This document shows, piece after piece, positions 1 through 41,477 of a stretch of 41,477 nucleotides of DNA. Both the position numbers and the translations under genes were made by a program. Below the pieces are notes generated by a model that worked only from the letters and a program-made list of their open reading frames with translations, made no database searches and was not told the origin of the DNA. This stretch comes from Bacteroidales bacterium (GTDB taxonomy: Bacteria; Bacteroidota; Bacteroidia; Bacteroidales; UBA7960), in NCBI GenBank assembly GCA_003560165.1, contig PWJC01000160.1:1-41477 (forward strand), in the 5' to 3' direction. Every line of letters starts with the position of its first letter. Position 1 is the first letter of the stretch.

Positions 1-5
1 AATAT

Positions 6-1532
6 ATGGCCATACTCGGAAACATCATCAAGGCGGCCCTGGAGATCACCGACAGGGTAATGCCCGAGGCAACGCCCGTTAAATCGCAAAAGGAGGAACT
101 CAAAAACCTGCTCGAAAAAGCCGCAAACACCCGTTTCGGCCGGCACTACGGATTTTCCGGCATACTCAGGCAAAACGACCTGGCCGGGGCCTTTGCCGAA
201 GCCGTTCCCTTCCACGATTACAACGCCATGCATTCGGGCTGGTGGAAAGAGCAAATGGAAGAGGGCACCCCCGATATCACCTGGCCCGGGAAGGTAACCT
301 ACTATGCCATGAGCGCCGGCACCACAGGGAAGGAAAGCAAGCGCATCCCCGTTACCGAAAACATGCTGGAAGCCGTGCGCAAAACCAGCATAATGCAGAT
401 ACTCTCGACGGCTAACTTCGATTTCCCGGCCGCGTTTTACGAAAAGGAGATCATGATGCTGGGCAGCAGTACCAAGTTGAAAAAAGTACGGCATTACCGC
501 GAAGGTGAGATCAGCGGCATTGCCGCCGGCAACATACCCCCCTGGTTTGAGCGCTTTTACCGTCCGGGAAAAGAAATTGCCGCCATCACCGACTGGGACA
601 AAAGGGTGGATGCCATTGCCAGGGAAGCAAAAAACTGGGATATCGGCGCCATGGCGGGCATTCCCTCATGGAACGAACTGATGATGAAACGGGTCATCGA
701 AGCCAACAGGGCAGAAAGCATTCACGACATATGGCCCAACCTGAGGGTATTTGTTTCGGGGGGGGTGGCCTTCGATCCCTACCGCAAGTCGTTCGAATCC
801 CTTACCCGTTATCCACTGACCTTTATCGATACCTACCTGGCCAGTGAGGGATTCCTGGCCTACCAGTCGCGTCCTAACAAGGACATGGCCATGACCCTGT
901 CGACCAACAGCGGGATCTACTTCGAATTTGTGCCTTTCAGGGAAGAATACATCGACGAGGACGGCAGCCTTGTTCAGGGGGCCGAATCATTCGGGCTGGA
1001 GGAAGTGGAAACCGGGCAGGATTATGTGCTGGTGATCTCTACGGTAGCCGGTACCTGGAGGTATATGATCGGCGATACCATCCGTTTTACCGACAAGGAA
1101 AAAGCCGAGATCGTCATTACCGGACGCACAAAGCATTTCCTGAACGTGGTGGGCTCCCAGTTGAGCGTCATCCAGATGAACCAGGCCATGCGGCAGCTCG
1201 AGGACCGCTTTGGGCTGAAGATCCCCGAATTTACGGTGGCAGCCGTCAGGCCCGAGGACGAATACATCCACCAGTGGTACCTTGGCGTTTAAGGAGAGGC
1301 CGGTGAACAGGAAGTAACCGACTATCTCGACCAGATACTCAAGGAAACGAACAAAGCCTACAAAATGGCCAGGGAGCAGGCCTTGCGCGATGTCAGGGTG
1401 AAGATGGTCCCTCCACGTGTCTTTTACGAATGGATTGAACGGCAAAAGGCAAAGGGGGGGCAGGTGAAGTTTCCCCGGGTCATGACGCAGAAAAAGTTCA
1501 GGGAGTGGCAGGAATATGCCGACAAGGCCTGA
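6..1532 (+). pseudogene. GH3 auxin-responsive-promoter family protein, interrupted by an in-frame TAA
   Basis: The 428-residue ORF (6..1292) has the ANL/GH3 adenylating fold: an N-terminal GRHYGF segment, a Ser/Thr-rich loop (MSAGTTGKESKRIP, about residues 100-113) and the later GDTIRF motif. It stops at TAA 1290-1292, after WYLGV. The same frame then stays open for 79 more codons to TGA 1530-1532, and this tail looks like the GH3 C-terminus: an LDQILKETNKAY helix, a VPPRVFYEW segment and GGQVKFPRV. The full frame would give about 508 codons, the usual GH3 length, so this is a point nonsense codon (GAA, AAA or CAA to TAA) or a sequencing error and not a frameshift. Bacterial GH3 proteins are thought to conjugate amino acids to acyl adenylates; the substrate here is unknown. 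The truncated protein would lack most of the C-terminal lid domain. The start lies 5 bases into the window, so upstream context is missing. Confidence 0.85.
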
Positions 1533-1606
1533 TCAGGCCACTTGGGGCTGTCTGAACCGTTCAGGAGTAAAAAGTAGCCGGAAAAATTACTTTACGCAGC
1601 AGGTGT

Positions 1607-1637
1607 TTTGTTTTTTCTTCGCATATTTATACTTTTA
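1607..1637 (+). promoter_or_regulatory. Predicted Bacteroidota-type promoter for the LytTR pair
   Basis: TTTG (1607-1610), a 19-base spacer and TACTTTTA (1630-1637) match the Bacteroidota -33/-7 pattern TTTG...TAnnTTTG with one mismatch. It lies just upstream of ATG 1666 and inside the longer ORF that starts at 1516, which argues for the downstream start. Pattern match only. Confidence 0.55.
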
Positions 1638-1665
1638 TGTCGAAAAAAAACCAAAATACAGCTAC

Positions 1666-2013
1666 ATGAATACACATTTTCTAAAAAAAGGACTATGGGT
1701 GCGCGACCGCAGCCGTATCCGCCTGATCCCTTTTCATGAGATCACCCACATCCATCACAGCGACGGCATCTCTGAGGTGCGCATGGGCAGGGAGCTGCTG
1801 AAAAAGCTTCACATTCCCCTGCGGGGATTGGAGCAAATGATGCCTCCCCAGGTTTTTGTACGCACTCACCGGAATTACATCATCAACACAAGTTTCATTG
1901 ACCGCTACCTCTGCGGGAGAAAGCTGTCCGTTCAATTAGGCGGGGAGTCCATTCCCGTATCCAGGCGCAGGAAGAAACAACTGGAAAAAATATTGATGCA
2001 GCAGCACTCATAA
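1666..2013 (+). CDS. Stand-alone LytTR-type DNA-binding protein (first of two)
   Basis: I start this gene at ATG 1666 (MNTHFLKKG), giving 115 residues. The ORF-track start at 1516 lies upstream of a good promoter match and adds non-conserved sequence. The protein is essentially one LytTR domain: a VRDRSRIRLIPFHEITHI strand region, then FVRTHRNYIINTSFIDR, then a basic C-terminus IPVSRRRKKQLEKIL. This is the AlgR/AgrA/LytR-type DNA-binding fold. There is no receiver domain and no membrane segment, so input must come from a partner or from expression level. It sits 15 bp upstream of a second LytTR gene, very likely co-transcribed, with a CACHE-type periplasmic sensor next on the same strand. Regulated genes are unknown. 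Confidence 0.85.
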   Translation: MNTHFLKKGLWVRDRSRIRLIPFHEITHIHHSDGISEVRMGRELLKKLHIPLRGLEQMMPPQVFVRTHRNYIINTSFIDRYLCGRKLSVQLGGESIPVSRRRKKQLEKILMQQHS

Positions 2014-2028
2014 ACCTTTCCTGTCACC

Positions 2029-2349
2029 ATGGAGGAGCATGCCCTTCTTTCCCAGAAAGTATCCCATAAAGAAGACATTGACTATGTGTTCTTGTTTCAC
2101 GGATACACCATCGTGGTGCTAAAAAACGGCACCAACGAAGTGATCGACCTTCCCATGACGGCCATTGAACGCCTGCTGCGCGGACAGCCCTTTTTCAGGA
2201 TCCACCGTTCTTACCTGGTAAACCTGGACCGTGTCAGTGAACTCTCCCTTAAAAAGAACAAACTCATGATCCGCATGCGTGGGCAGGAACTCCCCGTATC
2301 GCGGCGAAAAAAACGAGAGTTGCTGGCCCTGCTGGGGGCCGTGAACTGA
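2029..2349 (+). CDS. Stand-alone LytTR-type DNA-binding protein (second of two)
   Basis: This is a 106-residue protein consisting of one LytTR domain: DYVFLFHGYTIVVLKNG, then IERLLRGQPFFRIHRSYLVNLDRV, then a basic end LPVSRRKKRELLALL. The RIHRSYLVN core is the best-conserved LytTR signature. It has no receiver, kinase or transmembrane part. It begins 15 bp after the previous LytTR gene and has a similar layout but clearly diverged sequence, so the two look like an old duplication or a heterodimeric pair. LytTR proteins bind as dimers to direct repeats, and a pair could form mixed dimers. That is inference. Confidence 0.87.
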   Translation: MEEHALLSQKVSHKEDIDYVFLFHGYTIVVLKNGTNEVIDLPMTAIERLLRGQPFFRIHRSYLVNLDRVSELSLKKNKLMIRMRGQELPVSRRKKRELLALLGAVN

Positions 2350-2518
2350 ACGCGACAGCCCTTTTCCCGCTTTGCTCTGCCCGGATTTGCCCCTTATCAA
2401 ATAAATGAATATATTTAGGGTGGGAAAAGCCGGTTAGGCATTCTGTTGATTCTTGTGCTTCCTTCCCCTGGTTTTGAACAAGCGATTTTGTTAACCAACT
2501 ATATAGGAGGGCCATCTG

Positions 2519-4075
2519 ATGAATCCACGATCTTTATTTTATGTGTTACCAAAGTACAAAACCCGGTATGCCTTGCCTATGGCAGCTTTACTGCTACTGC
2601 TGCTGATACAGCCCGGCCGGCTTGCTGCCGGCCATCATCATTTCGACATCGACGCAAGAACCACCCTGGGGGCCACCACCACCCTGATGGACAGATACCT
2701 CTCGCAGGCACTGACCTCGCTGCGGCTGATCGCACACACCCCCACAGCCCGCAGCGGTATCTGGCCCGAGATCAAACCGAAGCTCGAACTGCTTCAGGCT
2801 GCCGTACCCGGTGCCGCTCTCTATATCGAACCCGATGGCGGTTACTACAGCGTCGAACAGGGGTATACCGGGCTGAACCTGGCCGACAGGGAATACTTCC
2901 CACGCCTCTTTGCCGGAGAAGAGATCCATGGCTCCCTGATCTACAGCCGGTCTACCGGCAAACAGTCGGTGATCATGGCCGTGCCGGTCAGCGAAGGTGA
3001 TCAGGTGACGGGTGCCGTGGCCCTTTCCATATTCCTGGATGAATTTCAGCAGCTGATCAGCCAATCCCTGAATCTGCCATCCGGCTACCTCTGGTATGTG
3101 ATCAACGAAGAGGGCAATACCGTACTCCATCCCAGGACAGATTTCGTGTTCATGAACCCGGCACAGCAGGGAGGGCCTTCACTGAGTAAGGCCGTGGAAA
3201 CCATTGTTTCGCAAGAGCAGGGGGCCACTACCTACCAATTTGCAGGCAGAAACACCCATGTGCTGTTTTCCCGGCTCTCCTTCAACAACTGGCGGCTGGT
3301 TATCGGGAAGATCGGGGAGGAACAGGAAGACGCCCACATGCCCATGGCCTACGAAATATTACAGGAACTCCAGACCACCCTCAGCGGCAAACTGCGCGAG
3401 ATGGACCGCCACCTTCAGCAGACAGTGGACGGCTTCGGTGGCCGGTTGCCCAGGGAACTCGTTGCCAGAAATGCCCTAAAAAAGTTGTACGACCAGAACC
3501 CTTATGTTATCAGCTGCGCCCTGATCGATACCAACGGCGAAATGATGTTTCTCGAGCCCCCGGATTACCGGCCGATGGAAGGGGGGCATATCAGAGACCA
3601 CGAAGACCATTTCATCATGCAGAAAAACCAAATGCCCATGCTCAGCAATTCTTACCTTGCCGGCGAAGGTTTTGATGCTGTCAGCCTGAAGCACCCCATT
3701 ATCGACGAAAAGGGCAATTTCCACGGGTCGGTGAGCCTGCTCATCAGGCCCGAAGTGATGATTGAAGAACTGGCAACCCCCCATATTGCGGAAACCATAT
3801 ACCAGCCATGGGTAATGGAGCCCGAAGGGCGTATTCTGTTCGACAAGGCCTTCGGGGGTACAGGAAGGATGCTGTTTCTCGATTACCGCTTCGAGGGCTA
3901 CGAAACCCTGCTCGAACTGGGCGACCGCATGGCCGAAGAAAAATCCGGACAGGGCGATTATGTGTACATCGATCCCGAAAACAATGAAAGGGTAATCCAG
4001 ATAGCCCTGTGGGATACCATCGAACTGCACAATACCCAGTGGCGGCTCGTCATCTCTTATCCGCCCTATGAGTAG
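2519..4075 (+). CDS. Periplasmic tandem CACHE-like sensor protein
   Basis: This 518-residue protein opens with a basic stretch and a hydrophobic segment (ALPMAALLLLLLIQ, about residues 20-34), either a signal peptide or a membrane anchor. Two extracytoplasmic sensor regions follow. The first (about 50-280) has the double-CACHE look: a long N-terminal helix, GYTGLNLADREYFPRLFAG and SRSTGKQSVIMAVPV. The second (about 320-510) begins after a helical linker and repeats the pattern with NPYVISCALIDTNGEMMF and GNFHGSVSLLIRP. No kinase, methyl-accepting, GGDEF or HTH domain is present, so it must pass any ligand signal through another protein. The start is set by a strong Shine-Dalgarno AGGAGG (2505-2510), eight bases before the ATG, unusual in this phylum. 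Its place after two LytTR genes suggests a link, but a 169-bp gap separates them. Confidence 0.72.
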   Translation: MNPRSLFYVLPKYKTRYALPMAALLLLLLIQPGRLAAGHHHFDIDARTTLGATTTLMDRYLSQALTSLRLIAHTPTARSGIWPEIKPKLELLQAAVPGAALYIEPDGGYYSVEQGYTGLNLADREYFPRLFAGEEIHGSLIYSRSTGKQSVIMAVPVSEGDQVTGAVALSIFLDEFQQLISQSLNLPSGYLWYVINEEGNTVLHPRTDFVFMNPAQQGGPSLSKAVETIVSQEQGATTYQFAGRNTHVLFSRLSFNNWRLVIGKIGEEQEDAHMPMAYEILQELQTTLSGKLREMDRHLQQTVDGFGGRLPRELVARNALKKLYDQNPYVISCALIDTNGEMMFLEPPDYRPMEGGHIRDHEDHFIMQKNQMPMLSNSYLAGEGFDAVSLKHPIIDEKGNFHGSVSLLIRPEVMIEELATPHIAETIYQPWVMEPEGRILFDKAFGGTGRMLFLDYRFEGYETLLELGDRMAEEKSGQGDYVYIDPENNERVIQIALWDTIELHNTQWRLVISYPPYE

Positions 4076-4178
4076 GGCCCGCAAGCAGACAAATCATTCA
4101 CAATTTTTTGGGCATGCTTGGTGATTAGTAAAAAATGAAGTATTTTTAGCTTACCGAATCAGTCACCAACAAGACCCG

Positions 4179-5009
4179 ATGATAGTGCTTGTTCACGGGG
4201 CATTGAAGCCTGTTTTTTCTTTCATCAGGATCATACTACCAGCCGTTATCGGGTTGTTTGTTGCCCTGCTCCTGAGTGCCTGTTCCCTGCTCTTCCCCAC
4301 GGTGGACACTACACTGGCCAGCGAGATGCTGGCAGGCGACCCGGGTTTGAGTAACGAGGAGTATTCCAGGCGGATCGGGCAAGACCAGTGGCCGGTAGAC
4401 CGGCTGAATACGGCCATTGACGCCGATTACCTGAATGATGACGAAAAGAACCTGATCCTTGCCCACAACCTTGTCAGGTACGACCCCGAAAAATTTGCCC
4501 TGCTGTACGTTGCCGAGTTCATTACCTATTTCCGGGGCACGGAATTCTATTACCCCAACCTGGGCACCATCATGCTGACCACCGAAGGGGCTACCCCCGC
4601 CATTGACCTTTACCACGAACTGCTGAAAACCGAGCCCATGGGGTTGCTCTATCCTACGCAGGGCCTGTCGCTGGCGGCCAGTTCGCATGCTACCTACCTA
4701 AGGCAGCGCCGCACCAGGGGACACGGCGGACAGGGAGGGTTGCGGGCCCGCATCGAGAGGTTCGGCAACTGGCAGGGGAAGATTGGTGAAAACATCTCTT
4801 ATGGGAATTTCTCTGCCCACGATGCCCTGATCTACCTGCTGATCGACGATGATGTATACGACAGAAGCCACCGGGCGAATATCCTTAACCCGGGTTTCCG
4901 GTATATCGGGGTGGCCAGGGAGTTCCATCCGGGATTTCCCCTGGGCGATACCTATGTGATCAACTACGCCCAGGAGTTCAGCGACCACCCCGTAAACAGC
5001 CTTCAGTAA
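4179..5009 (+). CDS. CAP (SCP/PR-1) domain lipoprotein
   Basis: This 276-residue protein starts with a hydrophobic leader ending in a lipobox (LLLSAC, Cys near residue 35), so it is probably a lipidated envelope protein. The C-terminal half is a CAP domain. The putative cavity residues are visible in SSHATYL (His), KIGENISYG (Glu) and RSHRANILN (His), followed by GFRYIGVAREF and a final strand with YVINYAQEF. Bacterial CAP proteins are secreted, but their biochemical roles are mostly unknown; proteolysis and lipid binding have been proposed for relatives. The 140-residue segment between lipobox and CAP domain is not recognised. The gene is monocistronic as far as I can see and converges on the E1 gene. 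Confidence 0.85.
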   Translation: MIVLVHGALKPVFSFIRIILPAVIGLFVALLLSACSLLFPTVDTTLASEMLAGDPGLSNEEYSRRIGQDQWPVDRLNTAIDADYLNDDEKNLILAHNLVRYDPEKFALLYVAEFITYFRGTEFYYPNLGTIMLTTEGATPAIDLYHELLKTEPMGLLYPTQGLSLAASSHATYLRQRRTRGHGGQGGLRARIERFGNWQGKIGENISYGNFSAHDALIYLLIDDDVYDRSHRANILNPGFRYIGVAREFHPGFPLGDTYVINYAQEFSDHPVNSLQ

Positions 5010-5042
5010 ATTTCGGGCCGGGCTGGCCCTGATGCCGGCACC

Positions 5043-7169
5043 CTAATACGACATGAGATTTTCGGCGGCTGCCACGATCTTTTTTGCCGACGGCAAAATG
5101 GCCTCCTCCAGATTCCTGTGGAATCCGACCGGGGTAAAGGTCGAACCCACGCGCTTTACCGGGGCATCGAGGTGTTCAAATGCCATATCGGCAATCCTCG
5201 CGGCCAGTTCTCCCCCAAAACCTCCAAACACCTTGTCTTCGTGGACAACCAGCGCCCGCCCGGTTTTTTTCACCGATGCCATGACGGCATCGGTATCCAG
5301 GGGAATGAGAGAACGTAAATCGAGTACCTCAATGTCCCTTCCGGAGTCTTTGGCAATTTGTTCGGCCGCCTGCATACAAAGGTGGGTCGTATTCCCATAG
5401 GTAATGATACTCAGATCCTTGCCAAAACGCCTGATCCGGGCTTTGCCGAAAGGCACTTCAAAGTCGGCGGGCACGACCGTTTCTGCCGCCCTGGCATTGT
5501 ACAGGGCCTTGGGTTCGAGAAAGAGGGTCGGCCCCCTCGAACGCATGGAGGTGCGCAACAAGCCGGCGGCATCGTCGGCAAAGGAAGGATAGACGAGGCG
5601 GATACCCGGAAAAGTGGCCAGGGCCCCTTCGGTGGTCTGCGAATGATACAAGCCCCCCCCGATATATCCGCCCGAAGCCAGCCGGATGGTTACGTTGGGG
5701 CTGAACTTCCCGTTGCTTCTCCAGTATTCGTGGGTCATTTCCACATACTGCTCCATGGCGGGCCAGAAATAATCGGCAAATTCGGCACCTTCGATCACAA
5801 TGCGGATCTTTTCATCAAACCGGCTCATCCCATTGGCCGTTCCCACAATGAAGTCTTCGGCAATGGGAGCGTTGAACACCCGGCCGGCACCAAACTCCTT
5901 CTGCATCCCCTTGGTTACATTGAATATGCCGCCCTTTTCGCGGTAAGCCACATCCTGCCCCCAGATGAAGGTATCCGGATTGTGGCGGAACTCAGCCTTC
6001 AGGGTCTCATTCAGGGCAGTGATCATCTTAATTTTCTCCCCTTCTTCGTTGTGGATGCCATCGGGGTATCTTTCAGAGCTGTAAGCCTCGGGGATGACAA
6101 AATCGTGGATGGAGGCAGGGTCGGGGTCGGGAGCTTTCAACGCCTTCCTGTGGGCTTCTGCGATCGCTTCAGTTGCCTCCTGGTCGAGGGCATCCAGGTT
6201 TTCCCCGTCCAGGATGTCGTTGCTGATCAGCAGCCGGCGGATCTTCAGCATGGGGTCGTGCGCCCTGACACAGGCCAATTCGCGTTCATCCCGATAAAGG
6301 TCGTGACGGTCGCTGTTTGAGTGCGATCCGATGCGCACCACACTGGCATGGACAATCACAGGTTCACTCGATTCAAGGGCGTGTTGCCTGGCCTGGTACA
6401 TGGCATTCATTGAACTGAAAACGTCTTTTCCGTCGCAATAAATGATCCTCAGGTTTTTGAAACCCCGGAAATTGTCCGCTACCTTGCGGTTGGCCGTCTG
6501 GTCCTTCCTGGGGACCGAAATCCCATAGCCGTTGTCCTGGAAAACAAAAATCACCGGGAGCTTTTCGTTGCTCGCCCCGTTGATGGCTTCGTAAACATAA
6601 CCTTCGGAAACCGACGACTCACCCTGTGAACTGATGGCTACGCCTTTGTGCCCGTACCGCTTCATGGCGCGGGCAACGCCAACCGCGTGCAGGGTATGGT
6701 TGCCCGTGGCAGAAGAAACATTGTGGATGTTCCATTCGGGCTTGGCAAAATGGTTCGACATATGCCTCCCCCCGCTGGCAATGTCTGTGGCTTTGGAGAT
6801 GCCGTTGAGGATGATCTCCCCGGCAGTGATTCCCGCCGACAGGGCAGTCAGCATATCGCGGTAATAGGGGAACAGATGGTCTGTTTCCCGTTCAAACACC
6901 TGCCCGATGGCCAGCTGAATGGCATCGTGCCCGGCATAGGGGGCATGATAAGACCAGCCCAGGGCCTGTTTGAGGTAATTGGGTGCTTTTTCGTCAAGCT
7001 TTCTGCCCATTGTCATCAGGAGATACCACTTCCTGAATGTAGCGGCATCCACCGTATCGAGAGCATACTTCGGACGCTGGATCACCTCATCCTTTAATTC
7101 GCCGGGCAATTGTTTGTTGTTATGTCCTTTTTCTTTTTTGATGGCTTCCATACCTGGGATTTTTAACAT
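5043..7169 (-). CDS. Fused alpha/beta E1 component of a 2-oxoacid dehydrogenase (branched-chain type)
   Basis: About 708 residues joining both E1 subunits in one chain. The N-terminal half is the thiamine-pyrophosphate alpha part: the TPP/Mg region reads SSQGESSVSEGYVYEAING followed by FQDNGYGIS, and SHSNSDRHDLY resembles the phosphorylation-loop region. The C-terminal half is the beta part, with GQDVAYREKGGIFNVT, NAPIAEDFIVG and GIRLVYPSFADDAAGLL. Fused E1 chains of this size are known for branched-chain 2-oxoacid dehydrogenases in Bacteroidota. No E2 or E3 gene lies in the window, so the partners are elsewhere. The track start at 7178 is TTG; ATG at 7169 or 7151 is likelier and I use 7169. 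It follows nnr on the same strand after about 155 bp. Substrate (branched-chain keto acids versus pyruvate) cannot be settled from sequence. Confidence 0.86.
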   Translation of the reverse strand: MLKIPGMEAIKKEKGHNNKQLPGELKDEVIQRPKYALDTVDAATFRKWYLLMTMGRKLDEKAPNYLKQALGWSYHAPYAGHDAIQLAIGQVFERETDHLFPYYRDMLTALSAGITAGEIILNGISKATDIASGGRHMSNHFAKPEWNIHNVSSATGNHTLHAVGVARAMKRYGHKGVAISSQGESSVSEGYVYEAINGASNEKLPVIFVFQDNGYGISVPRKDQTANRKVADNFRGFKNLRIIYCDGKDVFSSMNAMYQARQHALESSEPVIVHASVVRIGSHSNSDRHDLYRDERELACVRAHDPMLKIRRLLISNDILDGENLDALDQEATEAIAEAHRKALKAPDPDPASIHDFVIPEAYSSERYPDGIHNEEGEKIKMITALNETLKAEFRHNPDTFIWGQDVAYREKGGIFNVTKGMQKEFGAGRVFNAPIAEDFIVGTANGMSRFDEKIRIVIEGAEFADYFWPAMEQYVEMTHEYWRSNGKFSPNVTIRLASGGYIGGGLYHSQTTEGALATFPGIRLVYPSFADDAAGLLRTSMRSRGPTLFLEPKALYNARAAETVVPADFEVPFGKARIRRFGKDLSIITYGNTTHLCMQAAEQIAKDSGRDIEVLDLRSLIPLDTDAVMASVKKTGRALVVHEDKVFGGFGGELAARIADMAFEHLDAPVKRVGSTFTPVGFHRNLEEAILPSAKKIVAAAENLMSY

Positions 7170-7324
7170 TTCCGGCAAGGTGCCGGACTCTCACTAAACA
7201 GCGGGGCCATGATTTTGTTTAGCCTGCACGGGGACTCCCCGAAAGGGGCAAAAAAACCAGACAGCTGTCACCGGCTGCAGGAATCGCCGGCAACCCAAAG
7301 CAAAACAGAAATGGAATGCGGGCC

Positions 7325-8839
7325 TTATCCACGCATGGTGGTTTTGATGGCCCTGGGCAGGAGTTCGACCACATCGCTGGCAATAAGGCCCTCCTGCCCC
7401 AGCCTGGCTGATGCCAGATCGGCCGCGCGGCCGTGAAGGTATACCCCAAGCAGGCAGGCGTGCAACGGAGAGTAATTCTGGGCGAGCCAGCCAAGGATCA
7501 CGCCGGTAAGCACATCGCCTGTGCCCCCGGTGGCCAATCCGGGATTTCCTGTCGAATTGAAGAAAGCACGTCCGTCGGGACAGACCACGGCCGTGTGCCC
7601 GCCTTTCAGCACCACGTATACCTGAAAGCGGTGGGCCAGTTCAAGGGCTTTTTCAAAACGGTCGAGGTCGTCGGTAGTTTTTCCTGCCATGCGATCAAAC
7701 TCTCCGGGATGGGGGGTAAAAATCGAACCCTTGGGCAGGAACCCACACCAGGTGAGGTTTTCTGACAGTATATTCAGGGCATCGGCATCCAGCACCATGG
7801 GCACCGTGGCGTTCTGGATGAGCAGTTTGAGGGCCCTTGCGGTTTGCTCGTGCGTGCCGATGCCCGGACCGACGGCAATCGCATTGAATCCGTCAAGCGA
7901 GCTAATACCCGACAGTATACGGGGATTCTCGTCGGCCACGCACATGGCCTCGGGCACACAGGTCTGCATGATCTCATAGGCGCAACCCGGCAGGTGAACC
8001 GTCATCAAGCCGGCTCCGCTGCGCAGGGCAGCCCTGGCTGCCAACACCCCGGCACCTGCCTTTCCGTGGCTGCCGGCCAGCAGCAGCCCGTGGCCGAAGT
8101 GTCCCTTGTGGGAAAATTTTTTCCGAGGCCGGTACAGCCCCCGGACTTCCGATGCCTGCAAGTAATGGTAGCGGGTCTCGGCCTGGGCAATGCCCTTTGG
8201 GTGCAGACCGATGTCCAACAAATACCATTCGCCCAGGAAGCGGTCGTTCGAGGGGAACATAAAGGCCAGTTTGGGCGATTGGAAACTCAGGGTATAATCG
8301 GCCCGGACAATCCGTTGGGGGTCGTTGTTGCGGTTGTCCTCGCAAAACAGCCCGGTTGGAAAATCGATGGCCACCACCACGGCCGAAGAGGCATTGATAT
8401 GCTGTACAACTTTGGCCAACAAGCCCTCCAGGGGGCGGTCGAGCCCACTGCCCAGCAGCGCATCAACAATCACTTCCCCGGGGTCGATCGCCGGCATTTC
8501 CGCTTCGCCAGTCAGGTTGTGCTGCCGCAGATTGCGCAAACCCACCAGCCGTTCTTCGTTCAAAAGAAAATCCTCCGAAGCTCGGTCGGAATGCCTGACA
8601 ATATGGACCACTACCTGATGACCGGAATCAGCCAGCAGCCGGGCGATCACCAGCCCGTCTCCACCGTTGTTGCCCATTCCGCAAAAAATCCTGACAGGCC
8701 TTTTTTCCGGCATGCGCCGCCTGATCCACTCAAAGCACCGGCCTGCCGCCCTTTCCATAAGACCGGCAGAGCTAATGGGTTCCTGATCAATGGTGTAAGC
8801 GTCGATCCTGCGTATCTGGGAAGCTTTCAGTATTTTCAT
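7325..8839 (-). CDS. nnr: Bifunctional NAD(P)H-hydrate epimerase / ADP-dependent NAD(P)H-hydrate dehydratase
   Basis: This 504-residue cytosolic enzyme repairs hydrated NADH and NADPH. The N-terminal YjeF domain (about 1-215) epimerises R-NAD(P)HX to the S form and shows the nucleotide loop GNNGGDGLVIARLL. The C-terminal ribokinase-like domain (about 230-500) dehydrates S-NAD(P)HX and shows GHFGHGLLLAGSHGKAGAG, VLDADALNIL, TPHPGEFDRM and the phosphate-binding TGGTGDVLTGVI. Length and domain order match the usual fusion. Start ATG 8839 (MKILKASQIRRID) fits the family. A promoter match 170 bp upstream (9012-9042) would give a long leader containing a dispersed repeat. Confidence 0.95.
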   Translation of the reverse strand: MKILKASQIRRIDAYTIDQEPISSAGLMERAAGRCFEWIRRRMPEKRPVRIFCGMGNNGGDGLVIARLLADSGHQVVVHIVRHSDRASEDFLLNEERLVGLRNLRQHNLTGEAEMPAIDPGEVIVDALLGSGLDRPLEGLLAKVVQHINASSAVVVAIDFPTGLFCEDNRNNDPQRIVRADYTLSFQSPKLAFMFPSNDRFLGEWYLLDIGLHPKGIAQAETRYHYLQASEVRGLYRPRKKFSHKGHFGHGLLLAGSHGKAGAGVLAARAALRSGAGLMTVHLPGCAYEIMQTCVPEAMCVADENPRILSGISSLDGFNAIAVGPGIGTHEQTARALKLLIQNATVPMVLDADALNILSENLTWCGFLPKGSIFTPHPGEFDRMAGKTTDDLDRFEKALELAHRFQVYVVLKGGHTAVVCPDGRAFFNSTGNPGLATGGTGDVLTGVILGWLAQNYSPLHACLLGVYLHGRAADLASARLGQEGLIASDVVELLPRAIKTTMRG

Positions 8840-8882
8840 CTGCTCATAATTTTATGTTTCGGTAAGGTCGAAAGGTCTGAAA

Positions 8883-8985
8883 AGCAATGAGTAATGAGTG
8901 ATGAGGCAAAAAGTCGTTCCGCCTTCTGTCTTCCGTTTTCTGTCTCCTAACCTTTTCAACCCTTCAACTTTTCACCTCACTTCTA
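8883..8985. repeat. Dispersed low-complexity repeat, copy A (heptamer type)
   Basis: The nnr-wbqC spacer contains three pyrimidine heptamers CTTCTGT-CTTCCGT-TTTCTGT (8923-8943), then a TTTTCAACCCTTCAACTTTT module, preceded by a GAGTAATGAGTGATGAG stretch and AAAAGTCGTTCC. The same words recur in copies B, C and D. No ORF is supported here. Confidence 0.8.
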
Positions 8986-9011
8986 TAAATTTTACCGACA
9001 TTCGCATACAA

Positions 9012-9042
9012 CAAAAATAACGGCTTATTTCCGGAATTCCAA
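9012..9042 (-). promoter_or_regulatory. Possible promoter for nnr
   Basis: Read on the minus strand, TTG (9042-9040), 20 bases and TATTTTTG (9019-9012) match the Bacteroidota promoter pattern exactly. The -33 element touches the wbqC start codon. If used, the nnr leader would be about 165 bases and would transcribe repeat copy A. Confidence 0.4.
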
Positions 9043-9737
9043 TGAGGGAAACTGAAAATCCCAAACCGGTCCACGCCCCCGGGGTGTTGCTTCCGACAGC
9101 CTATTTGCCGCCGCTGGAGTATATGGTCTGTATTGCAAAAACAGGCACTGCCCTGATCGAATGGCATGAAACCTACTCCAGGCAGACCTGGAGAAACCGT
9201 TGCAGCATCGCTACGGCCAACGGCAGGCTCGACCTCAGCATACCTGTCAACAGGCCGCAGGGAAGGGCTACCAAAACAAAGGAGGTGCTGATCAGCACAC
9301 ACCGGAACTGGGAGCAAGGCCATTGGAGGGCCATACAAACCGCCTATGGGAAGGCCCCCTTTTTCCTGTTTTACCGCGATCTTTTTGAACCATTTTACAG
9401 GGAAAGGAAGGCCCGTTACCTATGGGATTTCAACACCGGACTGCTGCAAGTATTGCTCGGCCAGCTTCAATTAAAGCCCCGGTTGGGATATACCTCTTAT
9501 TACACCAGGCAGCCCGGCGACATCCTTGATCTGAGAGAGCGCATCAGCCCGAAAACAGGCCGGCCTGAAGGTAGCCTGCTTAGCTATTGGCCCCCTTATT
9601 ACCAGTCATTTTCAGAGCGCAACGGCTTCATGCCCAACCTGAGCGTCATCGACCTGTTGTTCCATTTGGGTCCCGAATCGGCCGCTTATTTGCGCAAAGC
9701 CGCAGTTTATCTGCAGGATCAGGAGGCTGAGGGGTAG
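9042..9737 (+). CDS. WbqC-family protein
   Basis: This 231-residue protein has WbqC-like features: an N-terminal LLPTAYLPPLEYM, the WRNRC segment, the conserved LSIPV strand followed by a Thr/Lys-rich loop, and NWEQGHWRAIQTAYGKAPFF. WbqC proteins are found in polysaccharide or glycolipid biosynthesis clusters of several bacteria, and some are annotated as cysteine-protease-like. The biochemical role is not established and no glycan genes lie nearby. The gene is transcribed alone and converges on the HD-domain gene, with the two coding ends overlapping by 19 bases. Confidence 0.85.
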   Translation: MRETENPKPVHAPGVLLPTAYLPPLEYMVCIAKTGTALIEWHETYSRQTWRNRCSIATANGRLDLSIPVNRPQGRATKTKEVLISTHRNWEQGHWRAIQTAYGKAPFFLFYRDLFEPFYRERKARYLWDFNTGLLQVLLGQLQLKPRLGYTSYYTRQPGDILDLRERISPKTGRPEGSLLSYWPPYYQSFSERNGFMPNLSVIDLLFHLGPESAAYLRKAAVYLQDQEAEG

Positions 9738-11797
9738 GCTATGCGCACGTGGTAGATATTCAGCAGCATCCGTTTAAAGATGTCCTTTACCGTACTGATG
9801 TCCCTGAAGGTGATATCGGCGTTGTCGAACTGCTTCTCCAGCACCTGCAGGTCGATGATCTCATCCACCAGCCTGTTGATCCGGTTTTCATCGGGTTTTC
9901 CCAGGCTCCTGGAAGCGGCCTCTACCGCATCGGCCATCATCACCACGGCGGTCTCCTTGCTGAAGGGTGGGGGGCCGGGATAGGCAAAGTCGGCCTTGTT
10001 GACCTGCTCCCGGGCATTTTCCTTCAGTTGCATGGTATAGAAGTAACGTGCGGTGGTGGTGCCGTGGTGGGTGCGGATGAAATCGATAACGTACTCGGGG
10101 AGGTTGTGTTTGCTGCCCATTTCGATGCCATCGATCACATGCCTGATGATGATGCGTGCGCTCTCCCTGAATGTGATCTCCTGATGGGGGTTATGGCCTG
10201 AGCTTTGGTTTTCGGTAAAATACAGGGGGTTCTCCATTTTTCCGATGTCGTGATACAGGGCCCCGGTGCGCGTAAGAAGGCTGTTGCCGCCGATGGCGAT
10301 GATGGCCTCTTCCGATAAATTGGCCACCTGCAGCGAATGCTGGAAGCTGCCCGGGGCTTTCATACCCAGCTGCCGCAGCAGCGAATTGTTCGTATCGGCC
10401 AGTTCGAGCAGCGAAAAGTCGGTGGGCAGGCCAAAGATCCGCTCAAAAAGAAAGAGCAGCGGATAGGCAAAGAGGGTAAGGAAAGCACTGCCGGCAAAAT
10501 AGGCAAAATCGGTCCAATACAGGTTCTCAAGCGAGCCCGTATGGGCCAGGGAAAGCCCGAAATACACCGCCGAATAGGTGGCAAATATCAACACCACGGT
10601 AACAAACAACTGAGACCTTCGCCGAAGGCTGGCCATGTTCAGTATGGCCACAATGCCGGCGACGAATTGCAAAAACACAAATTCAAAACTCCGGGGCACC
10701 AAAAAGCCAATGAGGATGATGGTGATGATGTGTACGTACAGGGCCAGGCGGTTGTCGAAAAAAGCCCTGATCAGCACGGGCACCAGGCATACCGGCACCA
10801 GGTAGAGGTAATCGATGTTGTACCTGATCACCAGGCCTGTCGAAAAGACCATCAGCAAAACAGACAGCAACACAAGGAGAATGCGGCGGTTGTCGTTAAA
10901 AACATCCCGTCGGAAATAATACAGAAACAGCAAAAGGACAATCATGGAGATGCTCACCAGCAAAAACTGTCCGGCGTAAAACAGGACCTGCCTGGCCGAA
11001 TCCCCTACCTGCCGCTGGAACTCCATCTTGAAGGATTCCAGCACCTGGTAGGTGGCGGGAGTCATCAGTTCTCCCTTCGACACAATCTTTTCGCCCTCCT
11101 GAACCATGCCACGGGTCAGAGGAATGGCCTCCATTTCTGCTTCCAGGGTACGGCTGCTGATCTCTTCGTTGTAGAATACATTCTGATTTAAGGACACTTC
11201 CAACAGTGGACGCAGCAGATCGGCATCCACCCGGTCTTCTCTTTCTTCCATAAAGCCGATCACTTCCAGATAAGCCTGCTGTATGGTGTAGAGGTCGCGA
11301 AGAACGGTTGTCCGGGCAATGTTGCCATCGAGTACCCGGATCTCAAAATCTCCGGGCTTTCCCCTGTGGTCTATGCCCAGGTAGATGATCCCGGTCTGGT
11401 AAAGGTTGTCGAGCAGCTGCAGACCGGTTTCCAGAGACCTTTGTCTCAATGCCTGCCGCTCTTCCCGGCCATGCTTCTGCTCCCAGGCCTGCTCAAACTC
11501 CACCTGGAAAACCTCCATCATCGATTGGGCCACCACCTGGCTGCGGGAAAAAAAAGGCCTGAAATTTTCCTTCACCCTTTCCCTCTCCTCTTCCAGCTGG
11601 GCAGGGGTTTTGAGAATGGCAAAACTGATTGGGGCGATCAGATCGTCGTGGAGCCATGGCCTTCCCATCTGGTATTCGTAATCGAAACCGGGTTGACGGG
11701 GAAACAACTGAACCAGCAGAATAATGGTCAGCAATACCAGGAACCCCTTGTACAGGCTTGGGTAATGACGCTGGAACCAGTGAAGGATCTGTTGCAT
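9719..11797 (-). CDS. 7TM-HD (PgpH-like) HDIG phosphodiesterase, probably acting on cyclic di-AMP
   Basis: I start at ATG 11797 (MQQILHWFQRHYP), giving 692 residues; the track start at 11911 runs back into the divergent promoter region. Order: one membrane segment (GFLVLLTIILLVQLF), a large extracytoplasmic 7TMR-HDED-type domain (about 50-270), a block of roughly seven membrane helices (about 275-460), and a C-terminal cytosolic HD domain. HD-domain residues are visible in FQHSLQVANL, GALYHDIGKMENP, RTHHGTTTARYF and MMADAVEAASRS. This layout matches PgpH, which hydrolyses cyclic di-AMP to pApA. I see no diadenylate cyclase gene in the window. The 3' end overlaps convergent wbqC by 19 bases. 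Confidence 0.9.
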   Translation of the reverse strand: MQQILHWFQRHYPSLYKGFLVLLTIILLVQLFPRQPGFDYEYQMGRPWLHDDLIAPISFAILKTPAQLEEERERVKENFRPFFSRSQVVAQSMMEVFQVEFEQAWEQKHGREERQALRQRSLETGLQLLDNLYQTGIIYLGIDHRGKPGDFEIRVLDGNIARTTVLRDLYTIQQAYLEVIGFMEEREDRVDADLLRPLLEVSLNQNVFYNEEISSRTLEAEMEAIPLTRGMVQEGEKIVSKGELMTPATYQVLESFKMEFQRQVGDSARQVLFYAGQFLLVSISMIVLLLFLYYFRRDVFNDNRRILLVLLSVLLMVFSTGLVIRYNIDYLYLVPVCLVPVLIRAFFDNRLALYVHIITIILIGFLVPRSFEFVFLQFVAGIVAILNMASLRRRSQLFVTVVLIFATYSAVYFGLSLAHTGSLENLYWTDFAYFAGSAFLTLFAYPLLFLFERIFGLPTDFSLLELADTNNSLLRQLGMKAPGSFQHSLQVANLSEEAIIAIGGNSLLTRTGALYHDIGKMENPLYFTENQSSGHNPHQEITFRESARIIIRHVIDGIEMGSKHNLPEYVIDFIRTHHGTTTARYFYTMQLKENAREQVNKADFAYPGPPPFSKETAVVMMADAVEAASRSLGKPDENRINRLVDEIIDLQVLEKQFDNADITFRDISTVKDIFKRMLLNIYHVRIAYPSAS

Positions 11798-11913
11798 AAG
11801 ACAGAGAACTGTTGCAGCGAAATTAACAATTAATTCAGGAAAAACCAGCTTATCCGGGGCGGCAGTGCAGGAAAAATAGCTACTTTTATTCACTGCAAAC
11901 CAATCCGCCACTT

Positions 11914-12723
11914 ATGAGCACAGGTATCTGCCCCCTAGGTATGGCTGCCGTCAGGTCGGCCCCCGGGCACAAGAACGAAATGGTCAGCCAGCTTTTGTTT
12001 GGCGAGAGTTTTGATGTCATTGAAGCTGCCGGCGACTGGCTCCATATTGCCATGGGGCATGACCAGTACCGCGGCTGGGTGGCTGCAAACCAGGTTGAGT
12101 TACTGGATGAGGAAAACCTGAAACGGTTGCGCTCCTGTCAGATTGTTGTAACGGCAGGATATATGACGGAGGTAGTGGAAGAACTGTCTGGCAGGAGATT
12201 CCCGGTAAGCGCCGGAAGCACCCTGTACATGGAGGCCGGTGGACGTTTCGTGCTCAATGGGATAAGCTGGGGCTATCACGGAGAGGTGCTCGGCCGGCAA
12301 CGACCCTCCCTGGAACACATCACCCTTCATGCCCGGCTGTTTTTGGGCACACCCTATCTCTGGGGCGGTCGTTCGGCTTTTGGGACGGACTGCTCCGGAT
12401 TTGTCCAGACGGTATTCCATATGGCCGGGATCAAACTGCCCAGGGATGCGTCCGTACAGGCCAATCTGGGCGAAAGCGTCCATCTGGTGCATGAGGCCCG
12501 GGCGGGCGATCTTCTGTTTTTCGACGACCCGGCGGGAGACATCAACCACGTGGGGATCTATCTGGGAGAAGGAGAGGTGATCCATGCCCACGGCCGGGTC
12601 CGCACAGACCGGATCGATCACCAGGGCATTTTCAATACCGGCACCCGGAGATACACCCATCCCTTGCGCCTGATCCGGCGGATTTCCCCTTTTAAGCGCC
12701 CGGGTCCCCACCAATTGATTTAA
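11914..12723 (+). CDS. SH3-domain NlpC/P60 (C40) cysteine peptidase
   Basis: This 269-residue protein has SH3b-like domains in the first ~140 residues (AAVRSAPGHKNEMVSQLLFG, and GDWLHIAMGHDQYRGWV) and a C-terminal NlpC/P60 domain. The catalytic Cys is in GTDCSGFVQ and the His in NHVGIYLGEG, with a third residue near IHAHGRV. The arrangement resembles YkfC-type gamma-D-glutamyl-diamino-acid endopeptidases that trim cell-wall peptides during recycling. No signal peptide is visible, which suits a cytosolic recycling role. It is divergent from the HD-domain gene and lies 64 bp upstream of thrS. Confidence 0.9.
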   Translation: MSTGICPLGMAAVRSAPGHKNEMVSQLLFGESFDVIEAAGDWLHIAMGHDQYRGWVAANQVELLDEENLKRLRSCQIVVTAGYMTEVVEELSGRRFPVSAGSTLYMEAGGRFVLNGISWGYHGEVLGRQRPSLEHITLHARLFLGTPYLWGGRSAFGTDCSGFVQTVFHMAGIKLPRDASVQANLGESVHLVHEARAGDLLFFDDPAGDINHVGIYLGEGEVIHAHGRVRTDRIDHQGIFNTGTRRYTHPLRLIRRISPFKRPGPHQLI

Positions 12724-12733
12724 TGCGGGGCGA

Positions 12734-12765
12734 TTGAAGGAAAGGGGATATTTTTCTTACCTTTG
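12734..12765 (+). promoter_or_regulatory. Predicted promoter of the thrS-infC-rpmI-rplT operon
   Basis: TTG (12734-12736), a 21-base spacer and TACCTTTG (12758-12765) match the Bacteroidota pattern exactly, 22 bases before the thrS ATG. The leader would be very short, leaving no room for a T-box or thrS-type operator. Confidence 0.65.
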
Positions 12766-12787
12766 CAGGCTGATAAAGACTTATTGA

Positions 12788-14728
12788 ATGATTAAGATAA
12801 CTTTACCTGATAAATCCGTCAAAGAGTTCCCAAAAGGGGTCACCGGTCTTGAAATTGCCAGGAGCATTTCGGAAGGACTGGCCCGCAATGTATTGTCGAT
12901 CGAGGTAAACGGTGAGACATGGGATCTCGACAGACCCATCCACCACGATGCGAGAGTTAAGCTCAACACCTGGGACGACAGTGAAGGGAAAGCCACCATG
13001 TGGCATTCATCGGCCCACCTGATGGCCGCAGCCATTGAAGAGCTATACCCCGGCACAAAATTCGGGATCGGTCCGGATATCGAAAACGGCTTTTATTACG
13101 ATATTGACCTGGGCGAAAAGACCATTTCCAGCAAGGATTTCGAGCAGATAGAACAGAAAATGCTGGAGATCGCCAGGCGCAAAGAGGTCTTTGTGCGCAC
13201 CGAAGTACCCAAAGAAGAAGCCCTGGCTTTTTACCAGGACAAGGGCGACGAATACAAGGTAGACCTGATCTCCGACCTGGAAGACGGCACCATCAGCTTT
13301 TACAAATCGGGGAAATTCACCGACCTGTGCAAGGGTCCCCACCTGATCGATACAGGCCCCATCAAGGCAGTCAAGCTCCTGAACACGGCCGGGGCCTACT
13401 GGAGGGGCGACGAAAGCAGAAAACAGCTGACAAGGGTGTATGGCATCAGTTTCCCGAAGCAAAAAATGCTCAGGGAATACCTCGAGATGCTGGAAGAGGC
13501 AAAAAAACGCGACCACCGGAAAATCGGCCGCGAACTGGAACTGTTTACCTTCTCGGCCCGGGTGGGGCAGGGCCTTCCGCTGTGGTTGCCCAAGGGAGCC
13601 GAACTGCGCGAAAACCTGGAAAAGTTCCTGAAGCAGCTGCAGCGCAAGGCAGGCTACCAGCCGGTGATCACTCCCCACATCGGCAACAGGAACCTTTACG
13701 AGATCAGCGGCCACTACGAAAAATACGGCGAAGACTCCTTCCGGCCGATCAAAACCCCTTCGGAGGGGGAGGAGTTTTTCCTGAAACCCATGAACTGCCC
13801 CCACCATTGCGAAATCTTTAAATCCAGGCAGTATTCGTACAGGGAACTTCCCATTCGTTTTGCTGAATTTGGCACCGTTTACCGCTACGAACAAAGCGGT
13901 GAACTGCACGGGCTGACACGGGTGCGCGGTTTTACCCAGGACGACGCCCATATCTTTTGCCGCCCCGATCAGGTAAAGGAAGAGTTCACGGCCGTAATCG
14001 ATATTGTGTTGCACATTTTCAGGGCACTCGACTTCATGGATTACAGCGTGCAGATATCCCTGCGGGATCCCGACGATATGAGCAGGTACATCGGCACGGA
14101 AGCAAACTGGGAAAAAGCTGAAAAAGCCATCATCGAGGCCACCGCAGAAAAAGGGCTGAAAGCAGACATTGTTACCGGTGAGGCGGCTTTTTACGGGCCC
14201 AAGCTCGACTTCATGGTGAAGGATGCCCTGGGGCGCAAATGGCAGCTGGGCACCATACAGGTCGACTACAACCTGCCTGAGAGGTTTGAGCTGGAGTACA
14301 TCGGAAGCGACAACCAGAAACACCGGCCGGTAATGATCCACAGGGCACCGTTTGGCTCGATGGAACGCTTCGTAGCGGTATTAATCGAACATTGTGGCGG
14401 GAACTTCCCCCTGTGGCTCATTCCGGACCAGGCTATCATATTGCCAATCAGCGAGAAGTACGAAGAATATGCAAAAAAAGTTTTACATTTGCTGAAAAAT
14501 TACGAAATTCGCACCCTGCTTGATGAGCGCAATGAAAAAACAGGGAAGAAAATCCGTGACGCAGAAACGCGCAAGATCCCATACATGCTGATCGTAGGAG
14601 AGAAAGAGGAAGCCGGGGGGACCATTTCCGTGCGCAAACACGGGGAAGGGGATCTGGGCACTTACAGCATCGATGAATTCGCACAAATGATCCACCGTGA
14701 AATCGACCGGATGATCTCAGCCCGGTAA
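12788..14728 (+). CDS. thrS: Threonyl-tRNA synthetase
   Basis: This 646-residue class II synthetase charges tRNA-Thr. Order: TGS domain (about 1-62), the editing domain with [10 protein letters not shown] and GFYYDID (about 65-240), the catalytic core (about 260-530) and the anticodon-binding domain (about 540-646). The zinc ligands are visible: Cys in MNCPHH, His in DDAHIFC and His in [12 protein letters not shown]. Length is normal for the family. It opens the conserved translation operon: infC follows after 37 bases, then rpmI and rplT. Confidence 0.98.
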
Positions 14729-14765
14729 GGATCGATTGTTAAACAAAATATAGGAGAAACCAGGT

Positions 14766-15332
14766 ATAGCTACACCATTCAAACCCAGAGGAAGGCGGCG
14801 CTTTGTCAAAAAAGAGGACCCACACCGCATCAATAACCGTATCACTGCCCCTGTTGTCAGGGTAGTGGGCGATAATGTCGAACCGGCAATACACCCCATC
14901 CGCGATGCAATCGACATGGCGGATAAAATGGGGCTTGACCTTGTGGAAATTGCCCCTACGGCCAACCCCCCGGTTTGCAAGATCATGAATTACAAAAAGT
15001 TTCTTTACGAGCAAAAAAAGAAACAGAAGGAGATCAAGGCAAACGCCGCCAGGATCGTTGTAAAGGAGATCAGGATGGGCCCCAATACCGACGACCATGA
15101 CTTCAATTTTAAACTGAAGCATGCGATCAAGTTTCTGCAGGAAGGGTCGAAATTAAAGGTCTATGTATTTTTTAAGGGACGGTCGATCATCTACAAGGAA
15201 AAGGGGGAGCTGATACTGTTGCGGTTTGCCCAGGAGATTGAAGAATACGGAAAGGTGGAGCAAATGCCCAAGATGGAGGGAAAGCGTATGATCATGCTGG
15301 TTTCGCCCAGGAAAGCTCCAAAAAAGAATTAA
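14766..15332 (+). CDS. infC: Translation initiation factor IF-3, with a predicted ATA start codon
   Basis: IF-3 binds the 30S subunit and checks start-codon choice. The track ORF begins at an internal GTG (14865), but the frame is open upstream to a TAG at 14751-14753, and the missing stretch encodes a typical IF-3 N-terminus (GRRRFVKKEDPHRINNRITA). There is no ATG, GTG or TTG between that stop and 14865. ATA at 14766 lies nine bases after a Shine-Dalgarno AGGAG (14752-14756), so I start there, giving 188 residues. Non-standard AUU, AUC or AUA starts are characteristic of infC and serve autogenous control, because IF-3 discriminates against them. Both IF-3 domains are present, with the LDLVEI and NPPVCKIMNYKKF motifs. 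Confidence 0.93.
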   Translation: MATPFKPRGRRRFVKKEDPHRINNRITAPVVRVVGDNVEPAIHPIRDAIDMADKMGLDLVEIAPTANPPVCKIMNYKKFLYEQKKKQKEIKANAARIVVKEIRMGPNTDDHDFNFKLKHAIKFLQEGSKLKVYVFFKGRSIIYKEKGELILLRFAQEIEEYGKVEQMPKMEGKRMIMLVSPRKAPKKN

Positions 15333-15368
15333 TATTCGTTTCATATCAACCTGTAAATTGAATTTGTA

Positions 15369-15563
15369 ATGCCGAAAATGAAGACCAAATCCGGAGCCAA
15401 GAAACGGTTCTCTCTTACCGCCTCCGGAAGGATAAAGCGCAAGCACGCGTACAAAAGCCATATTATGACCAAGAAAAGCAAAAAGAGAAAGAGGAATCTG
15501 ACCAATACCACCCTGGTGCACAAGTCGGATGAAAAAAACATCAAGGCCATGCTGGCCATGTAA
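15369..15563 (+). CDS. rpmI: 50S ribosomal protein L35
   Basis: This 64-residue, very basic protein matches L35 throughout: [14 protein letters not shown] at the start, the [12 protein letters not shown] core and [10 protein letters not shown]. It lies 36 bases after infC and before rplT in the standard order. Confidence 0.97.
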
Positions 15564-15651
15564 ACACAAGCTATTTTTAAACCTTTGTTAATGCCAGACA
15601 AGACTTTCACCAATCATGGATGAAAGCGCTTAACAAACAAAAACCAGAAAC

Positions 15652-15996
15652 ATGCCAAGAGCAGCAAACAAAGTCGCCACCAGGCGCAAACGCAAAAAGC
15701 TGTTGAAGCTCACCAAAGGTTATTTTGGTGCCAGAAAGAATGTATACAGTGTCGCCAGGAACACCTGGGAAAAGGGGCTCACATACGCCTACCGCGACAG
15801 GCGAAACAAAAAAAGGGAGTTCAGGAAGCTGTGGATACAGCGTATCAATGCAGGTGTGAGACAGTACGGTATGAACTACTCTCAATTTATAGGTAAACTC
15901 GGCGAGAAGAACATCCAGATCAACCGCAAGGTACTTGCCGATCTGGCCATGAACAATCCCGATGCCTTCAAGGCCATCGTCGACTCGCTGAAATAA
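15652..15996 (+). CDS. rplT: 50S ribosomal protein L20
   Basis: This 114-residue protein matches L20: [52 protein letters not shown] and [11 protein letters not shown]20 binds 23S rRNA early in 50S assembly and in some bacteria represses its own operon. An 88-base gap before it contains a CTTTCA/TGAAAG inverted repeat (15604-15626), a possible RNA control site. The gene ends the operon 23 bases before a strong terminator. Confidence 0.98.
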
Positions 15997-16019
15997 CGCA
16001 AGTGAACCGATAAAGAAGG

Positions 16020-16045
16020 GGGCCGGTACCGGCCCTTTTTTTTTT
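16020..16045. terminator. Rho-independent terminator after rplT, possibly bidirectional
   Basis: GGGCCGGTACCGGCCC (16020-16035) is a perfect palindrome followed on the plus strand by ten T (16036-16045). It sits 23 bases after the rplT stop and 11 bases from the end of the convergent repeat-protein gene. The tail is good only in the plus direction. Confidence 0.88.
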
Positions 16046-16056
16046 GTCGCAGGCAA

Positions 16057-17142
16057 TCAGGGTATCCGCCATATTTCTTCGGTCAGCAGCCCGTTGCCGT
16101 CATAGGCATAGCGGCGCTGCCATTCCAGGTTTCCATCGCCGTCGTACCAGGTCCAGGCGGTGCGATGCCCTCCCCTGCAGTAGGTGTTAGCATACCTGAG
16201 TTCGATCTGCCCATCGGGCCCATACCATATGTAATCGGTAAGCCTGCCGCCGGTGTCGTAACGGTAGACCCGGTTCCACATCAGCCTGCCGTTGCGGTCA
16301 AAGGCTTTTTCGTCGACCTGGTTGCCATCGCTGTCGTATGCGAAGACAAAACGGTACATCATCCGGTAGCGGACCTCCCTTGAAAACAATCGCCTGTATG
16401 CGTTGTAACGCCTCTCCCCCACCCTGTTGCCATCCTGATCATAGCGATAGGTCCTGACCCAGTCGAGCCTTCCGTCGGCCCGGTACCATTTGACCGCTGT
16501 GCGCCGGCCCTGTTCATCGTATTCATAAACATACCTCCACTGCAACTCCTGACCGGGGCCGTAAACGCTCTGCCCTGTCATATTCCCCCACCCATCGTAT
16601 TCGAATACAAGGTGGTTGATCAGATCGCGGCCGGGCCCGTACCACTTCTCTGCGACCCTGTCGCCCCGGCTATTGTAAGTATACACCCTGGTCCACTCCG
16701 GCTTTCCGCCCTGTCTGTATGAACTCCACCGGCTGAGTTTCATGGATTCGTCGTAGGTATATACCAGCCTGGAGATCGTGTCCTTGTCCGCACCCAGTGA
16801 CAGGTGCTCGGTGAGCATCCCCGAAGGGTTGTAACACATGAGCTGTTCTTCCTGCAATACTCCGCCCGGGCCGTATTGCCTGTCGCCGGTAAGCCGGCCT
16901 TTGTCGTCGTATATAAACACATTCCACTGCATCATGATGCCACCCGGGCCGTATTCCGCGCTTTCCAGCCGCCTTCCCTCCCGGTCGTACTCGTGGGTGA
17001 TGCGGCGGTCGTACTCAGCCTGGCCTGAGGTCACTTCCATCCTGCCGAACACTTCCCCGCCTATGCCCACCTCTCCTGAAAACAGGGGCGCAGCCACCGG
17101 GGTGTTGATGCACATAAGCAGGACAAAAACGAATCGGCACAT
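16057..17142 (-). CDS. Secreted YD-type tandem-repeat protein
   Basis: I start at ATG 17142 (MCRFVFVLLMCINTPVAAP), a clear signal peptide; the track start at 17175 is TTG. The mature protein is almost entirely about twelve imperfect repeats of about 27 residues with the pattern Y-x-YD-x-x-G-R ... WYGPGG-x-L-W, for example YVYEYDEQGRRTAV and RYDTGGRLTDYIWYGPDG. These resemble YD/RHS repeats, which form beta-sheet shells, but there is no RHS core cleavage motif or toxin domain, and YwqK-type antitoxin repeats are another possible comparison. No catalytic residues are recognised. It is probably an outer-surface or periplasmic binding protein; the function is unknown. It lies downstream of the NUDIX gene on the same strand after 62 bp. 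Confidence 0.8.
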   Translation of the reverse strand: MCRFVFVLLMCINTPVAAPLFSGEVGIGGEVFGRMEVTSGQAEYDRRITHEYDREGRRLESAEYGPGGIMMQWNVFIYDDKGRLTGDRQYGPGGVLQEEQLMCYNPSGMLTEHLSLGADKDTISRLVYTYDESMKLSRWSSYRQGGKPEWTRVYTYNSRGDRVAEKWYGPGRDLINHLVFEYDGWGNMTGQSVYGPGQELQWRYVYEYDEQGRRTAVKWYRADGRLDWVRTYRYDQDGNRVGERRYNAYRRLFSREVRYRMMYRFVFAYDSDGNQVDEKAFDRNGRLMWNRVYRYDTGGRLTDYIWYGPDGQIELRYANTYCRGGHRTAWTWYDGDGNLEWQRRYAYDGNGLLTEEIWRIP

Positions 17143-17204
17143 GCTGATTTGTGTTTTGATCAACAGCAATGTCAACCCCTAAATATAAAAAAAACCGGGG
17201 AGTT

Positions 17205-17882
17205 TTAAAAACCTTTCGAACCCGTGGGGCAACACCTCCTGATCAGTTCGACAAACTCCGAGACCATCATGGCGGTGGCCCCCCAAATAATATGCCCGTT
17301 GATGCTGTAGCAGGGCGTTTGCAGGCATTGCCCCCCGGCCAGGGTAATGGGCAGGCGGCGTATGCTGCCCGGATCGAAAAAGGCCGCAAGCCCGATCTCC
17401 AGCACCATCTCCACCTCCCTGGGGTCGGGAACAAAGCCCGGTCTACAGTCCAATAAACCGATGTATGGGCTCACCAGGTGGTTACTGGGGGGGATGTACA
17501 GATCGGAGAGTTTCCCTGCCACCTCCACCTTTTCGGGTTCTATTCCGATCTCTTCATGGGTTTCCCGAAGCGCGGTGTGCAGCAGGCTGGGATCGCCGGT
17601 CTCATTCCTTCCGCCGGGCAGGGAGATCTGCCCGCTGTGCACACCGTCGTAGGTAGCACGTTGAATAAATACCGCCGTTGCCCTGCCCCTGCTGTCAGGG
17701 TATACCAGCAGCAGCACACTGCTTATGACCGGCTGCCGGCCCCGGGCCTGGCTGGGGATATCTTCCGGCCGTATGGCAGGGGCCATTTGCAACTGCGATT
17801 CGGCACCAGGCAGGCTGGAGTAGTCAAGGCTGCGCAAACAGCCGGCAAATGCATTGTAACGGAATAAATCAGCTTGTACCAT
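17205..17882 (-). CDS. NUDIX hydrolase, CoA pyrophosphatase (NudL-like)
   Basis: This 225-residue protein carries a NUDIX box (GGRNETGDPSLLHTALRETH followed by EEIGI) just after VHSGQISLPGG, the upstream motif typical of CoA-pyrophosphatase NUDIX enzymes. Such enzymes split CoA or oxidised CoA into phosphopantetheine and 3',5'-ADP. The N-terminal 45 residues contain SQARGRQPVISSVLLL, which also fits. ATG 17882 overlaps the photolyase stop region by 14 bases, so the two are translationally coupled. Confidence 0.87.
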   Translation of the reverse strand: MVQADLFRYNAFAGCLRSLDYSSLPGAESQLQMAPAIRPEDIPSQARGRQPVISSVLLLVYPDSRGRATAVFIQRATYDGVHSGQISLPGGRNETGDPSLLHTALRETHEEIGIEPEKVEVAGKLSDLYIPPSNHLVSPYIGLLDCRPGFVPDPREVEMVLEIGLAAFFDPGSIRRLPITLAGGQCLQTPCYSINGHIIWGATAMMVSEFVELIRRCCPTGSKGF

Positions 17883-19200
17883 CTTCAGTCTGTTCTTTCA
17901 GGGCCCTCCGGTAAACCTTCAGGCAGCGCTCCCGGGCAAGCGCATGGTCAACCATCGGAGGCGGATAATCCCCACTGTCCAGCCCGGGGATCCACTCACG
18001 AACGAATTCCTGCCGGGGGTCAAATTTTTTTTGTTGTGCCATGGGATTAAAAATACGAAAATAAGGAGCTGCATCGCAACCGGTTCCCGCACTCCATTGC
18101 CAGCCCCCATTGTTTGATGACAATTCGTAATCAAACAGCTTTTGGGCAAAGTAAGCCTCGCCCAGGCGCCAGTCGGCAAGCAGGTGCTTTGACAAAAAAC
18201 TGGCGGTGATCATGCGCAGGCGGTTGTGCATATACCCCGTGGCGTTCAGCTGCCGCATGCCCGCGTCCACCATCGGGAAGCCGGTGTTCCCCTCCTTCCA
18301 GCGCTCAAACTCATTTTCGCGGTTGCGCCACAGGATCAGGTCGTAGGCCGGTTTGAATGCGCGGTCGGTTACTTTGGGAAAATGCCATAATATCATCGCA
18401 TAAAACTCCCGCCACAAAAGCTCGTTCAGAAAGGATTCGCTGAGCTCCAATGCCCCGGCCACCAGTCGACGGATGCTCAGGGTGCCAAATCTGAGGTGGA
18501 CCCCCAGCCTGGTGGTGGCATCGGCGGCCGGAAAATCGCGTTTCTGCCCATATCCGGCAATTTTCTGACGGTCAATGTGCAATGGGGGGACCTTGAGTCC
18601 GGATGGGCGCAAGCCCAGGGTGGTCAGTGAGGGGAACTCTGCTTTTTGCAGACCGGTGATGTGCGAAAGCAGGTTTTCTGATGAAAAACTTTCCGGGGCC
18701 CTGCCGCCCAGCCGTTCCCTGCACTTTTTGCTGTAGGGGGTAAACACCCGGTAAGGGCTTTGGTCGTCCTTGAGTACCTGGTCTTTGTCAAACAGCAAAT
18801 GATCCAGGTGGGTGTGGAAGCCCACCCCCCTCGCTTCCAGCATCCGCGCAAGCTGTTCATCGCGTTTTTGGCCATAGGGCTCGTGGTCTTTGTTGCAGTA
18901 CACCGCCTCCACCCTGTACTCTCCAAGCAAAGACTCAAACACATTCAGGGGCCTCCCCCTTCTTACCAGCATTCCCCCGCCCTGTTTTCTGAGTTCCTGA
19001 TGCATCCCCAACAGGCTGTCGTAAATAAAACCCAGGCGGTGGTCATGGGGGGGCAGGGATATCAGGATGTCGTCGTCAAAAATGAACAGGGGCAGCACCC
19101 GGAAGCCGCTCTTCAGGGCATGGAACAAACCCTTATTGTCGCTAAGGCGCAAATCGCGGCGGAACCAGAATACCACGCAAGCTGTCTTTTGGGAAGCCAT
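17869..19200 (-). CDS. phr: Deoxyribodipyrimidine photolyase
   Basis: This 443-residue flavoprotein uses blue light to reverse cyclobutane pyrimidine dimers. The N-terminal Rossmann-like antenna domain opens with VVFWFRRDLRLSDNKGL. The C-terminal FAD domain shows ELLWREFYAMI, NTGFPMVDAGMRQL, GYMHNRLRMI and the FAD-contacting NNGGWQWSAGTGCDAAPYF. Length and motifs indicate a CPD class I photolyase of PhrB type and not a cryptochrome-only protein, though this cannot be fully separated by eye. It is the first gene of a pair with the NUDIX hydrolase and is divergent from the transporter gene. Confidence 0.94.
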   Translation of the reverse strand: MASQKTACVVFWFRRDLRLSDNKGLFHALKSGFRVLPLFIFDDDILISLPPHDHRLGFIYDSLLGMHQELRKQGGGMLVRRGRPLNVFESLLGEYRVEAVYCNKDHEPYGQKRDEQLARMLEARGVGFHTHLDHLLFDKDQVLKDDQSPYRVFTPYSKKCRERLGGRAPESFSSENLLSHITGLQKAEFPSLTTLGLRPSGLKVPPLHIDRQKIAGYGQKRDFPAADATTRLGVHLRFGTLSIRRLVAGALELSESFLNELLWREFYAMILWHFPKVTDRAFKPAYDLILWRNRENEFERWKEGNTGFPMVDAGMRQLNATGYMHNRLRMITASFLSKHLLADWRLGEAYFAQKLFDYELSSNNGGWQWSAGTGCDAAPYFRIFNPMAQQKKFDPRQEFVREWIPGLDSGDYPPPMVDHALARERCLKVYRRALKEQTEDGTS

Positions 19201-19222
19201 AAAATAAACAGATAAGGTGTTT

Positions 19223-19253
19223 CAAAATTAAAGAAGGTTTACCTTTGTAATCC
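19223..19253 (-). promoter_or_regulatory. Possible promoter of phr
   Basis: On the minus strand, TAATTTTG (19230-19223) is a perfect TAnnTTTG element. A TTG lies 23 bases further upstream (19256-19254), slightly longer than ideal. It interleaves with the divergent transporter -7 element. Confidence 0.42.
19240..19247 (+). promoter_or_regulatory. Possible -7 element of the AspT-type transporter gene
   Basis: TACCTTTG fits TAnnTTTG exactly and lies 55 bases before ATG 19302. No convincing -33 TTTG is seen at the right distance. Confidence 0.4.
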
Positions 19254-19301
19254 CAATAGGGTTAACTTTATTTGTTTTTTAATGTTCAATGCCCCGATCC
19301 A

Positions 19302-20891
19302 ATGACCGAGCTGATCTACGAGGGGTATTTTGCGCTGTTTCTGATCATCACCGGGGGGATCATGCTGGGCAACATAAGGTTCAGGGGGTTCTCACTCGAT
19401 CTGTCTGCGGTTGTCTTTGTGGCCCTGATCATGGGCCATTATGGCATCATGGTACCAGAGGCCTTCCAGACCATTGGCCTGGTGTTTTTTATTTTTACCG
19501 TAGGCATACAGGCGGGCCCCGGTTTTTTTGAGGCATTCAAGAAAACGGGGCGGCAGTTTCTCAGCATCAGCTTCTTTCTGGTGGCCCTGGCAGCCATGCT
19601 GAGTTTTACCCTCAGCCGGGCCTTTGGGCTGGATCCTTTTCTGGGCGTGGGCATTTTTAACGGCGCCCTTACCAGCACCTCGGGTCTTGCGGCTGCCATC
19701 GACATCTCGGGTTCCACCCTGCCTTCGATCGGCTACGGAGTGGTGTATCCCGCAGGCGCCATCATGGCCATTTTGACCATTCACTTGCTGCCCCTGCTTC
19801 TGGGCGTAAACATGAAGCAACAGGCAGCGGACTACCTGAAGCAGGCGCACGAAGAACATCCGGAGGTGAGCGAACGCAACTTTGTGGTGGAGAACAAGAA
19901 CATCGACGGCAAAACCCTGAAAGAGCTGGGGGTAGGCAGCATGACCCGTGCCGTGGTCAGCCGCATTAAGCACGGCGACACGGTGTATACCCCGGGAAAG
20001 GATGCCCGTTTACATCTGGGCGACATTGTGAAATGCGCCGGCACCCGCGATGCCCTGGACAAGGTGGAGCTGATGATCGGTCCGCCAACCGATGCAAGGG
20101 TGCCACAACCTGCAGGCTATAAGGTACATTGGGTACTGGTCACCAACAAGGATGTGGTCAACACAAGCCTGAACTCCTTAAACCTTACGGCCTACTACAA
20201 TGCCACCATCACCCGCATCCGCCGCAGCGGCATCGACATATCCCCCCGCGGCAATTCGCAGCTGCGCTTTGGCGACAAGGTCATGGTAGCCTGCGATGAG
20301 GAAAACATGAAGCAGGTGATGAAGCTTTTGGGTAACAACGAAAAACGCCTGAGCGAGACCAATTTTTTGCCCATCAGCCTGGGGATCATCATCGGGGTAT
20401 TGCTCGGGGCCATCACCTTCCCGTTTTTCGGCCTCTTCGAATTCTCCCTGGGCATTACCGGCGGAGTGCTGACAGCCGCTTTGGTCCTCAGCAAGATCGG
20501 CAAGACCGGACCAGTGATCTGGTCGATGTCGGGTGGGGCGAACAACCTGCTGCGCAAACTCGGGCTGCTGATGTTTCTGGCCACGGTGGGCACCCATGCA
20601 GGCGCCCATATTGCCGACGCCCTGGCCGAATACGGCTGGACCCTGCTTTGGGTCGGAATGATGATCACCGTGATCCCCATGGTATTGACCACCCTGATCG
20701 GGCATTATGCATTGAAGATCAATTTTGCGACCTTGCTGGGGGTGGTGGCCGGGAGCATGACCAGCACCCCGGGGCTTGCCGCGGCGGATTCAAAAACCGA
20801 ATCCGATGCCGCCTCGGTGGGCTATGCCACCGTTTACCCCCTGGCGCTGGTCTTGATGATCGTGTTCTCTCAAATCCTCAGTGTGGTCTGA
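19302..20891 (+). CDS. AspT/YidE/YbjL-family transporter with two RCK_C domains
   Basis: I start at ATG 19302 (MTELIYEGYF), giving 529 residues; the track start is TTG. The layout is that of aspartate:alanine-exchanger-type transporters: about five membrane helices, a cytosolic loop (about 190-355) with two RCK_C/TrkA-C domains, then about five more helices. The two membrane halves share inverted motifs: TSTSGLAAAIDISGSTLPSIGYGVVYPAGA and STPGLAAADSKTESDAASVGYATVYPLAL read in short as TSTSGLAAA and TSTPGLAAA. Substrate is unknown; homologues exchange aspartate for alanine or move other carboxylates, and YidE/YbjL are uncharacterised. The RCK_C parts suggest control by a bound ligand. It ends 7 bases from the convergent M56 peptidase gene. 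Confidence 0.9.
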   Translation: MTELIYEGYFALFLIITGGIMLGNIRFRGFSLDLSAVVFVALIMGHYGIMVPEAFQTIGLVFFIFTVGIQAGPGFFEAFKKTGRQFLSISFFLVALAAMLSFTLSRAFGLDPFLGVGIFNGALTSTSGLAAAIDISGSTLPSIGYGVVYPAGAIMAILTIHLLPLLLGVNMKQQAADYLKQAHEEHPEVSERNFVVENKNIDGKTLKELGVGSMTRAVVSRIKHGDTVYTPGKDARLHLGDIVKCAGTRDALDKVELMIGPPTDARVPQPAGYKVHWVLVTNKDVVNTSLNSLNLTAYYNATITRIRRSGIDISPRGNSQLRFGDKVMVACDEENMKQVMKLLGNNEKRLSETNFLPISLGIIIGVLLGAITFPFFGLFEFSLGITGGVLTAALVLSKIGKTGPVIWSMSGGANNLLRKLGLLMFLATVGTHAGAHIADALAEYGWTLLWVGMMITVIPMVLTTLIGHYALKINFATLLGVVAGSMTSTPGLAAADSKTESDAASVGYATVYPLALVLMIVFSQILSVV

Positions 20892-20898
20892 ATGCACG

Positions 20899-22170
20899 CT
20901 AATCCAGGCGAAAGCGTATGGGCATGTTGAAGCGGACGCTTACCGGCTCGTCGCGGCGAATTGCCGGCTCCCAGTCGGGCATGAGGTTGACCACCCTGAT
21001 GGCTTCCTCATCAATTTCGGGGCTCACACCCCTCAGCACCTCCGCATCGGTAATCCGGCCGTCGTACCTTACCACAAAGGCGACAAAAACAGTTCCCTGC
21101 AGGCCCTCCTGCATGGCCTCAAGGGGATATCTGAGGTGTTCACTCATAAACTGCTGCCGGGCCGTTTCTCCTCCCGGAAATACAGGAAATTCATCGGCTA
21201 CGGTATAGATCACATCATAGGTGTAATCGACCTCGGCCTGCATCGCATCGGGCCCCGTTTCGCCCTTGGGCTGTTCGCTGCACGATTGCACGAAAAAGGC
21301 AACGGCAAACAGCGGGACAATGGTCAGCATACTGATCATCGTTCTCGCAAGAGAAGCTTTTTTGGTTGTGTTCATCATCATAAAACGTTTTTTTAAGGGT
21401 GGATAATTAAGGGTGGTTGTTATGGGGATATGCATCCCATGAGCCGATACTTCGAGCAATAGTTTCTGGTATGAGCGCTTATCGGAATGCCGGTCGATAA
21501 CCGCCCGGTCGGCCTCGAATTCATGCTGCATCTTCAACTCCCGCCTGAACAGCCATACTGCCGGATGGAACCAAAAGACAACCGTCATGAACTCAACCAA
21601 CAGCAAGTCGAGCGAATGCCATTGTGTAATGTGTGCCCGCTCATGTTCAATGATCTCTTTCAGCCCCGGATGTTCAAGCATATCGATGGGCAGGAATACG
21701 AAGTGAAAGAAGGAGAAGGGCGCAAGCTGCCCCCTGACGGGCAACACGGTGACCCCCATCAGAAACGTCCTCCTGCTGTAGCGGATCCTGGCCAGCAGAT
21801 AGATCAAACTGCCCGCCACCCTGAAAAACAGCAGTGCGGTCACGAGCAATACGGCGTTGAGCAGCAATTGCCTTGCGCTCAGGGCTTCCAGGATACCTTT
21901 TCCCGCCTGCTCAAGGTTCGCATGAGCCCCGCTGCTCGCCTGCACCACCACCTCGGGCAGCCACAATACCTGTGGTGCCGCGGCGCTGCGAAGCCCGGGG
22001 CCGGCCCACATCCCGATGCCGCTGAGCAGGCAGGACAAAAGCAAGGCGAACACTATGAAGAACCTGCTTTGGGCCGGATTCGCCTGCGGCCTGACCAGGA
22101 AATGATACACCAGGGCGGAAAAGCCCAGGTAGAGTGAAGTCCAGAAGAAATACATTCCAATAGGTTCCAT
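20899..22170 (-). CDS. BlaR1-like M56 membrane metallopeptidase with a C-terminal TonB-type domain
   Basis: This 423-residue protein has about three N-terminal membrane helices, an M56 peptidase domain with the zinc motif HERAH (around residue 175) and the downstream HEFEADRAVID, a further helix (SMLTIVPLFAVAFFVQ, about 280) and a periplasmic C-terminus. That C-terminus is a TonB C-terminal-like domain (FPVFPGGE, GTVFVAFVVRYDG, ATG absent), and not the penicillin-binding sensor of BlaR1 or MecR1. In BlaR1 systems the peptidase removes the BlaI repressor after signal binding. Here the sensed signal is therefore unlikely to be acylation by a beta-lactam. It follows the blaI-like gene by 19 bp in one operon. 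Confidence 0.9.
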   Translation of the reverse strand: MEPIGMYFFWTSLYLGFSALVYHFLVRPQANPAQSRFFIVFALLLSCLLSGIGMWAGPGLRSAAAPQVLWLPEVVVQASSGAHANLEQAGKGILEALSARQLLLNAVLLVTALLFFRVAGSLIYLLARIRYSRRTFLMGVTVLPVRGQLAPFSFFHFVFLPIDMLEHPGLKEIIEHERAHITQWHSLDLLLVEFMTVVFWFHPAVWLFRRELKMQHEFEADRAVIDRHSDKRSYQKLLLEVSAHGMHIPITTTLNYPPLKKRFMMMNTTKKASLARTMISMLTIVPLFAVAFFVQSCSEQPKGETGPDAMQAEVDYTYDVIYTVADEFPVFPGGETARQQFMSEHLRYPLEAMQEGLQGTVFVAFVVRYDGRITDAEVLRGVSPEIDEEAIRVVNLMPDWEPAIRRDEPVSVRFNMPIRFRLD

Positions 22171-22189
22171 GTCCTGATTTATTTATTGT

Positions 22190-22567
22190 TTAGGATTCCT
22201 GTTTGTTGTCGATCTCCTCATCGATGATGCGTTTGAGCTCTTCGAGCTCAGACACCGTCATCCCGCGCTCGCTGGAAAAAAAGGACACCATCTGCCGCAG
22301 CGAATTGCCGAAATATTTGTGCATCACCCCCTTCATCATGGCCCGCGTGTATGCTGACTTTTCCACCAGGGGATAATACTCGTGGGCCTTGCCGAAGGCC
22401 CTGTGGCCAACAAACCCCTTTTCTTCCAGTATGCGCACAATGGTCGAAACTGTGGTATAGGCAGGTTTGGGCTCGGGGAAATGTTCGAGGATGTCCCTGA
22501 CGAACCCCGATTCGATGTCCCAGAGGATCTGCATCACCTGCTCTTCAGCTTTTGTAAGTTCCTTCAT
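22190..22567 (-). CDS. BlaI/MecI/CopY-family repressor
   Basis: This 125-residue winged-helix repressor matches the penicillinase-repressor family: LTKAEEQVMQILWDIESGFVRD at the N-terminus, the recognition helix region YTTVSTIVRILEEKGFV, and a C-terminal dimerisation helix. The scissile region used by BlaR1-type peptidases would lie near residues 95-105. It is encoded between the TlpA-like gene (43 bp upstream) and the M56 peptidase gene (19 bp downstream). It probably represses its own operon through the paired dyads at 24144-24180. Confidence 0.93.
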   Translation of the reverse strand: MKELTKAEEQVMQILWDIESGFVRDILEHFPEPKPAYTTVSTIVRILEEKGFVGHRAFGKAHEYYPLVEKSAYTRAMMKGVMHKYFGNSLRQMVSFFSSERGMTVSELEELKRIIDEEIDNKQES

Positions 22568-22610
22568 CTTGATTAGGCTTTATTTGGTCAACGTTCATGT
22601 GTTCCCTGCC

Positions 22611-24104
22611 TCAGTCCAGCAACAGATCAATGGCTTCAAGTGTCAGGGGTTTCATGGGCGTCAGGTAATATCCCCTGTGGACAATAAAGCCGTTGTTATC
22701 CGCAAGCATGTAATAAGGGTGCCCGCCTATCTGCAACTCCCTGTACAGGCTTTGTGTCTGTTCGGGGGTACAATATATGTGCCCGGCTTCCAGGCCGGCC
22801 TCTTCAACAAGGGTGGCCCATTGTTCCTCCTGAGTGCCCATGCAGATGAATACAAACGCAATGTCCCGGTCATGATAGTTCCTGATCATTTCCTGCGCAC
22901 TTGGGAACAGGGCAATGCAAGGGCCGCACCAGGTGGTCCAGAAGTCCATGTAGATCACCTTCCCCTCATGGGCATTGAATATGGAATCAAGCAGTTGATG
23001 CGCCAGGGTGCCTTCCATTCCCTGCATCAATTCCCGGTGGCTGAGGTGCGGATTGCTTAAATGATCGCGCACATCCCGGTAGTGTTCCAACAAGGGTATA
23101 CGGATCCGGTCTTCGGCAATAAGACGGTCAAACAACCCGGGGTCTTGTTCATAGAAGCCGGTCCGGTTCTGCGAAAAATCCCTGTAATAAACATAAGCCG
23201 TAAGCATTTGCCTGAACAGGTCACTGCCGGCACTGTCTTCAATGCGTTCAATCATCGAGCGGTTAAACTCATCGGGCCGCACATCACCGATTTCAGGCAG
23301 TGTGACCGATAATCCAGATAAAAAGGTGTTCATCAGGCCAAAAACACCGCTATGCAACTGATCATTCCTGAACAAAGACTCCATATCCGTGAATATCCCC
23401 CGGTGGGTTTCGGGCAAACCCAGCTTCATTTCACCCGGCATTCCGCCGGAAGAAAGCCGGCGGAATATCGCTGCATAATACCGGATATCCATATGGTCGG
23501 AAATCCATTGCCGCACCTCAGGACCCGGCTCCCTCAGTTCGCTGAACTCAGCATATTTTTCCTGAATGCGCATGTAAACGCTGTCACAGAACCGGAGATA
23601 CTCCTCAAGCCCCATATTCATGTCCGCCCGGTGATAATAGTCCAACAGGTAATAACTGTTCACATATGCATGATAATCCCTGTTCTGCCGGTCAAAGTCT
23701 CCCGTAAAGACAATCTCGGACAAGCGTTTGAAATCAAGCTCAATATGGATGCTGTCTCCCGGCCTTGCCAATACATTCCTGACAATTGGGGAAACACTTA
23801 TATCCTGTGTGTGATGCAAGTCAAACTCAATATGGAAACTTCCATCGGGTGCAATGGAGTCAGCATACACTTTATGGCTCCCCCTGAAGTCTTTAACCTG
23901 GACGCTCATGGTGGCGTAATCAGGATACACATCCATATTGGCCACCCTGCCGGAGATCACGGTCCTGGTCGTTTCGGGATAGCCGCCACCGCTTTCGGAG
24001 CAAGCCACACACATGAGCAACACCAAGGCCGGCAGGCAGCCCAAAAAGCCTTTTCGGGAAAAATAAAGGTTGACTGCATCATCGCCCGGCACTTGCATCA
24101 ACAT
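22611..24104 (-). CDS. Thioredoxin-fold (TlpA-like) lipoprotein
   Basis: This 497-residue protein has an N-terminal hydrophobic segment ending in a lipobox-like LMCVAC (Cys near residue 36), then a beta-rich domain (about 48-120, VISGRVANMDVYPDYATM), a helical middle region (about 125-365), and a C-terminal TlpA/ResA-type thioredoxin domain with active site WCGPC (about 392-396). Such Bacteroidota proteins are exported thiol oxidoreductases, but the natural substrates are mostly unknown. The cis-Pro region is visible as GGHPYYML. It is the first gene of the unit with the blaI-like and blaR1-like genes, so the repressor probably controls it. Confidence 0.85.
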   Translation of the reverse strand: MLMQVPGDDAVNLYFSRKGFLGCLPALVLLMCVACSESGGGYPETTRTVISGRVANMDVYPDYATMSVQVKDFRGSHKVYADSIAPDGSFHIEFDLHHTQDISVSPIVRNVLARPGDSIHIELDFKRLSEIVFTGDFDRQNRDYHAYVNSYYLLDYYHRADMNMGLEEYLRFCDSVYMRIQEKYAEFSELREPGPEVRQWISDHMDIRYYAAIFRRLSSGGMPGEMKLGLPETHRGIFTDMESLFRNDQLHSGVFGLMNTFLSGLSVTLPEIGDVRPDEFNRSMIERIEDSAGSDLFRQMLTAYVYYRDFSQNRTGFYEQDPGLFDRLIAEDRIRIPLLEHYRDVRDHLSNPHLSHRELMQGMEGTLAHQLLDSIFNAHEGKVIYMDFWTTWCGPCIALFPSAQEMIRNYHDRDIAFVFICMGTQEEQWATLVEEAGLEAGHIYCTPEQTQSLYRELQIGGHPYYMLADNNGFIVHRGYYLTPMKPLTLEAIDLLLD

Positions 24105-24135
24105 GGTTTTTCGGATTGGAACAAAACTGTGAAGG

Positions 24136-24166
24136 CAAACTTATAACTAATTTTTTAGTTATTCAA
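24136..24166 (-). promoter_or_regulatory. Promoter of the tlpA-blaI-blaR unit
   Basis: On the minus strand, TTG (24166-24164), 20 bases and TAAGTTTG (24143-24136) match the Bacteroidota promoter consensus exactly. The -7 element is 32 bases before the ATG at 24104. Both elements are flanked or covered by the two dyads listed next. Confidence 0.7.
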
Positions 24167-24180
24167 CTATTTTGTTAGTT
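24144..24180. promoter_or_regulatory. Paired operator dyads AACTA-N6-TAGTT (predicted BlaI-type sites)
   Basis: Two inverted repeats share the layout AACTA-N6-TAGTT: 24145-24160 (extended as TAACTAATTTTTTAGTTA, 24144-24161) and 24165-24180. Their centres are 20 bp apart, about two helical turns. The first fills the -33/-7 spacer and the second covers the -33 element. BlaI/MecI proteins bind dyads as dimers, often in pairs; assignment to this BlaI is inference from position. Confidence 0.68.
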
Positions 24181-24274
24181 TTTAAGAAAAAAATGATCAA
24201 ATATCCTGCCACATCGTCGAATGAGCGCCGTTTTTTTTCCTTTGTCCTGGAAATTCCGGGCAAAAAAAACCATG

Positions 24275-24282
24275 TATATTTG
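24275..24282 (+). promoter_or_regulatory. Possible -7 element of the flavin-binding protein gene
   Basis: TATATTTG fits TAnnTTTG exactly and lies 21 bases before ATG 24304. No clear -33 element is seen. Confidence 0.4.
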
Positions 24283-24303
24283 AACCTTTAAACCAGGCGC
24301 AGC

Positions 24304-24768
24304 ATGGCAACCAACATGATCAGCAACCCGGCCAAGATCCGGGCCATTATCGACAAATGCGAAGTATGTTATGTGGGGATGACCGGCATGGACGGCGGGC
24401 CCTATGTACTGCCCTTCAATTTCGGCTACGAAGACGGAAGCATTTACCTGCACATGGGCCCGCAGGGGAAAAAACTCGGGATCCTTCGAAACAACCCCGA
24501 GGTATGCGTGGCCTTCAGCACCGACCATCAGTTATTCCACCGCAACGAAGAGGTTGCCTGCAGCTATGGCATGAAATACCGAAGCGTGCTCGCCCATGGC
24601 AAGGCATCCTTTGTGGACGACTACGACGAAAAAGTCCGCATCATGAACGTGACGATGAAAAAATACACGGGCAGGGATTTTCCCTACAACGCTCCCGCCA
24701 TCCACAATGTGGTGGTGGTGCATATAAGGGTGCACCGGATCGAAGGGAAACTGTCGGGGTATTTCTAG
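24304..24768 (+). CDS. Pyridoxamine 5'-phosphate oxidase-family FMN-binding protein
   Basis: This 154-residue protein has the split-barrel flavin-binding fold of small PNPOx-like or NimA-like proteins. Visible features are CEVCYVGMTGMDGGPYVLPF (first strands), the glycine-containing IYLHMGPQGKKLGIL and CSYGMKYRSVLAHGKASFV. NimA-type relatives reduce 5-nitroimidazoles, while others are of unknown function; I cannot assign a reaction. It is monocistronic and its end overlaps the convergent PAP2 gene by 4 bases. Confidence 0.87.
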   Translation: MATNMISNPAKIRAIIDKCEVCYVGMTGMDGGPYVLPFNFGYEDGSIYLHMGPQGKKLGILRNNPEVCVAFSTDHQLFHRNEEVACSYGMKYRSVLAHGKASFVDDYDEKVRIMNVTMKKYTGRDFPYNAPAIHNVVVVHIRVHRIEGKLSGYF

Positions 24769-25367
24769 GAAGGGCCAGGATGCAGCGAGGCGCCGCAGCG
24801 GTCAGGGTAAACCCGCAACATCAACCAGGCATGGAGGCGGTACACAACCCAGGCCCAAAAAAGGCCCAGCATGGCCCCCGCCAGCACATCGGCCGGATAA
24901 TGCACCCCCAGGTAAATGCGGCTGTAGCTCTTCAATACCGCCCAAAAGACCATCAGGGGGAGGATCCAGGCAAACCTGTCCCTGAGCGACCAGATCATGA
25001 AGGCGGCCAGGGCAAATGAATTGCTTGCATGGCCCGACACAAAGCCAAACCGCCCTCCCCTTCTGTCCCTGACCAGATGCACCAGGTCGGCGATCTCCGG
25101 TTCATGACCCGGCCGTAACCGGGCGAAATAGTCCTTGACCAGGTTGGCCGACTGGTCGCTGAGGGTGATCAGCAAGCCTGTGAAAAGAAAGATCCACAAT
25201 CCGCGCAGCCGGTATTTCATCCACACCAACACCCCCAGAAAGGCATAGAAAGGGACCCAGTTATAGCGGTAACTGATCTGGTACATGGGCTCGTCGAGCC
25301 AGGGGGCGTTCAGTCCGTTGAGGAACAGAAACAACTGAGTATCCAGCTCATTTAATACGTCGATCAT
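24765..25367 (-). CDS. PAP2-family phosphatase (undecaprenyl-diphosphatase or lipid phosphatase type)
   Basis: This 200-residue membrane protein has the three acid-phosphatase motifs: KDYFARLRP (KX6RP), VSGHASNS (PSGH-type) and SRIYLGVHYPADVLAG (SRX5HX3D). About five membrane helices surround them. The family hydrolyses undecaprenyl diphosphate, phosphatidylglycerol phosphate or lipid-A phosphates in the envelope; the exact substrate cannot be read. It lies downstream of obgE on the same strand, but the 127-bp gap contains repeat copy B, so co-transcription is uncertain. Confidence 0.9.
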   Translation of the reverse strand: MIDVLNELDTQLFLFLNGLNAPWLDEPMYQISYRYNWVPFYAFLGVLVWMKYRLRGLWIFLFTGLLITLSDQSANLVKDYFARLRPGHEPEIADLVHLVRDRRGGRFGFVSGHASNSFALAAFMIWSLRDRFAWILPLMVFWAVLKSYSRIYLGVHYPADVLAGAMLGLFWAWVVYRLHAWLMLRVYPDRCGASLHPGPS

Positions 25368-25429
25368 GATCTGTCACAGCATTACGGAAGATCCTTTGAT
25401 CCGTTCATAATCCAACCTTCCCGGCAAGA

Positions 25430-25505
25430 CGAAGGCAGAGGACAGAAGGCAGAAAGCTGACAAGGTTGAAATGCCTGAAAAGTCGTTCCATCGTTCATTC
25501 ATCTT
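25430..25505. repeat. Dispersed low-complexity repeat, copy B
   Basis: Four purine heptamers CGAAGGC-AGAGGAC-AGAAGGC-AGAAAGC (25430-25457) are followed by AAAAGTCGTTCC (shared with copy A) and CGTTCCATCGTTCATTC, whose reverse complement shares ACGATGGAACGAC with copy D. The last module overlaps the obgE stop codon. Confidence 0.75.
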
Positions 25506-26505
25506 CGACCGGATTCATTAATTGCCAAAGCAGGTCTTTAAGCCGGCTTATCCCCTGGTTGGTATGCGACGAGATCATCACATGGTCCAGCCCGGGCAGA
25601 TCCGCCTTTAACCCTTCCTGTATTTCGGACAGGGCCTGCTCATCCAGCAGGTCGCATTTGCTGACGGCAAGCAGCCGCTGCTTGTCGAGCAGCTCCGGAT
25701 TGAAGAGACTGAGCTCCTGAAGCAACACCGAATATTCGGCGGCAAGATCGGCGCTGTCGGCAGGTATCAGAAACAGCAGCAGGGCATTGCGCTCAATGTG
25801 GCGAAGAAAGCGGTGCCCCAGGCCCTTTCCCCTGTGGGCTCCTTCGATAATTCCCGGAATATCGGCCATGACAAAGGAACGTCCGTCCCTGTATGGCACC
25901 ATGCCCAGATTGGGCACCAGGGTGGTAAAAGGATAATCGGCAATTTCGGGTTTGGCGGCACTCACTACCGACAATAGTGTCGATTTGCCGGCGTTGGGAA
26001 AGCCCACCAGGCCGACATCGGCCAGTATCTTCAACTCCAGGACAAACCATTTCTCTTTACCCGGCTCGCCGGGCTGGGCATAACGGGGGGTTTGCCGGGT
26101 GCTTGACTTAAAATGCACATTGCCAAGGCCACCACGCCCGCCCTCCAGCAAAACATCCTGCTGCTCGTGGGTGGTGATCTCGGCAACCACTTCCCCGCTT
26201 TCGGCGTCCTTTACTACCGTACCCAGGGGCACTTCGACCACCACGTCCTTTCCGGCAGCTCCGCTTCGCTGCTGCCTGCCCCCGGGTTCGCCGGGTTTGG
26301 CAATCAAATGACGGGTGTATTTGAGGTGAAGTAGGGTCCACAACTGGCTGTTGCCTCTGAGGATCACATGCCCCCCCCTTCCGCCGTCGCCTCCGTCGGG
26401 GCCTCCCTTCGGGACAAACTTCTCACGCCTCAGATGGGCAGAACCTGCTCCGCCCTTTCCGGAGCGGCAGTTGATCTTTACATAGTCAATGAAGTTGCCG
26501 TTCAT
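25495..26505 (-). CDS. obgE: Obg-family GTPase
   Basis: This 336-residue GTPase acts in 50S subunit maturation and stringent-response links. The N-terminal glycine-rich Obg fold (about 1-158) begins [21 protein letters not shown], and the G domain (about 160-330) shows GFPNAGKST (G1), [16 protein letters not shown] (G3) and SKCDLL in place of NKxD (G4). There is no C-terminal OCT domain, as usual in this phylum. ATG 26505 overlaps the adk stop by 4 bases, so the two are translationally coupled. The last codons and stop fall within a dispersed-repeat word. Confidence 0.96.
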
Positions 26506-27101
26506 GCAAGTGGAAGGATCTTGTTCTCTTTCTTGTAAGTATCGATAGCCAGGCTAATCCGCTTAAAAACATCGTCTACGGGAGCCATGCCATTAACGGC
26601 AACGATCTTTCCCTGCTCCTTGTAATAATGAATCAACGGCATGGTCTGCTGTTTGTAGACATTCAGCCGGCGGCGTATGATCTCGCTGCTGTCGTCGCTT
26701 CGACCCGAATCCTGGGCCCTGCCACGCAAACGTTCGAACAGCTCCTGTTCGTCCACCTCCACCGAAATGACGAGGTTGATGCTGAAGCCTTTCTTTTTCA
26801 GCATGCGGTCGAGCACTTCGGCCTGCACAATGGTACGGGGGAAGCCGTCGAAAATAAAGCCGGGCGAATCCAGATGCTCCATGGCCCGGCAGTACAATTC
26901 GCGCAGAACGATTTCATCGGGCACCAGCAAGCCCTTGTCGATGAATTTCTTCACCCTGTTCCCAAGGGGGGTGTCGTTCTCTATTTCCTCCCTCAACAGG
27001 TCGCCGGTAGAGAGGTGTATCAGCTTGTACTTCTGAACAATTTTCACTGACTGGGTGCCTTTACCCGAACCCGGGGGGCCAAAAATCACGAGGTTTAACA
27101 T
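26502..27101 (-). CDS. adk: Adenylate kinase
   Basis: This 199-residue enzyme interconverts ATP + AMP and 2 ADP. It shows the P-loop [11 protein letters not shown], the AMP-binding [11 protein letters not shown] and [10 protein letters not shown], and a short LID region after [14 protein letters not shown] without zinc cysteines. It lies between hpt (44 bp upstream) and obgE (4-base overlap), a common nucleotide-metabolism neighbourhood in Bacteroidota. Confidence 0.96.
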
Positions 27102-27145
27102 AACGTGGTCATTAAACGGGAGAAAAACATCAGAGAGAGCCCTGA

Positions 27146-27682
27146 CTATCCGACAATCTTGTATATGTCCTTGTGGTTCCTTCCAAAACCATTGTAATCG
27201 AGCCCATAACCCACAATAAAATCGTTGGGGATCTCCATGCCGATGTAATCGGGGCGTACATTCTCCCTCAAGGCATCGGGTTTCAGCAGCAAAGTGGCCA
27301 CCCTAATGCTTTGCGGATTGCAGGTATTCAGGTCCCTGACCAGGTGAGACACCGTAATGCCACTGTCGACGATGTCTTCGAGGATGATCACGTCGCGTCC
27401 GCCAATGTCCTCAGTCAGGCCAATAACCGACTTCACCTCGCCCGTGGTGGTGGTACCGGCATAGGACGAAAGCTTGATGAAACTGATCTCACATTCTCCG
27501 CGGTAAACCTTGAACAGATCGGCGGCAAACATAAAGGAGCCATTCAGTACGCACAGGAACAAAGGCATGCTGTTGCGGTAATCGGCATAAATGCTGCCGG
27601 CCATTTCTGCAACCACCTCCTGAATTTTCTCGTAAGGAATGTTCTTTTCAAACTCCTTGTCCAGTATCCTGATTTTCTCCAT
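27146..27682 (-). CDS. hpt: Hypoxanthine phosphoribosyltransferase
   Basis: I start at ATG 27682 (MEKIRILDKEF), giving 178 residues, because the track start at 27757 runs through a good promoter match. The enzyme salvages hypoxanthine (and often guanine) with PRPP. The PRPP loop is DVIILEDIVDSGITV, the flexible-loop region is SSYAGTTTTGEVKS, and the base-binding end is FIVGYGLDYNGFGRN. Length is normal. adk and obgE follow on the same strand. Confidence 0.94.
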   Translation of the reverse strand: MEKIRILDKEFEKNIPYEKIQEVVAEMAGSIYADYRNSMPLFLCVLNGSFMFAADLFKVYRGECEISFIKLSSYAGTTTTGEVKSVIGLTEDIGGRDVIILEDIVDSGITVSHLVRDLNTCNPQSIRVATLLLKPDALRENVRPDYIGMEIPNDFIVGYGLDYNGFGRNHKDIYKIVG

Positions 27683-27724
27683 GCCTGACTCGGTTTTTTC
27701 GGTCTGAGGGTCGTCCCTAAACTG

Positions 27725-27757
27725 CAAAATTAGCCAATGCCGGTTGCCCACCGGCAA
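27725..27757 (-). promoter_or_regulatory. Predicted promoter of hpt-adk-obgE
   Basis: On the minus strand, TTG (27757-27755), 22 bases and TAATTTTG (27732-27725) match the Bacteroidota pattern. It lies about 43 bases upstream of the chosen hpt ATG. Confidence 0.5.
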
Positions 27758-27926
27758 TATTCAGCGAAAATAATGAACAATTTGTGAATAAATAAAATTA
27801 TTTCGTGCTTTTTGCCGCCATCATCAGCATGCAGGAATCACAACCCAAGGTATTATTTGGGTATATTTTAATTATTTTTGACCTTTTTGTTGAATGGCCG
27901 CCCCGTAACAGCCGAAACAATTCCTT

Positions 27927-28418
27927 ATGAAGTGCATCGGACTGCTCTCCGACACCCATGGCTACCTGCACCCCGAAATCCCCCGCGTTTTTGCCCAATG
28001 CGACGAGATCTGGCATGCCGGCGATTTCGGAGACATTTCGGTGGCACACAGGCTCAGGGCCCTGAAACCCCTCAGGGGGGTCTTTGGTAATATCGACGGA
28101 AGGGAAATACGCTGGGAGTTCCCCGAAATGCTCCGCTTCGATTACGGGGGGCTGCAGGTAATAATGACCCATACCGGCGGGTATCCGGGCAATTACGCCC
28201 CCGGCATCGCAAACATGCTGAAAAACCATTCTCCCGCACTGTTCATCAGCGGGCATTCACACATCCTGAAGGTGATGTACGACAAAAAACTGGGGCTGCT
28301 ACACATCAATCCGGGCGCAGCGGGCCGATCGGGCTTCCACAAGACGATCACCATGATGCGGCTTTTCATCAGCGGACCGGTGATGAAAGACCTGGAGATC
28401 ATCGAATTTAAAAGATAG
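27927..28418 (+). CDS. YfcE/MJ0936-type metallophosphoesterase
   Basis: This 163-residue calcineurin-like phosphodiesterase has the metal-binding motifs in order: SDTHG, HAGDFGD, GNIDG, MTHTGG and SGHSH. Members hydrolyse phosphodiesters in vitro; the cellular substrate is unknown. A possible -7 element TATTTTTG lies about 55 bases upstream. It ends 36 bases before the ATG of the membrane-NTPase fusion, so the two may be co-transcribed. Confidence 0.92.
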   Translation: MKCIGLLSDTHGYLHPEIPRVFAQCDEIWHAGDFGDISVAHRLRALKPLRGVFGNIDGREIRWEFPEMLRFDYGGLQVIMTHTGGYPGNYAPGIANMLKNHSPALFISGHSHILKVMYDKKLGLLHINPGAAGRSGFHKTITMMRLFISGPVMKDLEIIEFKR

Positions 28419-28454
28419 GCCGTTTTGCAAACCCTGCTTCATACCCCCTTGCGC

Positions 28455-30248
28455 ATGGTCTGGCTCAAAGCGGCCGTCATGGGCAGCTTCTGGGCATCCA
28501 TGGAGATCATCATGGGCAGCTTCCTTCACAACCTGAGGATCCCCTTTGCCGGCACCATACTGGCCTGCGTTGCCGTATGGCTCATGGTGGCCTTTGTGCA
28601 GGTATGGAAGGAAGACGGGCTTCTGTGGAGAGCCGGGCTGGTGGCAGCGCTGATGAAATCGCTGTCGCCCAGTGCCGTGATCCTCGGACCCATGTTGGGT
28701 ATCTTCACCGAGGCCCTGCTGATGAACCTGGCGGTAGTTCTTCTGGGAAGAAGGCCGCTCGCCTACCTGATAGGTGGCGGGTTGGCCGTATTGAGCACCC
28801 TGGGGCATAAAATACTGAACCTGATCGTACTCTATGGCTTTGACCTGATCAGGGTGGCAGATGCAGTGTTCCGGGTTTCGGCCGAAGCGGAATTCCTTCC
28901 CCGCACAAGCCTGAGGGACGCCGTCTTCCTGCTCGCAGGCCTGTATATTGCAGCCGGCCTGGTAGCAGCCCTGGCCGGTTATGCTTCGGGCAAAGGCTTT
29001 TGGAGGCGGGGCAAAAAAACGGAAGCCGGGTTTGGGGGCTTCCACCGCCTGGATACTGCAAGTGTTTCGGAACAAAAGACCAGTGAATTGTTTCGACGCA
29101 GCCGGGCAGACAACTATGCAGCTCCCTTGCTTTTTCTCAACCTGGGAGCCGTTGTGCTGGCCCTGTTACTGATCAATGGTCCTTATCCACTTGCTGCCGC
29201 CCTGTTTTCGGCTGCCTACCTGGTTTTCTGTTTTTTCAGGTACCGCCGGGCCGTGCACAGGATCAGGAAATGGTCTTTCTGGATCCCTTTTGTGTTGATC
29301 ACCCTTGCTGCAGCCTTGCTGCTGGATGGCATCGGCAATGGCTGGTCGTTGAGTACCACCGGCTTACTCACCGGTTTGCGGATGAACGCCAGGGCGCTAA
29401 TTGTCCTTACCGGGTTTACCGCCATCAGCACCGAAATGAAAAACCCTGCCATCAAACTCATCCTCTACAACAAGGGATTTGCCAGTTTGTACCAGGCACT
29501 CAGGCTTTCCTTCTCTGCCCTGCCCGCCTTGCTCGATTACCTGTCGGATCAAAAAGGAAAAATCCGGACGTGGAGGCCCGATTTCGCCGGCATCGCCGCG
29601 GCCGCCGAAACCATGCTGGAGGCCTTTAAAAAAGAGGATGTACAGAAATCGCCTCTGATCATTGTCAGCGGCCACATCGGACAGGGAAAAACAAGTTTTG
29701 CCCGCAGCATGGCAGAACATCTGAACAAAATGGAGTTACCCACCGGAGGCTTCCTTTCGCCGGGCAAACACAACGAGAAAGGGGAGCGGACCGGATTCTG
29801 CCTTCAACCCCTGAACGGGGAAAAACCCGTTTTGCTTTGCAGCATTCACGGAAAAAGGGAGTGGCCAAAGGGAGGAAAGTATTACTTCAATCCATCGGCG
29901 CTCCAAAAGGGAAGGCAGTTGCTGCTGCCCGGCAGCCTGGCCGGGAAGTCCGTTGTGGTCATCGATGAAGTGGGGCCACTGGAGATCAACGACAGGGGCT
30001 GGGCCCCCGCAATCGAAACATTGTTGCGTAGCAGGCAAATGGTCCATTGCTGGGTGGTCCGCCTCTCCCTGGCCAGGAAAATGGCCAGAAAATGGGATGT
30101 GGGAAGCGTGTACCTTTTCGATGCCGGGAACGACCACCCGGAAGAAGCAGCCCGCCTGGCAGCGCTCCTTGCACGGACAACTGACCGGCCCCCTGGAAAA
30201 TATCCGGCAACGGGGGTTACGGAAACCCATCAGGCGGAAGGATGGTGA
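28455..30248 (+). CDS. Three-part fusion: ECF S-like domain, EcfT/CbiQ-like domain and THEP1-type NTPase
   Basis: I start at ATG 28455 (MVWLKAAVMGSF), giving about 597 residues; TTG 28425 is an alternative. Residues about 1-195 form roughly six hydrophobic helices resembling an ECF substrate-binding S component. Residues about 220-380 hold three or four helices then an amphipathic region (GLRMNARALIVLTG, LRLSFSALPALLDY) resembling EcfT/CbiQ. Residues about 415-585 form a P-loop NTPase of the THEP1/DUF2478 type, with Walker A GHIGQGKTS and Walker B VVVIDEVGPLE, but no ABC signature LSGGQ. A conventional ECF transporter uses two ABC ATPases, so this is either an unusual single-chain importer or an energy-linked sensor. 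It overlaps the convergent DUF364 gene by 32 bases. Similarity to ECF parts is judged by eye; the NTPase part is secure. Confidence 0.7.
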   Translation: MVWLKAAVMGSFWASMEIIMGSFLHNLRIPFAGTILACVAVWLMVAFVQVWKEDGLLWRAGLVAALMKSLSPSAVILGPMLGIFTEALLMNLAVVLLGRRPLAYLIGGGLAVLSTLGHKILNLIVLYGFDLIRVADAVFRVSAEAEFLPRTSLRDAVFLLAGLYIAAGLVAALAGYASGKGFWRRGKKTEAGFGGFHRLDTASVSEQKTSELFRRSRADNYAAPLLFLNLGAVVLALLLINGPYPLAAALFSAAYLVFCFFRYRRAVHRIRKWSFWIPFVLITLAAALLLDGIGNGWSLSTTGLLTGLRMNARALIVLTGFTAISTEMKNPAIKLILYNKGFASLYQALRLSFSALPALLDYLSDQKGKIRTWRPDFAGIAAAAETMLEAFKKEDVQKSPLIIVSGHIGQGKTSFARSMAEHLNKMELPTGGFLSPGKHNEKGERTGFCLQPLNGEKPVLLCSIHGKREWPKGGKYYFNPSALQKGRQLLLPGSLAGKSVVVIDEVGPLEINDRGWAPAIETLLRSRQMVHCWVVRLSLARKMARKWDVGSVYLFDAGNDHPEEAARLAALLARTTDRPPGKYPATGVTETHQAEGW

Positions 30249-31032
30249 TCTTTTGTGCGCAATAACGGAACAGGTGATATCCCGACCCCCCTTCGGCCAC
30301 AAGATCGAGCAGCCGTCCGGGGTCGGTGATCCTGGTGGCACCGATCATGTGCACGCCCCGGCTAAAAAGCACATCGGGCACCACACCGGCCGAAGGCCCT
30401 GCAACAAGCAGCTCCTGCACGGCTTTGGTCAGGGTTAACAAACGATCGAGGCTGTGGTTGGCCAGGGTCATTCCCGTAAAGATGACCGCGTCGGCTTTGG
30501 AGATCACTGCCGATTCCTGTCCGGCAGGCACGTACAGCGAAGCATATTCGGGGGCAAGGGCGGATTTGTCGAGCTCCACCACCGACAAGTGCTGACCGGC
30601 CGAAAGCAAAACCGGTATATAGGAATGAAAGGCGCCGACCATGGCAATATGCCTGGGCCGGCTGAGGTCGAGCAGGGAGATGGGGTCGGTGTTTTCCAGC
30701 ACCTTATGCCCGGTATGTTCCAGCAGGCCTGCAGAAAGCGCATTGATCACCGCCAGCCTCAGGGGTGCTTTCAGGCGGCTGCCGCCGCTGGTTTCTAAAA
30801 GTTCATCAAGCCCGATGCCTCTGATGTTCAGCGGGCTGAACCTCCCATAATCCCTGCCTTCCCTGGGTTTTGGCCCTGGCTGGGGCAATGTGGTGCTGCA
30901 AACCCCGGCCGAGCCGTCCGAGAGGACCACCGCAGTGAGGTGGATGCCGATGCGCAGCCCGGCAATGCTCAGCTCATGCAGCCTCACACCCAGCCGGGCA
31001 CGCAGATAGCCGATGGTTTCTTCAATGAGCAT
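30217..31032 (-). CDS. DUF4213/DUF364 (putative heavy-metal-chelation Rossmann-like) protein
   Basis: This 271-residue protein has a DUF4213 N-terminal part (about 1-85, GIHLTAVVLSDGSAGVCSTT) and a DUF364 C-terminal part (about 120-265, HIAMVGAFHSYIP, ADAVIFTGMTLANHSLDRLL, LVAGPSAGVVPDVLFSRGV). DUF364 genes are often found near metal or cofactor transport genes, and the fold suggests nucleotide or metal-complex binding. The function is unproven. It converges on the S/T/NTPase fusion with a 32-base overlap, which makes a link with uptake plausible but not shown. Confidence 0.85.
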   Translation of the reverse strand: MLIEETIGYLRARLGVRLHELSIAGLRIGIHLTAVVLSDGSAGVCSTTLPQPGPKPREGRDYGRFSPLNIRGIGLDELLETSGGSRLKAPLRLAVINALSAGLLEHTGHKVLENTDPISLLDLSRPRHIAMVGAFHSYIPVLLSAGQHLSVVELDKSALAPEYASLYVPAGQESAVISKADAVIFTGMTLANHSLDRLLTLTKAVQELLVAGPSAGVVPDVLFSRGVHMIGATRITDPGRLLDLVAEGGSGYHLFRYCAQKITILPPDGFP

Positions 31033-31036
31033 GGCC

Positions 31037-31257
31037 GCTGTTTGTTTTCCGTTTTCCTTCCGCTTTCCTGTTTCTTCCTTTTCCCTTGGTTGTACTTTTT
31101 CTTTTGGCGATTGGCTTTTGGCTTTTGGCTTTTGGCTTTTGGCTTTTCAACCCTTCAACTCTTCAACTTTTAAACTTACTTCTTTCTGTCTTCCGTCTTC
31201 TGTCCTCTGTCTTCTGTCTTCTGTCTTCTACTTTCTATCTTCTATCTTCTATCTTCC
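31037..31257. repeat. Dispersed low-complexity repeat, copy C
   Basis: This non-coding spacer contains five exact GGCTTTT heptamers (31113-31147), a TTTTCAACCCTTCAACTCTTCAACTTTT module, then nine pyrimidine heptamers of the CTTCTGT type (31190-31252). The track ORFs crossing it are artefacts of low complexity. It ends at the terminator of the M28 gene. Confidence 0.85.
31113..31147. repeat. Five tandem GGCTTTT heptamers
   Basis: GGCTTTT is repeated five times without error within copy C. Perfect units suggest recent slippage and possible length variation between strains. Confidence 0.95.
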
Positions 31258-31294
31258 AAAAAAAAGCATCGCCGTGCATGAAGCACAACGATGC
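31258..31294 (-). terminator. Rho-independent terminator of the secDF-M28 unit
   Basis: On the minus strand, GCATCG...CGATGC with inner GTGC/GCAC forms a hairpin followed by eight T (31265-31258). It lies 41 bases after the M28 peptidase stop. Confidence 0.87.
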
Positions 31295-31334
31295 CCAAGG
31301 TACTATTTTTTTCATACGGTCAGGATACCGTTGC

Positions 31335-32999
31335 TTAACGGCGCTTGTGGGCAGAGGCGTCCCTGATCTGCCGGAACTCGTTCCCTTCGTACCAGTTAGG
31401 CCAGTCGTCGGAGTTGGCAAGTTCGCTGCCCACATAATAGAACAGCCACATGTCCTGGTGCATGCCATCCCATACCCATCCGTCGTGTACCACATCGGTG
31501 GGGGCGTGGTATCGGGCGGCCATGTCGGCGGCTACCATTTTGGCATATTCCTGATCCCGGCCAATGTAATCGTCGCCTCCCTGGGCATAGATCATCGGAA
31601 CGCCCTGCCTGGCCAGGCTGATGTGGTCAGAGCGGTAGAAATACCCCCGTTCGGGATGGGGCTCGGGCACCAGGTGGCGACGCTGGTTGGCGGCATGCCG
31701 CCGCAGATAATCCTCCATTTCCGAATTGCCATAGCCCACCACCGACACATCCCAGGTGGGGCCGTATACATTCAGGGCATCGATATTGATCCCTCCAACG
31801 GTGGTTTCCAAAGGAAATACGGGATTTTCAGCATAAAAGCGGGAACCGAGCAGTCCGGATTCCTCAGCCGTTAAGGCCATGAACACCACCGAACGCCGCG
31901 GGGCCTCTTCGGCTGCGGCAAAACGCCCGGCAATCGACAAAATAGCCCCAACGCCCGTGGCATTGTCAACCGCCCCGTTATAGATCTCCACCCCTTCGGG
32001 AGTCTCAACCATGCCCAGGTGGTCCCAGTGCCCCATGTATATGACGGTTTCTTCGGGATATTCGCTCCCCTCGATGTAGCCGATCACATTATAGCTCTCA
32101 GCATGCTCGAAGGTATTGCTGAAATCCACGCTGGCATGCACATCCATCGGAACGGCACTGAAGCCGGGGCTGAGGGCCGAACGGAAGGCTTCCTCGATAT
32201 CCATTCCCGCAAGCTCAAAGACCTGCCTGGCCACGTCGAGCTGAATCCAGCCTTCTGCTTCGAGCCTGGGCCCTCCACCTTCGGTGCCGATGCCATACTG
32301 AGTTCCCGACCAGGAGTTTCTGACCACGTCCCAGCCATAACTGGCGGGCTCTGTCTGATGAACGATCAGGGCCCCGGCGGCACCCTGCCGGGCGGCCTCT
32401 TCAAATTTATAAGTCCACCTCCCGTAGTAGGTCATGGCAATGCCCGTAAACAACTCTTCGTCTTGCAGCATGAAACCGGGGTCGTTGATCATCACCACAA
32501 CGGTCTTGCCCTCTACATCGACCCCCTCGTAATCGTCCCAGCCGAATTCGGGGGCAACGATCCCATAACCGACAAAAACCAGTTCGCTGTTGTCCAGCAC
32601 GGAACGGTCCTGCAAGCGGGTGGTCCCGATCACCATATCGTCAAGGTAAGAAAAAGCAAGCTGCTCTTCCCCTTTTCTGACCAGCAGATCGGAGAAATCG
32701 TAGCCTGTGATTTCAACCAGGGGAACGGCCTGGCGATAACTGCCGTTTACGGCGGGTTTCAGTCCGAGGCGTTCGAATTCGTTCTCAATATACTCGACCG
32801 TCATCCTGCCGCCCCGGGTGGCCGGGGCACGGCCTTCGAACTCGTCGGAAGCCAGTGTTTCCACATGGGTGCGGAAGTTTTCGCTGAATGTGGGAATCTC
32901 TACCCTGTCGGGGGTCCTGCAGGCATGCCCGATCAGTATCACCGCAAGCAAAAACACGGTCAAAGCCGGGTAAGTGAAGCCATTATTTTGGATGCTCAT
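31335..32999 (-). CDS. M28-family zinc aminopeptidase with inserted PA domain
   Basis: This 554-residue exported peptidase starts with a hydrophobic leader (VFLLAVILIGHAC, possible but atypical lipobox). A PA-like domain occupies about residues 130-260, within the M28 fold. The metal ligands are visible: MGHWDHLG (His), NGAVDNATG (Asp), ALTAEESGLLG (Glu pair), NIDALN (Asp) and RSDHISLA (His). Members remove N-terminal residues from peptides in the periplasm. The start is fixed by Shine-Dalgarno AGGAGG (33012-33007), seven bases before ATG. It lies 26 bp after secDF in the same unit and is followed by a terminator. Confidence 0.94.
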   Translation of the reverse strand: MSIQNNGFTYPALTVFLLAVILIGHACRTPDRVEIPTFSENFRTHVETLASDEFEGRAPATRGGRMTVEYIENEFERLGLKPAVNGSYRQAVPLVEITGYDFSDLLVRKGEEQLAFSYLDDMVIGTTRLQDRSVLDNSELVFVGYGIVAPEFGWDDYEGVDVEGKTVVVMINDPGFMLQDEELFTGIAMTYYGRWTYKFEEAARQGAAGALIVHQTEPASYGWDVVRNSWSGTQYGIGTEGGGPRLEAEGWIQLDVARQVFELAGMDIEEAFRSALSPGFSAVPMDVHASVDFSNTFEHAESYNVIGYIEGSEYPEETVIYMGHWDHLGMVETPEGVEIYNGAVDNATGVGAILSIAGRFAAAEEAPRRSVVFMALTAEESGLLGSRFYAENPVFPLETTVGGINIDALNVYGPTWDVSVVGYGNSEMEDYLRRHAANQRRHLVPEPHPERGYFYRSDHISLARQGVPMIYAQGGDDYIGRDQEYAKMVAADMAARYHAPTDVVHDGWVWDGMHQDMWLFYYVGSELANSDDWPNWYEGNEFRQIRDASAHKRR

Positions 33000-33025
33000 A
33001 ATATAACCTCCTGATTTTAAATGGT

Positions 33026-36000
33026 TTATTTCTTTTTGAGCTTATTCTTGTCCTTCATGGTCAGCAAGTCGTAGGCAATGGGTGCGGAGTTGAACAGGGA
33101 TGAATAAGTCCCAACGGCCACACCGATCATCAGGGCGAATGCGAAGCCCCTGATCACTTCGCCCCCAAACAGGAAGATGATCAGCAACACGGCAATGGTG
33201 GTTCCCGAGGTGTTGAATGTACGCGAAAGCGTGGAATTCAGTGCGGTGTTGATGTTGGTCTTTAGGTCGCGCCTGGGATACAGTTTAACGTTCTCCCGGA
33301 TCCTGTCGAAGATCACTACTGTGTCGTTCACCGAATATCCGATGATGGTCAAAATTGCGGCAATGAAGGCCTGATCAATCTCCATGGTCCAGGTCACCAC
33401 ATTGTAGAGCAGGGAGTACAACGACACCACAATAATGGCATCGTGGAAAAGGGTGGTCAGACTGCCCAGCCCGAATTGCCATTTTTTGAAACGCATGGCG
33501 ATGTATCCGAAAATGATGATCAGTGCAATGCTCACACTCAGCAAGGCACCCACCTGTATGTCGCGGGCCACGGCGGGCCCTACTTTCTGTGAACTCAGCC
33601 TGCCAATGACCTTGTCATCGTCGTCAGACACATAGGCCTCGTAAGCGACCGGCTCGATGAAAAAGCCACTGATGCCTTCATAAATGGCCCTTTCTGCCAG
33701 GGAGTCGGCCTCTGCCGTATCGTCGTCAATCAGGTAGCTGGTGGTGATTCTTACCTGGTTGGAGGGGCCGAAAGTGATGACTTCGGCGGGTTCGTTCAGG
33801 TGATCCATCAGCTGGGCGCGCATGTCCACGGTATTGATGTCCTGATCAAAACGCACCACATAGGAACGCCCCCCCGAAAAATCGATGCCGTAGCTGAGGC
33901 CACGTACGGCAAAAGAGCCCAGGCCAAGCAGGATCACAATGGCCGAGATCGTGTAAAAACGTTTCCTTACGCCGAGGAAGTCGAAATTGACCTTGGTCAG
34001 CATGTCTTTGGTAATCCGGGTGTCGAACCGGATGTTCACGTTCTTGTCGAGCCAGTAGGTAAATACCAGCCTCGAAAGGAAGATGGCGGTAAACAGGGAG
34101 CAAACGATCCCGATGATCAGGGTGGTGGCGAAGCCCTGCACCGGGCCGGTACCGAAAATATAGAGAACAACACCGGTAAGCAGGGTGGTGATGTTCCCGT
34201 CGACAATGGCCGAATAGGCATTCTTGTACCCGTCGGCAATGGCCAGCCGCTGTCCCTTGCCGGCCCGCAGTTCCTCGAGTATCCTTTCGTAAATGATCAC
34301 ATTGGCATCGACGGCCATACCCAGGGTGAGCACGATGCCGGCGATCCCCGGAAGGGTAAGCACGGCCCCGAGTGAAGCCAGCACACCCAAAATAAAGAAA
34401 ATATTGGCCACCAGGGCCATGTCGGCCACCATGCCTGCCCTGCTGTAGTAAAAGGCCATATAGATTAGCACCACGATAAAGGCGATCAAAAAGGAAGTGA
34501 AGCCCGCATTGATGGCCTCACGGCCCAGCGAAGGCCCGACAATGGCCTCTTCCACTATCCTGGCAGGAGCTGGCAGTGAGCCGGCACGCAGGATATTGGC
34601 CAGGTCCTGCGCCTCGGCAACGCTGAACTGCCCGGATATCTGGGAACGTCCGCCGGGGATCTCACTTTGAACGGTGGGAAAGGAATACACATAATCGTCG
34701 AGAACAATGGCGATGGAGCGGCCAATGTTGTCGGCGGTCAGCCTGCGCCACACCCTGGCCCCTTCGGTATTCATCGACATATTGATCTCTACACGGCCGG
34801 TGGCATCAAAGTCCTGGCGGGCATCAGTAATCACCTCCCCGGTAAGGGGGGCCCTGCCGTCGCGTGAGGTCACCCGGATGGCGACCAGTTCGTGCACATT
34901 GTCGGTGCCACGGGCCGGTTTTACATTCCAGTACAACCTGAGGTTGCGGGGGAAGATATTGCGGATCTGGGGTTGTGCCAGCATGCGGTTCACCCTGGCC
35001 GTATCCTGGACGGCGGCATAGCCCACCACCGGCCCCTGGGCAGGGAACATGTTGCCGGCCTGGTCCTGGGTGAAGGCCGGGTTCAGGTAAGCAAACAAAG
35101 GGTTCTGAAGGGCAAAGTCCTGAAACTCATCCAGGTCGTCAAAGTCATCGGCCAGCATTTCGGCAATGCTCAGGCTGTCTTCGGGCGACATGGCTTCCCA
35201 GTCGATATCGGGTTCATCGAGCAGGGGCTCTCCTTCAAATTCGGTGATCTCCTCGTCCACTAACTCCGGAGCAACATCAACGATGGCCTCCATCTCGCGG
35301 AGCCTTTCGTTGGCATCCCAGAAATATTCGTAGATCTCGGAAAATTCGTGGGTTTCCCAGAATTCAAGCTTAGCGGTACCCTGCAACAGGCGGCGCACCC
35401 GGTCGGGCTCCTTGATGCCGGGCAGTTCCACCAGTATCCGGCCGGTGGCGGCCAAACGCTGGATGTTGGGCTGGGCAACGCCAAAACGGTCGATGCGGGT
35501 GCGCAGGATTTGGAATGACCTGTCTACCGCCAGGTCTACTTCCCTGCGAAGCATGCGGAGCACTTCCTCGTTGGAGGAGGTCACAGTAATGCGGTCGCGC
35601 ATTTCGGGTGTGCTGAAAAAATACGCCAGGCTGGCACCCGGGTCTACTTCCTGGAAGGCCTGACCAAAAAGGGTAATGAAGTCTTCGCGGCTCACCCGTT
35701 GCATTTCGGTGGCGCGCTCCATGGCAGCAACAAAGGTCTGATCGGTGGTATGTCCTGCCAGGGCCCTGATGATTTCGGGCACGGAGATCTCCAGTGTCAC
35801 GTTCATCCCCCCCCGCAGGTCCAGCCCGAGGTTCAGCTCCCGTTCCTTGACCTCGCGAAAGGTATACTGGTGAAAACCCAGGTTAAATACCGGCAAATTC
35901 ATCATCGAGTCGAGGTAAAACCTTTCCTCAACCCTGGCAATTGAATCCATCAGGTAATTTTCCAGCAACTCATCGCTTTCGGCCATTGTACGGGCCTTTT

Positions 36001-36136
36001 CGCGAAACTGCTCGCTGCGTGCATAGCTCCTCGCATCACGTTCGACCTTGCGGGCGAAATAGGTGAAGGAAAGCTGGTAAAGACATACCAGTGCAAAGGC
36101 AATGGCAAAAAATCTGATCAAACCTTTATTTTGCAT
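33026..36136 (-). CDS. secDF: Fused SecD/SecF protein translocase
   Basis: This 1036-residue inner-membrane protein joins SecD and SecF, which use the proton gradient to help pull preproteins through SecYEG. The SecD half shows LNLGLDLRGGMNV (P1 base), a long periplasmic domain with an acidic insertion (about 290-345) and the membrane motif GMAVDANVIIYERI. The SecF half begins near residue 720 and shows GIDFSGGRSYVVRF and YSVNDTVVIFDRIREN. About twelve membrane helices are expected. The M28 gene follows by 26 bp. Confidence 0.97.
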   Translation of the reverse strand: MQNKGLIRFFAIAFALVCLYQLSFTYFARKVERDARSYARSEQFREKARTMAESDELLENYLMDSIARVEERFYLDSMMNLPVFNLGFHQYTFREVKERELNLGLDLRGGMNVTLEISVPEIIRALAGHTTDQTFVAAMERATEMQRVSREDFITLFGQAFQEVDPGASLAYFFSTPEMRDRITVTSSNEEVLRMLRREVDLAVDRSFQILRTRIDRFGVAQPNIQRLAATGRILVELPGIKEPDRVRRLLQGTAKLEFWETHEFSEIYEYFWDANERLREMEAIVDVAPELVDEEITEFEGEPLLDEPDIDWEAMSPEDSLSIAEMLADDFDDLDEFQDFALQNPLFAYLNPAFTQDQAGNMFPAQGPVVGYAAVQDTARVNRMLAQPQIRNIFPRNLRLYWNVKPARGTDNVHELVAIRVTSRDGRAPLTGEVITDARQDFDATGRVEINMSMNTEGARVWRRLTADNIGRSIAIVLDDYVYSFPTVQSEIPGGRSQISGQFSVAEAQDLANILRAGSLPAPARIVEEAIVGPSLGREAINAGFTSFLIAFIVVLIYMAFYYSRAGMVADMALVANIFFILGVLASLGAVLTLPGIAGIVLTLGMAVDANVIIYERILEELRAGKGQRLAIADGYKNAYSAIVDGNITTLLTGVVLYIFGTGPVQGFATTLIIGIVCSLFTAIFLSRLVFTYWLDKNVNIRFDTRITKDMLTKVNFDFLGVRKRFYTISAIVILLGLGSFAVRGLSYGIDFSGGRSYVVRFDQDINTVDMRAQLMDHLNEPAEVITFGPSNQVRITTSYLIDDDTAEADSLAERAIYEGISGFFIEPVAYEAYVSDDDDKVIGRLSSQKVGPAVARDIQVGALLSVSIALIIIFGYIAMRFKKWQFGLGSLTTLFHDAIIVVSLYSLLYNVVTWTMEIDQAFIAAILTIIGYSVNDTVVIFDRIRENVKLYPRRDLKTNINTALNSTLSRTFNTSGTTIAVLLIIFLFGGEVIRGFAFALMIGVAVGTYSSLFNSAPIAYDLLTMKDKNKLKKK

Positions 36137-36176
36137 TGTTTGGTGTTTTGTTATCTTATCTGCTAAAAAACGCCCG

Positions 36177-36184
36177 CAAAGTTA
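36177..36184 (-). promoter_or_regulatory. Possible -7 element of secDF
   Basis: TAACTTTG on the minus strand fits TAnnTTTG exactly, 41 bases before ATG 36136. The -33 region is not clear. Confidence 0.42.
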
Positions 36185-36237
36185 ATTCTTTTTTTTCTTA
36201 ATGGGAAATAACGGCCGGGGAATTTGGTTAGCCCGTG

Positions 36238-36657
36238 TTAGGGGTCGATCCGCAGGATCCGGTTGGGGAAGTCGATCACTGCCTTCATCCTGACCAGCAT
36301 ATCTCCCCCGAGCACCATATCGATGCGGGGAAGGTCGTACACGGCATAGGAATCGTTGATCGGTTTCATGTCGATCAGGATGATGTCCAGTTTCTCCAGT
36401 TCATACCCGCCCAGGCTCAGTTTTGACAGCCGGGTCACATAGGTCCTGATCTTGCCGGTACCCATGCCGGTAAAGAATTTGTTGACGCAGCGTATGTCGG
36501 GATTTCTGAAGTATTTCGATGCCCTGGACAGGTCCATGATGGTTTTCGAAGCCCCGGTATCAATGAGCACATTGGCTTTCAAGCCATTGATGCTGGCATG
36601 CATCAACAGGTGGAAGCCATCGCTGTTGATAGGGATCAGGTTCAGTGGAATAACCAT
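36238..36657 (-). CDS. Small retropepsin-like clan AA aspartic protease
   Basis: This 139-residue protein contains a single retropepsin-type active-site motif, VLIDTGASKTIMDL (about residues 30-43), and a later GGDML strand that fits the psi loop. One copy of the motif means an active enzyme would have to dimerise. There is no signal peptide or membrane helix, so it is predicted to be cytosolic. Bacterial members of this group are largely uncharacterised. It lies between the oxidoreductase operon terminator and secDF, about 100 bp from the latter. Confidence 0.85.
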   Translation of the reverse strand: MVIPLNLIPINSDGFHLLMHASINGLKANVLIDTGASKTIMDLSRASKYFRNPDIRCVNKFFTGMGTGKIRTYVTRLSKLSLGGYELEKLDIILIDMKPINDSYAVYDLPRIDMVLGGDMLVRMKAVIDFPNRILRIDP

Positions 36658-36680
36658 GGAACGAAGCTTGATAACGGATT

Positions 36681-36720
36681 AAAAAAGGGGCGCACAGTAC
36701 ATGAACCATACCGCAGCCCC
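36681..36720 (-). terminator. Rho-independent terminator of the 2-oxoacid:ferredoxin oxidoreductase operon
   Basis: On the minus strand GGGGC (36720-36716) pairs with GCCCC (36691-36687), with an inner CGGTA/TACTG stem, followed by six T (36686-36681). It lies 26 bases after the gamma-subunit stop. Confidence 0.78.
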
Positions 36721-36745
36721 ATCTTCCCTGTCTTAAAGGCGGGTA

Positions 36746-37300
36746 TCAGTCAACCTGATGCTGTGTTTTGATGATCTCCATGCCTCGGTGGATGGCTTCC
36801 TCGTTCAGGGGGATCAGGTGATGGTAACGCTCGGGCAACACCTTTTTCAGCCCCCTGATGACATTTTCCAGCTCCAGTATGGGCCTGACCTTCAACACAC
36901 CTCCGATCACGATCATATTAAACACCTTGGTGTTGTTCATCTTAACCGACTCATCGTAGGCGGCGATCGAACAGATATTGATGTCGGTGCGCCTGGGTTT
37001 GCGGGTCATCCCGTTCTCCTCATAAATGAGCAGACCCCCGGGTTTGACCGCATCTTCGAACTTGTCCATGGAGGGTTGGTTGAGCACAATGGCGGTGTCA
37101 AAGCGGGTCAGCACCGGAGAACTGATTTCGGTATCGCTGATAATGGCCGTGCAATTGGCCGTGCCACCTCGCATCTCGGGCCCGTACGAGGGCATCCAGC
37201 TCACCTCCTTGTCCTGCATGACCCCGCCGTAGCAGAGTATCTGGCCCATGGAAAGGACCCCCTGTCCGCCGAATCCGGCAATGATAATTTCTTCAGTCAT
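36746..37300 (-). CDS. 2-oxoacid:ferredoxin oxidoreductase, gamma subunit
   Basis: This 184-residue protein matches the gamma (PorC/KorC) domain: IIIAGFGGQGVLSMGQIL at the N-terminus, SYGPEMRGGTANC and RFDTAIVLNQPSMDKF. It is the last gene of a four-gene set in the order delta, alpha, beta, gamma. The enzyme oxidatively decarboxylates a 2-oxoacid to acyl-CoA with reduction of ferredoxin. It starts 14 bases after the beta gene and is followed by a terminator. Confidence 0.93.
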   Translation of the reverse strand: MTEEIIIAGFGGQGVLSMGQILCYGGVMQDKEVSWMPSYGPEMRGGTANCTAIISDTEISSPVLTRFDTAIVLNQPSMDKFEDAVKPGGLLIYEENGMTRKPRRTDINICSIAAYDESVKMNNTKVFNMIVIGGVLKVRPILELENVIRGLKKVLPERYHHLIPLNEEAIHRGMEIIKTQHQVD

Positions 37301-37314
37301 GGTATCGGGTGTTT

Positions 37315-38082
37315 TTATTTTTCAGGTACTTTAATATCTCCCAACGGATAGAAGGGGAACATATGCTCCTCCATCCACTTGTTCGACTCAACCGGAGTCA
37401 TCTTCCATCCCGATGGACAGTTGGACACGATCTCAACAAAGCAGGTTCCCTTGTTCAGCTTTTGATACTCCAGGGCTTTTTTAAGCGCTCTTTTGGCCTT
37501 TCTTGCATTGGCCGGGGTATGGACCGATTGACGGGTAACATAGTAAGTGCCTTCAAGTTGGGCTACCAGCTCGGTCATTTTCAGAGGGTTGCCCATTGTT
37601 CTCACGTCCCGCCCACGGGGCGATGTGGAGCTCTTCATCCCGGGAAGGGTGGTGGGGGCCATCTGCCCCCCGGTCATGCCATAGATCCCGTTGTTGATAA
37701 AGACCATCAGGATGTTTTCGCCGCGGTTACAGGCGTGGATGGTCTCGGCCGTCCCGATGGCTGCCAGGTCGCCATCGCCCTGGTAGGTGAACACATATTT
37801 TTCGGGCAACACCCGCTTGATACCAGTGGCCACGGCAGGTGCCCGGCCATGAGCCGCCTCCTGCATGTCTACGTCAAAATAGTAATAGGCCAATACCGAA
37901 CATCCTACCGGCGCCACCCCAATGGTGTAGCCCTGGATGCCAAGCTCATCGATTACATCGGCCAGCAGCCGGTGGGCCGTTCCATGACCACAACCCGGAC
38001 AATAGTGCAGGACCTTGTCGGTCATGACCTTTGTTTTTTCGTAAACCAGGTTTTCGGGGTTGATGATGTCTTTTTCTGCCAT
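37315..38082 (-). CDS. 2-oxoacid:ferredoxin oxidoreductase, beta (thiamine pyrophosphate) subunit
   Basis: This 255-residue protein binds TPP: HYCPGCGHGTAHRLL, then the GDG...N motif in YQGDGDLAAIGTAETIHA and FINNGIYGMTGGQ. The CPGCGH element is the usual beta-subunit signature. Start ATG 38082 has a Shine-Dalgarno GGAGG that lies within the last codons of the alpha gene, so translation is coupled. Substrate preference (2-oxoglutarate, branched-chain or pyruvate) cannot be fixed by eye. Confidence 0.94.
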   Translation of the reverse strand: MAEKDIINPENLVYEKTKVMTDKVLHYCPGCGHGTAHRLLADVIDELGIQGYTIGVAPVGCSVLAYYYFDVDMQEAAHGRAPAVATGIKRVLPEKYVFTYQGDGDLAAIGTAETIHACNRGENILMVFINNGIYGMTGGQMAPTTLPGMKSSTSPRGRDVRTMGNPLKMTELVAQLEGTYYVTRQSVHTPANARKAKRALKKALEYQKLNKGTCFVEIVSNCPSGWKMTPVESNKWMEEHMFPFYPLGDIKVPEK

Positions 38083-38084
38083 GA

Positions 38085-39152
38085 TTATCCTCCAATAAAT
38101 TGTTTTTCCAACGCATTCAATATTTCATCGGGGCTGGGGATCATGCCGCCGAAACGGCCGAAATGCCCCACTCCGGTCACACCGTTCACTGCCAGGCGGA
38201 CGTCTTCCACCATTTGCCCGGCATTCATTTCGACGGTGAGTATTCCCCTGACCTGACCGGCCAGGCGGTGCAGCTCTTCTGCCGGAAAGGGATAGAGGGT
38301 TTGCGGTCTCATCAATCCGACCCTGATGCCTTTGTTGCGGGCCATTTCCATGGCCTTACGGGTGATCCGGGCACAGGAACCAAAGGCAACGAACAGGTAT
38401 TCAGCGTCCTCACACTGATAGGTCTCGAAGCGGACCTCATTTTTTTCGACTTCGCGGTACTTGGCCTGCAATCTCAGGTTCACCTTCTCCTGTTCTTCCG
38501 ACTGCAGTTGCAGTGAAGTGACGATCACGCTGTCTTTGCCGGGTTTCTTACCAACAGTGGCCCATTCTTCAGCCTCTGCAATGCGGGGCTGTTGTTCGAA
38601 CAATTCGACCTTTTCCATCATTTGCCCGATAATACCGTCAGACAGTATCATTACCGGGTTGCGGTATTTGAAAGCCAGATCGAAGGCGAGCCGGACAAAG
38701 TCGACGCTTTCCTGCACGGTGGCCGGGGCCAGGACGATGAGCTTATAATCTCCGTGTCCGCCACCCTTGACAGCCTGAAAATAATCCGATTGCGAGGGCT
38801 GTATGGTGCCCAGGCCGGGGCCGGCACGCACCACGTTGACGATTACGCAGGGCAGTTCGGCTCCGGCCAGATAAGAGATGCCTTCCATTTTCAGGCTGAT
38901 ACCCGGACTCGAAGACGAGGTGATGGCACGTTTGCCGCAACCGGCTGCCCCATATACCATGTTGATGGCAGCCACTTCACTTTCGGCCTGAAGCACCTGC
39001 ATCCCGGTGCGATCGACCGGATTCTCCCGCATCAGGTATTCAATAACTTCCGACTGCGGGGTGATCGGATATCCAAAATAAGCATCGGCACCGGCACGAA
39101 TGGCCGCTTCCGCCAGGGCCTCATTGCCTTTCATTAATCGTAATTCCTTCAT
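38085..39152 (-). CDS. vorB: 2-oxoacid:ferredoxin oxidoreductase, alpha subunit (VorB/KorA type)
   Basis: This 355-residue alpha subunit starts KELRLMKGNEALAEAAIRAG, then YFGYPITPQSEV and EVAAINMVYGAAGCGKRAIT, the typical pyrimidine-binding domain, followed by RAGPGLGTIQPSQSDY. Proteins of this kind in Bacteroidota are usually annotated as 3-methyl-2-oxobutanoate dehydrogenase subunit VorB, but 2-oxoglutarate is also possible, so the symbol is tentative. It sits between the ferredoxin-like delta subunit (36 bp upstream) and the beta subunit (2 bp downstream). Confidence 0.9.
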   Translation of the reverse strand: MKELRLMKGNEALAEAAIRAGADAYFGYPITPQSEVIEYLMRENPVDRTGMQVLQAESEVAAINMVYGAAGCGKRAITSSSSPGISLKMEGISYLAGAELPCVIVNVVRAGPGLGTIQPSQSDYFQAVKGGGHGDYKLIVLAPATVQESVDFVRLAFDLAFKYRNPVMILSDGIIGQMMEKVELFEQQPRIAEAEEWATVGKKPGKDSVIVTSLQLQSEEQEKVNLRLQAKYREVEKNEVRFETYQCEDAEYLFVAFGSCARITRKAMEMARNKGIRVGLMRPQTLYPFPAEELHRLAGQVRGILTVEMNAGQMVEDVRLAVNGVTGVGHFGRFGGMIPSPDEILNALEKQFIGG

Positions 39153-39188
39153 GGGTTCTTGTTTTAAATCAGTCAGCAGACCTGCTAT

Positions 39189-39407
39189 TTACTTCTTTTC
39201 CCTGTATACCGTGATCACGGCATCCGGACAAACAATGGCGCAGTTGGCACAACCTATGCACTCGGCATTAACCTTGACCGCATAATGATAGCCTTTGCTG
39301 TTCACTTCATTGCTTAATGCCAGTACCTGATTCGGACAGGCCGAAAGGCAGACCTCACAGCCCTTGCATTTTTCTATTTCGATGACAACATCTCCTTTTC
39401 TTGCCAT
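39189..39407 (-). CDS. 2-oxoacid:ferredoxin oxidoreductase, delta (2x[4Fe-4S]) subunit
   Basis: This 72-residue ferredoxin-like protein has two complete cluster motifs, CKGCEVCLSACP and CIGCANCAIVCP. It is predicted to pass electrons from the TPP site to external ferredoxin. It is the first gene of the four-subunit operon. A possible -7 element (TAGTTTTG, 39485-39478) lies about 70 bases upstream. Confidence 0.93.
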   Translation of the reverse strand: MARKGDVVIEIEKCKGCEVCLSACPNQVLALSNEVNSKGYHYAVKVNAECIGCANCAIVCPDAVITVYREKK

Positions 39408-39724
39408 TGTCGTAATAATTTATGTGTGAAGTATCTGTTTTGTATTGAAAATTGACGCGCATTATGATGATATTGGACAAAACTATAATTTATTATTCAA
39501 AGAGAAAGTATAAAGTTGGAATAATTTTTGCCGATGCAAATTAAGTCATTTGATGTGACGCTTTCAGAAAATAAATCAGCCACATTCCGGCCCGTTCGCC
39601 CCTCATGGCAACAAACCTCATAATCCCTTAAAAACAGACAGTTGCACCCGAATTCACTACACAATCCCGGCTTGGGAAAATCAGCACCCCCGTTCTTTGC
39701 AAAATTGATTAGTTTTACACACCA
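39408..39724. other. Divergent intergenic region between the oxidoreductase operon and the SanA-like gene
   Basis: These 317 bases are AT-rich and hold no supported gene. On the minus strand TAGTTTTG (39485-39478) fits the TAnnTTTG -7 element for the oxidoreductase operon; no -33 element is clear. No convincing promoter was found for the plus-strand gene. The track ORF 39497..40363 on the minus strand is a shadow. Confidence 0.5.
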
Positions 39725-40402
39725 ATGGACAGAAAGTATACAGGCATTGCCAGATGGACAAAACGGGGCCTCCTTGCAGCAGAGGTCCTGGTCCTGCTGC
39801 CCATTGTGATCCTGCTGGTCACCAACCAGGTGATCCGCATTTCGGCCGATAGCCAGCTCTACGATGCGGTCGGCGATATTCCTTACAGCAAAGTGGGCCT
39901 GGTGCTGGGTACCTCCCACCGTGTGCGCAACGGCGGTCCCAACCCCTATTTTCATAACCGGATGGAGGCCGCGGCCACCCTCTACCACCATGGAAAGATA
40001 AGTTACCTGATCGCCAGCGGGGACAACCGCAGCATCTACTACAACGAGCCCGAGCAAATGCGGCAGGCCCTCATTAGGCTGGGGGTGCCCGACGAGGTCA
40101 TCTATCCCGATCAGGCCGGTTTGCGTACCCTCGATTCGGTGATCCGCGCCAAAGAAGTATTCGGGCAAACCAAACTCACCATCATTTCGCAACGCTTCCA
40201 CAACCAGCGGGCAGTTTACATCGCCAACCGTCACGGGATGGAGGTCTATGCCTTCAATGCCGAAGACGTACCGCCCGCCAAAACCGACAGGACAGTGGTC
40301 AGGGAATGGTTTGCCAAGGCCAATGTGTTTTGGGACCTGTTGACCAATAAACAACCGCTTCACCTGGGCGAAATCATACCCATCGGCGATCCCGCCAACT
40401 AA
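39725..40402 (+). CDS. SanA/YdcF-type DUF218 envelope protein
   Basis: This 225-residue protein has one N-terminal membrane helix (VLVLLPIVILLVTNQV, about 20-38) and a DUF218 domain facing the envelope. Typical motifs are GLVLGTSHRVRNGGPN, HNRMEAAATLYHHGKI, LIASGDNRS and IISQRFHNQRAVYIA. SanA in E. coli influences permeability to large antibiotics (vancomycin high-temperature exclusion), and the enzymatic role is not settled. It converges on the unknown secreted protein, 17 bases apart. Confidence 0.9.
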   Translation: MDRKYTGIARWTKRGLLAAEVLVLLPIVILLVTNQVIRISADSQLYDAVGDIPYSKVGLVLGTSHRVRNGGPNPYFHNRMEAAATLYHHGKISYLIASGDNRSIYYNEPEQMRQALIRLGVPDEVIYPDQAGLRTLDSVIRAKEVFGQTKLTIISQRFHNQRAVYIANRHGMEVYAFNAEDVPPAKTDRTVVREWFAKANVFWDLLTNKQPLHLGEIIPIGDPAN

Positions 40403-40419
40403 GGGGCCTTCCGGCTGCC

Positions 40420-41070
40420 TCAGTATGCGTAGTCGACCACCCGGCCCAGGTATTCTCCCCTGCTGATGATCCAGGTCACCTCGTACAAGCTGGGAATTCG
40501 TCCGTTGCGCATATAGATATAGATCCGCTCACCGTCGGCCGACATAAACGCCTTGCTGTGGCATTCGCGGGAGCCCAACAGGCTGGTCCTGAAACAGAAA
40601 TTGGGTTCGAAGATATCCCTGAATGCCCGGGTGGGCAGATCCACCCTTCGGTCGCCGTAATAGATACGCACGGCAACCACCTGCCGGCTGGGGACCTGGC
40701 CGTCGATGCCCCAGAAATGCCGGCCATTGATCTTGTATACATACCCCCTGTGCCCGAAATATTCGAAGCTGTGGCGCCCAGGCACAAAATGTGCGGTACC
40801 GATGTATACTTTCACCTGTTCGTGGGCCAGGGTGATGTTCGACTCTGTTTGGGCATATACCCCGAAGGGGGTCAGCTCTGTTTCGCCGTGAAGCCCGGCC
40901 AGGGATCCGGCAAAGCTGAAACTGCCGGCCTCCCTGCGAATCAGGCTGTCGCTGATGCTAAAAAAACTCTCGGCCGAACCCTTATAATCGGGCACCACGT
41001 ATTCGCCGCTCTGCCCGTAGAGCATACAAGGTACAAACACCAGGAAGCAATACAGAAGCATGTTTCGCAT
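40420..41070 (-). CDS. Unknown secreted protein
   Basis: I start at ATG 41070, giving 216 residues with a clear signal peptide (MRNMLLYCFLVFVPCMLYG, cleavage likely before QSG); the track start at 41097 is TTG. The mature part is rich in beta-strand-like segments, including GRHSFEYFGHRGYVYKINGR and VVAVRIYYGDRRVDLPTR, with an Arg/Tyr-rich middle. I recognise no domain, catalytic motif or metal site, and no lipobox. It is predicted to be periplasmic or surface-exposed. A good promoter match lies upstream. Confidence 0.75.
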   Translation of the reverse strand: MRNMLLYCFLVFVPCMLYGQSGEYVVPDYKGSAESFFSISDSLIRREAGSFSFAGSLAGLHGETELTPFGVYAQTESNITLAHEQVKVYIGTAHFVPGRHSFEYFGHRGYVYKINGRHFWGIDGQVPSRQVVAVRIYYGDRRVDLPTRAFRDIFEPNFCFRTSLLGSRECHSKAFMSADGERIYIYMRNGRIPSLYEVTWIISRGEYLGRVVDYAY

Positions 41071-41125
41071 AACACCGCGTTTGCAAGGGTTTCGCAATAA
41101 GGAAACGGAGCATCTGCCCGTGGCA

Positions 41126-41157
41126 TAAAATTAAGAAAAATACTTCTGCCGGGCAAA
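41126..41157 (-). promoter_or_regulatory. Predicted promoter of the unknown secreted protein gene
   Basis: On the minus strand TTTG (41157-41154), a 20-base spacer and TAATTTTA (41133-41126) match the Bacteroidota pattern with one mismatch, about 56 bases before ATG 41070. Confidence 0.5.
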
Positions 41158-41170
41158 TTTCGGAGGGAAG

Positions 41171-41390
41171 GAGGAAGGTAGTAAGTAGTAAGTAGTAAGT
41201 AGTAGGTAGGAAGAAGAAAGTTGAAAAGTTGAAGAGTTGAAAAGTTTAGAAGACGGAAGACGGAAGACAGAAGACAGAAGACGGAAGACAGAGGACAGAG
41301 GACGGAGGACAGAAAGACGATGGAACGACAGAACGAATGAACGAATGAACGAAAAAGTTTAAGAGTTGAAAAGTTGAAAAGTTTAAAAAC
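41171..41390. repeat. Dispersed low-complexity repeat, copy D (largest)
   Basis: Modules in order: about four GTAGTAA heptamers (41178-41205), GTTGAAAA-type octamers, nine purine heptamers of the AGAAGAC/GGAAGAC type (41248-41310), GACGATGGAACGAC, GAATGAAC octamers and again GTTGAAAA octamers. No gene is supported from 41098 to the window end. Confidence 0.87.
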
Positions 41391-41477
41391 TGAATAATAA
41401 ACACTTAAACCATTAAACTTTTAAACCTGTTTGGATTTTGCCGGGTTTTAACTGACGCACTGCCTTCGGACAGTGGA

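Follow-up and report, generated by a model that had tools for sequence, protein, structure and literature searches.

Does a stop codon inside a conserved gene record the loss of that gene, a changed reading of the codon, or an error in the assembled sequence? This question is raised by a GH3-like acyl-acid-amido-synthetase gene in the window analysed here, which is an entire contig of 41,477 bases from a draft metagenome assembly (2.7 Mb, 184 contigs, 95% complete). The whole gene occupies positions 6-1532 of the forward strand, its start lying five bases from the contig end, and the frame that opens at the ATG at position 6 meets an in-frame TAA at 1290-1292. A previous reading of the sequence alone (the sequence-only reading) had proposed a very recent nonsense mutation or a mistake in sequencing or assembly, with recoding as the least likely option. 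We found support both for this set of causes and for placing recoding last, and the weight shifts towards a base error because at least seven further conserved genes in this draft are likewise interrupted by a single in-frame stop.

A GH3-like gene interrupted by TAA

The 428 codons before the stop (6-1289, forward strand) encode the N-terminal and central domains and the start of the C-terminal domain according to Pfam and the orthologs, with Pfam matches to GH3 (E 3e-27) and GH3_M (E 9.6e-15). Past the stop, the frame remains open for 79 codons (1293-1529), as the sequence-only reading had claimed, up to a TGA at 1530-1532 that the ortholog alignment identifies as the normal gene end. This downstream part carries the rest of the GH3_C domain, marked by invariant positions, and matches the Pfam GH3_C model by itself (E 8e-10), confirming the earlier claim of GH3 C-terminal sequence after the stop. 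When the gene is read through the TAA, GH3_C is found as one domain (residues 391-496), and GH3, GH3_M and GH3_C score 95, 58 and 48 bits, respectively, against a Pfam cut-off of 23.6. The expectation of a normal family length once the stop is removed was also correct, with 508 codons compared to 507-512 in close orthologs. The tail is GH3-domain sequence beyond chance, being colinear with its nearest orthologs and retaining 17 of 18 tail residues that do not vary among 22 orthologs.

Orthologs in related genomes are 60-72% identical, and none of the other listed GH3 matches in 59 related genomes has an internal stop. Comparison with relatives, a check of the kind that had been suggested for this site, found a sense codon in every ortholog checked: at the position of the TAA, members of the genus and family mostly have GAA, and a few code for Asp, Ala or Ser. 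Given this predominance of Glu GAA, the simplest change leading to TAA is a single base, G to T.

The structure model of the protein has a pLDDT of 84.8, and each of its 27 best PDB matches is a GH3 enzyme, with E-values as low as 5e-22 and TM-scores of about 0.5-0.6. Plant GH3 acyl acid amido synthetases (OsGH3-8, 7dk8; AtGH3.5, 5kod; JAR1, 4epl) are the best PDB matches in both sequence and fold; they share the Pfam domains of the window protein, and the GGQVKFPR motif in its tail is aligned with NQYKVPR in the rice enzyme. Unlike the plant enzymes, the window protein is bacterial and TAA-interrupted, and over the fold alignment it shares no more than about 16% of residues with them. By domains and fold the protein is GH3-like, and it may have the amide-forming activity of that family. 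The best NCBIfam match is the bacterial lyso-ornithine lipid synthetase OlsH (NF052613; PMC12493201), which covers almost all of the read-through protein (E 4e-84); at 282.9 bits against a cut-off of 620, the window protein is not an OlsH by this test. Three further intact GH3 paralogs in the same genome score 328-421 bits against the same model. The authors who described OlsH doubt that Bacteroidota homologs produce ornithine lipids (PMC12493201).

Two observations were made in the surroundings of the gene. Directly after it lie two successive small LytTR DNA-binding-domain genes (1516-2349, forward strand), in which a Pfam scan found no receiver domain. Also, the 16-mer around the GH3 stop has five exact matches in viral contigs.

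Lone in-frame stops elsewhere in the draft genome

We scanned for stops inside coding-like frames in 1.05 Mb sampled as stretches, corresponding to 39% of the genome. Besides the GH3 gene, seven conserved genes were found to contain a single in-frame stop, in each case a substitution-type change after which the frame runs on intact for a long stretch. Five were first reached by the scan. Two of these lie on contig C73, both on the forward strand: a TAG in the Lon protease gene (L114, 15907-15909), where 17 genus orthologs have Ser, and a TAA in an AbgT-family transporter gene (L113, 12980-12982), where 13 orthologs have Tyr. The SufD gene has a TGA (L102, 5821-5823, forward strand, contig C104) at a position that is Cys in 15 orthologs, a pattern that recalls selenocysteine. 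An EamA-type transporter gene has a TAG (L104, 19064-19066, forward strand, contig C100) where 15 orthologs have Ser, and a TonB-receptor-like gene has a TAA (L143, 14781-14779, minus strand, contig C151; FT*STGRPVTYPE) where Tyr is expected from the sequence context alone. A TAG in a SusC/RagA gene (L090, 3420-3418, minus strand, contig C174), aligned to a Glu GAG in a sister, was reached via a short TonB Plug-domain frame, and a TAA in the PyrF gene (L129, about 14897-14895, minus strand, contig C136), at a Glu in a sister, by homology comparison.

Against NCBIfam, Lon, SufD, PyrF and SusC score above their cut-offs, AbgT scores below, EamA matches weakly and the TonB receptor not at all. 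In Lon, SufD, AbgT and EamA, the stop site is intact in genus orthologs, and the few stops flagged occur in other, mostly more distant homologs. All three stop codon types are represented among the eight lone stops, and no clear frameshift was found alongside them. Pfam searches for ABC, Plug and response-regulator domains found no stop inside 82 matches.

Similar isolated substitutions that are absent in sisters are what a base error in this draft leads one to expect. We found eight in the 1.05 Mb sampled here; the same scan over 1.16 Mb of DNA from seven sisters yielded no clear case and one unclear candidate (L173, position 2234). In terms of the scan alone the tally is seven versus none, or six versus none leaving out GH3. 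A filtered homology comparison gave nonsense breaks in five of 318 ORFs here versus none of 547 sister ORFs, counts that are biased in this direction by sister control regions partly chosen around the affected genes.

Several candidates were rejected. The one at position 28416 of the window separates two different genes, the one at L100 position 15950 lies in an antisense-like frame, and the others are gene boundaries or antisense frames. At L151 13892-14931 (forward strand, contig C172), two overlapping frames correspond to one fused frame in a sister (L291); these are either two genes or a frameshift and were not counted as a clear frameshift.

Base error or recent nonsense mutation

Taken together, the comparisons above make an erroneous base substitution in the draft metagenome consensus the most likely origin of the GH3 TAA, a technical cause that we infer. 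In the assembly, TAA would have taken the place of a Glu codon in an intact GH3-like gene, and G-to-T or C-to-A changes would be in keeping with low read depth, oxidative (8-oxoguanine) damage to the library, or a combination of the two. In favour of a base error, several of the lone stops hit normally important genes (Lon, SufD, PyrF); furthermore, with no clear frameshift among its members, the set of lone stops does not look like ordinary gene decay. A search of the literature returned no account of stop codons as errors in genome assemblies.

The kind of change may carry a signature of its own. The replaced residues are Glu (GH3, SusC, PyrF), Ser (Lon, EamA), Tyr (AbgT and, by context only, the TonB receptor) and Cys (SufD), and never Gln, Trp, Arg or Lys; all eight stops are compatible with G:C to T:A changes (G>T or C>A). 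Under uniform rates and the codon usage of this genome, the probability that all eight fall on compatible residues is 0.012, and a transition bias lowers it further. Oxidation artefacts of sequencing libraries are known to produce this class of change (PMC12390751), and the eight stops resemble them in fitting G>T or C>A; the diagnostic of those artefacts, however, is an asymmetry between read orientations, whereas the comparison here is of consensus sequences, in which missense changes lack this bias. Missense departures showed no excess of C>A, at rates that are confounded by tree shape, stop-selected genes and duplicate loci. Because the G:C to T:A pattern was noticed post hoc and missense changes lack the bias, the oxidation signature of the eight stops is suggestive only. 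A mutY-null mutator as the source of the pattern was rejected: MutY is intact in this genome, leaving this well-known genetic cause of G:C to T:A changes without support. In quantitative terms, about 230 uniform base errors in 0.92 Mb of coding sequence, or 2.5e-4 per base (Q36), would be enough to produce eight stops.

The main alternative, serious though less probable, is a recent nonsense mutation that really exists in the sampled population, either fixed or still segregating. It would turn this GH3 copy into a pseudogene whose product ends inside the C-terminal domain and lacks its invariant lysine. The commonest ortholog codon is one base away from TAA, and the loss may be tolerated, since the three intact GH3 paralogs may partly cover the function. 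The tail also offers some signal of relaxed selection: it is more diverged than the head predicts (best multiplier 2.8, 2dlnL 12.05), a longer tail branch than expected and the largest such deviation of the 23 taxa. This somewhat raised divergence is not explained by a pure error and argues against one, yet the intact relative L041 has a similar tail-to-head dN ratio. On the other hand, seven similar lone stops, including those in Lon, SufD and PyrF, are difficult to account for by separate genuine losses, and real losses would have accumulated here with no clear frameshift alongside. With 17 of 18 invariant positions kept, the tail cannot have drifted for long, and according to simulations of neutral decay it is unlikely to have taken up more than about 0.1-0.15 substitutions per base after the stop arose. 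The GH3 stop, if real, is young; it is thus either recent or an error, and the selection result does not decide between the two.

Truncated, recoded or leaky expression

We considered it very improbable that the interrupted gene works as it stands, either with the 428-residue protein acting alone or with the tail translated separately. An in-frame ATG is present at 1365, but this first start lies 24 codons past the stop, and part of the domain would be omitted; furthermore, none of the orthologs listed from the 59 related genomes is split. In the structure model the stop falls inside the C-terminal domain, just past a predicted strand (residues 420-429), and in plant GH3 enzymes this domain must pivot between the adenylation and transfer half-reactions (PMC11253546). 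Truncation at the TAA also removes Lys488 of the GGQVK motif (codon at 1467-1469, forward strand), which is conserved without exception in 21 aligned GH3 proteins, among them the paralogs from this genome. Because of the lost lysine and the pivoting of the plant C-terminal domain between steps, the 428-residue product should be inactive.

The intact and conserved frame after the stop would also fit a TAA that is read as an amino acid, through codon reassignment, a suppressor tRNA or programmed readthrough, so that full-length GH3 is made. Such recoding is extremely improbable given the rest of the genome. TAA, TGA and TAG terminate 257, 270 and 137 long coding frames, respectively, in the sampled 1.05 Mb (TAA thus ending 257 of 664), which is not the profile of a reassigned stop codon. 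Both RF-1-family release factors encoded in the genome are full-length, and none of the 38 tRNA genes found (genome 95% complete) has a stop-codon anticodon. No relative has a stop at the GH3 site, and no single recoding explains a set of lone stops that comprises all three stop codons. Neither an unusual RNA structure nor an Rfam element was found at the GH3 stop; a sub-threshold Rfam match to mir-375 at this site was set aside as chance. General leaky termination, in which all three stops would be tolerated and GH3, Lon, SufD and PyrF made by readthrough, deserves next to no credence.

A base error in the consensus thus probably accounts for the GH3 TAA, and with at least eight lone stops in conserved genes within the scanned 39%, the assembly carries a quality warning. 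Claims of gene loss or pseudogenes drawn from this assembly and from similar drafts need checking against the reads. If the stop is true, it would represent ordinary pseudogene formation in one of the four GH3 paralogs of this bacterium.
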